Part shown: positions 1 through 64,000 of the stretch, one piece after another
How the letters are laid out: each line of letters opens with the position of its first letter
Numbering within the stretch: the stretch's first letter is position 1
Assembly: GCF_010509075.1 (NCBI RefSeq)
Contig: NZ_CP048433.1
Location: 1,860,001-1,924,000, forward strand
Length of the DNA: 64,000 nt
From: Collinsella aerofaciens ATCC 25986
GTDB lineage: Bacteria > Actinomycetota > Coriobacteriia > Coriobacteriales > Coriobacteriaceae
Reading direction: 5' to 3'
Notes under the pieces: generated by a model
The model's input: the letters and a program-made list of their open reading frames with translations, nothing else
What the model was told of the DNA's origin: nothing
The model's database searches: none
Made by a program: the position numbers and the translations under genes

Positions 1-1
1 G

Positions 2-1654
2 GGTGTACACCTTAAGACATCGGCCACCGAAATCCGTTTTTCGTACCTGCAGCCGACCGAACTCTTGCTCGCCCGCGACGTGCTTAACAAGCAGATTGTC
101 GACACGCAGGGCATGAAGGTCGTGCGCGTCAACGACATCAAGTTTTCCATGTCGGGCGAAAATCAGCTGCGTCTGCTGGGTGCCGAAGTTGGTGCCCGCG
201 GTCTGCTGCGCGCGATCAGCCCTGCGCTCGAGCACGTCGTCGAGGGCTTTATGAAGCACCTGGGCAAGCCGCTCAGCGAGGACATTATCGCCTGGTCTTA
301 CATGGACCTGCTCGATCGCTCGACTAAGAACATCCAGCTCTCGGTGTCGCACAAGACGCTTGGCGAGCTGCATCCTGCCGACATCGCCGACATCATCGAG
401 CAGCTCGACCCGCGCCTGCGCGCGCAGGTGTTCGCGCAGCTCGACACGGCACAGGCCGCCGAGGCCATCTCGGAGTTCGATGACGACGAGCTCATGACCG
501 AGATGCTCGAGGGCCTGTCCGATACCGACGCATCGTCGATGCTGGCCATGATGGACCCGGACGACGCTGCCGACCTGATCGACGAGCTCGATTATGAGAA
601 GGCCGAGAAGCTCCTGCGCCTGATGGGCGTCAAGGAGGAGAAGGCGATTCGTAACCTGCTGGGCTATGAGGACAACACCGCCGGCCGTATCATGACCTCG
701 GAGTTTGTCTCGCTGCCCGCCACGGCGACAGTCGGTGATGCCATCGAGGCGATTCGTAAACTCGACGAGGACTTTGAGAGCGTCTATTACGTCTATACCG
801 AGGATCCGAGCGGCATGCTGACGGGCGTGCTTTCGCTGCGCACGCTGATCGTGGCCGACCGCGACGCCACGCTGGGCCAGCTCGCCTATCGCGATCTGGT
901 CTACGTGTCACCCGACGAAGACCAGGAAGACGTGACGGACGAGATGACCAAGTACGACCTGGTTGCCATCCCTGTTTGCGACGAGAACCGTCATATCCTG
1001 GGCATCGTGACCTTCGACGACGCCATGGACGTTATCGCCGAGGAGCATCAGGAGGACCTGCAGATCGCCGGTGTCGGCTCGGGCGATAGCGCGTCGGACG
1101 ACTCGACGAACGTGCTCAGCTGGTTTGTGCATCGTCAGTACTGGGTCGTCGTGTGGGGCATCGCTTCGTGCATTATGGCGACCGTGCTGGGGACTGCGCT
1201 GAGCTCCGCGCATCTGGTGGTGTTCCCCATGTGCGCCATGCCGCTCGTGCTGCTGGCTGCCTCGCGCATGGTGTCGTTCGTCAAGAACTACTTCCTCGAG
1301 TACGACGGTCACGACGACGAGCCCAAGCCGTACCTGGGATTCTTCTTCCAAAGCACGGGCATGGGCCTGATCCTTTCGCTCGTGACCTACCTGTGCGCGC
1401 AACTGGTGCGCACCGCTGCGTTCCCCGATGCGCCCATGTTTGAGGAGCAGCTCTTTACCGGGTGCTTTAATATCGCTGCCATCATTTGCCTGGTTGGCAA
1501 CATGAGTGCCGTGATTTACCTGATGGTGCTGTTCTGGCGTGACGAGCATGACCTCAACACGTCGGGCACCGCCATGAACGTTATTGCCGTCATGATCTCG
1601 TGCGTAGCGTACTGCGCCGCTGCGGTGCTGCTCGCCATGTCGGTCATTGGTTAG
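2..1654 (+). CDS. MgtE-type regulatory protein (PRC-like, MgtE-N, CBS pair, membrane domain), 5' end missing
   Basis: The reading frame is open to the first base, so the true start lies upstream. About 550 codons are visible. The order is a PRC-barrel-like N-terminus (ARDVLNKQIVDTQG), an MgtE N-domain helical repeat (LHPADIADIIEQLDP), two CBS motifs (one begins MTSEFVSLPATATVGDAI) and five C-terminal hydrophobic segments from about base 1130. MgtE N and CBS domains sense cytosolic Mg2+ in MgtE channels. The membrane part has the MgtE segment count, but I do not see the usual conserved pore motif around GNxGxQ, so transport by this protein itself is uncertain. The NRAMP-related gene starts 8 bases after the stop, which suggests the two proteins act together in Mg2+ homeostasis. 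Confidence 0.8.
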   Translation, partial: GVHLKTSATEIRFSYLQPTELLLARDVLNKQIVDTQGMKVVRVNDIKFSMSGENQLRLLGAEVGARGLLRAISPALEHVVEGFMKHLGKPLSEDIIAWSYMDLLDRSTKNIQLSVSHKTLGELHPADIADIIEQLDPRLRAQVFAQLDTAQAAEAISEFDDDELMTEMLEGLSDTDASSMLAMMDPDDAADLIDELDYEKAEKLLRLMGVKEEKAIRNLLGYEDNTAGRIMTSEFVSLPATATVGDAIEAIRKLDEDFESVYYVYTEDPSGMLTGVLSLRTLIVADRDATLGQLAYRDLVYVSPDEDQEDVTDEMTKYDLVAIPVCDENRHILGIVTFDDAMDVIAEEHQEDLQIAGVGSGDSASDDSTNVLSWFVHRQYWVVVWGIASCIMATVLGTALSSAHLVVFPMCAMPLVLLAASRMVSFVKNYFLEYDGHDDEPKPYLGFFFQSTGMGLILSLVTYLCAQLVRTAAFPDAPMFEEQLFTGCFNIAAIICLVGNMSAVIYLMVLFWRDEHDLNTSGTAMNVIAVMISCVAYCAAAVLLAMSVIG

Positions 1655-1662
1655 GTGGTCGC

Positions 1663-2925
1663 GTGCAAAATACCAAGCAAAAGTCGGGCACCAAGCAAAA
1701 GTTGACCATCGCGGCCATCTTTGGCGCTATGGGTCCCGGTCTGCTGGCGGCGCTTTCGGGCAATGACGCCGGCGGCATTGCAACGTATTCCAGCGCGGGC
1801 GCCAGCTATGGCTACAAGATGCTCTGGATGCTTCCCGTCATGACTGTGCTGCTCATCGTGACGCAGGAGACCGCGGCGCGCTGCGGCTGCGTCACGGGCA
1901 AGGGCCTGGCATCGCTCATTCGCGAGCGCTTTGGCGTGCGCAAGAGTGTGCTTGCTATGGCGGCGCTGTTGATCGCCAACACAGCCGTGACCATTTCGGA
2001 GTTTGCGGGTATCGCCAGCGGCCTTGCTCTCTTTGGCGTGCCGGCGAGCATCTCGGTGCCGTTGGTGGCGCTGCTGGTGTGGATGCTTACCATGTCGGGT
2101 AGTTTCCAGCGCATCGAGAAGATTCTGCTGCTGGTGAGCTGCGTGTTCGTGACCTATATTGTCGCCGCGTTTATGGCTGGCCCCAACTGGGGTGAGGTCG
2201 CGGTCGACCTGGTCGTGCCCAACATTCAAAATGACCCCAGCTACGTGTCGCTCGTGGTTGCAACGATCGGTACCACCATCGCGCCGTGGATGATTTTCTT
2301 GGCGCAGAACAACGTGGTCGATAAGAACGCGGGCGAGGACGATATCGTGCTGCAGCGCATCGACACCGTGAGCGGCTCGCTTGCCGCCGATGTCATTGCC
2401 GGCTTTATTATCATCACGACCGGTACGGTGTTGTTCCCGGCGGGCATTCAGATTAGCGATGCTGCCGATGCTGCCCGTGCGCTGGAGCCTATTGCGGGTC
2501 AGTGGTCCACGGTACTGTTTGCCTCGGGCCTGGTCGCGGCGAGCTTCTTGGCTGCTTGCGTGCTGCCGGGCGTTACGTCGAGCGCTATCTGCGAGGCATT
2601 TGGCTGGGAGCGCGGTGCCGACCGCAGCTGGGACGAGGCCCCGGTTTACCGCGGCATCATTACGGCCATCATCGGCATTTCTGCCGTGTTGGTGCTCATG
2701 CCCGGCGTCGATCTGTTCCAGATTATGATGACCTCGCAGGTCATCAATGGCGTGCTACTGCCCGTGGTTCTGGTGTTCCAGGTGGTTATCGCCGCCGACC
2801 GTCACATCATGGGTGCCAACCGCAATGGCCGCGTGTGGAACGTGCTCACTTGGGCGACTATCGGCGTGATTACGGTGCTCACGGTTGTCATGTTTGTCCT
2901 GCAGGCGATGGGCTACAGCGCTTAG
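1663..2925 (+). CDS. NRAMP-related divalent metal (probably Mg2+) transporter
   Basis: This is a 420-residue polytopic membrane protein with the NRAMP fold. The start is the GTG at 1663, 8 bases after the previous stop and behind the ribosome site AGGTGG, rather than the in-frame ATG at 1600 inside the upstream gene. The TM1 metal motif reads SGNDAGG instead of the classical DPGN. The TM6 motif reads GTTIAPW, so the MPH methionine that selects transition metals is missing. Both changes resemble the NRAMP-related magnesium transporters (NRMT) described from Eggerthella lenta, a relative of this organism. Coupling to an MgtE-N/CBS protein supports Mg2+ as substrate. A Mn2+/Fe2+ role is the alternative, but the lost methionine argues against it. 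Confidence 0.82.
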   Translation: MQNTKQKSGTKQKLTIAAIFGAMGPGLLAALSGNDAGGIATYSSAGASYGYKMLWMLPVMTVLLIVTQETAARCGCVTGKGLASLIRERFGVRKSVLAMAALLIANTAVTISEFAGIASGLALFGVPASISVPLVALLVWMLTMSGSFQRIEKILLLVSCVFVTYIVAAFMAGPNWGEVAVDLVVPNIQNDPSYVSLVVATIGTTIAPWMIFLAQNNVVDKNAGEDDIVLQRIDTVSGSLAADVIAGFIIITTGTVLFPAGIQISDAADAARALEPIAGQWSTVLFASGLVAASFLAACVLPGVTSSAICEAFGWERGADRSWDEAPVYRGIITAIIGISAVLVLMPGVDLFQIMMTSQVINGVLLPVVLVFQVVIAADRHIMGANRNGRVWNVLTWATIGVITVLTVVMFVLQAMGYSA

Positions 2926-2942
2926 CGCCTCTTTTGGACTCC

Positions 2943-2977
2943 AAACAGGCCGCAGCGATGGGCTACGGCCTGTTTTT
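2943..2977 (+). terminator. Rho-independent terminator after the Mg transport pair
   Basis: A 10-base stem (AAACAGGCCG with CGGCCTGTTT) is followed by a T run, 17 bases after the NRAMP-related stop codon. Confidence 0.8.
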
Positions 2978-3009
2978 GTCTGCTATAGGGTGTTAGTTAT
3001 ATGGCAGTG

Positions 3010-3233
3010 GGCAATAAATGCCAAATATGAGTACTGTTGCTAAGTGAATAGCATTTACATTCAAGAAGATAATAAACATAACCTATAGTATGTTCATTAA
3101 AATTGGCTCCAATACGCCTTAAACCAGTCAGGTTGGCTGTCTTAGGGGGTTGTAGGGTTCGCTCGGACGTCATTTTGGGTGGTTTTGCCTGCTACTAAAA
3201 TGGTAACAGTACTCATATTTGCCCTTTTTTGCC
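3010..3233. repeat. AT-rich segment bounded by a 29-base inverted repeat
   Basis: Bases 3010-3038 and 3205-3233 are inverted copies, 26 of 29 identical, with a perfect 17-base core (CAAATATGAGTACTGTT). The 166 bases between them are AT-rich (3039-3130) and contain no convincing gene. Each inverted copy contains an ATG that opens a tiny frame: 6 codons on the plus strand and 24 codons (MSTVTILVAGKTTQ...) on the minus strand. No transposase is present, so this could be a miniature non-autonomous element or the remnant of one. The rest of 2978-3309 shows nothing else I can name. Confidence 0.6.
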
Positions 3234-3309
3234 CACAGACCTTTGAGGGTGCGGCGAAAAGGGCTTGTTTTGATTGTTTGGGGCAGGCGCGAGGGTGGCG
3301 CGCGCAGAC

Positions 3310-4783
3310 GTGGTGTAAGAGCGTCCTGAGGTCCGTCGCTGCAAGTCCCGATATTACTCCTTCTTGAGACCGCGCCTCTCGACTATCTCGTCCACTATCT
3401 CCCTGGCGCGCCGCCCGAGCGCGCGGCGCCTCCCCTCCGTCGGGGCCGGCCTGCCCGCGGGCTCGGCGAAGCCCTCGGCGGCCGAGGCCTCGGAGAACAC
3501 GCGCTGCTGGGACCACTGTCCCTCGGTCTCCATGAGGCTCGCGCACGTCAGGCGCAGCATCGACTCCCTCGAGGGGAAGGACTGCACGACCCTGTAGCGG
3601 CGCTTGATCTCGCGGTTGGCGCGCTCCTGGACGTTGTTGGTGCGGAGCTTGGCCCAGTGCGCCCTGGGGAAGGCCGTGAACGCCAGCGCGGAGTCCTCGG
3701 CCTGCTCGAAGACCTCGCCGGCCCTGGCGGACACCGACGCCACCCAGGGCGCCGCCTCGGCCCACACGCAGCGCGCGAGGTCGGGGTCGTCCTGGTAGAC
3801 CGCGGCGTGCACGAGGTCCCTGACGGCCGCCTTGGAGTCCTCGGGCCTGCCCGAGCAGGCGCTCTGGAGGTTGCGCTGCAGGTGCGTCACGCAGCGCTGC
3901 CAGGCGCAGCCCTGGAACAGGCGCGAGACGGCGGCCACGAGCCCGGCGTGGCTGTCGGAGACCACGAGGCGGACGCCGGCCAGCCCGCGCTCGCGCAGCC
4001 CGCCGAGGAATGCCGCCCAGGAGTCCTCGCTCTCGGTGTCGACCACGTCGCAGCCCAGGAAGTGCTTGCGCCCGTCGGCGCCCAGCCCGATCGCGGTCAC
4101 GACGCCCTGCGAGACGACCGACGAGCCGACCCTGCAGCTCATGTAGGTGGCGTCGAGCCACAGGTAGCAGCACGGCGTGCCCGACAGGTCGCGGCGGCGG
4201 AACTCCGCCACCTCGGCGTCGAGGTCGGAGCAGAGGCTCGAGACCTCCGAGCTCGACAGCGAGGATATGCCCAGCCTGGACGCCACGCGCTCGACCTTGC
4301 GGGTGGATACGCCGCACACGTACATCTCCTGCACGATGGCGGCCACCGAGGTGTCGACGCGCGACCATCGCGCGAGCATGCCCTCGGGGTAGTAGGTGCC
4401 GTGCCTGAGCTTGGGTATCTCGAGCTCCACGTCGCCCACGGCGGTCTTGAGCGACCTGGGGCGGTAGCCGTTGCGGCTGTTCTCCCTGCCGTCGCTGCGC
4501 TCGTTGCGGCTCGCGCCGCACATCTGCTGGGCCTCGGAGTCCATCAGTGCGTTCATCACGCCGCCCAGCACCCTGCACGCGAACTCGCGCGCGTCGCCGC
4601 ACTCCTGCCAAAGCCTCGCCGCCTCGAGGGCCTCGTCGCGGCCGAGGCGCAGTACACTCTCTTCTTGGGGCATCGCCTTTCCTTCCATTCGTCACCTTCA
4701 TTACTCCAACGACGAATTCTAGGCGGTGTCCCCTCCCTTTCAAGAAAGGGCGGAGGCGGGGCATGCCCCGCCTCTTACACCAC
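3310..4783 (-). mobile_element. IS256-family insertion sequence
   Basis: The element is delimited by a perfect 12-base terminal inverted repeat (GTGGTGTAAGAG at 3310-3321, inverted at 4772-4783) around one IS256-type transposase gene. The size, 1.47 kb, is normal for the family. I see no 8-9 base target duplication, which suggests an old insertion or later rearrangement. A GC-rich palindrome (4754-4773) sits just inside the right end. Confidence 0.8.
3354..4688 (-). CDS. IS256-family (mutator type) transposase
   Basis: This 444-residue DDE transposase looks intact. Visible landmarks are CCYLWLDATYMSCR (first catalytic Asp), RLVVSDSHAGL (second Asp) and NNVQERANREIKRRYR (Glu region), plus the family signature around WQRCVTHLQRNL. 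The start at 4688 (MEGKAM) or the internal Met five codons later (MPQEES) both fit; the longer one is given. It is the only gene of the element. No internal stop or frameshift is seen. Confidence 0.88.
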   Translation of the reverse strand: MEGKAMPQEESVLRLGRDEALEAARLWQECGDAREFACRVLGGVMNALMDSEAQQMCGASRNERSDGRENSRNGYRPRSLKTAVGDVELEIPKLRHGTYYPEGMLARWSRVDTSVAAIVQEMYVCGVSTRKVERVASRLGISSLSSSEVSSLCSDLDAEVAEFRRRDLSGTPCCYLWLDATYMSCRVGSSVVSQGVVTAIGLGADGRKHFLGCDVVDTESEDSWAAFLGGLRERGLAGVRLVVSDSHAGLVAAVSRLFQGCAWQRCVTHLQRNLQSACSGRPEDSKAAVRDLVHAAVYQDDPDLARCVWAEAAPWVASVSARAGEVFEQAEDSALAFTAFPRAHWAKLRTNNVQERANREIKRRYRVVQSFPSRESMLRLTCASLMETEGQWSQQRVFSEASAAEGFAEPAGRPAPTEGRRRALGRRAREIVDEIVERRGLKKE

Positions 4784-5028
4784 ATCTCTGTGCGCTACCG
4801 GCGCGAGGCGCGGAAACGATGTCTGGAGCGACGGAGCGGCCTGGAATTCATCCGTAGAGGTCTTCATTGGCTGCGCCAGGAGTGTCCCTAGGTACCGGCA
4901 CAGACGATATGAGCAGGACATAAAAACATTGAGAGCCCCTGCTGCATGAAAGACCGCGGATTAGGCCGACAATGGTGAGTGTCTAATTCAGCCGCGGCGG
5001 CCACGCCGCATTCATGGAAGGGGCTCCC

Positions 5029-5437
5029 ATGCTCGATACTACCACCTTCGTCGGCCTCGACGTCCACGCCCGCTCGATAAAGGCAGTCTCCCTCGACGTC
5101 ATGACCGGGGAGGTGCGCTGCGCGACCTTCGGCTACGACGCCGGGGCAGTCGCGGAGTGGGTGCGGTCCGTGGACCCAAAGGCCAAGTGCGTGTACGAGT
5201 CCGGGGTCACGGGGTTCGACCTGCAGAAGAGGCTCTCCGGCCTCGGGGTCGACTGCGTGGTCGGCGCCGTCTCGAAGATGATCAAGCCCAGCGCGGACAG
5301 GCGCAGGAAGAACGACCGCAACGACGCCGAGTTCCTCGCCCGCATGCTGTCGGTCGGCAACGTGGTCGAGGTGTGGGTCCCCGACGACGAGTGCGAGGCC
5401 GCCCGCGACCTGACCAGGGCGCTCGAGGACGCGAGGG
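5029..5437 (+). pseudogene. IS1111/IS110 transposase, part 1 of 3 (N-terminal)
   Basis: This encodes MLDTTTFVGLDVHARS onward, the RuvC-like DEDD N-terminal domain of IS110-family transposases, with KNDRNDAEFLARML carrying the acidic residues. ATG 5029 is preferred over 5014 because GGAAGGGG precedes it. The frame is cut after LEDAR by the IS3 insertion and then runs into four foreign codons and a stop at 5454. It continues at 6659 and 9164. Confidence 0.9.
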
Positions 5438-5498
5438 TGGATTGGCTACACTGATGTGGACAGTTCCGGGAGGGGCGCAGGAGACGGGAGGGCCGTAT

Positions 5499-5786
5499 AT
5501 GAGGGACCCCAGGCACCCGAGGCATTTCACCGACGAGTTCAAGAGGCAGATAGTCGACCTCTACAACGCCGGCAAGCCCAAGCGCGAGATCATGGACGAG
5601 TACGACCTCGGCAAGAGCACCGTGGAGAGGTGGATCAAGTCGATAAACGCGACCGGCTCGCCGCGCGCCGCGTGCAACCGCACGCCCGAGCAGAACCGGA
5701 TCCTGGAGCTCGAGCGCGAGAACCGCAGGCTCCGGATGGAGGTCGACGTCTTAAAACAAGCGGCGCTGATATACGCTCGAAAGTGA
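5499..5786 (+). CDS. IS3-family OrfA (helix-turn-helix DNA-binding subunit)
   Basis: This 95-residue protein has a helix-turn-helix (HFTDEFKRQIVDLYNAGK ... LGKSTVERWIKS) followed by a leucine-zipper-like stretch (ILELERENRRLRMEVDVLK). It is typical of IS3 OrfA, which binds the element ends. Near its end the run TTAAAAC (5751-5757) is positioned for a -1 ribosomal slip into the OrfB frame, which would make the OrfAB transposase. ATG 5499 is the first start after the left inverted repeat. Confidence 0.88.
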   Translation: MRDPRHPRHFTDEFKRQIVDLYNAGKPKREIMDEYDLGKSTVERWIKSINATGSPRAACNRTPEQNRILELERENRRLRMEVDVLKQAALIYARK

Positions 5787-6640
5787 GGGCCATAGCGGCC
5801 AACGAGGGCCGCTACCCCATATCAGCGCAGTGCAGGCTCCTCGGCGTCGCGAGGTCGACGTACTACTCCATGCGCTCGCGGGCCGACCGGCCCGCCGCGC
5901 CGGACCCCGCCGCGCCGGCCGTGGTCGCGGCCCACGCCGCCAGCAAGGGCCGGTACGGCTCGCGCAAGATAAAGGCGTCGCTCGAGAGGTCGGGCGTCAC
6001 CGTCAGCCGGCGCCGGGTCTGCCGCATCATGAGGGAGAACGGCCTGGTCAGCGCATACGGCAGGAAGAGGTTCAAGGTGCACCCCGGGGCGGTCAACGAG
6101 GCCGACGTGCCCAACGTCGTCGCGCGCGGCTTCGGCGGCAGGGCGCCGCGCACCCATATATGCAGCGACCTGACCTACGTGCGCGTCGGGGCCTCGTGGA
6201 ACTACGTCTGCCTGCTCGTCGACCTCTACAACAGGGAGATCGTCGGCCACTCCGCCGGGCCCAGGAAGGACGCCCGGCTGGTCAAGTCGGCGTTCGCGAC
6301 GCTCTCCTTCCCCATCTCGGACATCGAGGTCTTCCACACGGACCGCGGCAGCGAGTTCGACAACGCCGAGATCGACCTGATGCTCGAGGCCTTCGGCATT
6401 GAGAGGTCGCTGTCGGCCAAGGGCTGCCCCTACGACAACGCCGTCGACGAGTCGACCAACAGGATACTGAAGGCCGAGCTCGTCCACCGCGAGACGTTCG
6501 GCACGACGCGCGAGCTCCGGGCCAAGCTCTCGGACTACGTGCACTGGTACAACAACTTCAGGATCCACTCGACGCTGGGCTACATGTCTCCGGTCGAGTT
6601 CAGGGAGGCGGGGCTGTCCCTCCCGGAATCGTCCAAATAG
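5750..6640 (+). CDS. IS3-family OrfB (DDE transposase catalytic part)
   Basis: This frame lies -1 relative to OrfA and is expected to be translated as an OrfAB fusion through slippage at 5751-5757. No good independent start with a ribosome site is apparent. It carries the HTH_21 region (KGRYGSRKIKASLERSG) and an rve-type integrase core: ICSDLTYVRVG (first Asp), VFHTDRGSEF (second Asp) and NAVDESTNRILKAELV (Glu). The end STLGYMSPVEFRE is a classic IS3 signature. All catalytic residues are present, so the element may be active. Confidence 0.88.
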   Translation, partial: LKTSGADIRSKVRAIAANEGRYPISAQCRLLGVARSTYYSMRSRADRPAAPDPAAPAVVAAHAASKGRYGSRKIKASLERSGVTVSRRRVCRIMRENGLVSAYGRKRFKVHPGAVNEADVPNVVARGFGGRAPRTHICSDLTYVRVGASWNYVCLLVDLYNREIVGHSAGPRKDARLVKSAFATLSFPISDIEVFHTDRGSEFDNAEIDLMLEAFGIERSLSAKGCPYDNAVDESTNRILKAELVHRETFGTTRELRAKLSDYVHWYNNFRIHSTLGYMSPVEFREAGLSLPESSK

Positions 6641-6654
6641 GTGTTGCCAATCCA

Positions 6655-6902
6655 AGGGACGACCTCTCGCGCTCGAAGCAGCGGCTCTCCAAGTTCCTGC
6701 TCAGGCACGGGCTCGTCTTCGACGAGAGGACGCCCACCGGCCGCAGGAAGGGCAACTGGACCCGGGCGCACTGGTCCTGGATCGAGTCGATAAGGTTCGC
6801 GGAGGGGGCCGACAACGAGGCGCTCGCCTACTACGTCGACGCGGTCAGGCGGGCGGCGGAGGACAAGGCGAGGCTCGAGGGGCTCGTCGAGGCCGAGACC
6901 CG
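6655..6902 (+). pseudogene. IS1111/IS110 transposase, part 2 of 3 (middle)
   Basis: Between the IS3 and IS21 insertions, 244 unique bases encode DDLSRSKQRLSKFLLRHG to LVEAETR. This is the helical linker between the RuvC-like and C-terminal domains of IS110 transposases. It is open in the frame that continues part 1 and leads into part 3. The first four bases are the IS3 target duplication. Confidence 0.88.
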
Positions 6903-7051
6903 TGTTAGCGCTAATCTAAAATTAACCACTTTCGCAAACGCATCTCGCCGAATGCGCTAACGCGCTTTCGCCGACCCCGCTAACGTACTTTCACCAACTG
7001 CGCTAACGGAACTATGCTCCGATCGGGTATCCGACCCGGGAGGAGCGGGAT

Positions 7052-8284
7052 ATGGAGCGAAACGTAATGGGAGAGCTGAACGTCTACAGGGGGTCCGGCG
7101 CGAAGCCGAACTTCAGCGAGATCGCGAGGAGGCACGGCATGGACCGGCACACGGTCGCCAAGTACTGGCGGGAGGGCGAGGCCGCCGCCGACGGGAGGTC
7201 CGCGAGGGGCAGCGCCTTCGACCCGCTCGAGGAGGTGATCCGCGCGAAGGCCCAGCTGCCCGGGATGACCAAGATGGCCGTGTACGCGTTCCTGCGCGAG
7301 GGCCGCGGGGAGGGGCTGCCCGGGTACGGCGCCTTCACCGCATGGTGCCGGGGCCGCGACGTGCCCTTCGGGGGTGTGGGCGGCCGCGAGCCGCACCCGC
7401 GGTTCGAGACGCCCCCGGGCAGGCAGCTGCAGTTCGACTGGAAGGAGGGCATGAGGCTCGTCGACTCGGAGGGCGAGGTCTTCGAGTTCAGCGTGTTCAC
7501 CGCGACGCTCGGCTATTCCCGGAAGCACCGCTTCATACCGGTCAGGAGCCGCACGCTCGACGACCTGCTGTCCTGCCTGCTCGCCACCTTCACCCGCCTC
7601 GGCGGCGTCCCGGAGGAGTGCATCACGGACAACATGTCGTGCCTGGTGACCGTCTCGGGCCGCAGGAGGACCAGGCAGGAGAGGGCGTGGCGGTTCGCGC
7701 GGGAGGCCGGCTTCGAGCTCAGGCTCTGCGCGCCGCGCTCGCCGCAGACCAAGGGCAAGGACGAGTCGGCCAACCGCTTCCTGAACCGCCTGCTCGCCTA
7801 CGGCGGCGAGTTCACCGGGTGGAGCGGCCTCGCCGAGGCGGTGGCCCGGATCGAGGCCCAGGCAAACTCGGAGCCGAACCGCACCACCGGCCTGCCGCCT
7901 GACGCGCTGTTCATGCGGGAGAAGGAGAGCCTGCGACCCATCGGGAACCTCCGTCTCCTCGAGTCGATGGTGGGCGACGTGAGCGTCCAGACCGTCCCGC
8001 CGACCATGCTCGTCAGGGCCGCCGGCAGGGAGTGGTCCGTGCCCAGGCGCTGCATCGGCCGGCGCGTGAGCGTCATAGCGATGCCCGGCGGCCAGGTCGT
8101 GGTGAGGATGGCCGGCGAGGAGGTCGCCGTCCACGACGCCGCGTCCGGGCCGTCGAGGCCCATCAACTACGACCCCGACCACTATGGGCAGGCCCTCGAG
8201 GGGAAGCGCGGCCTGGCCGACGCGGACATCGCCGAGGCCGCGCGCGCCAACCTCGCGCTGCTCGACTCGCTCGGAGGGGCGTGA
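7052..8284 (+). CDS. istA: IS21-family transposase IstA
   Basis: A 410-residue DDE transposase. An N-terminal helix-turn-helix (FSEIARRHGMDRHTVAKYWR) precedes an integrase core with QLQFDWKEGM (Asp), EECITDNMSC (Asp) and KGKDESANRFLNR (Glu). The ATG at 7052 follows GGAGGAGCGGGAT closely. An in-frame ATG five codons later is possible. The stop overlaps the istB start (TGATG). All catalytic residues are present and the gene appears intact. Confidence 0.92.
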   Translation: MERNVMGELNVYRGSGAKPNFSEIARRHGMDRHTVAKYWREGEAAADGRSARGSAFDPLEEVIRAKAQLPGMTKMAVYAFLREGRGEGLPGYGAFTAWCRGRDVPFGGVGGREPHPRFETPPGRQLQFDWKEGMRLVDSEGEVFEFSVFTATLGYSRKHRFIPVRSRTLDDLLSCLLATFTRLGGVPEECITDNMSCLVTVSGRRRTRQERAWRFAREAGFELRLCAPRSPQTKGKDESANRFLNRLLAYGGEFTGWSGLAEAVARIEAQANSEPNRTTGLPPDALFMREKESLRPIGNLRLLESMVGDVSVQTVPPTMLVRAAGREWSVPRRCIGRRVSVIAMPGGQVVVRMAGEEVAVHDAASGPSRPINYDPDHYGQALEGKRGLADADIAEAARANLALLDSLGGA

Positions 8285-9057
8285 TGGGCGCCGTCGCGGA
8301 GGGTAGCCCCTCGATCAGGGCGCAGGCGAACCTCTCCGCGCTCGGGCTGCACGAGATGGCGGCGTCCCTGCCCGACTACGTGAGGATGGTCGCCGCGGGC
8401 GAGCGGGGCTTCGCCTCCGCCCTCGAGGAGATGACGCGCGTCGAGGTCGCCGCCCGGGAGGTCAGGATTACCAGCCAGCGCATACGGTCGTCGGGGTTCC
8501 CCTACGTCAAGGGGCTGGCGGACTTCGACTGGGACTTCCAGCCGTCGGTCCCGCGCGCCGAGATCGAGGAGCTCGCGACCCTGAGGTTCGTCGAGCGGGC
8601 CGAGAACGTCCTGTTCGTGGGGAGCCCCGGCGTGGGCAAGACGCACCTCGCCGTCGCGCTGGGCATCGAGGCGGTCAGGGCGGGGCGCGAGGTCAGGTTC
8701 GTGGACTGCGCCCGGCTCGTCGAGGACCTGGAGGACGCCTCGTCGCGCGGCATCCTCAAGAAGAGGCTCAAGTACTACGCCCACTCGAGGCTGCTGATCA
8801 TCGACGAGCTCGGCTACCTCGACGTCGGTAGCGCGGGCGCGGACCTGCTGTTCCAGCTGATATCGACGCGCTACGAGCAGCGCTCGACGATCATCACCAC
8901 CAACGTGGGGATCAGCGGCTGGGGCAGGGTGTTCGGGGACGACGTGGCGGCGAGCGCGATCGCGGACAGGGTGTGCCACCACTGCCACCTGGTCAAGATA
9001 ACGGGCAGGTCCTACAGGCTGAAGGACCTGCCGAGGGACGGTCCCGTCAAGCCGTGA
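8284..9057 (+). CDS. istB: IS21-family helper ATPase IstB
   Basis: A 257-residue AAA+ ATPase related to DnaC, which assembles on target DNA and activates IstA. The Walker A motif is VGSPGVGKTHLAVALG, Walker B is LLIIDELGYLD, and ITTNVGISGWGRVFGD is the usual downstream sensor region. The ATG at 8284 overlaps the istA stop by one base, implying translational coupling. Length is normal and the gene is intact. Confidence 0.93.
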   Translation: MGAVAEGSPSIRAQANLSALGLHEMAASLPDYVRMVAAGERGFASALEEMTRVEVAAREVRITSQRIRSSGFPYVKGLADFDWDFQPSVPRAEIEELATLRFVERAENVLFVGSPGVGKTHLAVALGIEAVRAGREVRFVDCARLVEDLEDASSRGILKKRLKYYAHSRLLIIDELGYLDVGSAGADLLFQLISTRYEQRSTIITTNVGISGWGRVFGDDVAASAIADRVCHHCHLVKITGRSYRLKDLPRDGPVKP

Positions 9058-9158
9058 CCGGAATCGGTGAAAATACGTTAGCGCAACCGGTGAAACCGCC
9101 TTTGCGCGAACGGCACGCCTGTTTAGCGAAACTGGTGAAAAATAGATTGACGCTAACA

Positions 9159-9623
9159 ACCCGCAAGCCCAGGTGGAGGAGGAGGGTCGACTCCCTGCGC
9201 TGCCTCAAGGGCGTCGACACCGCGACGGCCGCCGACCTCGTGTTCGAGGCCGGCGAGTTCTCGAGGTTCAGGAATGCCCGGTCGTTCGCCGCATGGGTCG
9301 GCCTGACGCCCTCCGAGCACTCCAGCGGGGAGAGCGACCGCAGGGGCGCGATCACCAAGGCGGGCAACAAGCACCTGAGAAAGGCGCTGGTCGAGGCCGC
9401 GTGGCACTACCTGACGTGCTCCGCGCGGCCGAAGGAGCCCGCCAGGGGCCAGGCCCCGGACCCGGGCGCCCGCAGGCATGCCGCCAAGGGCGTGCGGAGG
9501 CTGGTCGAGAGGCGCGGGACCCTGCTCGCGCGCGGGGTCCACAACAACAAGGCGAACGTCGCCACGGCGCGCGAGCTCGCCTGCTGGGTGTGGGCGGTCG
9601 GCCTCATGGCCGAGGAGGCGTAG
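9159..9623 (+). pseudogene. IS1111/IS110 transposase, part 3 of 3 (C-terminal)
   Basis: From 9164 the sequence encodes KPRWRRRVDSLRCLKGVDTATAADLVFEAG and on through the Transposase_20 domain (FAAWVGLTPSEHSSG ... GNKHLRKALVEAAWH) to a TAG stop. Bases 5029-5437, 6659-6902 and 9164-9623 add to 1113 bases, exactly 371 codons including the stop, with no stop at either junction. The first five bases are the IS21 duplication. The IS110 element at 9626 begins almost directly after the stop codon. Confidence 0.92.
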
Positions 9624-9736
9624 GGGGTGTTCCTATAGTTTTGTCAACTGGGCAATGCTGTTTTCGAGATTGAATCGCGACATGCTAACGCCAGGCCTTT
9701 CGGCCGATGGGCTCCAATCTGTTCGGAGCGCTTCGA

Positions 9737-10894
9737 CTAGGCGGCGTAGGGCACCCTGTCCCGCATGATCGCGTAGATGACCTTCAGCCTCTTTCGTGCC
9801 AGCGCCTTGAGCGCCTTGCCGTGCGGCATGCCCCGCTCTCGGCACCTAGCGTAGTAATCGCCCCATCTTCCCTCTGTCCGGGTAAGGCAGTTGCACGAGA
9901 ATATGAGCAGGTTCTTCAGCCTCTTGTTGCCTTGGCGCGATGCCGTCACCGAGGAGATCGAGGTCCCCGACTGGCGGTTGCGCGGCGCCAGGCCGCAGTA
10001 CGACGCGAGCCTGTCGTGGCTTGGGAAGTCTTCGATATCTATGGAGATCGCGAGCTCGGAAGCGGTTTTGGGGCCGATCCCCGGCACCGTCAGGAGGCAT
10101 CGGTAGGTATCGTCGCCCTCGAGGAGGGCGGATATCTCCGCCGTGATCACATCGATCTCCGCCGAGTTCTCGGAGATCCTGCGCGCGAGCAGCCTCACCG
10201 CCCGGTCCTCGGCGGCGATGGCCGCCGCGTCCGGCCTTGTCGAGGAGGCCGTCGAGCGGACGAGGGCCTCGATCTTGCCGCGCGCCGCCCCGCGCGTGAG
10301 CGCCGCCGCCCTGCGGGGCCCGGCGTCGGCCACCGACCAGGCCCCGCCGAGGGATGCCATGAGCCTCAGCTGGGGACCGTCGGACAGGTCGACCAACGCC
10401 TCGAAGGCGGGGCACGATTCCAGCAGGATGCTGCGCAGCCGGTTCTTGCTCCTGGTGTTTTCGCAGGTCAGGAAGTTTCTCTGGGCGGCCAGCGCCCTCG
10501 CCGCCGCGACCGTCGGGCCCGGATCCCCGACCGGCAGGAGTGCGTCGGGGATGCCCAGCGCCGTCTTCGCGATGACCATTGCGTCCCGCTCGTCGGTCTT
10601 GGCGTCGCCGGCGAAGAGCCTGGCGGCCCCGTGTGCCGCGAGTCCCGGCAGGTACGCCGCCGACATCCCGGCCGCCTTGGCGCGGGCGAGCGCGAGGGCG
10701 CCTATGTTGCGCGACTGGTCGACGACCACGAGCGCGTCGGGGAAGCGGCCGAACAGCGAGTCCAGATCGCCCTCCCTGTTCGCGACGGGGGCGCTCAGCA
10801 GTATCTCGCCGTCCCGGGTCGCGACGCATGCCCAATGGGACAATTTCCCGACATCGAGCCCGATGACGGCTTCCGGCATTCTAGGTGGTGCCAC
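9737..10894 (-). CDS. IS110-family transposase (DEDD recombinase)
   Basis: A protein of 385 residues. The N-terminal RuvC-like domain has AVIGLDVGKLSHWACV (first Asp), ALVVVDQSRNIGA and FAGDAKTDERDAMVIAKTA. The C-terminal Transposase_20 domain has LLTVPGIGPKTASELAIS, ASYCGLAPRNRQSGTS with the probable catalytic Ser region, and GNKRLKNLLIFS. I prefer the GTG at 10894, preceded by GGAGGATAACACC, to the ATG at 10909, which overlaps that ribosome site. The gene is intact, unlike its relative at 37853. The family uses a structured RNA to choose its target. Confidence 0.9.
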   Translation of the reverse strand: MAPPRMPEAVIGLDVGKLSHWACVATRDGEILLSAPVANREGDLDSLFGRFPDALVVVDQSRNIGALALARAKAAGMSAAYLPGLAAHGAARLFAGDAKTDERDAMVIAKTALGIPDALLPVGDPGPTVAAARALAAQRNFLTCENTRSKNRLRSILLESCPAFEALVDLSDGPQLRLMASLGGAWSVADAGPRRAAALTRGAARGKIEALVRSTASSTRPDAAAIAAEDRAVRLLARRISENSAEIDVITAEISALLEGDDTYRCLLTVPGIGPKTASELAISIDIEDFPSHDRLASYCGLAPRNRQSGTSISSVTASRQGNKRLKNLLIFSCNCLTRTEGRWGDYYARCRERGMPHGKALKALARKRLKVIYAIMRDRVPYAA

Positions 10895-10934
10895 GGTGTT
10901 ATCCTCCAATCGGTAGGCCGATCGGAACCCCTCC

Positions 10935-11160
10935 CTGCGACACCCACATTACCTGGCCGTGGCGCTTGCGCCCGGCAGTTTCCTATCAGTCGTCCGGAGC
11001 GGCGAGCGCCCCCGGTGGCAACACCCCCCGGGCCCTCTACGGGGCAGGGGCAGACGGCCATCCGGAGGCGCCCGATCGGCGGCCCCTCGGGGCTTGCCCG
11101 TATCGTAGGCAATGCGCCGAATGCTCGCCATCGAAATTTATCGGTGGCCCACTTCAGACT
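10935..11160 (-). ncRNA. Candidate IS110 bridge RNA (element at 9.6-11.2 kb)
   Basis: The non-coding leader of the IS110 transposase, read in the same direction. It shares conserved blocks with 39040-39235: CACATTACC (10946-10953 region), TTTCCTATCAG (10979-10989), CACCC and GGGCCCTCT (11022-11038) and CGGGGCAGGG (11040-11049). TTCCTAT repeats the element's left end and ATTAC the inverted right end, as donor guides would. GGGGCAGAC (11047-11055) matches 7 of 9 bases of the right insertion flank GGGGCGGTC. Boundaries are approximate and the RNA identity is inferred from IS621-type bridge RNAs. Confidence 0.6.
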
Positions 11161-11417
11161 GTAATGGGGCGGTCCCCCGCACATAAGCCGATCACCCCGG
11201 AAGCGGTTGGATCCGAAGCCGTTGAGGCGAACCTCAGGTCCCTTTTCTGCGAGCGCCCAGGGCGCCACACGCGTGCACAGACTGTCGGTTCGACGTAGAA
11301 GCCTCAGCCGTAGCAACGGATTGCCCAGCGAGAGATCGCCACGGGCGGATATTAAACTGCAAAGACGAGCGTCGGGAAGACACGCCGAGGTCGCCGCGGA
11401 CGGGTTGATATAGGGAG

Positions 11418-11455
11418 AGGGCCTGACCCCATATCGTTGGGGCCAGGCCCGATTT
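11418..11455. terminator. Hairpin near the right end of the IS1111 element
   Basis: A 12-base stem of GGGCCTGACCCC with GGGGCCAGGCCC, eight-base loop, followed by GATTTTG. It could terminate the element's transcript or be part of its structured non-coding tail. It lies just inside the right 15-base inverted repeat. Confidence 0.5.
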
Positions 11456-11503
11456 TGCCTCTTGACAATGTCCTGCTCATATTATAAGGAACGTCCCTAA
11501 CTG

Positions 11504-11541
11504 CCGGAGGGGGCGTCTGCCGTGGCAGACACCCCCTCCGG
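11504..11541. terminator. Long perfect hairpin downstream of the acyltransferase
   Basis: CCGGAGGGGGCGTCTGCC and its exact inverted copy are separated by two bases, 23 bases beyond the acyltransferase stop on the minus strand. No T run follows on that strand, possibly because the IS1111 element inserted next to it. Confidence 0.6.
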
Positions 11542-11564
11542 ATGTGGGAAGTTTGCGCTGCAGG

Positions 11565-13781
11565 TTACTTGTCGGTGCCCAGCTTGTGCGGCTTGAGAGC
11601 GAGCGCATTGACGAGTGCGTCGGTGGCAGACTTGACGGCTGCCGGCTGCGGATCGTTGACGTGATCCTCGGGGTGTACGGGCAGGTCCTTCTTGACGGCA
11701 TCGTGGATCAAGTTGAGGTACTCAGTCACGCCAGTGGTCGATAGGTGCGTGCCATCGCCATCGAACAGGTCGTTGCGGTTGGCACTGTATCCGTACCAAT
11801 CGATAACGCGCACGTTCTTGTAGCGCGTAGCGGCGTTGGCGATGGCCTGGTTGGTAGAGCCAACCCACGGCTGCGGGCTGCGCGTGTTCACAAACACCAC
11901 AATACGCTTATCTCCTGCATCGGCCATGATGGCGTCGATCTGGTCGTCGGTTACCAAGCCGTTGGTGCCCAGGGCAAAGACCACGATCTTGCCGGCAAGG
12001 TTCTGCTGGATATAGCCCTCAAATGTCGCGCGCCCCGCATCAAACTGGCGGCCCTTTTCGGCATCGATATGGCTGTGCGGGAACACGCCGTCAAAGGTGT
12101 CTACGGCACGCAGCGACACGGAGTCGCCGATCATAAGCAGATCGTAGGAGCCATCGGGGAAGCCGTCGTTGTCCTTGTCGGTGTCGTCGGCCGCCTGCTG
12201 GTCGGTGGGCGCGGTGTTCTTGGCTTCCTTGTTCAGAACTTCGGCGCCCTCGCCGCTCAGCGCAGACGTCTCGGGCACAAAGATCAGGCCGCCCAGTGCA
12301 ACGACCAACACGACAGCGTAGGCTGCGCAGACAGGGATGTGCGTGCGTGCCCAGTTGGCGGGCGTGGTGGTGCCATCGCGGAATTCGGCGACGGTGCGCC
12401 CAAAGGCGCCCTTCCTAAACGGAGTCTCGATAAAGCGATAGCAGCACTCTGCCACGGCGACCACCAACAACACCTGCAAAATGTACTGCCACCACGGCGT
12501 ATCGTTGATGTTGGCGACCGGGTTCATGAGGAGCAGCAGCGGATAGTGCCACAGGTAGATGCTGTAGGAGCGCTTGCCAACCCACACGAGTGGCTCGGCG
12601 GATAGCGCGCGGGCAACCATTCCCTGGGGCTGCACGCAGGCCGCGATGACCATGAGTGTGAGGATCGAGCACAGCAGCGTGCCTCCGCGATACTGGAAGG
12701 CGGTGTAGCCGTTGGTGAGCGCGACCATGGCGGCAAGGCCAACCAGACCCACGACGCCCAACACATCGATGGATGCGGGCGAGGACCAAAAACGCACGAG
12801 GGCGCTCGGCTGTGCCGGGGCGGTCTCGGCTGCTTCGTCGGCCTTCTCGCCAGGCTTGCCCTCGGCGTTCTTGCCGTGCTTGGCGGCGCCAGCTAGGCGA
12901 TTGAGCCCCAAACGACGAGCGAGACGCACCGGCGCCAGGTCGCGATCGGGGATAAAGGCCATCCAGGCACCCAGCAGCAGCGAGAACACACGGGTGTCGG
13001 TGCCGTAGTACACGCGGCTGGGGTCGGCGGCGGGGTTATAGAGCACCATCATGGCGATGGCGGAGACAGCAGCCAAGCCCAGAACCACGCGGCGCGTGTT
13101 GGGCTTGCTCACATGCATGGATACCATGGCAAACAGCAGTGGCGGCCAAATCAGGTAGAACTGTTCCTCGATGGCAAGCGACCAAAAGTGCGTGAGTGGC
13201 GAGGGGTCGCCCAGAGCATTGAAGTACGAGACGTTTTGGGCAATCTGCCACCAGTTGTTGAAGAACAGCAGCGACGGCAGGATGTCGGGGCGCATCTTGG
13301 TGAGCATCACGTGGTTAAAGATGGTGCACAGCGCGCAGGTCACCACCACGATGGTCACCACGGCGGGGACCAGGCGACGGATGCGGCGAATCCAGAAGCT
13401 CTTGAGGTCGATGCGTCCGGTCTTAGCGACTTCGTTGAGCAGCAGGCGCGTGATCAGATAGCCCGAAAGCACAAAGAAAATCGTGACACCGAGCAGACCG
13501 CCCTGCGCCCACGTGAGGTTGAGGTGATAGAGCACCACCGCGACGACGGCAAGCGTGCGCAGGCCGTCAAGGGCAGGGATGTAGCGGGACTTGGGGCGAG
13601 CAGGCGTCTGCTCCGCGGCGGGAGTGTTGGCGCGGCCCGCGTTGTTGGCAGAAGCGCGATGGGGGCTCGCGGTGCGTCGCGGCTCGTTGGCACGGCGTTC
13701 GCTCTTCACGCGTTCGTGCGGCGCCGGCTCGTTGCCCGTGCGGCGTCGACCGCGCGAGCCCGATTGCGAGAATTGTTCCAT
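11565..13781 (-). CDS. Membrane O-acyltransferase with C-terminal SGNH domain (OafA/YrhL type)
   Basis: A 738-residue protein. Residues 1-65 are a basic, disordered cytoplasmic tail. The acyltransferase-3 domain starts at YIPALDGLRTLAVVAVVLYH, with about ten membrane segments, FFVLSGYLITRLLL and the HFWSLAIEEQFYLIWP motif. A charged cytoplasmic loop (KHGKNAEGKPGEKADEAAE) splits it. After a final membrane segment (VVLVVALGGLIFVPE) comes an extracellular SGNH-like domain with LLMIGDSVSLRAVD (Ser), VVFALGTNGLV (Asn) and DGTHLSTTGV (Asp/His). Such proteins transfer acetyl groups to cell-wall peptidoglycan or surface polysaccharides. The exact acceptor cannot be read from the sequence. Confidence 0.9.
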   Translation of the reverse strand: MEQFSQSGSRGRRRTGNEPAPHERVKSERRANEPRRTASPHRASANNAGRANTPAAEQTPARPKSRYIPALDGLRTLAVVAVVLYHLNLTWAQGGLLGVTIFFVLSGYLITRLLLNEVAKTGRIDLKSFWIRRIRRLVPAVVTIVVVTCALCTIFNHVMLTKMRPDILPSLLFFNNWWQIAQNVSYFNALGDPSPLTHFWSLAIEEQFYLIWPPLLFAMVSMHVSKPNTRRVVLGLAAVSAIAMMVLYNPAADPSRVYYGTDTRVFSLLLGAWMAFIPDRDLAPVRLARRLGLNRLAGAAKHGKNAEGKPGEKADEAAETAPAQPSALVRFWSSPASIDVLGVVGLVGLAAMVALTNGYTAFQYRGGTLLCSILTLMVIAACVQPQGMVARALSAEPLVWVGKRSYSIYLWHYPLLLLMNPVANINDTPWWQYILQVLLVVAVAECCYRFIETPFRKGAFGRTVAEFRDGTTTPANWARTHIPVCAAYAVVLVVALGGLIFVPETSALSGEGAEVLNKEAKNTAPTDQQAADDTDKDNDGFPDGSYDLLMIGDSVSLRAVDTFDGVFPHSHIDAEKGRQFDAGRATFEGYIQQNLAGKIVVFALGTNGLVTDDQIDAIMADAGDKRIVVFVNTRSPQPWVGSTNQAIANAATRYKNVRVIDWYGYSANRNDLFDGDGTHLSTTGVTEYLNLIHDAVKKDLPVHPEDHVNDPQPAAVKSATDALVNALALKPHKLGTDK

Positions 13782-13968
13782 AAAACATCATCCAATGACG
13801 AGAATAATCAGCACGCCTTCATTGTAGCTGCCTGCTCCTGTGAATGCTTGCTGCTGGCGCAAGCTCAAGCGCGCGTCCACATCAAAGTGAACTAAAGTTA
13901 TAGGGGGTGCGAGAATGCACGATCGACGACTGGCGGTGGGTATAAGGCCCGCAGATGAGGAGGTTTCC

Positions 13969-14931
13969 ATGGCAGATCGCGGCATCGTTGCGGTGTTCGG
14001 CAGCATGAACATGGACCTTTCGGTGGCGTGCGAGCGCATGCCGCGCGCGGGCGAGACCGTCGGCGGTAGCGGCTTTATCACCAACGCCGGCGGTAAGGGC
14101 GCCAACCAGGCCGTCGCCGCTGCGCGCATGGGTGCGCGCACGTGCATGATCGGCGCTGTTGGGCGCGATACCTTTGGCGATGCGCTTGTGGCAGGGCTCC
14201 AGGATGCTGGCGTGGGCGTTGAGTTCGTGGCGCTTCGCGATGACGTGGAGACCGGTACCGCGACCATCATTCGCTGCGAGGGCGACAACCGCATCGTACT
14301 GTCACCGGGCGCCAACCATGCGCTTGCGGGCGCGGACGTTGCCTGCGCGCTGAGGCGTCTGGTGGCCCATGAGCTCGACGGCGACACCAGCGAGATTGCC
14401 CCGGCTGCCGGAAGCGTCTTTATCGCCCAGGGCGAATGTGACCTTGCAGCGACGGCCGAGGCGCTTGTTTGCGCTCGCGAGCTGGGGTTCTATACGGTCT
14501 TTAATCCGGCGCCTGCCTGCGAGCTGCCTGCGGAGGTCTGGCCTGCGGTCGACCTGGTCTGTCCCAACGAGACCGAGTGCCAGGTTCTGACGGGCATTCT
14601 GCCCACGGATGATGTGAGTTGCGTCGCCGCGCTCAATGCGCTGCTCGACAAGGGCGCCGGCGCCGCGGTCATCACGTTGGGCGGTGCCGGCTCGGTTACG
14701 CTCGGCGATGGCGGTGAGCTGCTGCGCATGCCGGCACTTTCGAGTACGGTAGTCGATACCACGGCCGCCGGCGATACGTTTATCGGCGCGTTGGCGGCGG
14801 CTCGCCTAGGGGGCTTGCCGCTCTTTGAGTGCATGGCCGCGGGTGCTCGCGCCTCGGCAGTGACGGTGTCGCGCCTGGGCGCTCAGCAATCGATTCCCAC
14901 GCGCGCCGAAGTTGAACATTGGTTTGGTTAA
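13969..14931 (+). CDS. rbsK: Ribokinase (PfkB family)
   Basis: A 320-residue sugar kinase phosphorylating ribose at O5. N-terminal GSMNMDLSVACERMPRAGET and GGKGANQAVAAARMGA are ribokinase substrate-site signatures. The C-terminal DTTAAGDTFIGALAA contains the anion hole and catalytic Asp. ATG 13969 follows an ideal AGGAGG. An upstream in-frame ATG (13915) would add 18 residues not seen in the family. The nucleoside hydrolase gene follows after 30 bases, so the pair probably salvages ribose released from nucleosides. Confidence 0.92.
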   Translation: MADRGIVAVFGSMNMDLSVACERMPRAGETVGGSGFITNAGGKGANQAVAAARMGARTCMIGAVGRDTFGDALVAGLQDAGVGVEFVALRDDVETGTATIIRCEGDNRIVLSPGANHALAGADVACALRRLVAHELDGDTSEIAPAAGSVFIAQGECDLAATAEALVCARELGFYTVFNPAPACELPAEVWPAVDLVCPNETECQVLTGILPTDDVSCVAALNALLDKGAGAAVITLGGAGSVTLGDGGELLRMPALSSTVVDTTAAGDTFIGALAAARLGGLPLFECMAAGARASAVTVSRLGAQQSIPTRAEVEHWFG

Positions 14932-14961
14932 ACGATAAAGACGGAGAAGCGGAGTAGAACA

Positions 14962-15936
14962 ATGGCAATCAAGAAGCTGATCCTTGATCTGGATATGGGT
15001 GTTGACGATGCGATGGCGCTGGCCTATGCCATCGCGAGCCCCGAGGTGGAGCTCGTGGGCATCACCACGTGCTTTGGCAACGTGCGCGTCGAGCAATCGG
15101 CGCACAACTGCCTGGCGGTGCTCGATCTGCTGGGTCGCCCCGAGGTGCCGGTGTACCTGGGCGCCGACCGTCCTCTGCAGGCGACTGAGCCCTATACGCC
15201 GCCGGCGTCCACCGCGCTCATTCACGGCAAGAACGGCATCGGCGGCGCGAGCGTGCCCGCGTCGCCCTACGAGCCGGTGGGGGCGACCTCGGCCGACGGC
15301 AACGCTGCGGTCGATTATCTGATCGATGCCGCGCGCACCTATGGTTCCGATCTGGTCTACGTAGCGACTGGCCCGCTCTCCAACCTGGCGCTCGCCCTGG
15401 AGCGCGATGCGGCGGCGATGATGTCCATCGGCCGCGTGGTCGTGATGGGCGGCGCCCTTACCGTGCCCGGTAACGTGAGCGCGGGCGCCGAGGCTAACAT
15501 GGCGAGCGACCCCGAGGCAGCCGACGCGGTGCTGCGCTCGGGCCGTAAGCTCACCATGGTGGGTCTGGACGTGACGCATCGCGTGGTGCTCACACGCCGC
15601 GACATTGCCGGCTGGACGGGCTCGGGCACCATGGCGGGCTGCGCATTTGCGAGCATGGTCGAGCACTACATTGGCTCGTACGAGATGAACGCACCCTACC
15701 TGGGTGGTTGTGCGCTGCACGATCCGCTGGCCGTTGCCGTGGCGGTCGACCCCACGCTCGTAGGTGCGCTCGGCTGCAACCTGCGTGTTGATCTGCTGGG
15801 CGAGTACCGCGGTCGCACCATCTGCGATGAGCGCCGCCTATCCGATCCAGACAAGAGCGCGCTTGTGGCACTGACCGTGGATGCCCCGCGCTTCCTGTCC
15901 GAGTTCAAGGCGCGCATGGCCCGCATCCTAGGCTAG
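14962..15936 (+). CDS. Inosine/uridine-preferring nucleoside hydrolase family protein
   Basis: A 324-residue enzyme of the IunH/Rih family, which hydrolyses ribonucleosides to base and ribose. The Ca2+-binding N-terminus LILDLDMGVDDAMALAYA is a slight variant of DTDxGxDDAxA, with Leu where Thr is usual. VYVATGPLSNLALAL, VVMGGALTVPGNVS and AEANMASDPEAA are further family motifs, and ALHDPLAVAVAV supplies the C-terminal His-Asp. It sits behind ribokinase, fitting a nucleoside-to-ribose-5-phosphate route. Substrate preference (purine or pyrimidine) is not determinable. Confidence 0.9.
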   Translation: MAIKKLILDLDMGVDDAMALAYAIASPEVELVGITTCFGNVRVEQSAHNCLAVLDLLGRPEVPVYLGADRPLQATEPYTPPASTALIHGKNGIGGASVPASPYEPVGATSADGNAAVDYLIDAARTYGSDLVYVATGPLSNLALALERDAAAMMSIGRVVVMGGALTVPGNVSAGAEANMASDPEAADAVLRSGRKLTMVGLDVTHRVVLTRRDIAGWTGSGTMAGCAFASMVEHYIGSYEMNAPYLGGCALHDPLAVAVAVDPTLVGALGCNLRVDLLGEYRGRTICDERRLSDPDKSALVALTVDAPRFLSEFKARMARILG

Positions 15937-16033
15937 GCTCGGGATCGAAGCACGCCCATCTGCTCGATGTGGCCGCTGGCGGGCCGACATCTACCGTTCG
16001 CCAGCCCGATGGTCCCCGGGGCGGGGAGAGCGC

Positions 16034-16039
16034 TATAAT
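16034..16039 (+). promoter_or_regulatory. -10 box of the beta-glucoside operon
   Basis: A perfect TATAAT lies 15 bases before the RAT sequence. No good -35 is seen 16-18 bases upstream. Confidence 0.55.
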
Positions 16040-16053
16040 GCATTTTGCATCTT

Positions 16054-16157
16054 GGATTGTTACTCCTGTGTGGAGGCATGCCCAAGAGCAATACAACACG
16101 GATTGTTACGTAAGGCATGACCGCAATAGCACTGCTATTGGCTATCATGCCTTTTTC
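16054..16157 (+). promoter_or_regulatory. RAT antiterminator site and overlapping terminator of the bgl-type operon
   Basis: Bases 16054-16083 match the ribonucleic antiterminator consensus bound by BglG/LicT proteins: GGATTGTTACT, a short hairpin loop, then AGGCATGCCC. A second shorter copy of the same blocks (GGATTGTTAC then GGCATGACC, 16100-16122) runs into a terminator: stem AAGGCATGA (16112-16120) with TCATGCCTT (16145-16153) and a T run to 16156. When the antiterminator dimer binds RAT the terminator should not form, giving beta-glucoside-induced expression. Confidence 0.82.
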
Positions 16158-16185
16158 TGTGAGTGTTCTTGAAAGGAGGTTCACC

Positions 16186-17025
16186 ATGCTTGCAATTAAA
16201 AAGCTTAACAACAACGCGGTTCTTTGCCGTGACGGACAGGGGCGAGATGTCATCGCCATGGGCAGGGGCGTCGGTTTCGGCGGAGATTTTCCTCGAGAGC
16301 TCCCTCTTTCTAAAATCGAGCATACGTTTTACGACATTGATCCTAAAGGACAAGATGTCATGAGGGATCTTCCCTCGGATATCGTGATGTTTGCGGCGAA
16401 AGTTATGGACATCGTTGCCAACGAACTGCCCTACGACCTCTCGACCAATGCGACGCTGTTCATGGCTGATCACCTGTCGTTTGCCGTTGCGCGAGCCCAA
16501 AAGGGGGTCCGCATCGCGATGCCTCTTGCCTATGAAGTGCGGGAGACGTATCCGAAGGAATACAAGGCTGCCCAGTTTATCGTCATGCGACTCGAGAAGG
16601 AGCTCGGAGAGCGGCTTCCCAAGGATGAGATTGCCAGTATTGCGATGAATCTCGTGAACGCACGGGTTGTTGAAGCCGTCAAAGCCACGGCCGAGCCCAC
16701 AAAGCAGTTCGACGATATGCTCGAGGACGTTATCGAGATTCTCGAAAGCGATTTCCGCATTATTGTCGACCGCGATTCCTTTGATTTCACCCGCTTCGCC
16801 ACGCATCTGCGGTACCTGTTCAAGCGCATTCAAGCCGGCGAGTCGCTGAACAGCGCCAACATGCAGATGTACAAGAACTTTCGTGAGGAGTTTCCGCAGT
16901 TGGCAGAGTGCGTGAAGCATATCGGTTCCTATTGTCGTGAAACGTGGGACGCCACGCTCTCCGAGGAGGAGGAACTCTATCTGATGATCCATCTCAACCG
17001 GATCATCTCCAAAAAAGGATTGTAA
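16186..17025 (+). CDS. BglG/LicT-family transcription antiterminator
   Basis: A 279-residue protein: a CAT RNA-binding domain (residues 1-55, MLAIKKLNNNAVLCRDGQG, ending GFGGDF) and two PTS regulation domains. The PRD histidines are visible in MADHLSFAVARA, in YKAAQFIVMRL through EIASIAMNLVNA, in TRFATHLRYLFKRI and in LYLMIHLNRI. The start at 16186 follows AAAGGAGG. It should bind the RAT site upstream of its own gene and be controlled by phosphorylation from HPr and the adjacent EII protein. The next gene is 70 bases away. Confidence 0.92.
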   Translation: MLAIKKLNNNAVLCRDGQGRDVIAMGRGVGFGGDFPRELPLSKIEHTFYDIDPKGQDVMRDLPSDIVMFAAKVMDIVANELPYDLSTNATLFMADHLSFAVARAQKGVRIAMPLAYEVRETYPKEYKAAQFIVMRLEKELGERLPKDEIASIAMNLVNARVVEAVKATAEPTKQFDDMLEDVIEILESDFRIIVDRDSFDFTRFATHLRYLFKRIQAGESLNSANMQMYKNFREEFPQLAECVKHIGSYCRETWDATLSEEEELYLMIHLNRIISKKGL

Positions 17026-17095
17026 CCCGTAGCCATTCGGGGCATGACCTTTGCCGATTCGAACAGTAAGCCAAGATTGTGCAAAGGAGCCAATG

Positions 17096-20109
<3,014 letters not shown>

Positions 20110-20162
20110 TAACGTTAAGATGGACAAATGCGCCCGTTGGGGGAATAGTCGCGCCACTTTGC

Positions 20163-20190
20163 TTGACAACAGGCTAAACTAGCTAATAAA
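20163..20190 (+). promoter_or_regulatory. Promoter of the LacI-family gene
   Basis: TTGACA (20163-20168), 16-base spacer, AATAAA (20185-20190), about 100 bases before the start codon. The 20110-20291 gap otherwise shows no gene. Confidence 0.5.
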
Positions 20191-20291
20191 CATTTACTCT
20201 TCTGTTTAGATTGAATTTGCGGTCGTTTAGTTGCCGAGCCACGGGGCGGTCAAGCCACGATGCTCGGCCGCGACCGATGCTAGGGGGAATG

Positions 20292-21302
20292 ATGGCTAAA
20301 GCAAGCGTCCGCGAGATCAGCCGCATTACCGGCTTTTCGCCCGCAACCGTGTCCAACGCGCTCAACCGCAAGCGCAGCGTGAGCGAGGAGACCGCCAAGG
20401 TCATCCTGGAGTGTGCGCAGTCGCTCGGCTACCAGCAGTCGACGCAGCTCGAGAGCATCCAGTTTGTGCTTGCGCGCAAGACGGCCGCCATCCTGGACGA
20501 GAGCACCTTCCATCCCGCGGTCATCGAGGGCGTGGAGCGCCAGGCGCGTCGCCACGGCATGAGCACGAGCTTTGTCACGCTCGACTTTAGCGATCTTGAC
20601 GCTGTGCGCCCGCAGGTCGAGGGCCTGATCGCCGATCCGTCCGCCGCTATCGTGCTGATGGGTACCGAGCTGGGCGAGGAGGACTACGCCCTGTTCGCCA
20701 ACGCCGCCGCCCACCTGATCGTGCTCGACGGCTGGAGCGATCGCCAATACTTTGATGCCGTGGTCATTGCCAACACCGATTCGGTACTGCGCGCCGTGGA
20801 CTACCTTATCGAGAAAGGTCACAAGCAAATCGGCTATCTGGCGGGCGACCTTCGCATCCGCAACTTTAAGGACCGCGAGCGCGGCTATCGCCAAGCGCTT
20901 GAGGATGCGGGCCTCGAGGCCAATCCGGCATGGCGTGTCACGCTGGGCACCACGCTCGAGGGCGCTTATCGCGATATGGGCGCGTGGCTCGACAGCGTCT
21001 CGCACGACGACCTGCCGACGGCTTTCTTTGCCGAAAACGACGTGCTCGCCGTGGGTGCCATGCGCGCGCTCAACGAGCACGGTATTCGCGTGCCCGAGGA
21101 TGTCTCGATCATCGGCTTTGACGACCTGTCGTTGGGCGCCTTTTCCAACCCGCCGCTCACCACGGTGCACGTTCCCAAGCACGAGGTGGGCGAGATCGCG
21201 GTGCGCCGCCTGGTGGGCAACATCCGCAATCCCAAGAGCTATACCTGCAAGACGGCCGTATCGACCTATTTTGTCGAGCGCCAAAGCGTGCGCGAGATCT
21301 AG
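20292..21302 (+). CDS. LacI-family transcriptional regulator
   Basis: A 336-residue repressor. The N-terminal helix-turn-helix reads KASVREISRITGFSPATVSNALNRKRSVSEET, followed by the hinge and a periplasmic-binding-protein-like effector domain (VDYLIEKGHKQIGYLAGD, AFFAENDVLAVGAMRALNEHG, SIIGFDDLSLGAFSNPPLTTV). The residue after DRxVxxxT-type positions cannot assign the sugar. It stands downstream of the beta-glucoside operon but has its own promoter, so its target is unclear. ATG 20289 and 20292 are adjacent; the second is better spaced from TAGGGGG. Confidence 0.9.
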   Translation: MAKASVREISRITGFSPATVSNALNRKRSVSEETAKVILECAQSLGYQQSTQLESIQFVLARKTAAILDESTFHPAVIEGVERQARRHGMSTSFVTLDFSDLDAVRPQVEGLIADPSAAIVLMGTELGEEDYALFANAAAHLIVLDGWSDRQYFDAVVIANTDSVLRAVDYLIEKGHKQIGYLAGDLRIRNFKDRERGYRQALEDAGLEANPAWRVTLGTTLEGAYRDMGAWLDSVSHDDLPTAFFAENDVLAVGAMRALNEHGIRVPEDVSIIGFDDLSLGAFSNPPLTTVHVPKHEVGEIAVRRLVGNIRNPKSYTCKTAVSTYFVERQSVREI

Positions 21303-21364
21303 TCGGAACGGCGCCAGACCCCAGAGCGGAAAAGTCCTTCTAGATTACCTAGAATGATTTTTCT

Positions 21365-21481
21365 GGGACGGGGATTTAAAACTCATTGATCCCCGTCCCG
21401 GGTAGCTCATTTGGGACGGGGCTTTTTTGACTGGTATGATTGGTGCGACCATTCGAACCAGCTAAAAGAGCCCCGTCCCAA
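21365..21481 (+). promoter_or_regulatory. Four-segment palindromic leader before luxS (attenuator-like or repeat)
   Basis: Four mutually complementary segments: A GGGACGGGGAT (21365-21375), B ATCCCCGTCCC (21389-21399), C GGGACGGGG (21413-21421), D CCCCGTCCC (21471-21479). A pairs with B over 11 bases, C with D over 17 of 18 bases with outer sequence. B pairs with C to give a hairpin followed directly by six T residues. This is the geometry of an attenuator, but a pair of palindromic intergenic repeats acting as terminators for the LacI-family gene is equally possible. Confidence 0.5.
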
Positions 21482-21504
21482 TTTAACTACCGAGAGGATC
21501 TGCC

Positions 21505-21993
21505 ATGGAGCGCATCGCGAGTTTTTCCGTTGACCATCTGCTGCTTGAGCCCGGCGTGTATGTGAGCCGCATCGACCGCGATCCGGCGACCGGCGCCGCC
21601 GTCACCACTTTTGACCTGCGCCTGACCACGCCCAATAAGGAGCCGGTTATGAACACGGCCGAATGCCACACCATCGAGCACTTGGGCGCGACGTTCCTTC
21701 GCAATCATGCCGAGTGGTCGAGCCGCATTGTCTACTTTGGTCCCATGGGCTGCCGTACGGGCTTTTACCTCGTCGTGTTTGGCGAGGTGACGAGCGAGGA
21801 GATTCTGCCGCTCGTGCGTGAGCTGTTCGAGTTTGTCGCTGGCTTTGAGGGCGATATCCCCGGTGCCGCTCCCGAGGAGTGCGGTAACTACCTGGACCAG
21901 AACCTTCCCATGGCAAACTGGCTCGCGCGCCGCTACCTCGACCGCGACTTGGCCGATATCGACGAGAATCACCTGCACTATCAGCAGGCGTAA
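21505..21993 (+). CDS. luxS: S-ribosylhomocysteine lyase
   Basis: A 162-residue metalloenzyme that cleaves S-ribosylhomocysteine to homocysteine and the autoinducer-2 precursor DPD. Metal ligands are in AECHTIEHLGATF (the HxxEH motif), and GPMGCRTGFYLVVFG contains the catalytic Cys. The length is typical for LuxS. ATG 21505 follows GAGAGGA. It is monocistronic, bounded by the palindromic leader and a terminator. Confidence 0.96.
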   Translation: MERIASFSVDHLLLEPGVYVSRIDRDPATGAAVTTFDLRLTTPNKEPVMNTAECHTIEHLGATFLRNHAEWSSRIVYFGPMGCRTGFYLVVFGEVTSEEILPLVRELFEFVAGFEGDIPGAAPEECGNYLDQNLPMANWLARRYLDRDLADIDENHLHYQQA

Positions 21994-22023
21994 GGCTGCT
22001 TGCAGGAATAACGTTTGTGCCAG

Positions 22024-22055
22024 AAGCGCTCCCGCTCTTTGCGGAGCGCTTTTTT
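22024..22055 (+). terminator. luxS terminator
   Basis: Stem AAGCGCTCC with GGAGCGCTT, 10-base loop, then a run of T, 31 bases after the luxS stop. Confidence 0.85.
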
Positions 22056-22074
22056 ATGCCGAGTGCTCAAAACA

Positions 22075-22088
22075 GAACAAGATTGTTC
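22075..22088. promoter_or_regulatory. Possible operator before the DUF4867 gene
   Basis: The perfect dyad GAACAA-GA-TTGTTC is followed by a further half-like TGTTC and GAACA. It lies 41 bases upstream of the start codon. The regulator is unknown. Confidence 0.4.
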
Positions 22089-22128
22089 TAGAATGTTCAT
22101 ACTGTCACACAAACGAACAGGAGCGAAC

Positions 22129-22773
22129 ATGCATATCTACTCTGTCTCTGATCCCGAGTTCAAGTCCTATGGCAACGTTTGGGATAACGTTCCGTCCGAG
22201 CTTACGTCGCCCGTGCTCGAGGCACTTGCCTCCACGCCCATCCCCGAGGGCAGCAAGTATGTGGCCTCCGCGCCCGAGCTCGAGGGTGTCATGGATGCCG
22301 ATAAGCTGGGCTTTCTCATGTTTGGCGGTCGTCCCTTCCAGCTGGGCTGGTGCAACGGCCACAACACGCGTCTCAACTGCCTGGAGTACCACCGCGCGAG
22401 CGAGTTCAACCTGGGCGCCCGCGACTTTATCCTGCTCGTGGCGCATCGCTGGGAGATCGAGGACGGCAAGCTCGATACCGCGTGCGTCAAGGCGTTCCGC
22501 GTGCCGGCCGGCACGCTTGTTGAGGTTTTCAACACCACGCTTCACTACACGCCCTGCATGGTCGACGACGGCGGCTTCCAGGTGATGGTGGCGCTGCCCG
22601 CCGGCACCAACGGCCCGCGCCCCGAGGCTGCAGCCGACATGCCCACGGCTGGCGACAGCTACTGCTACTGGAAGGCCGACAAGTGGGTTCTCTGCCATGC
22701 TGACAGCCCCAAGGCTGCCGAGGGCGGCTACGTAGGTCTCATCGGCAAGAACCTCGACATCGCCGTGGACTAG
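22129..22773 (+). CDS. DUF4867-family protein (cupin-like)
   Basis: A 214-residue cytoplasmic protein beginning MHIYSVSDPEFKSYGNV. The sequence matches my recollection of the DUF4867 family, often found near sugar-metabolism genes. The regions FRVPAGTLVEVFNTTLHYTPC and GGFQVMVALPAGTNGP look like a cupin barrel with possible metal ligands. The biochemical function is not established. Start: ATG 22129 follows AGGAGCGA. No operon partner. A probable operator palindrome lies just upstream and a hairpin repeat just downstream. Confidence 0.7.
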   Translation: MHIYSVSDPEFKSYGNVWDNVPSELTSPVLEALASTPIPEGSKYVASAPELEGVMDADKLGFLMFGGRPFQLGWCNGHNTRLNCLEYHRASEFNLGARDFILLVAHRWEIEDGKLDTACVKAFRVPAGTLVEVFNTTLHYTPCMVDDGGFQVMVALPAGTNGPRPEAAADMPTAGDSYCYWKADKWVLCHADSPKAAEGGYVGLIGKNLDIAVD

Positions 22774-22780
22774 CGCATCG

Positions 22781-22827
22781 CCCCAAACCACCACAAAGGT
22801 GCCTGTCCCCTTTGCGGTGGTTTGGGG
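22781..22827. repeat. Palindromic repeat, conserved-loop family (copy 1)
   Basis: An 18-base stem (CCCCAAACCACCACAAAG with CTTTGCGGTGGTTTGGGG, one mismatch) closes an 11-base loop GTGCCTGTCCC. A second copy is at 36288-36324 with the same loop in inverted orientation. It may also act as a terminator for the DUF4867 gene. Confidence 0.75.
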
Positions 22828-22942
22828 CGGGCGGATATCGGGAAGTGCCGGACGGGGGAGGCTGCCGGGCGCCTTGCCGTCTGCGGATTTTGGGACATGT
22901 GGCCCGCTTTTTGGGCCCACCTGTCGGTACACTAAAAGCACT

Positions 22943-24826
22943 ATGGGTACCCGCGAGCGACATATCGGCCACGCGGCCGCCCGATCCGCACCCGTGGCGG
23001 ATCCCAGGGGCGGCAGGCTCTTCGCCATGCCGCGATTCCTTGTTGGCATAACACATCAGGTGTACCGTCACCGCGTCTTTGCTATCGCCGGCGCCATCAC
23101 CGCGCTGTTCCTCATGCTTTTGGCAGTCTTGCCGGCGCTGTTCGCCTTCGACCCCAAACTTTCTAACACCGTGCCCGCCTATAGCGAGGCGTCCGAAGAG
23201 GTCGTGGATGCGCTCGTCCATTCGAGCTCTCTGCCGTTGCTTGTCGCCGCAATTGTATTTTCGATCTGGGGCGTATCGGTCTATCTGCGCTGTTTGGACT
23301 ATGTGCTGCGCCGCCGCCTTGTTGCCGTCGCCACCATCTGCGCCCTGTGGATGATCGAAGTCATTCTCAAGTACAAGTCGTTCACGCCGTTCTATGCCAC
23401 CGTGCTGTGGTACCTGTACTACGTGCCCATGACGCTCATTCCGCTGCTCTACCAGTTGTGTGGTTTGCGCCTTGCGGGCCTGGAGCAACACCGCCTGGGT
23501 CGCCGCTACTGCGCTGCGCTGTGGATTGTGGCTATCCTGCTTATCGGATTTGTTCTCACCAACGATTTTCACCAGCAGGTCTTCCACTTTGACCGTACAA
23601 GCGACACCTGGAGCAACGATTACACGTACGGCTGGGGTTATTTCGCCGTCCTCGTGTGGACGGCCTTTAACTTTGTGGCCTTTTTTATCCTGGTGGGCCG
23701 GTCCTCGTCCTTTCGCATCCAACGTTTCTCGGGCACGGCGGCGCTCGTGCTGCTGGGCGGCGCGTTCTTTGCCATCTCATATGCGTTGCGCGTGCCCTGG
23801 GCATGGAGGCTCAACTTCTCGCTCATCTATTGCGTCTTGTGCGTGGTGGCGATGGAAATCTGTCTCGATTGCGGTGTCGTTCCGTCGTATCACGACATCG
23901 CCGGCATCTTCGACACCTTGCCGCTTGACCTCAAAGTTCTAACGCGCGACCTGCAGGAGGTCTATGCCACGCCGGTGTCAAAGCCAACGCCGGTAGGCGT
24001 GCGCGAGGAGTTGCGGACCCAGGAGCACGGCCGCGCCCATGCCTTTGCCGTGGCGTCCGATCCCGATGTGATGTACCGTGCCTTTCCACTGCTGGGCGGA
24101 TCGGCCCTGCTCGCCCAAGACGTGTCGGAGCTCAACGAGCTTAACCGTGAACTGGCACATCGTCGCATGGAACTGCAGCGTCAAAATGAGCTGCTCGCCG
24201 CCGACTACGACCTTAAGACGCATTTGGCAGATCAAGAGGCCGAGACCTTGCTGGTCCAAGACGTGGATCAAGCGCTTGTCCGCGCGCTCGAAGGGATGTA
24301 CGACCTGCTGAGCTCGCTGCCGCCGTTGACCGACGAAGTGTCTTCGCACGAGCGTTACCGCATGCTGCAGCGCGCCAAGATGCTCGTCGCCTATTGCAAG
24401 CGCAAGGGGTCACTCACGTTGGCGCAGCACGGGGAGAGCGGCTTTGATCGCGACCGCATTCAGCTCATTGCCAACGAGCTCGCAAGCGACCTGCGCACCA
24501 TCGATATCGATTGCGCCTCGATTATCGCCATACGGCGCCCGTTGCACGCCAGTACAGTAAGCGCCCTGTACGACTGCGTGTATGACTTTGCGTTTTTTGC
24601 CTACACCACCGACCATCCGGCGCTTATGTATCACTTGGGCGACCATGACCGGTGCAGTGTCGAGCTGCGTGCCACGCTTTTTTCCAACGATGATGAAGAT
24701 CTTTCGCAGACGCCCGCTGCGCAAGAGCTCGAAAGCGCTCTGCAAGGGCGCAACGTGGCATACCGCCTTGAGGGCGAACCCGGCCAGTTGCGTATGATCG
24801 TGTTGATGCCGCGGGCGGGTGAGTGA
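22943..24826 (+). CDS. Membrane sensor protein, kinase-like but without a clear catalytic core
   Basis: A 627-residue protein. An N-terminal seven-membrane-segment sensor region (about residues 35-310, similar in layout to histidine-kinase N-terminal 7TM domains) is followed by a coiled coil (LNELNRELAHRRMELQRQNELL) and a C-terminal domain without recognizable N, G1 or G2 ATP-binding boxes. The next two genes are a real kinase and a response regulator, with a two-base gap to the kinase. I infer an accessory sensor feeding that pair. The start at 22943 is the first plausible ATG and has a weak ribosome site; 23027 is an alternative. Confidence 0.65.
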   Translation: MGTRERHIGHAAARSAPVADPRGGRLFAMPRFLVGITHQVYRHRVFAIAGAITALFLMLLAVLPALFAFDPKLSNTVPAYSEASEEVVDALVHSSSLPLLVAAIVFSIWGVSVYLRCLDYVLRRRLVAVATICALWMIEVILKYKSFTPFYATVLWYLYYVPMTLIPLLYQLCGLRLAGLEQHRLGRRYCAALWIVAILLIGFVLTNDFHQQVFHFDRTSDTWSNDYTYGWGYFAVLVWTAFNFVAFFILVGRSSSFRIQRFSGTAALVLLGGAFFAISYALRVPWAWRLNFSLIYCVLCVVAMEICLDCGVVPSYHDIAGIFDTLPLDLKVLTRDLQEVYATPVSKPTPVGVREELRTQEHGRAHAFAVASDPDVMYRAFPLLGGSALLAQDVSELNELNRELAHRRMELQRQNELLAADYDLKTHLADQEAETLLVQDVDQALVRALEGMYDLLSSLPPLTDEVSSHERYRMLQRAKMLVAYCKRKGSLTLAQHGESGFDRDRIQLIANELASDLRTIDIDCASIIAIRRPLHASTVSALYDCVYDFAFFAYTTDHPALMYHLGDHDRCSVELRATLFSNDDEDLSQTPAAQELESALQGRNVAYRLEGEPGQLRMIVLMPRAGE

Positions 24827-24828
24827 CG

Positions 24829-26322
24829 ATGCAGATTTCGCTCATCCTTCCCCAAATCGTTGCACTCGATATTGTCTTTGCCCTGGCTGCGTGCCTGCAG
24901 ACGATCCACGTTCCGCTCATCGCATCGCGCCGCTCGTCCTATAACCGTAAGGCGGTTTGCACCTACGAGGCGAGCCTCGTGCTTCACCTGGTGGTTTCGG
25001 CGCTTATCCTGTTCGCGTCGTCTGGCTCGTATCTGGTGGCGCCGCTTGACGTTTGCGCCAGGGCAATGGGCGGAGCGCTGTGGCTCAATGCCGCAATCTT
25101 TGCCTATGGCGTGGTGCTTATGGTGCGCTATCGTCGCCCCGTCATGCTGGTCGAGCTGCTGCTTGTTGTCGCCGTGACGCCGCCGGTGGTTTTTGCCATG
25201 GGCTCGGCGTGGACCGTTGTCCTTATCGCAGAGGGAGCGTTCTTCCTGTTCCGTTCCATCGCGGCGCTCTTGATGGACGTCCGTAACCGCCAGGAGGATA
25301 TCACCGCGTTCTCGACGATCGAGACCATCAACGTGATTCCCGTGGGCATCCTGTATCTGGACCCGAGGGGCCGTCCGCTGCTCATGAACCGCTGCATGCG
25401 CAAAAACCTGGTGGAGCTTCATATGCCCACCGACCTAGGCGATATGAGCGGTACATGGAACGGCCTGCGCAAACTCAGCATGCAAATGCCCGAAAGCAGC
25501 CAGAACCGTGTGCGGATTAATCTGGACCGCTTTGGTGAGGCGCGGGCGGTGGTCGAGGTTTCTCCCGCCGAGATTCGCTTGTTTGTGCACGATGACGTTA
25601 TGGTTTCGGGCCGCCTCTTTGAGCGCATTATCGGCCTGGATGTAACAGAGTATGCGCATGCTCATGATCGCCTAGCGCAAGCCAACCACCTGCTTGAGCT
25701 TGCGGGCCAAGAGCTCCAAGCCCAGATCGAAGAAGTCAAAAAAGTTGCTGACAATGCGGCCTATCTGCGTATGCGCGCTCGCGTGCACGACGTGATCGGG
25801 CAGCGCCTGTCCATCCTCCATCGTTATCTGGAGGAGGGGCGCCTGGATGACGAGTCGCTCGAGCAGATCGACCCGCTGCTGCGCTCAATTGCCGCCGATT
25901 TGCGCAGTGGCGGTGCCAGCGAGCCTGCAGAGCAGCTGGGTGATATCGTCCATGCTTTTGGCCTGGTGAGTGTGCAGATCGATGTTGAGGGTGCGCTGCC
26001 TGAGGACGCGCGTGTCGCCGCCGCATTTTTGCAGATTATCCGTGAGGCCTCGACCAATGCCACCAAGCATGCACAGGCCCATCGGGTCCATGTGCGCCTG
26101 TGGCGGGAGACGTCGGAAGACGGCGCTGTTGCGCGGATGACCGTTTCTAACGACGGCGCGCCTGCACCCGTATCGTATCGCGAGGGAACGGGTATCCCAG
26201 GTATGAGGCATGTCGCGCAAGATCTGGGCGGCTGCCTGGAAATCCATGCCGCCCCGCCCTTTACGCTTGCGGTGTCCATCCCGCTCAACGCCAGCGCCAC
26301 AGCTCAAAGGAGAAGCTCATGA
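24829..26322 (+). CDS. Sensor histidine kinase (NarL/LiaS-type, HisKA_3-like)
   Basis: A 497-residue kinase with about six N-terminal membrane segments, a PAS-like region (FSTIETINVIPVGILYLDPRGRP split by the membrane linker), then a dimerisation helix with the phosphorylated His in RMRARVHDVIGQRLSI. The ATPase domain has LQIIREASTNATKHAQA (N box) and a G box in GTGIPGMRHVAQDLGG. The ATG at 24829 is two bases after the preceding stop. The response regulator start overlaps this stop (ATGA). Confidence 0.88.
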   Translation: MQISLILPQIVALDIVFALAACLQTIHVPLIASRRSSYNRKAVCTYEASLVLHLVVSALILFASSGSYLVAPLDVCARAMGGALWLNAAIFAYGVVLMVRYRRPVMLVELLLVVAVTPPVVFAMGSAWTVVLIAEGAFFLFRSIAALLMDVRNRQEDITAFSTIETINVIPVGILYLDPRGRPLLMNRCMRKNLVELHMPTDLGDMSGTWNGLRKLSMQMPESSQNRVRINLDRFGEARAVVEVSPAEIRLFVHDDVMVSGRLFERIIGLDVTEYAHAHDRLAQANHLLELAGQELQAQIEEVKKVADNAAYLRMRARVHDVIGQRLSILHRYLEEGRLDDESLEQIDPLLRSIAADLRSGGASEPAEQLGDIVHAFGLVSVQIDVEGALPEDARVAAAFLQIIREASTNATKHAQAHRVHVRLWRETSEDGAVARMTVSNDGAPAPVSYREGTGIPGMRHVAQDLGGCLEIHAAPPFTLAVSIPLNASATAQRRSS

Positions 26323-26939
26323 TCCGCGTCCTTATAGTCGAAGACCAGGCCATCCTGCGCGAGAGCCTGGCGCGTTCCGTTGGCGACCAGCCCGATATGA
26401 CCGTTGTTTCCGCCATTGCCGATGCTTCCGAGGCCTTGGGTGTCGCGCTCAAGGAGCGCCCGGACATGATACTGATGGACGTATGCACCGAGCATGATTC
26501 CAACGGCATCGTGGCGGCGGCGCGCATTAAAGAACAACTGCCCGAGTGCCGCGTCATTATCATGACCGGCATGCCCGAGATCACCTTTGTCGATCAGGCC
26601 CGCGAGGCGGGCGTCGATAGCTTTGTGTACAAGAACGTCGGTATCGACGAGTTGTTCGCCGTGATGCGCTCCACGCTGGCGGGCTATTGCACGTTTCCCA
26701 AGCCGCCCGAGAGTATTTTTTCGGGTACGGCGGCACTCGACGATGTTGAGCTATCGATTTTGCGCCTTGCCTGCGAGGGCAAGAGCCGTCGCGAGATCGC
26801 GGCCGAGCTGTTTATGAGTGAGGGCACCATCAAGCGTCGCATCTCGGAGATCCTCAACAAGACCGGCTACGACAACATCATGCGCTTGGCCGTGCGCGCA
26901 GTAACGGAGGGCAGCATCGTTCCCAATATGGAGCGCTAG
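26319..26939 (+). CDS. LuxR/NarL-family response regulator
   Basis: A 206-residue protein. The receiver domain begins MIRVLIVEDQAILRESLA, with the phospho-acceptor Asp in DMILMDVCTEHDS and the conserved Lys in FVYKNVGIDEL. The C-terminal LuxR helix-turn-helix is LACEGKSRREIAAELFMSEGTIKRRISEIL. The start overlaps the kinase stop by four bases, so the two are translationally coupled. It is the probable output of the three-gene module. Target genes are unknown. Confidence 0.93.
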   Translation: MIRVLIVEDQAILRESLARSVGDQPDMTVVSAIADASEALGVALKERPDMILMDVCTEHDSNGIVAAARIKEQLPECRVIIMTGMPEITFVDQAREAGVDSFVYKNVGIDELFAVMRSTLAGYCTFPKPPESIFSGTAALDDVELSILRLACEGKSRREIAAELFMSEGTIKRRISEILNKTGYDNIMRLAVRAVTEGSIVPNMER

Positions 26940-26956
26940 CGCTCGTTACGCATCGG

Positions 26957-26998
26957 CACAAAAACGACGGGGCCGCAGGATCAACTCCTGCGGCCCCG
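26957..26998 (-). terminator. Terminator of the lipoprotein gene
   Basis: A 13-base perfect stem (CGGGGCCGCAGGA with TCCTGCGGCCCCG), five-base loop, and on the minus strand a following TCGTTTTTG. It lies between convergent genes and may serve both. Confidence 0.75.
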
Positions 26999-27050
26999 CC
27001 TGACATGTGCGCGGATGTATCCGCCAATCCGCGGCCGTCGATGTCTGCCG

Positions 27051-27893
27051 CTACGCGATGGTTGCGCTGTAGGAGGCGACGTCCTCGTAGGAATCGGTCA
27101 GGTAGGCGTCGATGCCGATGGTCGTATTGACCAGGTCGTCAAGGCTGTCAAGCTCGCCGCTCGAGAACGTGAATTCCTCGGTGGCGCTGGTGCCGGGCAT
27201 CAGGTTAGCCGAGAACCAGGGTTCCTTCATAGTGCCGTTGACGTTGGTCTTGCCGGAAGGAGCGTAGAAGGTCAGGTCCTTGTCGCTCTTGTTGGTGATG
27301 TTGACGACAAAGCCGATGTCGCCCCAGTCGTCCTTGAATTTCTCGGTGATGGTGATGGTGCACAGATCGTCATCGGCGACGGTGACGGCGGGGGAGATTT
27401 CGACACTCTGGACGTCGTCGTCTTCGACGGCCTCATCGACCTCTTCTTCCTTCTCGGCCGCCTCGCGATCCTTCTTCACCGTGCCGGACAGATCCTTGTC
27501 GGACTTGGTGAAGATAAGCTTGTCGCCTTCCACCTCAAGGACGAGCTTGTCGTCCTTGAGCTTCAGGTCGTGCGACTCATCTTCGGCGGTGATCGTTACG
27601 GTGGTGGCGTCCTTGGCTTCCCATTTCAGGTCGGCGACCTCAAGGAACATATCGAGGACGCCTGTGCCGTCCTCGTCGAGGATCAGGACGCAGTTGAGGC
27701 CCCACTCCTTGAGCATATCCATGTACTCATCGGTGAGCTCTTCGCCATCCAAGGTTCCACCCGAGTACTGCCAGCTGCCGACGAAGTTGGCCTTGGGGTC
27801 CTTGCCGCCGCCGCTGCAGCCCGTCAGGGCAAAGGCGAGCGCCAGGACGCATGTCAGAAATGCGAGTACGGACTTTTTGAACGTTGTCTTCAT
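27051..27893 (-). CDS. Surface lipoprotein of unknown function
   Basis: A 280-residue protein with a lipoprotein signal peptide (KTTFKKSVLAFLTCVLALAFALTGC, shown here in part; lipobox LTGC). The mature part has two beta-rich segments separated by a very acidic linker (AAEKEEEVDEAVEDDDVQS). The second half (FKDDWGDIGFVVNITNKSDKDLTFYA) resembles DUF5067-like or immunoglobulin-like lipoprotein domains of Gram-positive bacteria. The start at 27893 follows AAGGAGG; an upstream ATG at 27908 overlaps it. Extracellular location is likely, function unknown. Confidence 0.72.
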   Translation of the reverse strand: MKTTFKKSVLAFLTCVLALAFALTGCSGGGKDPKANFVGSWQYSGGTLDGEELTDEYMDMLKEWGLNCVLILDEDGTGVLDMFLEVADLKWEAKDATTVTITAEDESHDLKLKDDKLVLEVEGDKLIFTKSDKDLSGTVKKDREAAEKEEEVDEAVEDDDVQSVEISPAVTVADDDLCTITITEKFKDDWGDIGFVVNITNKSDKDLTFYAPSGKTNVNGTMKEPWFSANLMPGTSATEEFTFSSGELDSLDDLVNTTIGIDAYLTDSYEDVASYSATIA

Positions 27894-27973
27894 GGTGTCC
27901 TCCTTCATCGAACGAAACCCATAGAAGCAAATGCGGGGGTGGCGGATCCCCCGCCAATTACCAGATAGAGGGG

Positions 27974-29215
27974 CTAGGGCCGGGGCGTTCCGCAGTTGCT
28001 GCAGAACTTGCCGCCGTTTTCACTACCGCAGTTGGGGCAGAACCACTTGGCCGGTGCCGGGGCGGGTGCGGGACTACCGCACTCGGAGCAGAACTTGCCG
28101 GTGTTGGTGGCGCCGCAGCTGCAAGTCCACGTGCCGGCCGCAGGTGCGGCGGCGGGAGCCGGTGCGGGGACGGGAGCCGGAGCCGGCTGCGGGGCGGCCT
28201 GCTGCTGTGCCTGGCCGGCGGCGAACAGCTGGCTGGCGTTCATGCCGCCCATGCCACCTGCCATGCCCATGCCCATAAAGCCTGCCATCGCGCCGTTGGG
28301 GTTGGCGGCTGCCGCGCGCATCGCATCGCTCTGGGCGCTGGCGATGTTGGCTGCCGCCATGGTGGGATCGCGCATGACCGCGGCTTTCTGCAGGTCCTTG
28401 ATCATCTGCTCGTCTTCTTGCGAGGCGGCGATGGAGTTGACGCCAAAGCTTACGATCTCAACGCCGCGCAGGTCACGCCAGTCGGCAGAGAGGACCTCGT
28501 TGAGCGCGCGGGCGAGCTCGGTGGTGTGGCCGGGGATGGCGCTGTAGCGGATACCCATCTCCGAGATCTTGGCAAAGGCGGGCTGCAGGGCGGTGAGCAG
28601 CTCGGACTTAAGCTGGCTGTCGATCTTGTCGCGCGTGTAGCTATCGGTCACGTTGCCGCATACGTTGGTGTAGAACAGCAGCGGGTTGGTGATGCGGTAC
28701 GAATACTCGCCGTTGCAGCGCACGGAGATGTCGACGTCCAGGCCAATGTTGTTATCGACCACGCGGAAGGGCACGGGCGAGGCGGTGCCGTACTTGTTGC
28801 CGATGATCTCCTTGGTGTTGATGAAGTAGACACGCTGGTCCTTGCCCGCGTCGCCGCCAAAGGTAAAGCGGCTGCCGATATTGGCGAAGGTCTCCTTGAT
28901 GGAATCGCCCAGGTTGCCGCTAAAGACGCTCGGCTCGCTGCCGGTGTCAAAGACGAACTCACCGGGCTCCAGCGCGACTTCGATGATCTTGCCGTTTTGC
29001 ACCACGAGCATGCCCTGGCCGTCGTTGACGGCGATGACCGAGCCGTTGGAGATGACGTTGTCCTCGCCGCGCGTGTTGGAGCTGCGGCCGCCGGTGCGCT
29101 TGCTGCCCTTGCAGGCCAAGACGTCAGCGGGCATCGATTCGCAGTAGATAAATTCCTTCCACTGGTCGGCCATGACGCCGCCGGCAGCACCCAATCCAGC
29201 TTTCAAGAGTCCCAT
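27974..29215 (-). CDS. SPFH-domain protein with two C-terminal zinc ribbons
   Basis: A 413-residue protein. The N-terminal region up to about residue 300 resembles the SPFH/virion-core (YdjI-like) family. Residues 300-370 form an Ala/Pro/Gly/Met-rich low-complexity linker. The C-terminus has two zinc ribbons, WTCSCGATNTGKFCSECGSP and WFCPNCGSENGGKFCSNCGTP. Such proteins form membrane-associated oligomers, and in Bacillus YdjI helps recruit a phage-shock-type complex. It is the third gene of a minus-strand operon with two other zinc-ribbon proteins. Confidence 0.85.
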   Translation of the reverse strand: MGLLKAGLGAAGGVMADQWKEFIYCESMPADVLACKGSKRTGGRSSNTRGEDNVISNGSVIAVNDGQGMLVVQNGKIIEVALEPGEFVFDTGSEPSVFSGNLGDSIKETFANIGSRFTFGGDAGKDQRVYFINTKEIIGNKYGTASPVPFRVVDNNIGLDVDISVRCNGEYSYRITNPLLFYTNVCGNVTDSYTRDKIDSQLKSELLTALQPAFAKISEMGIRYSAIPGHTTELARALNEVLSADWRDLRGVEIVSFGVNSIAASQEDEQMIKDLQKAAVMRDPTMAAANIASAQSDAMRAAAANPNGAMAGFMGMGMAGGMGGMNASQLFAAGQAQQQAAPQPAPAPVPAPAPAAAPAAGTWTCSCGATNTGKFCSECGSPAPAPAPAKWFCPNCGSENGGKFCSNCGTPRP

Positions 29216-29263
29216 GGTGATCTTCCTTTCTCGTCAAAGGCCGGGTGGTATTGGTCAGGATGG

Positions 29264-30586
29264 TTAATCGTCCTTGTCGTCCTTCATGACAACGGTGGTC
29301 TCGGTGTGGCTGAAGGTGTCGTGCTTCTCGGTCAGGTCGAGCTCGCCACAGTAGCAATCGGCGTGGGTGGCCTCGTTGGCCGTCTTGAGCTGGCCCACCA
29401 GCAGCACGTCTGCGATGACCACGATGATCAGCGGCGCGACGATGTTGATGAGGATGCCCTCGATATCAAAGGTGAGGTAATCCGGATCGAAGGCGTTCTC
29501 ACCCATGAAGAGGATCTGGGAGAGGACAAATCCGATCACAAAGAACAGCACCGAGGCGATAGCGAGCTTGGGCTTGGAGCAAGGAAGCTCGCCGACCAAG
29601 CGGCCGGTCTGGCCGTTCATGGCAAACAGGTAGCTCTTGCCGTTCCACGAGGTGGAAAGCATCCACACGGGGAACAGGGCATAGTCGCTGTCTTCCCAGG
29701 TGTAGTCGAGCTGCTTGCTTTCGACCGTGGCATCGTCGTATTCGTCGACGACGGTCTCGCGCAGGGCCGAGATCGTGCTTTCTTCCATACGGCGCTCGGC
29801 GCGCGCCTTGCAGGTCTCGCAGTCCTCGTCGTAACGGTTGGCGATGTAGCCGGGCATATATGCGACCGAGAACGGACGCAGTGCGTCGTAGTCAAACGGC
29901 TCGATGGCGTCCATGTGGCCGTCGGGCATCTTGGACGATCCGTCGACGGGCACGCGCTTAAACGAGATATTGCCCTTGCGATAGGCATCGTAGTGGTCGG
30001 TGGTCGTGACGGTGCGGTCGGATTCCTCGGTCACGGTCTCGTTGGTCGCGTCAAAGTACACTTCGCCGTCAACGCGGGCACCGTAGAGCCAAAACGGCAC
30101 GTAGACACCTTGGACCTCGTCGATGTGGCTGCCGGTGACAAAGCTCTTGGGCAGCAAGATCTTGCCCTTGTAGTGTTCCTTGAGTGCGGCCGTGACGTCA
30201 TCGCGCCCGAGCTTAAATGGAATCACCAGGTCGGGCGAGAAGTCGCCCGAAAGCTGACCGGGCGCTACGGCGGAGTTGCCGCAGTACGGGCAGGTGGTGA
30301 CAGCGACGGTGCCGTCGGACACGAGCTCGGCGCCGCACGACGAGCAGATGTAGCCGGCGTTTTGGGCGAGCTCCTGCACCGCGTCGTCGGCGACGGGCTT
30401 TGGCGTTGCGGCTGCGGCATCGGCTTTGGCGTCTGCCTTGTCCTGGCGCTCGCGATAGAGGGCCTCGACTTCTTCGACTTCAAAGCGCGAGTCACAGTAG
30501 TCGCAGACGAGCTTTTGCTCGGCGCTTGCAAAATGCAAGGGGCCACCGCAGGCAGGGCACTGATAGTTAACGCTCTCGAAGGCCAT
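29264..30586 (-). CDS. Zinc-ribbon membrane protein (TFIIB-type zinc ribbon family)
   Basis: A 440-residue protein. The N-terminus has one ribbon (YQCPACGGPLHF ... LVCDYCDSRFE), then a charged linker and a second ribbon (YICSSCGAEL ... TCPYCGNSAV). A long soluble domain follows (DLVIPFKLGRDD, VYVPFWLYGARVDGEVYFDA, YALFPVWMLSTSWNG). Two membrane segments are near the end (ASVLFFVIGFVLSQILF and INIVAPLIIVVIADVLLVG). The layout matches a widespread Firmicutes/Actinobacteria family of unknown function. It lies 48 bases upstream of the SPFH gene and 24 bases after the DUF4428 gene. Confidence 0.8.
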   Translation of the reverse strand: MAFESVNYQCPACGGPLHFASAEQKLVCDYCDSRFEVEEVEALYRERQDKADAKADAAAATPKPVADDAVQELAQNAGYICSSCGAELVSDGTVAVTTCPYCGNSAVAPGQLSGDFSPDLVIPFKLGRDDVTAALKEHYKGKILLPKSFVTGSHIDEVQGVYVPFWLYGARVDGEVYFDATNETVTEESDRTVTTTDHYDAYRKGNISFKRVPVDGSSKMPDGHMDAIEPFDYDALRPFSVAYMPGYIANRYDEDCETCKARAERRMEESTISALRETVVDEYDDATVESKQLDYTWEDSDYALFPVWMLSTSWNGKSYLFAMNGQTGRLVGELPCSKPKLAIASVLFFVIGFVLSQILFMGENAFDPDYLTFDIEGILINIVAPLIIVVIADVLLVGQLKTANEATHADCYCGELDLTEKHDTFSHTETTVVMKDDKDD

Positions 30587-30610
30587 GATCGGTCCTTTCG
30601 CTGCCGGAGG

Positions 30611-31348
30611 CTATGCGCCGATGGCGCCGCCGCAGTATTCGCAGCGCCCACTGGCATCGGGAATGGTGGTGGCTCCGCAGAAGGGGCAGGTGACCGCGGT
30701 CTTGGGAGCCTTGGCGGCCACGACGCTGTCGCGCGTTTCCTGGCGCAGCTGCACCAGCGCATCGCGGACTTCGGTTGCCTGGCGCTTGGCCTCGCGGTAT
30801 TCGATGGAGCCGCGCTGATCGATGGTGGAGTCGTTCACGCGCAGGTTGATCTCGGTAAAGTACGGCGTGTTGACGTGGATGGTCAGATTAAAGTCGTAAT
30901 CCAGGTCGTAGCGCGGCGGGTTGTAGCTCTCGCGCTCGCCGTCCTTGGTCTCGCGATAGATCTCGGTGCGCTGCTCGTCGATATCCATATCGCAGCCGAG
31001 TACCTGCGAGAACTCGATGATGTCGGGATTGGCGTCGCGCCAGCGGCTCTGCGAAGTGATGATCAGCAGGCCCGCGTCCTCATCGAGCATAATATTGGTG
31101 CGCCCGGCAGAAAGCGTGCGCGTGGGGTTGAACGAAGACAGGCGCTCGGCGTTGGCCTCGCGGTAGGCGAGTTGCTCACGGATATCGTCCGCGGTGCTGG
31201 AGCAATAGCCGTGAAAGTAGGGGGAGAGCTTGCCGGCGCACTCTTTGCACAGGTAGCCCTCATTGATTTTTGTCTTACCTAGAAGTCCCAGCTCGGTACC
31301 GCAAACCGCGCACTCTTTCTTCTCAAACATCTTGTCAAAGAAGCCCAT
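30611..31348 (-). CDS. DUF4428-type protein with N- and C-terminal zinc fingers
   Basis: A 245-residue protein. The N-terminus (FEKKECAVCGTELGLLGKTK ... LCKECAGKLSPYF) fits the DUF4428 zinc finger. The middle has beta-rich regions (YDLDYDFNLTIHVNTPYFTEINLRVND). The C-terminus has a zinc ribbon (TCPFCGATTIPDASGRCEYCGG). It is the first gene of the operon DUF4428, zinc-ribbon membrane protein, SPFH protein. Similar trios occur in gut Firmicutes. The function is unknown; a membrane stress or envelope-scaffold role is inferred from the SPFH partner. Confidence 0.8.
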   Translation of the reverse strand: MGFFDKMFEKKECAVCGTELGLLGKTKINEGYLCKECAGKLSPYFHGYCSSTADDIREQLAYREANAERLSSFNPTRTLSAGRTNIMLDEDAGLLIITSQSRWRDANPDIIEFSQVLGCDMDIDEQRTEIYRETKDGERESYNPPRYDLDYDFNLTIHVNTPYFTEINLRVNDSTIDQRGSIEYREAKRQATEVRDALVQLRQETRDSVVAAKAPKTAVTCPFCGATTIPDASGRCEYCGGAIGA

Positions 31349-31475
31349 GGCTGCCTCCCATCAACTGGTAGCGTGTGTCACTTTTGATGATGGGGGAGTG
31401 CGCGATCCTTCGCGTTACCCAGACGGCTCAAGGAGTCTCCACAACTGGGACACATGGCCCATTTTTTGATTGGAC

Positions 31476-31547
31476 GCCGGGGACACTCTTCGGCCACTCA
31501 TTGGGGACGTACTTAAATGAGTGGTAGTTGGGGACACTCCTGGCCGA
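31476..31547. repeat. GGGGAC-family palindromic repeat
   Basis: A palindrome CCACTCATT...AATGAGTGG (31494-31524) surrounds GGGGACGTACTTA and is flanked on both sides by GGGGACACTC. It is related to the targets of the IS110-type insertions at 4.9 and 37.8 kb. The 31349-31709 gap otherwise shows no gene. Confidence 0.65.
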
Positions 31548-31709
31548 GCTAGAGATCGCACGCGTCCCTTCTGGTCCATGCGGCTCAAAATCGCGGCGTG
31601 ATGTGGACGGCTGGGGTCGAATTGGCAGCATTTCGAGCCTGGCTTCGATATTGAGACTGGTTCCTTATTAAAATAGATTTCCAGACAATTGAGCGGCTGG
31701 GGGTTAACC

Positions 31710-33254
31710 ATGAGGGGCATAGGAGACACAACCGCATATTTGCGTCGGGGCATTCGGGAGATTATATGCCTGGCGCTGTTCTTCTTCACGTTTTTGGCGT
31801 GCGAGTATCTTTTTGATGTGCGCATGGCCGAGTTCGTGTCTCCGAACGAGGTCGTTATTTATGAGAGCCTTGTCATCGGCGCGAGCGTGATTGGCTTCTT
31901 TGTGCGTCCCATTCTGTACTATCGCCGTCCCCATGCTATCGACGCAACGAGTGACGTCACGGGCGTTTTGCTGGTGGCGGCATTGCTGCTGTTGATTATG
32001 GCGGTTCAGGTTGAGGTGGTAATTGCCGGCGGTTTGGTGGCGTGCTGCGCGCTGGGCTACTGCGGATCGACTGCTCATGCAAATTTTGCGAGGCGCTTTG
32101 CGCGAACGCCCTGCTTGGCGCGCGCCGCCGCACTTTCTTACGCCATGGGCGTTCTGGTGCAGGTTCTCAACCACATGGTGATGCCTGTCGGCATTCCTCA
32201 GCAGGCTGTTCTGGTCGTCTGTGCGATCGCGCAGGTGGCGTTGCTCCACGGTGCCCGACGCGCCAAGCTGCGCGACGAGTCCGATCCCAACTTTGAACCC
32301 AGTGCTGCCGGGCTTTCGGTAGATGCTCTGGAATATGGCGCCAAGTGGCATGACGATCCCGAGGCAAAGGCGGCATTCCGTCGCGCCGTAGTTCGCCTAA
32401 CCGTGGCGACGGCGTATCTTTCCAGCGTATTCGCCGCTCTCAACGCGGGCTTCACGACCCTGCATGCTGTCGGAGCCGTCGATTTGGGCGATTGGCCGCG
32501 CCTGCTGCTTGTCGTGAGCTCGTTGGTCGCTGGCGCACTATTTGACCTGCACGGCCGCTCGTATATGAATATCGGCATGACATGTGCCGCCATACTGTCC
32601 ACGCTTTCGTTCTTTGTGCTCATCGTCGATGGCAATGGCGGCAACGAGCTTGCTGCCACGATCATCTTTTATCTGGGCTCGGGCTTTTTCGTGGTGTTCT
32701 TTACCACAAAATATGCCGCCGTCTCGCTCTATGCGCGCTGGTCATATTTTTGGCCGTGCATGGGTCGCGTCGTCAACAACGTGTGCTCGATGTTCGTGAC
32801 GGCGCCGGCAGTGGCGATTATCTCGAGTCAAAATGTGCTGGCTGCGGTCGGTGCGGCGCTCGTGATGTTTGTGGGCATTGCGATTACGCTGCTGGGGCAG
32901 TTGGGGCAACGAGCCGATGATGCCGCGATGCGGGACGGACTGCCGCTTGCCACCGACGATCTTGGTGGGAATCTTGCGCCCACATGCTCCGACCCCGAGC
33001 CCGTGGAGGCAGCGGAGCTCACGTCCGATGAACGCCTTGATGCCTTCGTCGCCACCTTTGGGCTTACAGAGCGCGAGCGCGATATTCTTGAGGTCTTGGT
33101 CGTTTCGGACCAGAGCGTTCAGGACATCGCCACAACGCTTTTCCTTTCGCGCTCCACGCTCTATCGTCACATTTCCTCGATCAACAAAAAGACCGGCACC
33201 GCCTCGCGTGTAGCCCTTTTCAACTTCTTCTGGTCCTGGACACCCAAGGACTAG
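31710..33254 (+). CDS. Membrane-anchored LuxR-family transcriptional regulator
   Basis: A 514-residue protein with about twelve hydrophobic segments over residues 15-410 in an MFS-like pattern, joined to a C-terminal LuxR helix-turn-helix (LTERERDILEVLVVSDQSVQDIATTLFLSRSTLYRHISSI, seen in two parts). This layout is characteristic of the large membrane LuxR regulators of Coriobacteriia. The membrane part is presumed to sense a small molecule. The start at 31710 follows GGGGGT; an upstream in-frame ATG at 31689 lacks a ribosome site. It is not in an operon. Confidence 0.87.
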   Translation: MRGIGDTTAYLRRGIREIICLALFFFTFLACEYLFDVRMAEFVSPNEVVIYESLVIGASVIGFFVRPILYYRRPHAIDATSDVTGVLLVAALLLLIMAVQVEVVIAGGLVACCALGYCGSTAHANFARRFARTPCLARAAALSYAMGVLVQVLNHMVMPVGIPQQAVLVVCAIAQVALLHGARRAKLRDESDPNFEPSAAGLSVDALEYGAKWHDDPEAKAAFRRAVVRLTVATAYLSSVFAALNAGFTTLHAVGAVDLGDWPRLLLVVSSLVAGALFDLHGRSYMNIGMTCAAILSTLSFFVLIVDGNGGNELAATIIFYLGSGFFVVFFTTKYAAVSLYARWSYFWPCMGRVVNNVCSMFVTAPAVAIISSQNVLAAVGAALVMFVGIAITLLGQLGQRADDAAMRDGLPLATDDLGGNLAPTCSDPEPVEAAELTSDERLDAFVATFGLTERERDILEVLVVSDQSVQDIATTLFLSRSTLYRHISSINKKTGTASRVALFNFFWSWTPKD

Positions 33255-33268
33255 CTAATCCTCCAATA

Positions 33269-33335
33269 AGTTGCGGTGGAATAATCCCTAAATTAAAGTC
33301 ACGGGACCTTAAACAGGAACTATTTCACCGCAACT
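33269..33335. repeat. AGTTGCGGTG palindromic repeat (copy 1)
   Basis: AGTTGCGGTG (33269-33278) pairs with CACCGCAACT (33326-33335), and inner CCTAAA and AAACAGG blocks are shared with the copy at 59456-59522. It lies between convergent genes. The following 33340-33420 is low-complexity GGCAACGGCAGC-type sequence. Confidence 0.7.
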
Positions 33336-33435
33336 GCTGGGGGGACAGACTGCGGCGGCGGCAGAGGCAACGGCAGCGGCGTTGGCAGCTGTGGTAGTGG
33401 CAACGGCAGCTGGCAGGGTGTTTTCCGTCTACTTG

Positions 33436-36204
33436 CTACAGCAGCTCGCCGTGGCGGGCAATGTAGCGGCGCTTTGCCAGCTGGGTGAGCGCGATATAGG
33501 CGGTAACGATGCCAATGAGCAGCCCAAAAAAGCTCGTGGGCAGCGGCATGAGGCCGAGCGCATCGGCGATGGGGCTTGCCGGCAGCCAGGTGACGAGCGC
33601 CAGGCCCAGCACGGTGAGCGCACACAGCGCGGGCGCGGCGTGGTCGCGCGGGCTCGGCAGATGCGGGGAGCGCAACATGTGGACCACGAGTGTCTGCGAC
33701 CACATGGACTCGACAAACCAGCCGCTCTGGAAGAGCGCAGCAAAGGTCGCCATACCCGCGACGTCGCCCGCGGCGGCAAGCTCGGACCAGCTTGCGTCCA
33801 CGGCGGCGGGGCACACGACAAAGAAGAGCGCGGCGAAGGTCACGATGTCAAACAGCGAGCTCACGGGGCCCAGCTCGAGCATAAAGCCCTTGATGGACGC
33901 GGCGTCCCAGGCACGCGGGCGGGCAGTCCAGGCGTCATCGACGGTGTCCCACGGCAGCGCGATGCACACGATCTCGTAGACCAGCGACAGCAGCACCAGC
34001 TGCAGGGCGCTCATGGGCAAAAACGGCAAGAACAGGCTCGCGACGGTCACGGACAGCACATTGCCAAAGTTGGAGCTCACCGTGGTCTTGAGGTACTTGA
34101 GCAGGTTGCCGTAGGTGCGGCGGCCTTCGATGATGCCGCGCTCGAGCACGCCCAGGTCCTTCTGAAGCAAGATGATATCGGCGGATTCCTTGGCAATGTC
34201 GACGGCCGAATCGACCGAGATGCCGCAGTCGCTCGCACGCATGGCGGCGGCGTCGTTGATGCCATCGCCCATAAAGCCCACGGTGTGGCCGAGCATCTCG
34301 CGCATGACACGTACCAGGCGCGCCTTCTGCAGCGGCGAGAGCTTGGCGAAGAGGTGGGTTTTCTCGGCGCGCTCGGCAAGTTCGGCGTCATCGAGCGCAT
34401 CGATCTCGGAGCCGAGCAAGACGTTGCTCGCATCGATACCAATCTGCTCGCAGACGGTGGCGGCGACGCGGTCGTTGTCGCCGGTTAGGACCTTGACCGC
34501 CACGCCCTTGGCCTCGAGGGTGGCGACGGCGCCCGCGGCACTTGCTTTGGGCGGATCGAGGAAGGCCAAAAAGCCCATCAGCACCATGTCGCACTCGTCG
34601 GCGATGCCAAACTCGCCCACGCAGCGCGGATTGGTCTTCTGCGCCACGGCAATTACGCGTAGGCCCTCGGCGTTAAGTCCGGCGATCTGCTTGCGAATCT
34701 GGGCGAGCTTCTCGTCGGTGAGCGGCTGAGCGATGCCATCGATCTCGACAAAGGAGCAGATCTCGAGCATTTCCTCGGCAGCGCCCTTGGTAACCATCTG
34801 GGTTTTGCCTTGGGCGTCGGCGACAACTACGCTCAGGCGACGGCGCGAGAAATCGAAGGGAACCTCGTCGACCTTGGTATAGCGGTCGCGCAGACTCTGG
34901 CCCAGCATAGAATCGGGCACGACGGCCGAGGGCGTCACATCGGCACGGTCGATTACGGCCAGGTCGATAAGATTTTTGAGGCCGGTCTGGAAGAAGCTGT
35001 TCAAAAACGCATGGCGCAGCACGCGCGCGTCCTCGTTGCCATCGGTGTTGAGGTAGCGCTCGAGCACGATGCGGTCTTCGGTGAGGGTGCCGGTCTTGTC
35101 GCAGCACAGGACGTCCATGGCACCCAGGTTTTGGATCGCCGGCAGCTCCTTGACGATAACCTGGCGACGGGCGAGGTCCTTGGCGCCCTGCGACAGGCTC
35201 GTGGTCACGATGACGGGAAGCATCTGCGGCGTGATGCCCACGGCCACGCTCGTGGCGAACAGCAGCGCGTCGATGACGTTGCCCTTGGTGGCGGCGTTGA
35301 TGGCAAAGACGGCCGGCGCCATAACGAGCATGAGGCGTACGAGCAACATGGAGACGCTCGAGACGCCGCGGTCAAACGCGCTCTTCTCGCCGCGCCCGTT
35401 GAGCATTTTGGCGATGCTGCCCAGGTAGGTGTCCGAGCCGGTGGCAACGACAAGCGCCATGGCGGTGCCGTTTTGCACGGAGGTGCCGGTAAAGACGATG
35501 TTCTTGCAGGCAGAGAGCGGCAGCGCAGAGCCGCCGGCACCATCGACGACGGTGGTGGCAGCGGTCTTCTCGACGGCCTCGCTCTCGCCGGTGAGCGCGG
35601 ACTCGATCACAAACAGGTCGCGCGCGGTGACGATGCGGGCGTCGGCCGGCACCATATCGCCGGCAGAGAGGCGGATTACATCGCCGGGAACGAGCTCGTC
35701 GAAGGGGATCTCGAGGCGCTCACCGTCGCGCAGGGCGGTGCAAGTGTTGGACACCAGGTCCTTGAGAGCCTCTGCCGCATTGCCGCTGCGGGCTTCCTGG
35801 ATAAACTTCATGCCGCCCGATACCAGCAGCATGATGCCGATGACGATGACCGTGGAGGGGTCGCGCTGCGGCTCGGGCACGGCGAGCACGTCGATGTAGA
35901 GCGAGACCAGCGCGAGCGCGGCGAGGATACCGGCGAAGGGATCGATGAACGCGTCGGCGACGCGGCGGGCGAGCGTTTTGGTCGTTGCCTCGATGGTGTT
36001 GGGGCCGGAGGCGTCCAGGCGCTCGGCTGCCTGCTCGGCGGTGAGGCCGTTTGCCGTGGCGCCAAGCAGTACGAGAGCGTCATCGGCACTATGGGTGGTG
36101 GCGAATATGGTGTTCTTGGACAGGCCGGTGTGAGCGGCAGGGCGCTCCGCGCGGCGGCGCTTGGAGATGGCTTCGAGTACCGTGGCGGTTTTGAGCATCA
36201 GCAT
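33436..36204 (-). CDS. mgtA: Magnesium-importing P-type ATPase (MgtA/MgtB type)
   Basis: A 922-residue P3B-type ATPase that imports Mg2+ at the cost of ATP. Motifs: the actuator TGESEAVEK, phosphorylation site CCDKTGTLTEDR, the hinge GDGINDAAAMRASDCGISVDSAVD, and ten membrane segments, with PQMLPVIVTTSLSQGA in M4. The start at 36204 follows AAGGAGG; the upstream ATG (36255) adds a tail atypical of the family. I see no M-box or proline-rich leader of the enterobacterial type upstream. Together with the Mg transport pair at the window start it shows that Mg2+ supply is actively controlled. Confidence 0.92.
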   Translation of the reverse strand: MLMLKTATVLEAISKRRRAERPAAHTGLSKNTIFATTHSADDALVLLGATANGLTAEQAAERLDASGPNTIEATTKTLARRVADAFIDPFAGILAALALVSLYIDVLAVPEPQRDPSTVIVIGIMLLVSGGMKFIQEARSGNAAEALKDLVSNTCTALRDGERLEIPFDELVPGDVIRLSAGDMVPADARIVTARDLFVIESALTGESEAVEKTAATTVVDGAGGSALPLSACKNIVFTGTSVQNGTAMALVVATGSDTYLGSIAKMLNGRGEKSAFDRGVSSVSMLLVRLMLVMAPAVFAINAATKGNVIDALLFATSVAVGITPQMLPVIVTTSLSQGAKDLARRQVIVKELPAIQNLGAMDVLCCDKTGTLTEDRIVLERYLNTDGNEDARVLRHAFLNSFFQTGLKNLIDLAVIDRADVTPSAVVPDSMLGQSLRDRYTKVDEVPFDFSRRRLSVVVADAQGKTQMVTKGAAEEMLEICSFVEIDGIAQPLTDEKLAQIRKQIAGLNAEGLRVIAVAQKTNPRCVGEFGIADECDMVLMGFLAFLDPPKASAAGAVATLEAKGVAVKVLTGDNDRVAATVCEQIGIDASNVLLGSEIDALDDAELAERAEKTHLFAKLSPLQKARLVRVMREMLGHTVGFMGDGINDAAAMRASDCGISVDSAVDIAKESADIILLQKDLGVLERGIIEGRRTYGNLLKYLKTTVSSNFGNVLSVTVASLFLPFLPMSALQLVLLSLVYEIVCIALPWDTVDDAWTARPRAWDAASIKGFMLELGPVSSLFDIVTFAALFFVVCPAAVDASWSELAAAGDVAGMATFAALFQSGWFVESMWSQTLVVHMLRSPHLPSPRDHAAPALCALTVLGLALVTWLPASPIADALGLMPLPTSFFGLLIGIVTAYIALTQLAKRRYIARHGELL

Positions 36205-36641
36205 AGGGTCCTCCTTGTTGAAGGGAGTTAGCGTACGTGTCGTATTGAGTTGCAAAAAACCTAGATGTCGCTCACGTCATGCTCACGAACCACCACAAAG
36301 GGGACAGGCACCTTTGTGGTGGTTTTGACAATCGGTTGGTGGCGCTTATGCGAATACGGAGTCCTCGCGGCGTGCCGAGGGCGACATGCAGGTTTTTCGA
36401 CTATGACTGCCTTCCATGGCACACCTCCTTATGGACGGGCGCGGCGCGCTTTGGGTATCTCGTACCCGTTTCAATCCGCCCGTATTCTTGATGAGGGGGT
36501 TCGCCGTGTCAACCCCATTGTTCGGAAAACCGTTGCCCCTGACAAAGCCTTTACAGAATGCCGTGGCCTCAAAGCGTACCCGCATCGACGCTTCGCCTGC
36601 GCTAAACTGGAAGCACGTACGCGATTACGAGAGGAGCCCGC
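36205..36641. other. Intergenic region between mgtA and pyrE
   Basis: The region holds one palindromic repeat (36288-36324) and, from there to pyrE, sequence with short open frames on both strands but none with a ribosome site and credible protein. It is presumably the divergent promoter region, though I cannot mark convincing -35/-10 boxes. Confidence 0.5.
36288..36324. repeat. Palindromic repeat, conserved-loop family (copy 2)
   Basis: A perfect 14-base stem (AACCACCACAAAGG with CCTTTGTGGTGGTT) closes the loop GGACAGGCA. Stem and loop both match the copy at 22781-22827 when one copy is inverted. Confidence 0.75.
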
Positions 36642-37325
36642 ATGGAGGCTTACAAGCAAGAGTTCATCAAGTTCATGGTCGAGTCCGACGTTCTTAAGTT
36701 CGGCAGCTTTACGCTCAAGAGCGGCCGTCAGTCCCCGTTCTTTATGAACGCCGGCGCTTATGTGACGGGCTATCAGCTCAAGAAGCTGGGCGAGTATTAC
36801 GCCCAGGCCATTCACGATAACTTTGGCGACGACTTTGATGTCCTGTTTGGACCGGCCTACAAGGGTATTCCGCTGGCCGTCGTGACCGCAATTGCCTACC
36901 ACGAGCTGTACGGCAAGGAGGTCAAGTACTGCTGCGACCGCAAGGAGGCCAAGGACCACGGTGCCGATAAGGGCAACCTGTTGGGCTATGAGCCGCAGGA
37001 CGGCGATCGCGTGGTCATGGTCGAGGACGTTACCACCAGCGGCAAGTCCATCGACGAGACCTATCCCAAGGTTAAGGCTGCTGCCGACGTCGAAATCAAG
37101 GGCCTCATCGTGTCCCTCAACCGCATGGAGGTCGGCAAGGGCGGCGTGACCACCGCGCAGAAGGAGATCGAGGCAAAGTACGGTTTCCCCGTCGCGAGCA
37201 TTGTTTCCATGGCCGAGGTCGTCGAGACCCTCTACAACCACGAGATCGACGGCAAGGTCGTCATCGATGACGAACTCAAGACGGCCATCGACGCCTACTA
37301 CGAGCAGTACGGAGCTCGGGAGTAG
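36642..37325 (+). CDS. pyrE: Orotate phosphoribosyltransferase
   Basis: A 227-residue enzyme of pyrimidine synthesis joining orotate and PRPP to give OMP. The PRPP-binding motif is RVVMVEDVTTSGKSIDE. FGSFTLKSGRQSPFF and DVLFGPAYKGIPLAVVTA are family signatures of the active site. The start follows GAGAGGAGCCC. The gene stands alone between the mgtA region and a palindrome cluster; other pyr genes are not in the window. Confidence 0.95.
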   Translation: MEAYKQEFIKFMVESDVLKFGSFTLKSGRQSPFFMNAGAYVTGYQLKKLGEYYAQAIHDNFGDDFDVLFGPAYKGIPLAVVTAIAYHELYGKEVKYCCDRKEAKDHGADKGNLLGYEPQDGDRVVMVEDVTTSGKSIDETYPKVKAAADVEIKGLIVSLNRMEVGKGGVTTAQKEIEAKYGFPVASIVSMAEVVETLYNHEIDGKVVIDDELKTAIDAYYEQYGARE

Positions 37326-37351
37326 TTACGGCGTTTTACCAAACGCCGTAA
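37326..37351 (+). terminator. Hairpin after pyrE
   Basis: A perfect 11-base stem TTACGGCGTTT with AAACGCCGTAA starts directly after the stop. A second hairpin with TTT follows at 37402-37430 (AGGGCGCGACC with GGTCAGCGCCCT) and is the better terminator. Confidence 0.65.
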
Positions 37352-37499
37352 CAGCTCGACGCTGCGCGGGCCGCATTTGGACAATCTGACGTTCAACTTC
37401 AAGGGCGCGACCAGAAGGTCAGCGCCCTTTCGTTTCACGTCACCTTGTCACAAATGCGACCCGCTCGCTGGCGTTGCCAAAACATCGGCGTTGCCGTGG

Positions 37500-37812
37500 T
37501 AGTCATTGAGGACGTTCTTGTTTGACTGGTCGTTTAAGAGCGTCCCCAATGACTACTTAGGAATGAGCGTGGATAATCTCCCGTTTTTGGCCCCCGTGTG
37601 GGCTCAAAGTGGGAGATTATTCACGCTCGTTGGATAGGTGTCCGAAAATCAACGCTCATTCGGTTGGCGCAGGGGCAAGCTGTTTTCCGCTGTGGTGCCA
37701 CATGTGAGCCTGGCCTCCTATGCCAGATTCTAATAACGAGTTTACGGAATAAATAGTTATTAGAGCTGAAATGGCCGACCTAATGACGAGAAGTCGTTAT
37801 TAGGTCGGCCAT
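37500..37812. repeat. Cluster of three palindromic repeats left of the IS110 element
   Basis: Three successive long palindromes. (1) 37501-37519 with 37536-37554 (AGTCATTGAGGACGTTCTT with its near-inverse, 17 of 19). (2) 37565-37582 with 37611-37628 (GAGCGTGGATAATCTCCC, 17 of 18), enclosed by GAATGAGCGT and AACGCTCATTC. (3) 37771-37787 with 37796-37812 (ATGGCCGACCTAATGAC, 16 of 17). A fourth, starting TAGTCATTG at 37813, is split by the IS110 element. No gene is visible in 37432-37821. Confidence 0.75.
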
Positions 37813-37852
37813 TAGTCATTGGGTGTTCCTATAGTTTTGTCAACCGTCGGGG

Positions 37853-38988
37853 CTACTCCCGGTAGGGCACCCGGTCGCGCATCACGGCGTATATCGCCCT
37901 GAGCCGCTTCCTCGCGACGGCCTTGAGCGCCCGCCCGTGCCCCATGCCCCGCGCCCTGCAGGCCCGGTAGTACTCGCCGTAGCGCCCCGAGGACCTCACC
38001 AGGCTGTTGCACGAGAAGATCAGCAGGGACTTGAGCCTCGCGTCGCCGCGCCTGGACGCCCTGACCGACCTCACCGACGTGCCGGAGCTCCTCACCCTCG
38101 GGGCTATGCCGCAGTACGAGGCCAGGTGGTCGTGGTCCGGGAACCTCCCGATGTCGACCGACACCGCGAGCTGCGCCGCGGTCCTCGGGCCGATGCCGGG
38201 CACGGTGAGCAGACACGCGTAGGTCTCGTCGCCCTCGAGCAGCGCCGCCGTCTCGGCCTCGAGGGCCCCGGCCTCGTCGAGGGCCTCCGATATCCGGGCG
38301 GCCAGGAACCTGACCTGCCTGTTCTCGGCCTCGACGAGCGCCGGCGGGGGCGCGGTGGAGGCGGCCGCGGCCTCCCCGGCGGCCTCGGCCCGCGGGCCCT
38401 CGGCCCCGGAGCGGGCGATCCCCCACGCCCCCGCCGAACCCGGCGAGCAGCTCCAGCCACCGCCGGTCCGACAGGTCGACCGCGGCCTCGAGGGCCGGGC
38501 AGGACTCGAGCAGCACCGCGCGCAGGCGGTTCTTGTCCCTGGTCGCGCAGGCGACGACGTGGTCGCGCTGCGACGAGAGGGCGCGGGCGGCCTCGAGGGC
38601 CTCGCCGCGGCCCGGGACCCCCCGACAGGGAGTCCGGCACGCCCAGGGCGGTCCGCGCGATCACCGCGGCGTCGCGCTCGTCGGTCTTGGCCTCGCCGGC
38701 GAACAGGCCCGCGGCGCGGCTGGCGGCGAGCCCGGGCAGGTGGGCGACCCCGAGCCCCGCGGCGCGGGCCCGCCTCACGGCGAGGGACCCTATGTTGCGG
38801 AACTGGTCGACGACGACGAGCGTGCCGGCGGGCGCGGAGGCGAACAGCGCGTCGAGCTCGGCCTCCCTGTTGCGGACGGGGGCGCTGGCCAGCACCTCCC
38901 CGTCGCGGTCGATCAGGCAGGCCCAGTGCGACGACTTGCCGACGTCCAGGCCGAGCACGGCCGCGGGTCTGGTGGATGGCGCTTTCAC
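37853..38988 (-). pseudogene. IS110-family transposase with two frameshifts
   Basis: The N-terminal part (GTG 38988 after GGAAGGA; AAVLGLDVGKSSHWACLI, KTDERDAAVIARTALG) is in one frame, the middle (NRLRAVLLESCPALEAAV) in another and the end (LLTVPGIGPRTAAQLAVSV to DRVPYRE) in a third. The breaks fall at C runs on the plus strand, 38618-38623 and 38428-38432. At each, one extra base accounts for the shift, and the frame order agrees with two single-base insertions. Sequence is otherwise well conserved with the intact copy at 9737. Real decay or homopolymer sequencing errors are both possible. Confidence 0.85.
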
Positions 38989-39039
38989 GGTGGTATCCTT
39001 CCGGTAGTCGTTCGACCGGATGGCCTCCCCCTCGGCACT

Positions 39040-39235
39040 CACATTACCAGCCGCGGCGCCTGCCCGGCACTTTCCTATCAGCCGTCGGGGGCGGCGCGTC
39101 CCGCGCCGGCAGCACCCAACAGGCCCTCTCGGGGGCAGGGACGTTCGGCCGTGCGCGGGCGCCCGGTCGGCGGCCCGTTCTGGGCGCGCCTCAATCGTAG
39201 CCCGAGACGGTCCCGGGCTGACAATTTCGACTGTA
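39040..39235 (-). ncRNA. Candidate IS110 bridge RNA (element at 37.8-39.2 kb)
   Basis: Non-coding leader of the transposase. Conserved with 10935-11160: CACATTACC, GGCGC-TGCCCGGCA, TTTCCTATCAG, CACCC, GGCCCTCT and GGGGCAGGG. TTCCTAT equals part of the element's left end, and ATTAC the inverted right end. GGGACGTTC (39138-39146) is identical to nine bases of the restored right target, including the GG core, while CCCAA (near 39115) is the inverse of the left-target TTGGG. In the transcript these would pair with opposite target strands, as target guides of a bridge RNA do. Ends are approximate. Confidence 0.65.
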
Positions 39236-39253
39236 ATGGACGTTCTTAAATGA

Positions 39254-39859
39254 CTACTTGAGCCCGGGCAGGCGGGCGTAGGGAAACGAGTGCTCTAGGA
39301 ACTCGGAGCAGCGGGCGTAGTCTTTGGCGAAGTAGCTGCTGTAGAGCGAATCGAGCACGTATTGCACGGCGATGTGGCTCGCGAACTGCGTGATGCGATG
39401 CGTCATGCTCTCGTGGTCACTCACCGTGAGGTAGGCGGCAAAGCCAGGGTGAATGCGTGCGCAATGAGGCGTGCCGATAACGATGACCGGGACATGCCGA
39501 CTGCTGAGGATCGGTAAGATGTCCTTGAGGTTGGGGGCAAGGCCGCTGTAGGAGATGGCGATTGCCACATGGTCGGGGCCCGAGGCGAGCGCCGTGCACA
39601 CCTGGGGTTCGATATTGTCGTGGCACGTCGCGCTTTTACCGGCGGAGAACAGGCGATCGCGGAACATTCCCGCTGGATAGAGATTGTGCGAGCCCGTGTA
39701 GATGTCGACCTGTCGGGCGTTCGCGATGAGTTTGGTGGCGTGGTCGAGCTGCGTGGGGTCGAGCAGCTCCTGCGTCTCGGCCAGCGTGTTCTGGTAGAGC
39801 CCCTCCATGCGCTCCATGACCTGCGCAGGCGATACTCGGCTTATCGACCCGCGATGCAA
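39254..39859 (-). CDS. SIS-domain protein, probably a 5'-truncated MurR/RpiR regulator
   Basis: A 201-residue protein consisting of a linker helix (VMERMEGLYQNTLAETQELLD) and a SIS sugar-phosphate domain (ARQVDIYTGSHNLYPAGMF, AIAISYSGLAPNLKDILPILS, VPVIVIGTP). Full MurR/RpiR regulators are about 280 residues with an N-terminal HTH_6 domain, which is absent here. The 90 bases upstream do not encode it in any frame. The stop codon lies inside the palindromic repeat that received the IS110 element. It may be a remnant or a free SIS sensor. The PTS EIIA gene is divergent, 135 bases away. Confidence 0.65.
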   Translation of the reverse strand: MHRGSISRVSPAQVMERMEGLYQNTLAETQELLDPTQLDHATKLIANARQVDIYTGSHNLYPAGMFRDRLFSAGKSATCHDNIEPQVCTALASGPDHVAIAISYSGLAPNLKDILPILSSRHVPVIVIGTPHCARIHPGFAAYLTVSDHESMTHRITQFASHIAVQYVLDSLYSSYFAKDYARCSEFLEHSFPYARLPGLK

Positions 39860-39916
39860 AGGAGATGCTCATCCCACGAGCACTACCGGGAAGGGCTTGC
39901 GATTCGAGCCCTCGCC

Positions 39917-39945
39917 TTAGTATTTTGGCCATTTGGCACTATAAT
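39917..39945 (+). promoter_or_regulatory. Promoter of the EIIA gene
   Basis: TATAAT at 39940-39945 with a weak TTAGTA 17 bases upstream (39917-39922), 49 bases before the start codon. Confidence 0.55.
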
Positions 39946-39994
39946 TACTGTAGGCATGCGCACAACGTTGCGCTTAATCAAGAGGAGAAAACGT

Positions 39995-40531
39995 ATGGGT
40001 CTGTTTGACATGTTCAAGAAGAAGGCTGAGCCCGCGGCTGTCGCTGCTCCGGCCTCCATCTCTGCTTCTGCTGGCGCCGACGTGCTGTGCTCGCCCGTCA
40101 AGGGCAAGGTCATCAAGATGGCCGACGTGCCCGATCCCGTCTTTGGTGGCGAGGTTCTGGGCAAGGGCTGTGCCGTGTGGCCCGAGGACGATCTGGTCTA
40201 CGCTCCCTGCGACGGTAAGGTGACCGTCACCATGGGTCACGCCGTGGGTCTGCAGTCCGATAGCGGCATCGAGGTTCTGGTGCACGTTGGTGTCGATACC
40301 GTCAACATGAACGGTGACGGCTTCGAGGGCTTCGTCAAGGCCGACGACGTCGTGAAGGCCGGCCAGCCCATACTCAAGATCGACCGCGCCAAGATCGCTG
40401 CCGCCGGTTACAAGGACTGTGTCGTCGTGGCCGTGTCCAACACCGCCGAGTTCGCCGACGTCGAGCTTGCCGTTGAGGCAGAGTCCGCCGTCGCTGCCGG
40501 TGATGCCATCGTCAAGGTCGTCCGCAAGTAA
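39995..40531 (+). CDS. PTS glucose-type EIIA protein
   Basis: A 178-residue single-domain EIIA of the Glc family (Crr-like), a soluble phosphocarrier between HPr and EIIB. The domain begins DVLCSPVKGKVIKMADVPDPVFGG. The phosphorylated His is in EVLVHVGVDTVNMNGDGF, and the companion His is in TVTMGHAVGLQSDSG. The N-terminus MGLFDMFKKKAEPAAV is a basic/amphipathic tail followed by an Ala linker. The start follows AGAGGAGA. It could serve the EIIBC at 17096, which lacks EIIA. Confidence 0.93.
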   Translation: MGLFDMFKKKAEPAAVAAPASISASAGADVLCSPVKGKVIKMADVPDPVFGGEVLGKGCAVWPEDDLVYAPCDGKVTVTMGHAVGLQSDSGIEVLVHVGVDTVNMNGDGFEGFVKADDVVKAGQPILKIDRAKIAAAGYKDCVVVAVSNTAEFADVELAVEAESAVAAGDAIVKVVRK

Positions 40532-40556
40532 GCTGCGGCATCCAAAGGATGTGCAA

Positions 40557-40586
40557 GGGTGGTCGGGTTATCCGGCCACCTTTTTT
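40557..40586 (+). terminator. Terminator of the EIIA gene
   Basis: Stem GGTGGTCGG with CCGGCCACC and six T residues. The 40587-40843 stretch after it holds no gene, only a small CCTC/GAGG hairpin with a T run near 40700-40728. Confidence 0.8.
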
Positions 40587-40843
40587 AATGGGCCAAGCAG
40601 GTGCGTTTTATTGCAGGGGGCTTGCTTTACGGGCCATTCGTTCATCAAATTGAGCCGCCTGCGCGGTTGTGGCCTCGATTCGTTTTGAATCTAATTGTTG
40701 ACCTCTCCATACGATCGAGGTTTTTTATTGGATAGAAACGCTTGCCATGCAAGTTCTACCGTTCGTATTTGTTGCTCAACAACTTGCCAATGCTTCTCTG
40801 TAATCTAGGTATGAAATTAGCGTACGCATAAGGGGAGGAATTG

Positions 40844-41587
40844 ATGAAAGATATCTCGAGAAGGGACTTTCTAGCCGGAATTGCAACGCTGGGCCTTGCT
40901 GGATGTTCGGGCAAACCTGATAAGACGGACAGTTCCACGCTAAAACCGAAAAAGGGCACGCTTAAGAATGAAAGTAGTCCACAGAGTTCCGATATTGTAG
41001 TAACCATGGACCCTATTTACAACTATCAGGTTGGTCAAAGCGGCTGTGGCTATATTACAAAAATCAAAAACACTAGTGATCAAGTTGCTGTCGATTGGGG
41101 AGTTGATGGCATCGCAAAGAAGGCGGATGGCACACTGTGTGGCACTGTGAGTAGCACAATATCTAGCTGCTGTGCTCTTCTTCCGGGGCAAGAAATATGG
41201 TACTTCGGCGCAATCGATGGCATAGATGAACTACCGGTGTCACTTGAGCTTACGTTTAGGGTTAATTGCTTTAAGAAGGTCACCGAAAAAGACACCTATG
41301 AGTTCACAGTGTTAAATGAACGATTAGAACAAATCGCTACTAACATGTATCGTTTTGATGTCGAAATTCAAAATGATTCGCCGTATGACTATGGTATGGG
41401 CACGACGCTCATGGGCGTATTGAAAGATGATATGGGGAACGTCGTGAACGGATTTGCGGGTGGCTCTGATGTTCTTGAAGCGGGCTGCCATACGATAATC
41501 TCTGCCAATAGTGGTCTCGATTTGACTGGATCTCCCTATGCATCGTATGAGTACAGCATTTTGAAGAACGTTCTTGAACCGTGCTAA
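40844..41587 (+). CDS. Tat-type lipoprotein of unknown function, low GC
   Basis: A 247-residue protein. The N-terminus KDISRRDFLAGIATLGLAGC has the twin-arginine motif SRRDFL and a lipobox LAGC, so it is probably exported folded and lipid-anchored. The mature part is beta-rich with paired Cys (SCCALLPGQEIWYFG). Codon use is clearly more AT-rich than the neighbours, suggesting foreign origin. ATG 40844 follows GGGGAGGAA. I do not recognise the family; an internal similarity to FxxE/DUF-type lipoproteins is too weak to name. Confidence 0.7.
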   Translation: MKDISRRDFLAGIATLGLAGCSGKPDKTDSSTLKPKKGTLKNESSPQSSDIVVTMDPIYNYQVGQSGCGYITKIKNTSDQVAVDWGVDGIAKKADGTLCGTVSSTISSCCALLPGQEIWYFGAIDGIDELPVSLELTFRVNCFKKVTEKDTYEFTVLNERLEQIATNMYRFDVEIQNDSPYDYGMGTTLMGVLKDDMGNVVNGFAGGSDVLEAGCHTIISANSGLDLTGSPYASYEYSILKNVLEPC

Positions 41588-41940
41588 GCAGATGAAAATC
41601 AACAGCGTTTCTTAGTTTGCAGCATCCGGTTATCGTTCTCCCCCCGCAACTTCATCACAACGGAAAGAATCTCGTATGTTTCAGGATCGACGTGAACAAG
41701 CGTGTATCGAATATCACAGCATCTGAGCGCTTTTACATTATCCTAGTCAATTGGAATATCATCGCTATTTTGAGCCTGTCCCAAGCCTGAGGGGTTAAGG
41801 GGCCGCCGGTTCGAATCCGGTCGTCCCGGCCAGAAGCCCGTTTTTGCGACTCAGGGGTTTGGGTCGAGCCGTTAATATGGACTTACTGTCACAACGTGCG
41901 TTGCGCATGGAACGCAGCGCCGCTTGTTTGGAGGAATGTC
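41588..41940. other. Non-coding stretch with a tRNA remnant
   Basis: No gene is visible. The first 200 bases are AT-rich like the preceding gene. A tRNA 3' end lies at 41805-41832. GC content rises after it, so the stretch contains a composition boundary. Confidence 0.5.
41805..41832 (+). other. 3' end of a tRNA gene (remnant or attachment site)
   Basis: A T arm with loop (GCCGG TTCGAAT CCGGT), a seven-base acceptor strand CGTCCCG, discriminator G and encoded CCA are perfectly arranged. The matching 5' acceptor CGGGACG and the D and anticodon arms are absent in the 90 bases upstream. This is the pattern left when an integrated element duplicates the 3' end of its tRNA target. Confidence 0.7.
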
Positions 41941-42498
41941 ATGAAAAAGAAGCCGCTGCTTGCGCTCATGTTGGCTGTAGTGGTTGCATGCTTGATCTCT
42001 CTTTCCGGTTGCGGTGATCCCACAGTCGAGCAACTTATTAACGAAGATCTGATCAATCAGCTTGATGAGATTAAAAATAACGACGAGTCATTTCTGGATG
42101 GCTTGGATAAGGCTGCAGGGAAAGAGTTTAAAAGGGTCGGCATCAATACCGAGGAATACGCCAAGAGCTATCTCGAGGGCTTCGACTATAAAATCGGCGA
42201 CATTGTAGTCGATGAAGATAAGGGTACCGCTACTGCCGAAGTGACCGTTTCTTGTAAGTCGATGGCTCAAATTCAAGGGGATTTTGCCACCAAATACCAA
42301 GAGAAGGTTGCTGCTCTTGATGGGTCGCCTTCCGAAGATGAGTTGTACAAGCTGGCTGGACAGGTAATGCTCGATGTGACCAAGGCCGCCAAGCCCAAGG
42401 ACACCAAGGTTATCTTTAAGTATTCTGCTAACGATGACAACGAATGGTCGGGGGACGACTCTAATATCTCCGAGATGATGAGCGCTCTGCAAAGGTAG
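41941..42498 (+). CDS. Small secreted lipoprotein of unknown function
   Basis: A 185-residue protein with a lipoprotein signal peptide (KKKPLLALMLAVVVACLISLSGC, lipobox LSGC; shortened here). The mature domain is mixed alpha/beta (YAKSYLEGFDYKIGDIVVDED, TATAEVTVSCKSMAQI), resembling DUF5105-like lipoproteins of Firmicutes, but this is only a guess. ATG 41941 follows TTGGAGGAA. Codon use is intermediate. It stands alone between the tRNA remnant and a palindromic array. Confidence 0.72.
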   Translation: MKKKPLLALMLAVVVACLISLSGCGDPTVEQLINEDLINQLDEIKNNDESFLDGLDKAAGKEFKRVGINTEEYAKSYLEGFDYKIGDIVVDEDKGTATAEVTVSCKSMAQIQGDFATKYQEKVAALDGSPSEDELYKLAGQVMLDVTKAAKPKDTKVIFKYSANDDNEWSGDDSNISEMMSALQR

Positions 42499-42818
42499 CG
42501 CTTTATATTTAGGTTGCCATGCGACAAACAGTTCGTTATGCAATAAAGGGAGGATCGTTGGGGCGACCCTCCCTTTATGACAACCAAAGCCAAGTGTGTC
42601 TGCGATATTGGTAAGCGTTATTCTGCCAGCAGTTGGGGACACTCCTTGTGCCAGCGTTGCATCGAGTGCTTGGGAAGATGCGACCCGGTTTTTGGCCGAA
42701 TAGTGGGTCGCTGTTAGCGCCGGAATAATTTAGCCAAATATAGTCGGCCGAGATTGACCAATCCCGGCCGACCCATTTTAGCCAACACGCCCGCATCTAT
42801 GACTTTCCTATCGCATTC

Positions 42819-43646
42819 CTACATCCCCTCGGGCTGGATCCCCCTCACCTTCACCGCCTGGGGGACGGCCTCCACCGAGTAGGTGTCAAGCTCCCTGCCG
42901 CGGTAGCTCGGGCCCCGCATCACGAACACCGACGCCTTGTCGAACAGCCTGTCGAGGGCGCAGAGGAGCGTGTCGTCGCCCGTGAAGAACTCATCCCACC
43001 CGCTCGGGGCGATGTTGCTCGTGAGGACCATCGCGTTCGGCCCCTCCTTCTCGTAGCGCCTGTCGACGACATCGAAGAACAGGTCGGTGCACGGCCTGTC
43101 GTAGACGCATCTCCCCACCTCGTCAACGATGAGGCACGACGGCTTGACGAGCGAGGAGACGACCCGCGAGGTGTTTCCCCGCTGGACGGCCTTCTGGAAC
43201 CTGTCCCTGAGCTCGGTCGCCTTTATGTAGTAGGTCTTGAGCCCCCGCATGCAGCACTCGCGCCCGTAGGCCTGCGCGAGGTGCGTCTTCCCTATGCCGC
43301 CGGGCCCGACGAAGGCGACGTTGCGGTGCGCGTAGAGGTCGGCCAGCGACGGGAGCTTGCCCAGCGCGGCCGCGTCCCGGCCCTGGATCCTGGAGAAGTC
43401 GAAGCCCTCGAAGGTCTTGGGCTCGCGCCTGGGCAGCCTGCTCAGCCTCAGCAGCGTCTCGATGGAGGCGAGCCTCCTCTTCTCCGCAAGGTAGGAGAAG
43501 GTGGCTGCCACGGCGGCCATCTCCCCGTCGCCGAGGTCGAGGTCCGAGGCGAGGGTCGCGAGCTCCTCCGCCCCGACGGCGATCCCGAGCCTCGACGCGG
43601 CGTCGCTCGCGAGCTCGTAGGGGCTCGCCCCCGCGCCCGCCATCAT
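42819..43646 (-). CDS. istB: IS21-family helper ATPase IstB
   Basis: A 275-residue AAA+ ATPase. Walker A is AFVGPGGIGKTHLAQAYG, Walker B is SCLIVDEVGRCVY, and the downstream LTSNIAPSGWDEFF is typical of IstB. ATG 43646 overlaps the istA stop (ATGA), so the pair is coupled. The N-terminal helical region contains EKRRLASIETLLRLSRLPRREPKTFEGFDF, in parts, a familiar IstB signature. The gene is intact. Confidence 0.93.
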   Translation of the reverse strand: MMAGAGASPYELASDAASRLGIAVGAEELATLASDLDLGDGEMAAVAATFSYLAEKRRLASIETLLRLSRLPRREPKTFEGFDFSRIQGRDAAALGKLPSLADLYAHRNVAFVGPGGIGKTHLAQAYGRECCMRGLKTYYIKATELRDRFQKAVQRGNTSRVVSSLVKPSCLIVDEVGRCVYDRPCTDLFFDVVDRRYEKEGPNAMVLTSNIAPSGWDEFFTGDDTLLCALDRLFDKASVFVMRGPSYRGRELDTYSVEAVPQAVKVRGIQPEGM

Positions 43647-44950
43647 TCGGCCCTCCCGAAGTCGAACCTCTCGAAACCGGGTTTCGTCCTGGGCGGGGCG
43701 ATTTGCTCGACCACGGTCCCCACCGGCTGGGTCGGCAGCTCCTCGGGCTGCGCCGGCGATGTCTCCCACTGCCCCTCGCACCAGCTGTCGGCGCCGGTGC
43801 CGACGGCGTGGGCGACGAGCTCGCGGGAGAGGTCGTCGCTGTATATGTGCACCACGCGCCCCTCCCGGTTCACCCTGCACTCGCGGCGGACGTACCAGTA
43901 GGGCACGCCGTAGCGGTGCCCCTCGAAGCTCACGAAGCCGTCGAAGGAGATCTTCCGGCGCGGGCACAGGTACCGCTCGACCTCGGCCGTGACCTCGAGC
44001 GGCCTGGTGTTCGCCGAGCACGCCGCCTCGTGCTCGCGCATCGGGACGCATGCCGCCGCGCGCCGCCAGCGGCCTCCCTGCTCGGCGCACCAGAGGGCGG
44101 CCTCCCGGTTGAGGGCGTCAAGGTCGGTAAAGGACCTTCCCGCGAGGAAGTTCCCCTTCACGAAGCGGACGAGCCTCTCCACCTTGCCCTTCGTATAGGG
44201 GTGGCGCGGCCTGCACAGCCTGGTGCGGAAGCCGACGACGCCCATGAACTCGGCGTAGTCGGCCTGCCAGACGGGCCGGCCGTCGGCATCGCGGCGGACG
44301 ACCACGCTCTTCATGTTGTCGGTGAGCACGGTCGCGGGCACGCCCAGCGCCGAGAACGCGTGCAGCATCCCGATGAGGAGGTTCTCCTGGCGCGCGTTCG
44401 GGAAGAACTCGACGTGGGCGCCCCCGCAATGGTGGCAGACCATGGCGAAGCAGGCGATCCGCGCCCGCTCCCCGCCGGGGCGCTCGACCGCGACGAAGCC
44501 CCAGTCCATCTGGTAGGCCTCTCCGGGCGCCGTCCTGAAGCGCTGGCCGCGGCAGCCCTGCGGGGCCGCCTGCCGCCTCTTCGCGGGCACGAGGTCCCGG
44601 TGCGCGGCGATATAGGTCTTCACCGTGGTGAGGCCGCCGGCGTAGCCCTGGCCGAGCAGCCGCTCGAATATCACCTGCGAGTTGGTGACGCCCTTCCGCA
44701 GGAGGTCGTCCACCAGGCCGGTGTGGCCGGCGAGCACGCCCGGCGCGGCCCTCCTCCCGCTGTTCCCGTGGGGCAGGGCCCTGAACCCGTGTGCCCTGAC
44801 CGTCCTCGCGCGGGAGCGGGTGAGCCCCGTCCTCCTGCAGAACTCCGCGAGGTTGCATGCCTGCGGGTCGAACCCGTCGCCCTCCTCCGCGGCCATCTCC
44901 CGGAGCGCCGCGTCTATAATCTCCTGTAGGTCATCGTGTCTCTCGTTCAC
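43643..44950 (-). CDS. istA: IS21-family transposase IstA
   Basis: A 435-residue DDE transposase. The N-terminal DNA-binding region includes CNLAEFCRRTGLTRSRARTV and TTVKTYIAAHRDLVPAK. The catalytic core has AYQMDWGFVAV (Asp), ATVLTDNMKSVV (Asp) and YTKGKVERLVRFVKGNF (Glu). An intact C-terminal extension carries YRYGVPY-type and YSDDLSRELVAHAV segments. It differs markedly from the IstA at 7052 and belongs to another IS21 subgroup. Confidence 0.93.
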   Translation of the reverse strand: MNERHDDLQEIIDAALREMAAEEGDGFDPQACNLAEFCRRTGLTRSRARTVRAHGFRALPHGNSGRRAAPGVLAGHTGLVDDLLRKGVTNSQVIFERLLGQGYAGGLTTVKTYIAAHRDLVPAKRRQAAPQGCRGQRFRTAPGEAYQMDWGFVAVERPGGERARIACFAMVCHHCGGAHVEFFPNARQENLLIGMLHAFSALGVPATVLTDNMKSVVVRRDADGRPVWQADYAEFMGVVGFRTRLCRPRHPYTKGKVERLVRFVKGNFLAGRSFTDLDALNREAALWCAEQGGRWRRAAACVPMREHEAACSANTRPLEVTAEVERYLCPRRKISFDGFVSFEGHRYGVPYWYVRRECRVNREGRVVHIYSDDLSRELVAHAVGTGADSWCEGQWETSPAQPEELPTQPVGTVVEQIAPPRTKPGFERFDFGRAE

Positions 44951-45264
44951 CTCAATGGTCCTCCTAACGCCGGCGTGTTGGCACCACCAGCGTAGTGGCG
45001 GCGGGGAGGCACGGTGGCCATTATTCGGTGACCGGGATTGGTCAAAATAGTTTGACTATTAGCGGCTAAAATCGCCCGGCGCTAACATCGCATTTTCCGA
45101 ATGGGGTGGGCTGCGGAAAGTGCGACCCGGAATATTGCTCCAAAACGGAATGCAGTTTCCCCGACGCGCCTCAAACGGAAAGCGCATCCCATTCCGGAGC
45201 TCCAAAACGGGATGCGCTTTCCGCGCGGAAGAATTGTCGCAGCTGCGTTAAGCAGTGTCGCTCG

Positions 45265-45933
45265 TTACTCGCCCAGCACCAGCGCCGCGAGCTCTGCTTG
45301 GGTGTCCACCACGTAGTCGGCGCCGGCGGCTTCCAGCTCTGCGCGGCCGCGGAAGCCCCAGCTGACGCCCGCGCTCTTAAGGCCGGCGTTGTGGCCGGTC
45401 AGGATATCGACATTGGAATCGCCCACATAGAGTGTGGTTGCCGGATCGGCACCCAGCTCCTCCATCACATGCAGCGTGACGGGTGCTTCGGGCTTGGGTG
45501 GAAACGCATCGACACGGCCCTGTACCAGCGCAAAGCGCTCGGAACCAAAATACTTCTCGATAAGCGGAGCCGCCGAGACGTGGTCCTTGTTAGTGAGCAC
45601 GGCAAGCTGCACACCCGCGGCGCGCAGGCGGTCGAGCATCTCGATCGTGCCGGCATAGGGGGCAGTGTGGTCCTCCTTGTGCTCGCCATAGTAAGCCCTA
45701 AACTCGGCAAGCGTCTGCTCAAACATACGGCTGTCTCCCGCGTACTCGGCGGGCATAAAGCGTTCAACCAGCTTGAGCATGCCGTTTCCCACCTTGTAGC
45801 GGTACTCGTCTACGGCAAACGTGGGCCAGCCGTGCGTCTCGCAGGTATGGTTGCCGGCGGCCGCCAGGTCCTCGAGCGTGTTGAGGATGGTGCCGTCCAG
45901 ATCAAAGATCACATGGGAAAAAGCTGCTGCCAT
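45265..45933 (-). CDS. HAD-superfamily phosphatase (phosphoglycolate phosphatase-like)
   Basis: A 222-residue HAD-IA hydrolase. Motif I is HVIFDLDGTILNTLED (nucleophile Asp), motif II is QLAVLTNKDH, motif III Lys is in FPPKPEAPVT, and motif IV is TLYVGDSNVDILTG. The cap is the helical C1 type with YRYKVGNGMLKLVERF, as in Gph. The start at 45933 follows GGGAGC; ATG 45948 is also possible. Substrate is not certain; 2-phosphoglycolate or a sugar phosphate are usual. It is the gene after hypE but 125 bases away. Confidence 0.85.
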   Translation of the reverse strand: MAAAFSHVIFDLDGTILNTLEDLAAAGNHTCETHGWPTFAVDEYRYKVGNGMLKLVERFMPAEYAGDSRMFEQTLAEFRAYYGEHKEDHTAPYAGTIEMLDRLRAAGVQLAVLTNKDHVSAAPLIEKYFGSERFALVQGRVDAFPPKPEAPVTLHVMEELGADPATTLYVGDSNVDILTGHNAGLKSAGVSWGFRGRAELEAAGADYVVDTQAELAALVLGE

Positions 45934-46058
45934 GAAAGCTCCCGTCATTGGCTTTAAAAACGCACCTCATAATACTGGGCTTCCGCGTTGGGCGAGCTTG
46001 GAATCTGAACATCTCCAGGGATATCAAGTCGCATCGCGCCGGCCGCAAGCTTTTGCCG

Positions 46059-47093
46059 TTAGCAAATCCTCGGCAGCTGCTCTCCCACGAGCATGTCGAG
46101 GATACGAGTCGAGCCCCAGCCGGTGCGCACGCGCACGGCGGGACGGGCGCCTGACTCAAGCGGCAGCACGCGACCGATGATGGCGGCATTCTCGCCGTAG
46201 CGGGCGGCGCGCATGGCGCTCAGCGCGGCATCGGCTTGCTCGGCAGGCACGACGGCAACCATCTTGCCCTCGTTTGCCACCTGCAGTACATCGTAGCCGA
46301 GCATTTCGCAGGCGGCCTGCACGCCGGGACGCACGGGCACGGCATCTTCGTCGACCTCCATGGCAACACCGCTGGCCTGGGCAAACTCGTTGAGTGTGGA
46401 CGCCAGGCCACCGCGCGTGGGGTCGCGGAAGCAGCGTGTGTCGGGTGCTGCGGAAAGCACATCGGCAATCAGGTGGTTGAGCGGCGCGGCGTCGCTTTCG
46501 ATGGTGCTCGAAAACGCCAGACCCTCGCGCTGACTCATGATGGCGATGCCGTGGTCGCCCAGTGTGCCCGACACCAGGATGACGTCGCCGGGCCGGCAGT
46601 TTGCGCCACTGAGCGCCACGCCCGCGGGTACCTCGCCCACACCGGCGGTATTGATATAGACGCCGTCGGCCCCGCCGCGCTCGACCACCTTAGTGTCGCC
46701 CGTGATTATGGACACGCCCGCTTCGTGCGCCGTTTCGGCCATCGTCTGCACAATCTGGTGGAGCTTATCCATGGGATAGCCCTCTTCGAGGATGAAGCCG
46801 CACGATAGGTAGCGCACGTTGGCGCCCGAGGTCGCGACGTCGTTGACGGTTCCGCACACGGCGAGGCGGCCGATGTTGCCACCGGGGAAGAACTGCGGCG
46901 AGACTACAAAGCTGTCGGTCGACATGGCGATGCGCCCGCTCGCGGGCAGCGTGGCGACGCCGGCGTCGTTGCCTTCGAGCAGCTCGGGCGACCCAAAGGC
47001 ATCCAAAAAGACCTCATCGATGATGCGTTTCATCATCTGGCCGCCGGAGCCGTGGCCCAGCAGGACGGTGCTATCGGTAACGCTATGGGACAT
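46059..47093 (-). CDS. hypE: Hydrogenase maturation protein HypE
   Basis: A 344-residue ATP-dependent dehydratase that turns the C-terminal Cys thiocarboxamide into the thiocyanate donor for the Fe cyanide ligands of NiFe hydrogenase. The conserved end PRIC is present. The N-terminal DSTVLLGHGSGGQMMKRII and ATP site IITGDTKVVERG are typical. It is the last gene of the hypC-hypD-hypE string, 48 bases after hypD. Length is normal. Confidence 0.96.
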   Translation of the reverse strand: MSHSVTDSTVLLGHGSGGQMMKRIIDEVFLDAFGSPELLEGNDAGVATLPASGRIAMSTDSFVVSPQFFPGGNIGRLAVCGTVNDVATSGANVRYLSCGFILEEGYPMDKLHQIVQTMAETAHEAGVSIITGDTKVVERGGADGVYINTAGVGEVPAGVALSGANCRPGDVILVSGTLGDHGIAIMSQREGLAFSSTIESDAAPLNHLIADVLSAAPDTRCFRDPTRGGLASTLNEFAQASGVAMEVDEDAVPVRPGVQAACEMLGYDVLQVANEGKMVAVVPAEQADAALSAMRAARYGENAAIIGRVLPLESGARPAVRVRTGWGSTRILDMLVGEQLPRIC

Positions 47094-47141
47094 ATCGAAA
47101 ACTCCAATCGTGGGTGGTGCCGGTGTGCGGGTGTGTCCGGG

Positions 47142-48254
47142 CTAGTTGCGGTAGCGGTAGTACGCCGCGCAGCTGCCCTCGGAGCTCACCATGCACGGGC
47201 CGACGGGGTGCTCGGGCGTGCAGGTGCGGCCAAAGAGCGGGCAGTCGCTCGGCGTAATGGCCCCGCGCAGCACGTCGCCGCAGCGGCACCCGCGCGGCTC
47301 GACTGTCGCCTCAACGGGCACATCAAAGCGGGTACGGGCATCAAAGCGCGAGAATTCGGGACGAATGGCGAGTCCCGAAGCCGCAATCGGCCCCAGCCCG
47401 CGCCACGTGGTGTCGCATGGTTCAAACACCTGCTCGACCAGCTGGCGCGCCACGGGATTGCCGTCTGCGTTGACGCCACGGCGGTAGGCGTTGTCAATCG
47501 CCGGCCTGTCCTCGACAACTATCTGGACCAGCATGCAGATGCCCTGCAGGATATCGACCGGTTCAAATCCCGTGACCACGCCCGGGGTATTAAATTCGTC
47601 GACCAAAAAGCTAAAGGGCGCCAAGCCCGTGATGGTGGCGACGTGGCCCGGCAGGATAAAGCCGTCGATGGTGGTCTCGGGGTCGTTGGCGATGGCGCGC
47701 AACGCCGGCGGCGTGGTCTTGTGGGCGCAATAGACCGAGAAGTTCAAAAGCCCGCGCGCCTCGGCCTCCAAGATGGCGGCGGCGATGGTGGGCGTCGTAG
47801 TCTCAAAGCCCACGCCCATAAAAATGACCGGGCGATCAGGGTTTTGCTCGGCAATGTCGAGCGCGTCGAGCGGGGAATAGACGATGCGGATATCGCGCCC
47901 CGCCGCCTTTTGCGCAGCGAGCGAGGTGGATGATCCGGGCACGCGCATCATGTCGCCAAAGGTGGTGATGATGGCGCCGTCTATGTTGGCGAGCGCGATT
48001 GCGTGGTCGATGTCGCGGTTGGCGGTGACGCAGACGGGGCAGCCCGGGCCGCTCAGCAGCTTGAGCCCGGCCGGCATAATGGAGCGAAAGCCATAGCGCC
48101 CGATGCTCACGGTATGCGTGCCGCAGACTTCCATAAGGTTGATGGTGCGGTCGCCGACAAGCTCATGAATGCGCTCGATGAGCTCGCGAGCCAGCTTGGG
48201 ATCGCGGAATGCCGAGAAATCGATACCGGAGCGCGCCGGCTGCTCGGGCGCCAC
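47142..48254 (-). CDS. hypD: Hydrogenase maturation protein HypD
   Basis: A 370-residue iron-sulfur protein that with HypC assembles the Fe(CN)2CO unit. Signature motifs are NLMEVCGTHTVSIGRYG, LLSGPGCPVCVT and PVIFMGVGFETTTPT. C-terminal Cys clusters are visible in EPRGCRCGDVLRG. The GTG start at 48254 overlaps the hypC stop by one base (TAGTG), so translation is coupled. Length is normal. Confidence 0.96.
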   Translation of the reverse strand: MAPEQPARSGIDFSAFRDPKLARELIERIHELVGDRTINLMEVCGTHTVSIGRYGFRSIMPAGLKLLSGPGCPVCVTANRDIDHAIALANIDGAIITTFGDMMRVPGSSTSLAAQKAAGRDIRIVYSPLDALDIAEQNPDRPVIFMGVGFETTTPTIAAAILEAEARGLLNFSVYCAHKTTPPALRAIANDPETTIDGFILPGHVATITGLAPFSFLVDEFNTPGVVTGFEPVDILQGICMLVQIVVEDRPAIDNAYRRGVNADGNPVARQLVEQVFEPCDTTWRGLGPIAASGLAIRPEFSRFDARTRFDVPVEATVEPRGCRCGDVLRGAITPSDCPLFGRTCTPEHPVGPCMVSSEGSCAAYYRYRN

Positions 48255-48514
48255 TAGTAAGCCTCCGCCGGGTTGGTGGCCAGCTGGTCTTCTTCGACCA
48301 GCTCGGACATGGCATTAACAAGCTCGAGCGTTTCCTGTGCTTCCTGCTCGTCGACAATCTGGATGCCAAAGCCGGCGTGTACGAGAATATAGTCGCCAAC
48401 CTGCGCCGTCGGCACGAGTCGCAGCGACACGGGGCGCTCGATGCCCATCATGTCGACGGTGGCCTTGAGGTCGTCGTCGCGTTTGACTACTTTACCGGGA
48501 ACGGCAAGGCACAT
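48254..48514 (-). CDS. hypC: Hydrogenase maturation chaperone HypC
   Basis: An 86-residue protein with the diagnostic N-terminus MCLAVPGKVV, whose Cys2 binds the Fe ligand complex. GDYILVHAGFGIQIVDEQEA is the second conserved block. It acts with HypD and as a chaperone for the hydrogenase large subunit. A 131-base gap to hypF may hold a separate promoter. Confidence 0.96.
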   Translation of the reverse strand: MCLAVPGKVVKRDDDLKATVDMMGIERPVSLRLVPTAQVGDYILVHAGFGIQIVDEQEAQETLELVNAMSELVEEDQLATNPAEAY

Positions 48515-48645
48515 ATTGTTCCCCTTTTATACGCTTTGCGCTGGACGGGCGCTCAATAATCCATCAGTTGATGGTAGCGCTCGCGGGCGCTGCGGGCAAA
48601 CGCGCTACACCTGTGAGACGGTGGCTTGTGGGCTGGCCGAACAGC

Positions 48646-51117
48646 CTATTGCGGTGCGACCTGTGCGAGGCGGGTGCGTGCGACTGCCGCCTGACCGTAG
48701 GCGATGCAGCCGTCGTTGACGGGTACGGAGTGAGGAACCAAGACAGTGAGACCCATGCTTTTGAGCTCGCGGGTGAGGAGCTGGAGCAAAAGTCGGTTCA
48801 TGAACACGCCACCCGAGAGCGCGACGGTATCGATGCCCTCGTGCACGCAGATTTCGCTGGCGATGCGCGCCGAGGAGCGCGCGACGGCGACATGGAAGTC
48901 GAGTGCGAGCCTGTCGGCGGACGCTCCGGCTTCAATTCCTCCCAAAAGTGCCTCAAAGAGTGCTTTCTGGTCCAGAACATAGGGGCCGTCCAGCCACGAT
49001 GGGCCAGATGCGAAATAACCGGCGTTGTCGTCGGGAAAACGGGCGATTTCGTTGTCGAGCGCGCGCCAGGCGGCGGCTTCGAGTTCTATGGCGGGTTCGC
49101 CCTCGTAGGTTGCCTTGTCGCAGATGCCCAGAATCGCTGCCGCGGCATCAAAGAGACGCCCCATGCTGCTGGTACGCGGGCTGTTGATGCCGCGCTCGAT
49201 CATGGTGGCTGTCACGCTGCGCGTTTGCTCGTCGAGGCTGTCCAAAAGCCGAGCGGCACCTGGGTGCTCGAGCAGACCGAGCTCACTGAGCAGGGCAAAG
49301 GCGTTGCGGCGGGCGTCGCGCACGGAGGCCGCCCCGCCGGGGAGCGCCCAGGTGCGCAAATGCGCGGCGCGTTCAAAGCCGCCAAGGCTGGCAACAAGAA
49401 ACTCGCCGCCCCAAATGGTCCCATCGGCGCCGGCGCCGGTGCCGTCAAAGGCGATGCCAAGGACGCGCGCGTCGGTTGTAAGCTGGCCCGCGGCGATGGC
49501 CTCGGCCATTACGCTCGCGATATGCGCATGATGGTGCTGCACCTCGACGAGCGGCAGATTGCATTTTCGCGCCTGCTCGCGCGCCCACTGGCCCGATAGA
49601 TAGCTGGGGTGTACATCGCAGGCCAAGGCGGCGGGCGCCAAATCAAAGAGATCTTCCAAGCGCGTGCGCGCGGCGTTCCAGGCATCGAAGGTCCCGCCGT
49701 TTTCAACATCGCCGATATGCTGCGACACAAAACAGGGCGCCTCGCCGTTCGTCCCTTCACGCGCGAGCGCAATCGTGGCCTTTTGTTGTGGCCCGCAGGC
49801 TAGCACGCAGGACGGAGCGCCGTCGAGCGCCGGCAACGGTAGCGGCTGGGGTGCATATCCGCGAGCGCGGCGAACGGGCATAATGGCGCCGTCGACCACG
49901 CGCACTACAGAGTCGTCGTAGCGCGAGAGGATCGCGCGGTCGTTACCGAGCAACGCGTCGGCGATGCCGGCGGCAACGAGGTGTTCCCAGGCAAGGTCGT
50001 CGTCGGTCTCGATGGGTTCTTCGCTTAGGTTTCCGCTGGTCATGACGAGCGCGTGCATACCGCAGGCTTCTGCCGCGGCGAGCAACAGATGCTGAAGCGG
50101 CGTATAGGGGAGCATGACGCCGAGCTCGGGCAAGTCGTGTGCGACAGATGGCGCGAGCGCGAAGGCGTCGGGGGAGCCGCCGTTGCTCTCGCAAACAGCA
50201 CGTCGGCGCAGCAGCACAATGGGGCGGATGCTGCCGGCGAGAAGCTCGCGCTCAGCGTCGTCGATATGGCACAGGCGCCCGGCATCGGCAAGACTGCGCA
50301 CCATGACGGCAAGCGGTTTGTTGCTGCGGCGTTTGCGACGGCGCAACTCGGCCACCGCTTGCTCGTTGGCAGCGTCACAGGCTAGATGGAATCCGCCCAG
50401 GCCCTTGATGGCGACGATGCCACCGCTGGCCAGCAGCTCAACGCAGCGCTCGATGATAGCGTCGCTGGCCTCGCGTGTGGTGCCGACGGCCGGTGTCGCG
50501 GACGAATTCCCGCACGCATCGCCGTTTACAGCCTCGCGCCACGTAATATGCGGCCCGCAATCAAAGCAGGCATCGGGTTGCGCGTGAAAACGCCGGTCGA
50601 GTGGGTCGGCATACTCCGCGGCACACCTGGGACACATGGGAAAACAATCCATCGACGTGGCCGCTCGGTCATAAGGCAACGATCGGATGATGGTAAAGCG
50701 TGGCCCGCAGTTAGTGCAGTTGATAAAGGGGTAGTGATAGCGTCGGTCGGCGGGATCGAACAATTCGCGCAAGCAATCGTTGCAGGTGGCGATATCGGGC
50801 GAGACGAGCGTCGTGTGCGCGGTCTGGTCCTGCGATGCTACGATGCGAAAACCCTGTTCATTGGCGGCATCCCAACCGTTGGCTGCCAAGTCCACAACCT
50901 CGACATACTCTACGCGAGCTGCCGCAGGCGCATGCTCAGAAAGCGCGGCAACAAAAGCATCGAGCGCATCGGCCGGAGCGTGCGCCTCGATATGCACGCC
51001 GTCGCCCGCATTGAGCACCCATCCGCAAATGCCATGCGCCATGGCCTCGCGATACACAAACGGTCGCATGCCAACGCCCTGCACAATGCCCGTCACATGA
51101 ATATGCACATGCCGCAT
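48646..51117 (-). CDS. hypF: Carbamoyltransferase HypF
   Basis: An 823-residue enzyme that makes the cyanide precursor from carbamoyl phosphate and passes it to HypE. Domains: acylphosphatase (HVTGIVQGVGMRPFVYREA), two zinc fingers (CNDCLRELFDPADRRYHYPF, CTNCGPRFTI, CPRCAAEY, CFDCGP), a YrdC-like domain (IVAIKGLGGFHLACDA, ALVMTSGNLSEEP) and a Kae1-like domain (QHHHAHIASVMAE, ALSGGVFMNRLL). The start at 51117 follows GAGGGGT. A strong hairpin separates it from nikR. Confidence 0.95.
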   Translation of the reverse strand: MRHVHIHVTGIVQGVGMRPFVYREAMAHGICGWVLNAGDGVHIEAHAPADALDAFVAALSEHAPAAARVEYVEVVDLAANGWDAANEQGFRIVASQDQTAHTTLVSPDIATCNDCLRELFDPADRRYHYPFINCTNCGPRFTIIRSLPYDRAATSMDCFPMCPRCAAEYADPLDRRFHAQPDACFDCGPHITWREAVNGDACGNSSATPAVGTTREASDAIIERCVELLASGGIVAIKGLGGFHLACDAANEQAVAELRRRKRRSNKPLAVMVRSLADAGRLCHIDDAERELLAGSIRPIVLLRRRAVCESNGGSPDAFALAPSVAHDLPELGVMLPYTPLQHLLLAAAEACGMHALVMTSGNLSEEPIETDDDLAWEHLVAAGIADALLGNDRAILSRYDDSVVRVVDGAIMPVRRARGYAPQPLPLPALDGAPSCVLACGPQQKATIALAREGTNGEAPCFVSQHIGDVENGGTFDAWNAARTRLEDLFDLAPAALACDVHPSYLSGQWAREQARKCNLPLVEVQHHHAHIASVMAEAIAAGQLTTDARVLGIAFDGTGAGADGTIWGGEFLVASLGGFERAAHLRTWALPGGAASVRDARRNAFALLSELGLLEHPGAARLLDSLDEQTRSVTATMIERGINSPRTSSMGRLFDAAAAILGICDKATYEGEPAIELEAAAWRALDNEIARFPDDNAGYFASGPSWLDGPYVLDQKALFEALLGGIEAGASADRLALDFHVAVARSSARIASEICVHEGIDTVALSGGVFMNRLLLQLLTRELKSMGLTVLVPHSVPVNDGCIAYGQAAVARTRLAQVAPQ

Positions 51118-51142
51118 GCGACACCCCTCATCAAAACCGACC

Positions 51143-51203
51143 AAAAAAGGACAGGTTTATTTTGGTAGGTAAAACTTCTAAACCTGCCAAAACAAACCTG
51201 TCC
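51143..51203 (-). terminator. Terminator-like palindrome between nikR and hypF
   Basis: A 22-base stem (51149-51170 with 51182-51203; GGACAGGTTT and AACCTGTCC ends, two mismatches) is followed on the minus strand by six T residues, within 30 bases of the hypF start. It should stop or reduce read-through from nikR into hypF. Confidence 0.75.
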
Positions 51204-51234
51204 CTATTTGGCAGGTGCGCTGCGGGAAATCCCG

Positions 51235-51747
51235 CTACAGCCCCAGGCTCTGCTTGGTGGCGGCGCAGGTGAGCTCGCCGTGCTTAACGCCGCGCAGGCC
51301 CAGCAGGCGGTCGGCTAGTTCGTAGACGCGCTCGCCGCGACCCTTGAGCGCCAGAATCTCCAAACAGTTGTGGTGATCCAGATGCACGTGCATGGTCGAT
51401 ACGATCTCGTCGGTGTAGTCGTGCTGCACTTCGTCCAGACGGCGCGTCAGGTCGCCAGTATGGTGGTCGTAGATCATGGTGAGCGACCCGATAACATGCT
51501 CATCGGGCGTGCGCATCTGCTCCTTGGCGATCGAGGCGCGAATCAGGTCGCGCACGGCCTCGGATCGGTTGGCCACGTCGCCGCGGCGTGCGATCTGCTC
51601 GTCAAAACGGCGCAGCAGGTCGTCGGGTGCGGTAACCGAAAAACGGACCAGCTCGGAGCCGGAACCACTACAGTGGCAGCCCGCGTCACCATCCGCCCCG
51701 TGCGGATGCTCGTGCTCGTACCCGCAGCTGTGCTCGTGTTCGGCCAC
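51235..51747 (-). CDS. nikR: Nickel-responsive regulator NikR with a His-rich N-terminus
   Basis: A 170-residue protein. A ribbon-helix-helix DNA-binding domain (LVRFSVTAPDDLLRRFDEQIARRG ... RSEAVRDLIRA, in part) precedes an ACT-like nickel domain with HVHLDHHNCLEILALKG carrying the His-His-Cys ligands. NikR is normally about 135 residues; here about 30 extra N-terminal residues are rich in His, Cys and acidic residues (AEHEHSCGYEHEHPHGADGD). These may bind or store nickel. It precedes hypF on the same strand, linking nickel status to hydrogenase maturation. Confidence 0.93.
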   Translation of the reverse strand: MAEHEHSCGYEHEHPHGADGDAGCHCSGSGSELVRFSVTAPDDLLRRFDEQIARRGDVANRSEAVRDLIRASIAKEQMRTPDEHVIGSLTMIYDHHTGDLTRRLDEVQHDYTDEIVSTMHVHLDHHNCLEILALKGRGERVYELADRLLGLRGVKHGELTCAATKQSLGL

Positions 51748-51748
51748 C

Positions 51749-51997
51749 TTACACCAGCTTCACGGAGCCGACGGAGTTGTGGTCGGCCTCGATGGCTTCC
51801 TCGTAGCCCTCGAGCGCGTCATGCGCCTCGTGGAGCGCGGCCATGGCGGCCTCGAGCTTGGCGCCGATGCGCTCCATGTCAAAATTCTCGGTCGCATGCA
51901 GCAGCTGATGGCTCCACTCGTGAGCGAGCTCGATGGTGTCGTCGACCTGCTTGACGCTCATGGCAAGCTGGCTCATGTTCATTCCGACGTCATGCAT
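51749..51997 (-). CDS. Small helical protein upstream of nikR, function unknown
   Basis: An 82-residue protein, mostly helical and acidic with scattered His (LAHEWSHQLLHATENFD, LEAAMAALHEAHDALEGYEEA). The start follows AAAGGAGA with good spacing. Its stop is one base from the nikR start, so the two are almost surely co-translated. I do not recognise the family. The His content and location suggest a nickel-related role, but this is inference. Confidence 0.7.
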   Translation of the reverse strand: MHDVGMNMSQLAMSVKQVDDTIELAHEWSHQLLHATENFDMERIGAKLEAAMAALHEAHDALEGYEEAIEADHNSVGSVKLV

Positions 51998-52071
51998 GGA
52001 AAATCTCCTTTTGTATGGGGCAGTTCAGTGGTTCAGATTTTACTACGCCCGCTCTGTGCGCAGCTGCATAA

Positions 52072-52108
52072 GAAAACGGGTGCGAGTCTGTGCGACCCGC
52101 ACCCGTTC
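52072..52108 (-). terminator. Terminator downstream of thioredoxin
   Basis: Stem AACGGGTGCG with CGCACCCGTT, followed on the minus strand by TTTTCTTATG. It lies about 120 bases beyond the trx stop. The sequence between them shows no gene. Confidence 0.6.
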
Positions 52109-52228
52109 ACTGGGGGCTGTTTGTGACTACCATACTATCCGTGGTTGCACTCGGTGCATCCAGAAGTCCGGCGAGCGGTGCAAAAGCGCTCATGGACGGC
52201 AGGCAGACGGCAACATGTAACAAGCGTA

Positions 52229-52549
52229 TTACAGATACTTCTCCAGCAGCGCCTGCAGCCTCGCCTTGGGCAGAGCGCCAACCGAGCGGTCAATCTCCTC
52301 GCCGTTCTTAAACACAACCAGCGTGGGGATGCTCATGACGCCATACTTCATGGCCAGGTCCTGGTTGTCGTCGACGTTGCATTTGGCAACGGCAAGCTTG
52401 CCCGCCAGCTCATCGGCAACCTCGTCAACGATGGGCGAGAGGGATCGACAGGGCCCGCACCACGGTGCCCAAAAATCGACCAGCACGGGCAGGCTGTCGT
52501 TAACGATGGAATCGAAGTTCTCGGGGGTAATCTGATTAATGTCAGCCAT
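52229..52549 (-). CDS. trxA: Thioredoxin
   Basis: A 106-residue cytoplasmic disulfide reductase. The active site is VLVDFWAPWCGPCRSLSPI, and GVMSIPTLVVFKNGEEID contains the cis-Pro. The start at 52549 follows GGAGGTCACC; the longer frame to 52633 has no ribosome site. Length is standard. It is monocistronic. Confidence 0.96.
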   Translation of the reverse strand: MADINQITPENFDSIVNDSLPVLVDFWAPWCGPCRSLSPIVDEVADELAGKLAVAKCNVDDNQDLAMKYGVMSIPTLVVFKNGEEIDRSVGALPKARLQALLEKYL

Positions 52550-52685
52550 GGTGACCTCCATAATGCGACGCGGCTTGGCCGCGTAAAACTCAGTACGACC
52601 GTGCTTATACCCAGCCGCCCGCAAAGCAACCACTCGCGGCCGGCTCTTTTATATAATGGTGGGCACGCAAACGATTGGAGAGCGC

Positions 52686-53261
52686 ATGCCCACGTCACAA
52701 AGCCAGAAAAAAGAAGCCATCGCCCAGGCGGCCGAGCAGGAGCTCGCATCGCTCGCGGGTCGCGGCGTGCGTATCGCGGGCAACGCGTGCTCGCCGATCG
52801 TACTAGTCAAAGGCGATTTGGACGAGGCCGAGCGTTCGGGTGGCGAGCTTGCCGCCGGCCCGGATGGCGCGGCGTTGCGCAAGGCGCTTGGGGCCATCGG
52901 CTACGCGCCCGAGGATTTTTGCGTGCTGGCAAGCGTCGCCGGCGTGGGTGACGGGGCGGTCGCGACAGGCGAGGGCCTACCGTGCGAGCTGTTCCGCGAG
53001 GCGCTCGAGGCCTTGGACCCCGAGGCGGTCTTGCTGCTGGACGATCGCGCGGCCGATACCATGCGCGAGACCTACGCCGATATGCTCGTGGCGATCGATG
53101 ACTTCGACACCGCCATGCTCAAGCCCGGCTTGGTCGCCCATGTGCAGGGTCGCCGCGTGCTCGCGCTCGACGGTTTTGAGGCGGCGCTCACTGACAAAGC
53201 CGCCAAGCAGCGCATGTGGGCATACATCAAGCAGCTGACCCCGGCAGCCGCTCCGCTGTAG
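52686..53261 (+). CDS. Uncharacterised protein, weakly uracil-DNA-glycosylase-like
   Basis: A 191-residue cytoplasmic protein. The segment ACSPIVLVKGDLDEAERSGG ... ALRKALGAIGYAPEDFCVLASV follows the pattern of the family 4/5 uracil-DNA glycosylase superfamily (hydrophobic strand, G-x-x-x-x-x-E, then a glycine-rich turn and helix), but the usual GExPG and Cys residues are absent. It may be a degenerate member or unrelated. The start at 52686 follows GGAGAGC. No operon partner: the next gene is convergent. Confidence 0.5.
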   Translation: MPTSQSQKKEAIAQAAEQELASLAGRGVRIAGNACSPIVLVKGDLDEAERSGGELAAGPDGAALRKALGAIGYAPEDFCVLASVAGVGDGAVATGEGLPCELFREALEALDPEAVLLLDDRAADTMRETYADMLVAIDDFDTAMLKPGLVAHVQGRRVLALDGFEAALTDKAAKQRMWAYIKQLTPAAAPL

Positions 53262-53279
53262 CGAGGCTGGCGGCAGCCC

Positions 53280-54557
53280 CTACATCACAGCGCGCAGCTC
53301 AAACCGATCGCCGTTAATGCGGAACTGGCAGTTGCCGTTCATGCGCTCCACGGCAAGTTTGATGCTCCTGGTGCCAAAGCCGTGGCCCGCATGCCGGGTC
53401 ACGGGCATGCCGTCGACCATGCGCGGCGCGCGGTCAAACGTGTTGGAAACTAACAGCAGCAGCTGGCCGTCCTCTAATCGCAGGTCAAAGTCGACGAATC
53501 GCTTTCCTTGGGGTGCGGCGCTTGCGGCGGTGATAGCGTTTTCCAAGGCATTTGAGAGCACGCTAAACAGGTCGGCGTCACCTACGTGGATGGTTTCGGG
53601 TACGGCGGCGCGCAGGTTGGCGGTAATGCCGTTTCTATTGATATCCGAGTTAAATGACGAAAGCGCGATGTTTACGGTCTCGTTGGCGCAGAAGCGGCGT
53701 ACGGCGGTGCGGTCGCCGGCTTCGCAGAGTTCGTCGATGCGATCGAGCGCCTCGTCGGTGTGGCCCTCCTCAATTAAAGCGGCCAGGCCGCGTAGGAAGT
53801 GGCGCATGTCGTGGCGCAGAATCGACAGCTCGCGCCCAGATTGACGCCAAGCCTCGAGCTCTTTGATGGCGGCGCTGTCGCGGGTTTCGAGCATCCAGCG
53901 CTCTCGCTCGGCGGTTTCCTTTTCTTCGTATTCGCGCAGATAAACGGCAAGAAACATAAGATAGAAGGCACAGAGCGCAAATGCCAAAAACTCAACCGTT
54001 ACCACCGAGCCCGAGTGGAACAGCGTGGTGTAGACGTTGGTGGCATAGTCAAAGACGTAATAGACGAGCGGCAGGATTAAAAGGATGCCCAGCTCGGTGG
54101 TGCTTTTAATCGCCAAGCGCGGACCGATGTCGCCGGCCCAATGCAGCAGGACGGCAAAGACGGCGAGTGTGGTCGCGATGCGCGCCAGATAGTACGCGAT
54201 CTGAGAATCGGTTGCGGCAAATGCGGCGATGCCCATCCAATTGCTGAACTGGCAGCTCAGATAGGCACTCGTAATGCCGAGCACGGCAAGCAGCGGGCTC
54301 AGGCGGTAGCGCGCGCACAAATAGATGATGAGCGGCAGATGCACGACGAGCGGATATACCTGGCGGGCGAAAAGCTCTCCGCCGACGGCATTGGCGAGGC
54401 CAAATGCGCATCCGGTTACGGCACCGACCAGCACCAGTTCAAGCGCATGACGCCGGTTGATCTCGATACCGCACAGCGCCGCCGAGGCAAAGACGCCAAA
54501 GAGTAGCGTTGTGGCGTGGTGGATTGCCCAAAGGACCATTTCGACCGAGGAGACCAT
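53280..54557 (-). CDS. AgrC-like sensor histidine kinase (GHKL type)
   Basis: A 425-residue kinase with six or seven N-terminal membrane segments, a dimerisation helix with the probable phospho-His in SILRHDMRHFLRGLAALIE, and a GHKL ATPase domain (FSVLSNALENAITAA as N box; HAGHGFGTRSIKLAVERMNG as G box). This is the AgrC/ComD quorum-sensing kinase layout. Its start overlaps the response-regulator stop (TGATG). No AgrB or AgrD-like peptide gene is nearby, so the signal is unknown. Confidence 0.9.
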   Translation of the reverse strand: MVSSVEMVLWAIHHATTLLFGVFASAALCGIEINRRHALELVLVGAVTGCAFGLANAVGGELFARQVYPLVVHLPLIIYLCARYRLSPLLAVLGITSAYLSCQFSNWMGIAAFAATDSQIAYYLARIATTLAVFAVLLHWAGDIGPRLAIKSTTELGILLILPLVYYVFDYATNVYTTLFHSGSVVTVEFLAFALCAFYLMFLAVYLREYEEKETAERERWMLETRDSAAIKELEAWRQSGRELSILRHDMRHFLRGLAALIEEGHTDEALDRIDELCEAGDRTAVRRFCANETVNIALSSFNSDINRNGITANLRAAVPETIHVGDADLFSVLSNALENAITAASAAPQGKRFVDFDLRLEDGQLLLLVSNTFDRAPRMVDGMPVTRHAGHGFGTRSIKLAVERMNGNCQFRINGDRFELRAVM

Positions 54558-55279
54558 CAGTGTCTCCCAGCCTCAAAGCGCACCGCAAAGTAGGCGTCTT
54601 GGAATCCCTGCTTGCAACTGCGCGAAAGCGGGATGCACGCGCCCGAGCGCATGACGATGTCCGTGCGGTCAAAGTGATCGATGTTGCGCAGGTTGACCTG
54701 GTAGCTGCGGTGGCATTTAAAGAAGGTGGCATTTTGCGCCAAACGGTCCTCGACGCTGCGGAACGACTCGAGTGCCTCGATGTCGCGTCCGTCGCGCAGG
54801 TGGAAGACCACGTGCTTGTTGCGCGCCTCGGCATATTCGATGTCGGACAGGCGCAGGGCGTGGTAGCCAAAGGAAGTTTTGATCACGAGCTCGTCGGTTG
54901 CCGCCGGGCGCATGCTCGAAAGCTCGTTAAGTAACTGCGCCAGGCGTTCGTAAGTCACGGGCTTGAGCAGATAGTCGAAGGCGCGGACCTCGTAGGATTC
55001 CAGCGCGAACTCGGGCGACGAGGTGAGGAACACCAGGCGCACGGCGGTGTCGGCCTGGCGCAGTTCGCGTGCGGTGTCCATGCCGTTGACGAGCGGCATG
55101 ATCATGTCGAGCAGAATGATGTCGGCGCGCGATGCGGCATGGCGGGCCAGCAGGTCCTCGCCGCGCGTGACGAGCGCAACATCGACCGCCGTGCCCGTCT
55201 CGGTCGACCAACGGTCGATCATCCGGTGCAGTCTATCTAGAAAAGCGACATCATCGTCGCAGGCAATAATCTTGAGCAT
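54557..55279 (-). CDS. AgrA-like LytTR response regulator
   Basis: A 240-residue protein. Receiver domain: MLKIIACDDDVAFLDRLHRMI, phospho-acceptor Asp in ADIILLDMIMPLVNGMD, Lys in FDYLLKPVTYERL. The C-terminal LytTR DNA-binding domain has IEYAEARNKHVVFHLRDG and FKCHRSYQVNLRNIDHF. It is the first gene of the kinase pair and forms the Agr-like two-component output. Target genes are not evident. Confidence 0.92.
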   Translation of the reverse strand: MLKIIACDDDVAFLDRLHRMIDRWSTETGTAVDVALVTRGEDLLARHAASRADIILLDMIMPLVNGMDTARELRQADTAVRLVFLTSSPEFALESYEVRAFDYLLKPVTYERLAQLLNELSSMRPAATDELVIKTSFGYHALRLSDIEYAEARNKHVVFHLRDGRDIEALESFRSVEDRLAQNATFFKCHRSYQVNLRNIDHFDRTDIVMRSGACIPLSRSCKQGFQDAYFAVRFEAGRH

Positions 55280-55486
55280 TCGGCCCCCTTAAGTAGTTCG
55301 ATTTTGCCACATCGGGCACGCGCCGCTTGCGGGGGTGCGGACCGTTTGCGCCCCACGGCGTGCAGCTCGCGCCAAGCGGTGTTGCGGTGGCGAAAGATGC
55401 CTCCTGCGCCATCGAGAGCTCAGCTATCCTCAGCTTGCCAGTTCGAAAATGGACCTGCCGCATGATTGAATCTTTATTTCAACTTT

Positions 55487-55530
55487 ACACCTAGGTTTAC
55501 AGCTGTCTTGTCAGCTGTAAACCTAGGTGT
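55487..55530. promoter_or_regulatory. Large palindromic operator and promoter of the nad operon
   Basis: A perfect 19-base inverted repeat (55487-55505 ACACCTAGGTTTACAGCTG; inverse at 55512-55530) is split by TCTTGT. Each arm contains ACCTAGGT, itself a palindrome. TTGTCA (55508-55513) and CATACT (55531-55536) are 17 bases apart and could be the promoter, which the palindrome would cover. The NiaR-type repressor encoded at the end of the operon is the obvious candidate to bind. Confidence 0.75.
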
Positions 55531-55571
55531 CATACTAAAGCCCCAAGATTCGCCAAAAGAGAGGGGCCTTG

Positions 55572-56597
55572 ATGGCACAGAGCGCGAACATGGATGCGTC
55601 GGAGCTTGCGCGCGATATCGCGGCCGGCCTAGCATCGGCAACGACGGCAACGGAGCGCGCGGCACTGGTGCCCGCAGAGCTCGTCGAGGCCATTCAGCAA
55701 CTAAAATCCCAACGTGACGCGGTGATCTTGGCGCACTACTATGTGGCGCCCGAGGTCCAAGCCGTTGCCGATTACGTCGGCGACAGCTTCTACCTGGCAA
55801 AGCTCGCCAAGAGCCTGCCGCAGCAGACCATCGTGCTGTGCGGCGTGGAGTTTATGGGCGAGAGCGCCAAGCTGCTCAACCCCACCAAGACCGTGCTGCT
55901 GCCCGAGCCGGGCGCGGACTGCCCCATGGCGCACATGGTCAAGCGTGAGACGGTCGATGCGGCGCGCGCCGAGTACGGCGACGACCTTGCCGTGGTGTGC
56001 TACGTCAACTCCACGGTCGAGATCAAGAGCTGGAGCGACGTGTGCGTCACCAGTTCCAACGCCGTTAAGATCGTGTCCGAGCTGCCGCAGCAGCATATTC
56101 TGTTCATTCCCGACCAAAACCTGGGACGCTTCGTAGCCGAGCAGGTGCCGCAAAAGCACGTCATTCTCAACAACGGCTACTGCCCGCGCCATCACATCAT
56201 CACCGTCGAGCAGATCGTCGACGCGACGGAGGCCCACCCCGACGCGCTCGTGCTGGCGCACCCCGAGTGCAAGGCCGACGTCCTGGCCGAGGCCGACTAC
56301 ATCGGCTCCACCGCCGGCATCATCAAGTATGCCGAGGAGTCCGACGCGAGCGAGTTCATTATCGTGACGGTCCGCGGCGTGCTCTACGAGCTCGAGCGCC
56401 GCTGCCAGGGCACTGGCAAGAAGTTCTACTTCCCCGCGGTGCAGCCCGCCTGCGTCAACATGGACCTCATCACGCTCGAAAAGCTCGTGCACTGCCTGGA
56501 GACGGGCGAGGGCGAGGTGCAGATCGGCGTGTCGGACGAGGCTGCCGACCAGGCCAAGCTCACGCTCGACCGTATGCTCGAGTACGCAGCACGCTAG
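55572..56597 (+). CDS. nadA: Quinolinate synthase A
   Basis: A 341-residue [4Fe-4S] enzyme that condenses iminoaspartate with dihydroxyacetone phosphate to quinolinate. Motifs: VILAHYYVAPEVQAVADYVGDS, VLCGVEFMGESAKLLNP, the Cys ligands in LCGVEF, in GYCPRHH and in VQPACVNMD. ATG 55572 follows AGAGGGGCC; the TTG three bases earlier is in frame. It opens the nadA-nadB-nadC-niaR operon. Confidence 0.96.
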   Translation: MAQSANMDASELARDIAAGLASATTATERAALVPAELVEAIQQLKSQRDAVILAHYYVAPEVQAVADYVGDSFYLAKLAKSLPQQTIVLCGVEFMGESAKLLNPTKTVLLPEPGADCPMAHMVKRETVDAARAEYGDDLAVVCYVNSTVEIKSWSDVCVTSSNAVKIVSELPQQHILFIPDQNLGRFVAEQVPQKHVILNNGYCPRHHIITVEQIVDATEAHPDALVLAHPECKADVLAEADYIGSTAGIIKYAEESDASEFIIVTVRGVLYELERRCQGTGKKFYFPAVQPACVNMDLITLEKLVHCLETGEGEVQIGVSDEAADQAKLTLDRMLEYAAR

Positions 56598-56652
56598 AAC
56601 AATGTTGCATGAGGGACGGTCCCTTATGTCACATTCAAGGGAGAGGATTCCT

Positions 56653-58029
56653 GTGGAAACCAAGCAATACCCCGATATGGAGTGCGACGTCGTCATTGCC
56701 GGCTGCGGCGTAGCGGGTCTGTACGCGTCCCTCAATCTGCCGACGAGCACGCGCGTGATCATGCTCTCCAAGGGCGCGGTCGATGAGTGCGATTCGATGC
56801 TCGCGCAGGGCGGCATTTGCGTGCTGCCCGAAGGCTCGGACTACGATGCCTTCTTTGAGGACACCATGCACGCCGGCCACTACGAGAACCGCCGCGAGAG
56901 CGTCGACATCATGATTCGCTCGAGCCGCTCGGTCATCAACGACCTGCTGGCGATGGGCGTGGACTTTGAGCGCAAGGCCGACGGCGGCCTCGACTTTACC
57001 CGCGAGGGCGCACACAGCCGTCCGCGCATTGCCTTCCATGCCGATATCACCGGCAAGGAGATTACGACCAAGCTGCTTCAGGCTGTCCGCAAGCTGGACA
57101 ACGTGCAGATTTTGGAGCACGTGGCCATGACCGACATCCTGACGGGCGAGCGTGACGGCGCCACGGTGTGTGCCGGTGTCGTCGCCGTTCCCGTGGACGA
57201 GGACAACTCGGTTCGTCCCGCCGACGAGCTGACAAATGCCGCCGAGGGCGTGCATGCCGGCGAGCCGTTTAAGATCCATGCCCGCCACACGCTGTGGGCA
57301 ACGGGCGGCATCGGCGGCGTATACGACCATTCGACTAACTACCCGCAGCTCACGGGCGACGCCTGCTACATCGCTCAGGAGCATGGCATTAAGATGGAGC
57401 ACCTGGACTACGTGCAGATCCATCCCACGGGTCTGTTCTCGCCGCAGCCGGGTCGCACGTTCCTGATCAGCGAGAGCTGCCGCGGCGAGGGCGCGATTTT
57501 GCTCAACGCCGCCGGCGAGCGTTTTACCGACGAGTTGCAGCCGCGCGACGTTGTCGCCGCCGCCATCCGCGAGCAGATGAAGCAGGATGACACCGAGCAC
57601 GAGTGGCTGAGCTTTGCCCCCGTCGAGCGCGACGTGGTGACCGGGCACTTTGCCAATATCCGCGCGCGCTGCCTGGAGGACGGTCGCGACATCCTGGATG
57701 AGCCCATTCCCGTTACGCCGACGCAGCACTACTTTATGGGCGGCGTGTGGGTCGACAAGGACGGCCGCACCTCGATGCCCGAGCTCTACGCCGCGGGCGA
57801 GACGGCCTGCAACGGCGTTCACGGCAAGAACCGCCTTGCTTCAAACAGCCTGCTCGAGGCGCTGGTCTGGGGTCGTCGCGCCGCGTGGTATATGCGTACC
57901 GGCGAGTCGCTGGCCGTGGAGCAGGCGGGCGATCCCGCGCTCGATGGCCGTCATCGCGCCCTGGGCGCCGACCCTCTGGCAATCGATGATTTGGCCCGTG
58001 CCGCCGGCACGCAGGCCGTGGAGGAGTAG
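56653..58029 (+). CDS. nadB: L-aspartate oxidase
   Basis: A 458-residue FAD enzyme that oxidises L-aspartate to iminoaspartate for NadA. The FAD-binding N-terminus is CDVVIAGCGVAGLYASL, then MLAQGGICV, DYVQIHPTGLFSP and the end motif AAGETACNGVHGKNRLASNSL. I take the GTG at 56653, which follows AGGGAGAGG; ATG 56626 is the alternative. The protein is shorter than E. coli NadB (540) through loss of most of the C-terminal helical domain, common in Actinobacteria. nadC starts three bases after the stop. Confidence 0.94.
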   Translation: METKQYPDMECDVVIAGCGVAGLYASLNLPTSTRVIMLSKGAVDECDSMLAQGGICVLPEGSDYDAFFEDTMHAGHYENRRESVDIMIRSSRSVINDLLAMGVDFERKADGGLDFTREGAHSRPRIAFHADITGKEITTKLLQAVRKLDNVQILEHVAMTDILTGERDGATVCAGVVAVPVDEDNSVRPADELTNAAEGVHAGEPFKIHARHTLWATGGIGGVYDHSTNYPQLTGDACYIAQEHGIKMEHLDYVQIHPTGLFSPQPGRTFLISESCRGEGAILLNAAGERFTDELQPRDVVAAAIREQMKQDDTEHEWLSFAPVERDVVTGHFANIRARCLEDGRDILDEPIPVTPTQHYFMGGVWVDKDGRTSMPELYAAGETACNGVHGKNRLASNSLLEALVWGRRAAWYMRTGESLAVEQAGDPALDGRHRALGADPLAIDDLARAAGTQAVEE

Positions 58030-58032
58030 ACC

Positions 58033-58893
58033 ATGAATCCCATTACCATGAAGCTCGTCGTCGATGATCTGATTCTGCAAGCTCTGCGCGAGGACATTAC
58101 GTTTGAGGACGTGAGCACGGCGAGCGTGTGCCCCACGGCGCGTCCCGCCACGGTGGAGCTTATCGCCAAAGCCGATGGCATCATTGCCGGCCTGGATGTG
58201 TTCGCTCGCACCTTTGAGCTGCTGGATTCGCAGAGCTCGGTGCTGTTTGATGTTGCCGACGGTGACGAGGTACATGCCGGCGACCACGTGGGTCAGGTGC
58301 GCGGCGATGCGCGTGTGCTGCTTTCGGGCGAGCGCGTGGCGCTCAACTACCTGCAGCGCATGAGCGGCATCGCTACTTACACGCATCGGATGGCGGCTGC
58401 GCTCGAGGGCACCAAGACCGTGCTTGTCGACACGCGCAAGACCACACCGGGCATGCGCGTGTTTGAGAAGGCGGCGGTTGAGATTGGCGGCGGCAGCAAC
58501 CACCGTTACAACCTGTCGACGGCCGTCATGCTCAAGGACAACCACATCGATGCCGCCGGTGGCGTGACACGCGCGATCGAGATGGCGCGCGCCCATGCAT
58601 CGTTTACCACGACGGTCGAGATCGAGTGCGAGAACCTGGACATGGTGCGCGAGGCCGTGGAGGCCGGCGCCGACATCATCATGTTCGACAACATGACCCA
58701 TGACGACATGGCCGCCGCTATTGAACTTATCGCCGGCCGCGCCAAGACCGAGTGCTCGGGCAACGTGGATGCCAGCAATATCCGCGCGCTTGCCGACCTG
58801 GGCGTTGACTTTATTAGCTCGGGCGCCCTGACGCACTCCGCGCCGATCCTCGACCTCTCGCTTAAGCACCTGCGTCTGCTGGACGGTAAATAA
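58033..58893 (+). CDS. nadC: Nicotinate-nucleotide pyrophosphorylase (quinolinate phosphoribosyltransferase)
   Basis: A 286-residue enzyme converting quinolinate and PRPP to nicotinate mononucleotide. Motifs: LREDITFEDVSTASV, VALNYLQRMSGIATYT, VDTRKTTPGMRVFEKAAV and VMLKDNHID. GADIIMFDNMTHDDM and SGALTHSAPILDLSLK close the barrel. It is the third step gene of the operon; the repressor gene overlaps the stop (TAATG). Confidence 0.96.
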   Translation: MNPITMKLVVDDLILQALREDITFEDVSTASVCPTARPATVELIAKADGIIAGLDVFARTFELLDSQSSVLFDVADGDEVHAGDHVGQVRGDARVLLSGERVALNYLQRMSGIATYTHRMAAALEGTKTVLVDTRKTTPGMRVFEKAAVEIGGGSNHRYNLSTAVMLKDNHIDAAGGVTRAIEMARAHASFTTTVEIECENLDMVREAVEAGADIIMFDNMTHDDMAAAIELIAGRAKTECSGNVDASNIRALADLGVDFISSGALTHSAPILDLSLKHLRLLDGK

Positions 58894-59438
58894 TGAACGC
58901 CCGCGAGCGTCGCCGTGCCATCATGGCCGTGCTCGAGGGGGCCAAGGGGCCCGTATCGGGCAGCGCGCTTGCCCGCGAGGTGGGTGTGAGCCGCCAGATC
59001 GTGGTGCAGGACATCGCCCTGCTGCGCGCCGATGGGCACGATATCGTGGCGACCAACCGCGGCTACGTGCTGCAGGAGGCCCCCAGCAGCCCCGCCGTGC
59101 CTACGCGCTTGGTCAAGGTTCGCCACAGCGTGGAGCAGGCAGGCGATGAGCTCACGAGTATCGTCGACGCCGGCGGCGCCGTGCTCAATGTGATTGTCAA
59201 TCACCGCGTGTACGGTAAGATTACGGCCGACCTGGACATCCGCAACCGCCGCGATGTCGAGCGCTATCTGCGCGATATCGAGAGCGGCAAGAGCTTTCCG
59301 CTGCTAACGGTGACGAGCGGCTATCACTTCCATCGCATTGCGGCGGAGGACGAACAGACCCTCGACGAGATCGAGGCCATGCTCAAGGAGAAGGGCTACC
59401 TTGCCGATTTAATGCCCTACGAGGATGATCTCTCGTAG
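58893..59438 (+). CDS. niaR: NiaR-type transcriptional repressor (HTH plus 3H domain)
   Basis: A 181-residue protein: an N-terminal HTH_11 domain (GPVSGSALAREVGVSRQIVVQDIALLR) and a C-terminal 3H domain with its namesake histidines in KVRHSVEQAG, VIVNHRVYGKI and TSGYHFHRIAA. The family (YrxA/NiaR) represses NAD synthesis when nicotinate is available. The start overlaps the nadC stop, so it is co-translated and probably autoregulates through the palindrome at 55487-55530. Confidence 0.93.
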   Translation: MNARERRRAIMAVLEGAKGPVSGSALAREVGVSRQIVVQDIALLRADGHDIVATNRGYVLQEAPSSPAVPTRLVKVRHSVEQAGDELTSIVDAGGAVLNVIVNHRVYGKITADLDIRNRRDVERYLRDIESGKSFPLLTVTSGYHFHRIAAEDEQTLDEIEAMLKEKGYLADLMPYEDDLS

Positions 59439-59455
59439 CCGACGCTGCATCTATA

Positions 59456-59522
59456 AGTTGCGGTGAAATAGTTCCTAAAATCGGCATCTAAGCCATAAAA
59501 CAGGAACTATTCCACTGCAACT
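59456..59522. repeat. AGTTGCGGTG palindromic repeat (copy 2)
   Basis: A stem of about 21 bases (AGTTGCGGTGAAATAGTTCCT with its inverse, two mismatches; shown as family name only) encloses a 25-base loop. It matches the copy at 33269-33335 in both arms and not in the loop. It lies just after the nad operon. Confidence 0.75.
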
Positions 59523-59560
59523 GCCAAGGGTCCCGCTCCAAATTAGCTGCCCACACATGC

Positions 59561-59600
59561 AAAAGGAGGCCTCCGCGGCGATGCGGAGGCCTCCTTTTTT
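59561..59600. terminator. Bidirectional terminator between niaR and ferredoxin
   Basis: A 16-base perfect stem AAAAGGAGGCCTCCGC with GCGGAGGCCTCCTTTT, six-base loop, and T runs on both strands. Confidence 0.9.
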
Positions 59601-59639
59601 GTGCACGGTGTACTTTTGAGTGTGCAGGTGGGGGAGTTG

Positions 59640-59825
59640 TTACTCCTCGACGATCTCGGTGATCGCGCCAGCGGGGCAAGCGTCCTGGCAAGCGCCACAG
59701 GCGACGCAGGAGTCCTCGTCAGCGACGGTAGCGACGTCCTGGAGCTCCAGAACGCCAGCGGGGCAGGAGTCGACGCAAACGCCACAAGCGATGCACTCGT
59801 CGGCATCAATTACGGGATGAGCCAT
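59640..59825 (-). CDS. 2[4Fe-4S] ferredoxin
   Basis: A 61-residue electron carrier of clostridial type. Two CxxCxxCxxxCP motifs are complete: CIACGVCVDSCP and CVACGACQDACP. ATG 59825 follows GAGAGGAAAC; the longer frame to 59891 is not credible. Such ferredoxins link pyruvate oxidoreductase and hydrogenases in anaerobes, which fits the hyp genes. It is monocistronic with its own terminator. Confidence 0.95.
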   Translation of the reverse strand: MAHPVIDADECIACGVCVDSCPAGVLELQDVATVADEDSCVACGACQDACPAGAITEIVEE

Positions 59826-60048
59826 GGTAGTTTCCTCTCTGTTGACCGACGCTACAGGTGATGCGCGCCGGTTTGATTCGGGCAAAAACATACCACGGGA
59901 GCGACCGTTTGCAATACCCTCTGACCGGCATCTTCATACCGTTCGCCGAGTATGCCAAGGTTTACTAAAAAACACGCAGGTGGGGCCGTTGAGCTGCATA
60001 AATGTTAGCTAAAGGTGACTTGAAATATAGGGCGATTGAGCGTGCTTG

Positions 60049-60220
60049 CGGAAACCGCATCCCATTATTTTGTCGAAAAACGGGTTGCAGTTTCCGGTTA
60101 GGCCCGCTAGCGGAAAATGCGAGCCGGTATCAGCTCTCAAAACGGGATACGGTTTCCGGTTGAGCCTTCAGACGGAAACTGCGACCCGGAATCCACGCTC
60201 AAACCGGGATGAGCTTTCCG
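60049..60220. repeat. Three-unit palindromic array with 62-base period
   Basis: Three 48-base imperfect palindromes at 60049-60096, 60111-60158 and 60173-60220 are separated by 14-base spacers of unrelated sequence. Arms follow CGGAAA-YGC-WCCC and GGGAT-C-G-TTTCCG. The same unit, spacing and period occur at 42672-45223. Confidence 0.85.
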
Positions 60221-60426
60221 CAAGACGGCCCCCAGGCACCCCCGGACGCAAACCTCAGCCATCTCTACATAGATCTCGATAGATTTGCCGAGAACTCAAA
60301 CAGTGCGTCTACCTGCGCATTTAAGAACCTAAACTCTCAGCAATAAGAAATCTTATATGAATTGACTTAGATTTTGTATATTCCGGCCCATAAGGGGATA
60401 CACTACATCCTGAAAGACAAGCCGAA

Positions 60427-60456
60427 ACACCGCTCGGCAGACCGCCGAGTCGGTGT
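60427..60456 (+). promoter_or_regulatory. Hairpin in the dnaK leader
   Basis: ACACCG plus CTCGGC pair with GCCGAG and CGGTGT (one bulged base), 27 bases before the dnaK start. It could be an RNA thermometer-like or stabilising leader structure, though the ribosome site itself is outside the stem. Confidence 0.5.
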
Positions 60457-60483
60457 AAACGCACAAGAGAGAGGGAATTTCTA

Positions 60484-62376
60484 ATGGGCAAGATTCTTGG
60501 TATCGACCTTGGTACTACTAACTCCGCAATGGCCGTCCTCGAGGGCGGTTCTCCGACCATTATCGTGAACGCCGAGGGCGACCGCACCACCCCGTCCGTC
60601 GTGGGCTTCCGTGCTGACGGCGACCGCGTCGTGGGTAAGGCCGCTAAGAACCAGGCTGTCACCAACCCCAAGAACACCGTGTTCTCCATCAAGCGCTTCA
60701 TGGGCCGCAAGTACTCCGAGTGCACCTCCGAGATCAAGACCGTGCCGTATGAGGTCAAGGAGGGCCAGGGTGGCCGTGCCGTCGTCGACATCGAGGGCAA
60801 GGATTACACCGCTGAGCAGGTGAGCGCCATGACGCTCGCCAAGATGAAGGCCGACGCCGAGAAGTATCTGGGCGAGACCGTCACCGACGCCGTCATCACC
60901 GTCCCGGCCTACTTCAACGACGCCCAGCGTCAGGCCACCAAGGACGCCGGTAAGATCGCCGGCCTCAACGTCAAGCGTATCGTCAACGAGCCGACCGCTG
61001 CTGCTCTGGCCTATGGCCTGGACAAGCAGGGCACCGACCAGCGTATTCTGGTCTTTGACCTGGGCGGCGGTACCTTCGACGTCTCCATCCTCGACCTCGC
61101 CGACGGCGTGTTTGAGGTTCTGTCCACCTCGGGCGATAACCACCTGGGCGGCGACGACTGGGATCAGCGCGTCATCGACTGGATGGCCGATAAGTTCCAG
61201 CAGGAGAACGGTGTCGACCTGCGTCAGGACCCCATGGCCCTGCAGCGTCTGAAGGAGGCCGCCGAGAACGCCAAGAAGGAGCTCTCCGCCGCCCAGCAGA
61301 CCACCATCAACCTGCCGTTCATTACCATGAACCAGTCCGGCCCGCTGCACCTCAACTACACGCTGACCCGCGCCGAGTTCGAGAAGATCACCCGCGACCT
61401 GCTCGAGCGCTGCAAGCAGCCTGTCACCAATGCCCTGCGCGACGCCAAGCTTAAGCTCTCCGATCTGACCGAGGTCATCCTCGTCGGCGGCTCCACCCGT
61501 ATGCCCGCCGTCCAGGAGCTCGTCAAGACCATGACCGGCAAGCAGCCCAACATGTCCGTGAACCCCGACGAGGTCGTTGCCGACGGCGCTGCCGTCCAGG
61601 GCGGCGTGCTCACCGGCGACGTCGAGGGCATCCTGCTGCTCGACGTTACCCCGCTGTCGCTGGGCGTCGAGACCATGGGCGGCATCATGACCAAGATGAT
61701 CGACCGCAACACCACGATCCCGACCTCCAAGACCGAGGTCTACTCCACCGCTGCCGACAACCAGACCAGCGTCGAGATTAACGTGCTCCAGGGCGAGCGC
61801 GAGCTTGCCCGCGACAACAAGTCGCTCGGTAAGTTCCAGCTGACCGGTATCCCGGCTGCCCGCCGCGGCGTGCCGCAGATCGAGGTCACCTTCGACATCG
61901 ACGCCAACGGTATCGTCAAGGTCTCCGCTAAGGACAAGGGCACCGGCAAGGAGCAGCAGATCACCATTTCCGGCTCCACTGCTCTGTCCGACGACGAAGT
62001 CGATCGTATGGTCAAGGACGCCGAGGCTCATGCCGAGGAGGACAAGAAGCAGAAGGAAGAGGTCGAGGTCCGCAACCAGACCGACAGTCTGTGCTACTCC
62101 ACCGAGCAGACCCTCAACGAGCTGGGCGACAAGGTTTCCGCCGACGTGAAGTCCAAGGCCGAGGCCGCTATCGCCGACGCCAAGAAGGCGCTCGAGGGCT
62201 CTGACGTCGAGGCCATCAAGGCCGCCGGCGAGTCCCTGCAGTCCGTGGCCTACGAGCTGGCCCAGGTTGTCTATGCCGACGCTCAGCAGCAGACCGACGG
62301 TGCCGCTGGCGCCCAGCCTGCCGACGATGACGTTGTCGACGCCGACTACGAGGTTGTGGACGACGAGGACAAATAA
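60484..62376 (+). CDS. dnaK: Chaperone DnaK (Hsp70)
   Basis: A 630-residue Hsp70. ATPase motifs: [38 protein letters not shown] and [18 protein letters not shown]. The substrate-binding domain has [18 protein letters not shown] and the helical lid ends with the acidic [17 protein letters not shown]. Start follows GAGAGAGGGAATTT. It is the first gene of dnaK-grpE with only two bases between them. The lid's Gln/Ala tail is normal for Actinobacteria. Confidence 0.98.
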
Positions 62377-62378
62377 TC

Positions 62379-63221
62379 ATGTCCGCCCGTAAAGCTCGCA
62401 CGGAGGCGGCCGCCGTTGGTGCCGCCCCCGTTGACTCTGAGGAGAAGGACGTGAAGATTCCCGTAGAGGCCGCAGACGTTACCGAGGCCAACGAGGCCCC
62501 GGCCGCCGAGGCTGCCGAGAACCAAGTAGAGGATTCCAACAAGGAGGCGACGATGACCGAGGACGAGATGGTGGAAGCCGCTATCCGCGCCGGTGAGGAA
62601 GCCGCCGACAACGACTTTAAGCTCAAGTTCGAGCAGGCTCAGAAAGAGCTTGCCGACGTGCGCAATGAGCTCGATGCTGCGGCAGAGGCTCAGAAGGCCG
62701 CCGAGGACAAGGCAAAGGACGCCACCGAGCGCACCGCCCGTCTGCAGGCCGATTGGGAGAACTTCCGTCGCCGCACCGCCAACGAGCGCATCGCCGAGCG
62801 CGAGCGCGCGACCGAGAAGCTCGTCACTGCGCTGCTGCCGGTGGTTGACGATATCGAGCGTGCAATCGACCATGCCCGTAGCCAGGAGCTTTCCGACGAT
62901 TTTAAGCAGTTCGTCGATGGCGTTGACGCGGTGCATGCCAAGCTGCTTGATGTGTTTGCGCACGAGGGCGTTGAGCCCATCGACCCCAAGGGCGAGGCGT
63001 TCGATCCGCTCGAGCACCAGGCCGTGGGGCGTGTCGAGGACGCATCGCAGTACGACGAGACCGTCAACGACGTGTACCAGAAGGGCTACCGCATGGCGGA
63101 CCGCATCCTGCGCTCCGCGATGGTGACGGTGACCTACGGTGGCGATAAGCGCCCCGCACCGGAGCCCGAAGCGGCGCCCGAGGATGCCGCGGCCGATACG
63201 GCCGAGAGCGCCGAGGAGTAA
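62379..63221 (+). CDS. grpE: Nucleotide exchange factor GrpE
   Basis: A 280-residue partner of DnaK that releases ADP. An unusually long acidic, Ala-rich N-terminal extension (about 85 residues) precedes the coiled-coil (FEQAQKELADVRNELDAAAEA). ADWENFRRRTANE begins the GrpE core, ending in VNDVYQKGYRMADRILRSAMVTV. An acidic C-terminal tail follows. A second in-frame start at MTEDEMVEA, after AAGGAGG, could give a shorter form. Confidence 0.95.
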   Translation: MSARKARTEAAAVGAAPVDSEEKDVKIPVEAADVTEANEAPAAEAAENQVEDSNKEATMTEDEMVEAAIRAGEEAADNDFKLKFEQAQKELADVRNELDAAAEAQKAAEDKAKDATERTARLQADWENFRRRTANERIAERERATEKLVTALLPVVDDIERAIDHARSQELSDDFKQFVDGVDAVHAKLLDVFAHEGVEPIDPKGEAFDPLEHQAVGRVEDASQYDETVNDVYQKGYRMADRILRSAMVTVTYGGDKRPAPEPEAAPEDAAADTAESAEE

Positions 63222-63226
63222 TTGAG

Positions 63227-63257
63227 AAGGGCCCCGGGGCAACACCCGGGGCCCTTT
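63227..63257 (+). terminator. dnaK-grpE terminator
   Basis: A GC-rich stem AAGGGCCCCGG with CCGGGGCCCTT and a short T run directly after the grpE stop. It separates the J-domain gene from dnaK-grpE. Confidence 0.8.
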
Positions 63258-63329
63258 CTGGCCTAGTGCCATATGAAAGCATGAGCCGCCGTCCGCAGGG
63301 GCGGCGGATATAACAGGAGAGGAGCTACG

Positions 63330-64000
63330 ATGGCTGCAGGCAAAACCTTCTATGACATCCTGGGCGTATCCAAGAGCGCCTCCGACAAAGAGATCAAGAG
63401 CGCGTTTCGCAAGCTCGCGCAAAAATATCACCCCGATGCCGGCGGCGACGAGGCCAAGTTCAAGGAGATCAGCGAGGCCTACGAGACGCTTTCGGACGAG
63501 AAGAAGCGCAAAGAGTACGACCAGATGCTCATGTTTGGCGGCATGCCGGGCGCGGGCGGCGCGTATGGCGGCGGCTACGGTGCCGGCGCAGGCGCCAGCG
63601 GCTGGGGCGATATCTTCGACAGCATCTTTAGCGGCAACGGCGCCTGGGGCAGCGATTGGGGCTCGGGCTTTGCCGGGGCTGCGGGCGCTGCCGGTGCCGG
63701 CGCGGGCCGCAGCCGTGCTCGCAAGGGCGGCGACCTGTCGTTGACCGTCGATGTTTCGGCCGAGGACGCGTTTCGCGGCGTGACGCACAAGGTCACCTAC
63801 CGCATTCCCTCGACGGGCGAGCAACAGACAATTACGGTCTCAGTGCCTGCGGGCGCGGTCGACGGTGGCAAGCTGCGCTACAAGCGTCGCGGCGAGTACG
63901 GCGTTGCCGGCGGCGAGCGCGGCGACCTGGTCGTGACCACGCACGTGGAGGAGCATCCGCTGTTTAAGCGTAAAGGTGCCGACGTGACTATGGAGGTACC
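63330..64000 (+). CDS. J-domain co-chaperone without zinc finger (DnaJ/CbpA type), 3' end missing
   Basis: 223 codons are visible before the window ends. The J domain (residues 1-70) has [25 protein letters not shown] and the HPD motif in [13 protein letters not shown] long Gly/Ala/Trp-rich G/F region follows (about 75-130). The C-terminal domain starts [18 protein letters not shown] and continues without any CxxCxGxG zinc-finger repeats, so this is a class II protein like CbpA. The start follows GGAGAGGAGC. It stimulates DnaK ATPase and delivers substrates. Confidence 0.9.

Follow-up and report, generated by a model that had tools for sequence, protein, structure and literature searches.

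Does the non-coding DNA ahead of a decayed IS110-type recombinase gene in Collinsella aerofaciens ATCC 25986 encode an RNA that tells the element where to insert, and can the insertion sites of its relatives be read from theirs? The locus lies in a stretch of 64,000 nucleotides, the whole of which was analysed and is called the window here. The initial annotation proposed that a nine-base block in the leader repeats one side of the target, and that CCCAA nearby answers to the other side; both are indeed present in the non-coding leader, in plus-strand letters as GGGACGTTC at 39138-39146 and CCCAA at 39115-39119. On sequence evidence, we have little doubt that the locus is an insertion sequence of the IS110 group whose left end encodes a bispecific bridge RNA. 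The element and its target are as follows.

37823-39237, minus strand: IS110-group element of type B, 1415 bp, starting with ATTACAG and ending with GGAACAC (basis: the empty site L255 and other type-B copies in the genus).
39238-39247, minus strand: left target, AAGAACGTCC in element sense (basis: the empty site L255).
37811-37822, minus strand: right target, CCAATGACTAAT in element sense; joined to the left target it gives the palindromic repeat TAGTCATTTAAGAACGTCCCCAATGACTA.

An empty site was sought in 42 genomes through a shared neighbouring gene, which matched in 21, and in one of these (L255) both flanks were present and the element was absent, the site being AAGAACGTCC^CCAATGAC, read as AAGAACGTCCCCAATGAC and with its context as AAGTAGTCATTTAAGAACGTCCCCAATGACC. 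L255 and the window showed 99% identity across 264 bp of the flank beyond the right end of the element. Because the window copy splits the bases of this site as AAGAACGTCC / CCAATGAC, the element extends from ATTACAG to GGAACAC and target duplication is absent, the insertion point lying between C2 and C3 of a four-C run. A duplicated GG core, with which the initial annotation had restored the right target, would leave three C in the empty site, while L255 has four; it was therefore rejected, that restoration being one base short. Another genome (L248) matched on the gene side only and carries a CCTC variant of the empty repeat there, and the remaining matched genomes had no such repeat directly at the gene or only a partial gene match. 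A vacant CCTC variant of the target repeat is also found in the window at 37500-37518, about 300 bp from the type-B element.

The recombinase genes of this element and of a relative in the window are listed below.

37853-38988, minus strand: recombinase gene of the window copy, with two frameshifts at about 38.43 and 38.62 kb; the start codon is predicted.
9627-11165, minus strand: type-A relative, 1539 bp, in a run of eight C.
9740-10909, minus strand: intact type-A IS110 recombinase, one of ten identical copies in the genome.

The frameshifts were located by comparison with an intact copy, and the pieces match, in different frames, DEDD_Tnp_IS110 and Transposase_20 (PF01548 and PF02371). Besides the ten identical type-A copies, the genome holds one intact type-B copy and several broken ones, including the window element. 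Because the window copy is frameshifted, its recombinase would come from L011, the intact type-B copy; the gene of L011 ends about 0.5 kb ahead of the window start, and its leader is identical to that of the window element. The transposase at 9737, suggested earlier as the partner for in vitro recombination, is the type-A enzyme and only 63% identical, and L011 is the proper partner. The type-A recombinase scored above the cut-off of NF033542 (the NCBI family "IS110 family RNA-guided transposase") and is homologous to the IS621 and ISCro4 transposases of solved structure; the S-G motif falls in a significant segment of the alignment, and the K-T-D-x-x-D segment aligned below threshold only. 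It has the DEDD RuvC-like domain and the Tnp domain with a conserved serine that mark the IS110 group, and full-length type-A recombinases are 94-95% identical in named Collinsella records. The IS1111 group, which has its RNA downstream of the recombinase and long subterminal inverted repeats, was rejected on RNA position, the RNA here lying ahead of the recombinase within the left end. L005 and L010 (the window copy at 9627-11165), two type-A copies whose flanks are the same, occupy one C8 run at positions offset by a single base, which suggests two insertions into duplicated DNA, or slippage.

The leader of the window element contains the following predicted parts.

39040-39237, minus strand: non-coding left end with the bridge RNA (basis: a model of 42 aligned leaders and its matches across the class).
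39138-39146, minus strand: left target guide GAACGTCCC, in the sense of the target top strand and predicted to pair with the bottom strand.
39115-39119, minus strand: right target guide TTGGG, the complement of CCCAA and predicted to pair with the top strand.
39072-39078, minus strand: left donor guide ATAGGAA, matching the right end of the element, ..CTATAGGAACAC.
39040-39047, minus strand: right donor guide GTAATGTG, the complement of the junction between right end and left end (RE-LE), CACATTAC; the ends are those fixed by L255.

That the two target guides match opposite DNA strands of the insertion site, as had been claimed, was borne out by the sequence. The RNA model was built on 42 aligned leaders of relatives (36 distinct rows), and a search with it recovered the RNA from 79 of the 396 genomes of the taxonomic class. 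According to the 36-row alignment, the leader 5' of the recombinase encodes a structured RNA with two internal loops, and its four helices, two per hairpin, have 98.1% of their cells paired and seven pairs changed on both sides. None of 500 shuffles was as high on four of five helix measures; for the remaining one, which counts pair types, 118 of 500 were. The two target guides lie opposite one another in internal loop 1, which is bounded by covarying helices, and the donor guides likewise in loop 2, so that the order of target loop, donor loop and recombinase is that of the IS110 group, as the initial annotation had it. The suggested fold prediction was less uniform: the aligned leaders give the two-hairpin form, whereas the window RNA folded singly takes a different fold and showed no unusual stability (z -1.16; 26 of 200 shuffles as good). 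The type-A leader folded singly was somewhat better than its shuffles (z -2.21; equalled by 4 of 200). A scan of the window against Rfam at the curated threshold gave no match.

The left donor guide followed the right end of the elements closely. At the variable bases, guide and end agreed in all 106 rows in which a guide was found, the rows overlapping between two collections, and the motif located no donor guide in 5 of 111 rows; one of these five, L226, has ACGGCGA against the right end ATAGGGA, a poor match. Three donor types were distinguished by the left donor guide, namely GATAGGAA, GATAGAGA, and GATAGGGA (with GCTAGGAA in two rows). A putative promoter is split between the two ends.

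37838-37843, minus strand: -35-like TTGACA in the right end, a promoter half complete only at the RE-LE circle junction.
39230-39235, minus strand: -10-like TACAGT in the left end, the other half of the junction promoter.

Joining the ends completes TTGACA-17-TACAGT, with a spacer of 17 in all 63 rows that have both ends, the -35 element reading TTGACA in 62 of them and TTGACG in one; TTGACA was not part of the search motif, and ATTACAG was. L046, which lies outside this set, has TTGGCA. We envisage that the element would leave as a circle, that the promoter at the RE-LE junction would drive the bridge RNA in this circle, and that recombinase from the intact type-B copy would then hold target and donor. 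The recombining pair predicted for type B is the donor ...GGAACACATTACAG... with AGAACGTCCCCAATGACTA.

When the cut is placed at the observed junction, target positions 8-9 read CC and the donor AC, with only position 9 in common. The passages available from PMC11208158 and PMC11208160 describe for IS621 a CT core in both target and donor, after which the top strand is cut (PMC11208158); such an identical dinucleotide is absent here, as judged from the empty site and the element ends. In most rows the right guide is followed by a U that is unable to pair with target C8 but able to pair with donor A8, and the next two bases, G and U, could do so with donor C7 and A6, respectively; the window copy has C as its third base, which cannot. 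Such pairing of UGU with the donor would resemble the published handshake pairing.

We collected 73 elements, requiring ATTACAG as the left terminus together with GTAATGT in the leader. One (L042) had no readable guide, which left 72 rows, and removal of 12 without a full flank or guide class and of 10 that repeated a site left 50 unique sites (35 of class A, 8 of class B, and 7 of class C). In distant loci, guides were read by alignment to the model. The three main right-guide classes are GGGGGG (a few CGGGGG) in A, TTGGG in B, and GGGACG in C, and the right flanks past the cut are mostly CCCCC, CCAA, and GTCCC, respectively. Class A is represented in the window by the type-A relative.

11047-11055, minus strand: type-A left target guide GTCTGCCCC.
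11024-11029, minus strand: type-A right target guide GGGGGG, its site being the C run.

At the 50 sites the mean match of the right guide to flanks of its own class was 4.7/5 in A, 4.5/5 in B, and 5.0/5 in C, against 0.5-2.9 of 5 for mismatched classes, and none of 20000 permutations reached the observed left or right sums. Because related rows inflate such figures, the recombinase tree (midpoint-rooted; 36 rows from 38 loci with a recombinase match, of 93 sources of the model search) carries more weight. Read by eye, it shows GGGGGG to be widespread, TTGGG to have arisen once, and GGGACG twice in separate places, and each of these three changes of the right guide was accompanied by a complementary change of the right flank. 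One of them separates a sister pair with 100/100 support, L219 with guide GGGGGG and right flank CCCCC and L224 with GGGACG and GTCCC. All class-B copies share essentially one guide, and class B therefore counts as a single evolutionary event. One row, L233, does not fit (right guide GGGAGG, right flank CCCAG), and L071 and L074 fit their GGGGGG guides in part. Four loci with differing right guides (L211, L223, L227, and L234) had no convincing right end and were counted neither way, as was the ambiguous L232. L068 (G178) has its right end joined to a CATTAC stretch that resembles the one in a bridge-RNA gene, and another left end lies close by in inverted orientation, which looks as though right-donor-guide DNA had once served as a target; it was kept in the counts despite this odd right end.

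The correlation of guides with flanks, which the initial annotation had put forward as the check, thus came out clearly for the right guide, whereas the left guide was clear in type B only. A guide block that stays invariant while targets differ, named there as counter-evidence, was not seen for the 3' guide and was in part seen for the 5' guide. Type-B left guides matched their flanks over eight bases (mean 7.1/8), and 20 of 22 rows keep GAACGTCC. In class A it reached 4.1/8 on class-A flanks, where own flanks barely beat shuffled ones (1146 of 20000 shuffles as good) and the guide is hardly reflected in the bases to the left of the C run; an identical left guide occurs in 22 rows with these bases varying, and left guides differ between lineages (GTCTGCCCC, TTCTGCCCC, CTTCCGCCC, CTTTTCCCC, and others). 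The class-C left guide in strict register matched its own flanks at 3.7/8, compared with 4.4/8 for the same guides on class-A flanks; slid by one base it reached 4.7/8, with about six bases paired. As far as these alignments go, the left target guide is persuasive in type B only.

These results bear on a refinement of our explanation, in which the RNA is a bridge RNA whose right guide and the core-proximal C's of whose left guide set the target in most of the clade, the outer left guide acting in type B only. The lineage-dependent class-A left guides, with left flanks nearly unmatched past the C run, speak for it, as does the right C run of exactly five in 25 of the 35 class-A sites; the eight-base match in type B stands against it, and so does L056 (G006), where guide GAATGTCCC sits at left flank GAATGTCC, though four other rows with GAATGTCCC sit at GAACGTCC. 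We regard this refinement as a possibility to be taken seriously, short of being the expected outcome. L056 (about 1025-1260) is itself unusual in that a type-B left end lies inside the left part of another type-B copy, at CGAACGACTACC; the guide of the outer copy, GAATGTCCC, matches its own left flank GAATGTCC.

Could it instead be the recombinase protein, or the shape of the hairpin in the repeat, that selects the target, with the RNA otherwise employed, for example in regulation of the recombinase? Small RNAs that regulate the transposase are indeed described for ISPpu9 in the part of PMC8450116 available to us, and the class-B and class-C targets are both palindromic repeats. The uninterrupted class-B repeat was found in 21 of 42 same-genus genomes (reversed-pattern control, 0), and among the 150 matches listed 136 show exactly four C, the other 14 being variants of which none has three C. 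All 13 of those 42 genomes with type-B pieces, as recognized by eye, contain the repeat (G033, outside this set, is also type B), a co-occurrence behind part of which shared ancestry may lie. The class-C target is a second palindromic repeat, AGCCCCGTCCC, found as AGCCCCGTCCCAAAAAGACTA in 11 of 42 genomes (control, 0), with four C in 33 of the 34 copies among the matches listed. Against a choice by protein or hairpin, class A enters plain C runs, with at least eight C in total at 31 of 35 unique sites, and the sisters L219 and L224 differ alike in right guide and right flank; such a choice is very improbable. No uninterrupted C or G run of at least seven was found in the 64 kb window.

That the nine bases match by chance, the leader being GC-rich, or are a fragment captured from the repeat that does not act as a guide, is hardly credible: a left-target match of at least nine nucleotides did arise 10 times in 5000 dinucleotide shuffles of the 194-nt leader, and GAACGTCCC with at most one mismatch occurs in the window at chance level (17 found against 18.3 expected), but the ordered pair of guides arose in none of those shuffles, both blocks share the internal loop between covarying helices, and right guide and right flank changed jointly three times, their match being equalled by none of the 20000 permutations. 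In the 64 kb window the leader is the one place where the two guides are found in order, as GAACGTCC-N(8-35)-TTGGG; of 100 whole-window shuffles, 4 contained such a pair anywhere. Because GAACGTCCC is at chance frequency in the window, the strength of the bridge-RNA explanation comes from position, order, and covariation, and not from the 9-mer alone.

Under the bridge-RNA explanation the relatives would be the same machine with other guides, GGGGGG directing them to runs of about eight C and GGGACG to the repeat AGCCCCGTCCC. Tentatively, at somewhat under an even chance, we propose a Coriobacteriia bridge-RNA clade that usually hunts C runs through its GGGGGG right guide and whose aim has shifted through changes of a few letters on at least three occasions, two of them towards Collinsella palindromic repeats, and whose recombination would need one shared core base, position 8 being mismatched and the UGU beside the right guide pairing with donor A-C-A after strand exchange. 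If the one-base core is true, the published core rule of IS621 is loosened, and a natural system with a mismatched core would be useful for learning how much freedom the core has in programmable recombinases. Relatives whose guides differ occupy sites that differ accordingly, so that the insertion sites of a family of gut-bacterial insertion sequences can largely be read from its RNA, and three natural re-aiming events, including one sister pair, are on hand.

Much of this has precedent. In the available passages of PMC11208160 and PMC11208158, IS621 likewise has a DEDD/Tnp recombinase, an RNA in the left end, the order of target loop, donor loop, and recombinase, a left guide pairing with the bottom strand and a right guide with the top strand, a promoter rebuilt at the RE-LE junction, and insertion into extragenic palindromic repeats. 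Its right guide is described there as four bases (extendable to seven), compared with five or six from position 9 here, and the commonest target of our clade differs in being a C run. The seekRNA of ISEc21, as presented in the part of PMC11187229 available, also lies 5' of the transposase, with a bottom-strand match preceding a top-strand match and target duplication not characteristic; its RNA and insertions are experimental, whereas the Collinsella element is known by computation, and hosts and targets differ. Natural re-aiming is reported in the same source, for example between ISEc11 and ISXne4 of the IS1111 group. Insertion sequences in REP sequences (PMC1525189, as far as its available text goes; also IS621 in REP) share a defined insertion point in a short extragenic palindrome. 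Those parts of PMC11208160, PMC11187229, and PMC1525189 thus already describe bridge RNAs, extragenic palindromes as insertion sites, and natural re-aiming; added here are a new clade, the C-run habit, two Collinsella target repeats, three guide/flank changes, and the one-base core agreement. A literature search for IS110 in Collinsella listed a single paper, on the gut microbiomes of herdsmen, and the elements may already stand in ISfinder or in the supplements of PMC11208160.

Both Collinsella target repeats were found by the searches of this analysis, and no Collinsella palindromic repeats of this kind appeared among the literature matches listed, as judged by title and start of abstract. 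In G002, G006, G009, G020, and G031 the class-C repeat is often present as two inverted copies separated by about 85 bp, like the ends of a small non-autonomous element. Repeats of the form AGAACGTCCAATGACTA, two C shorter than the standard, occur at G003:C9:56030, G003:C55:4686, G006:C6:233883, and G009:C6:6490, and are possibly scars of imprecise excision.
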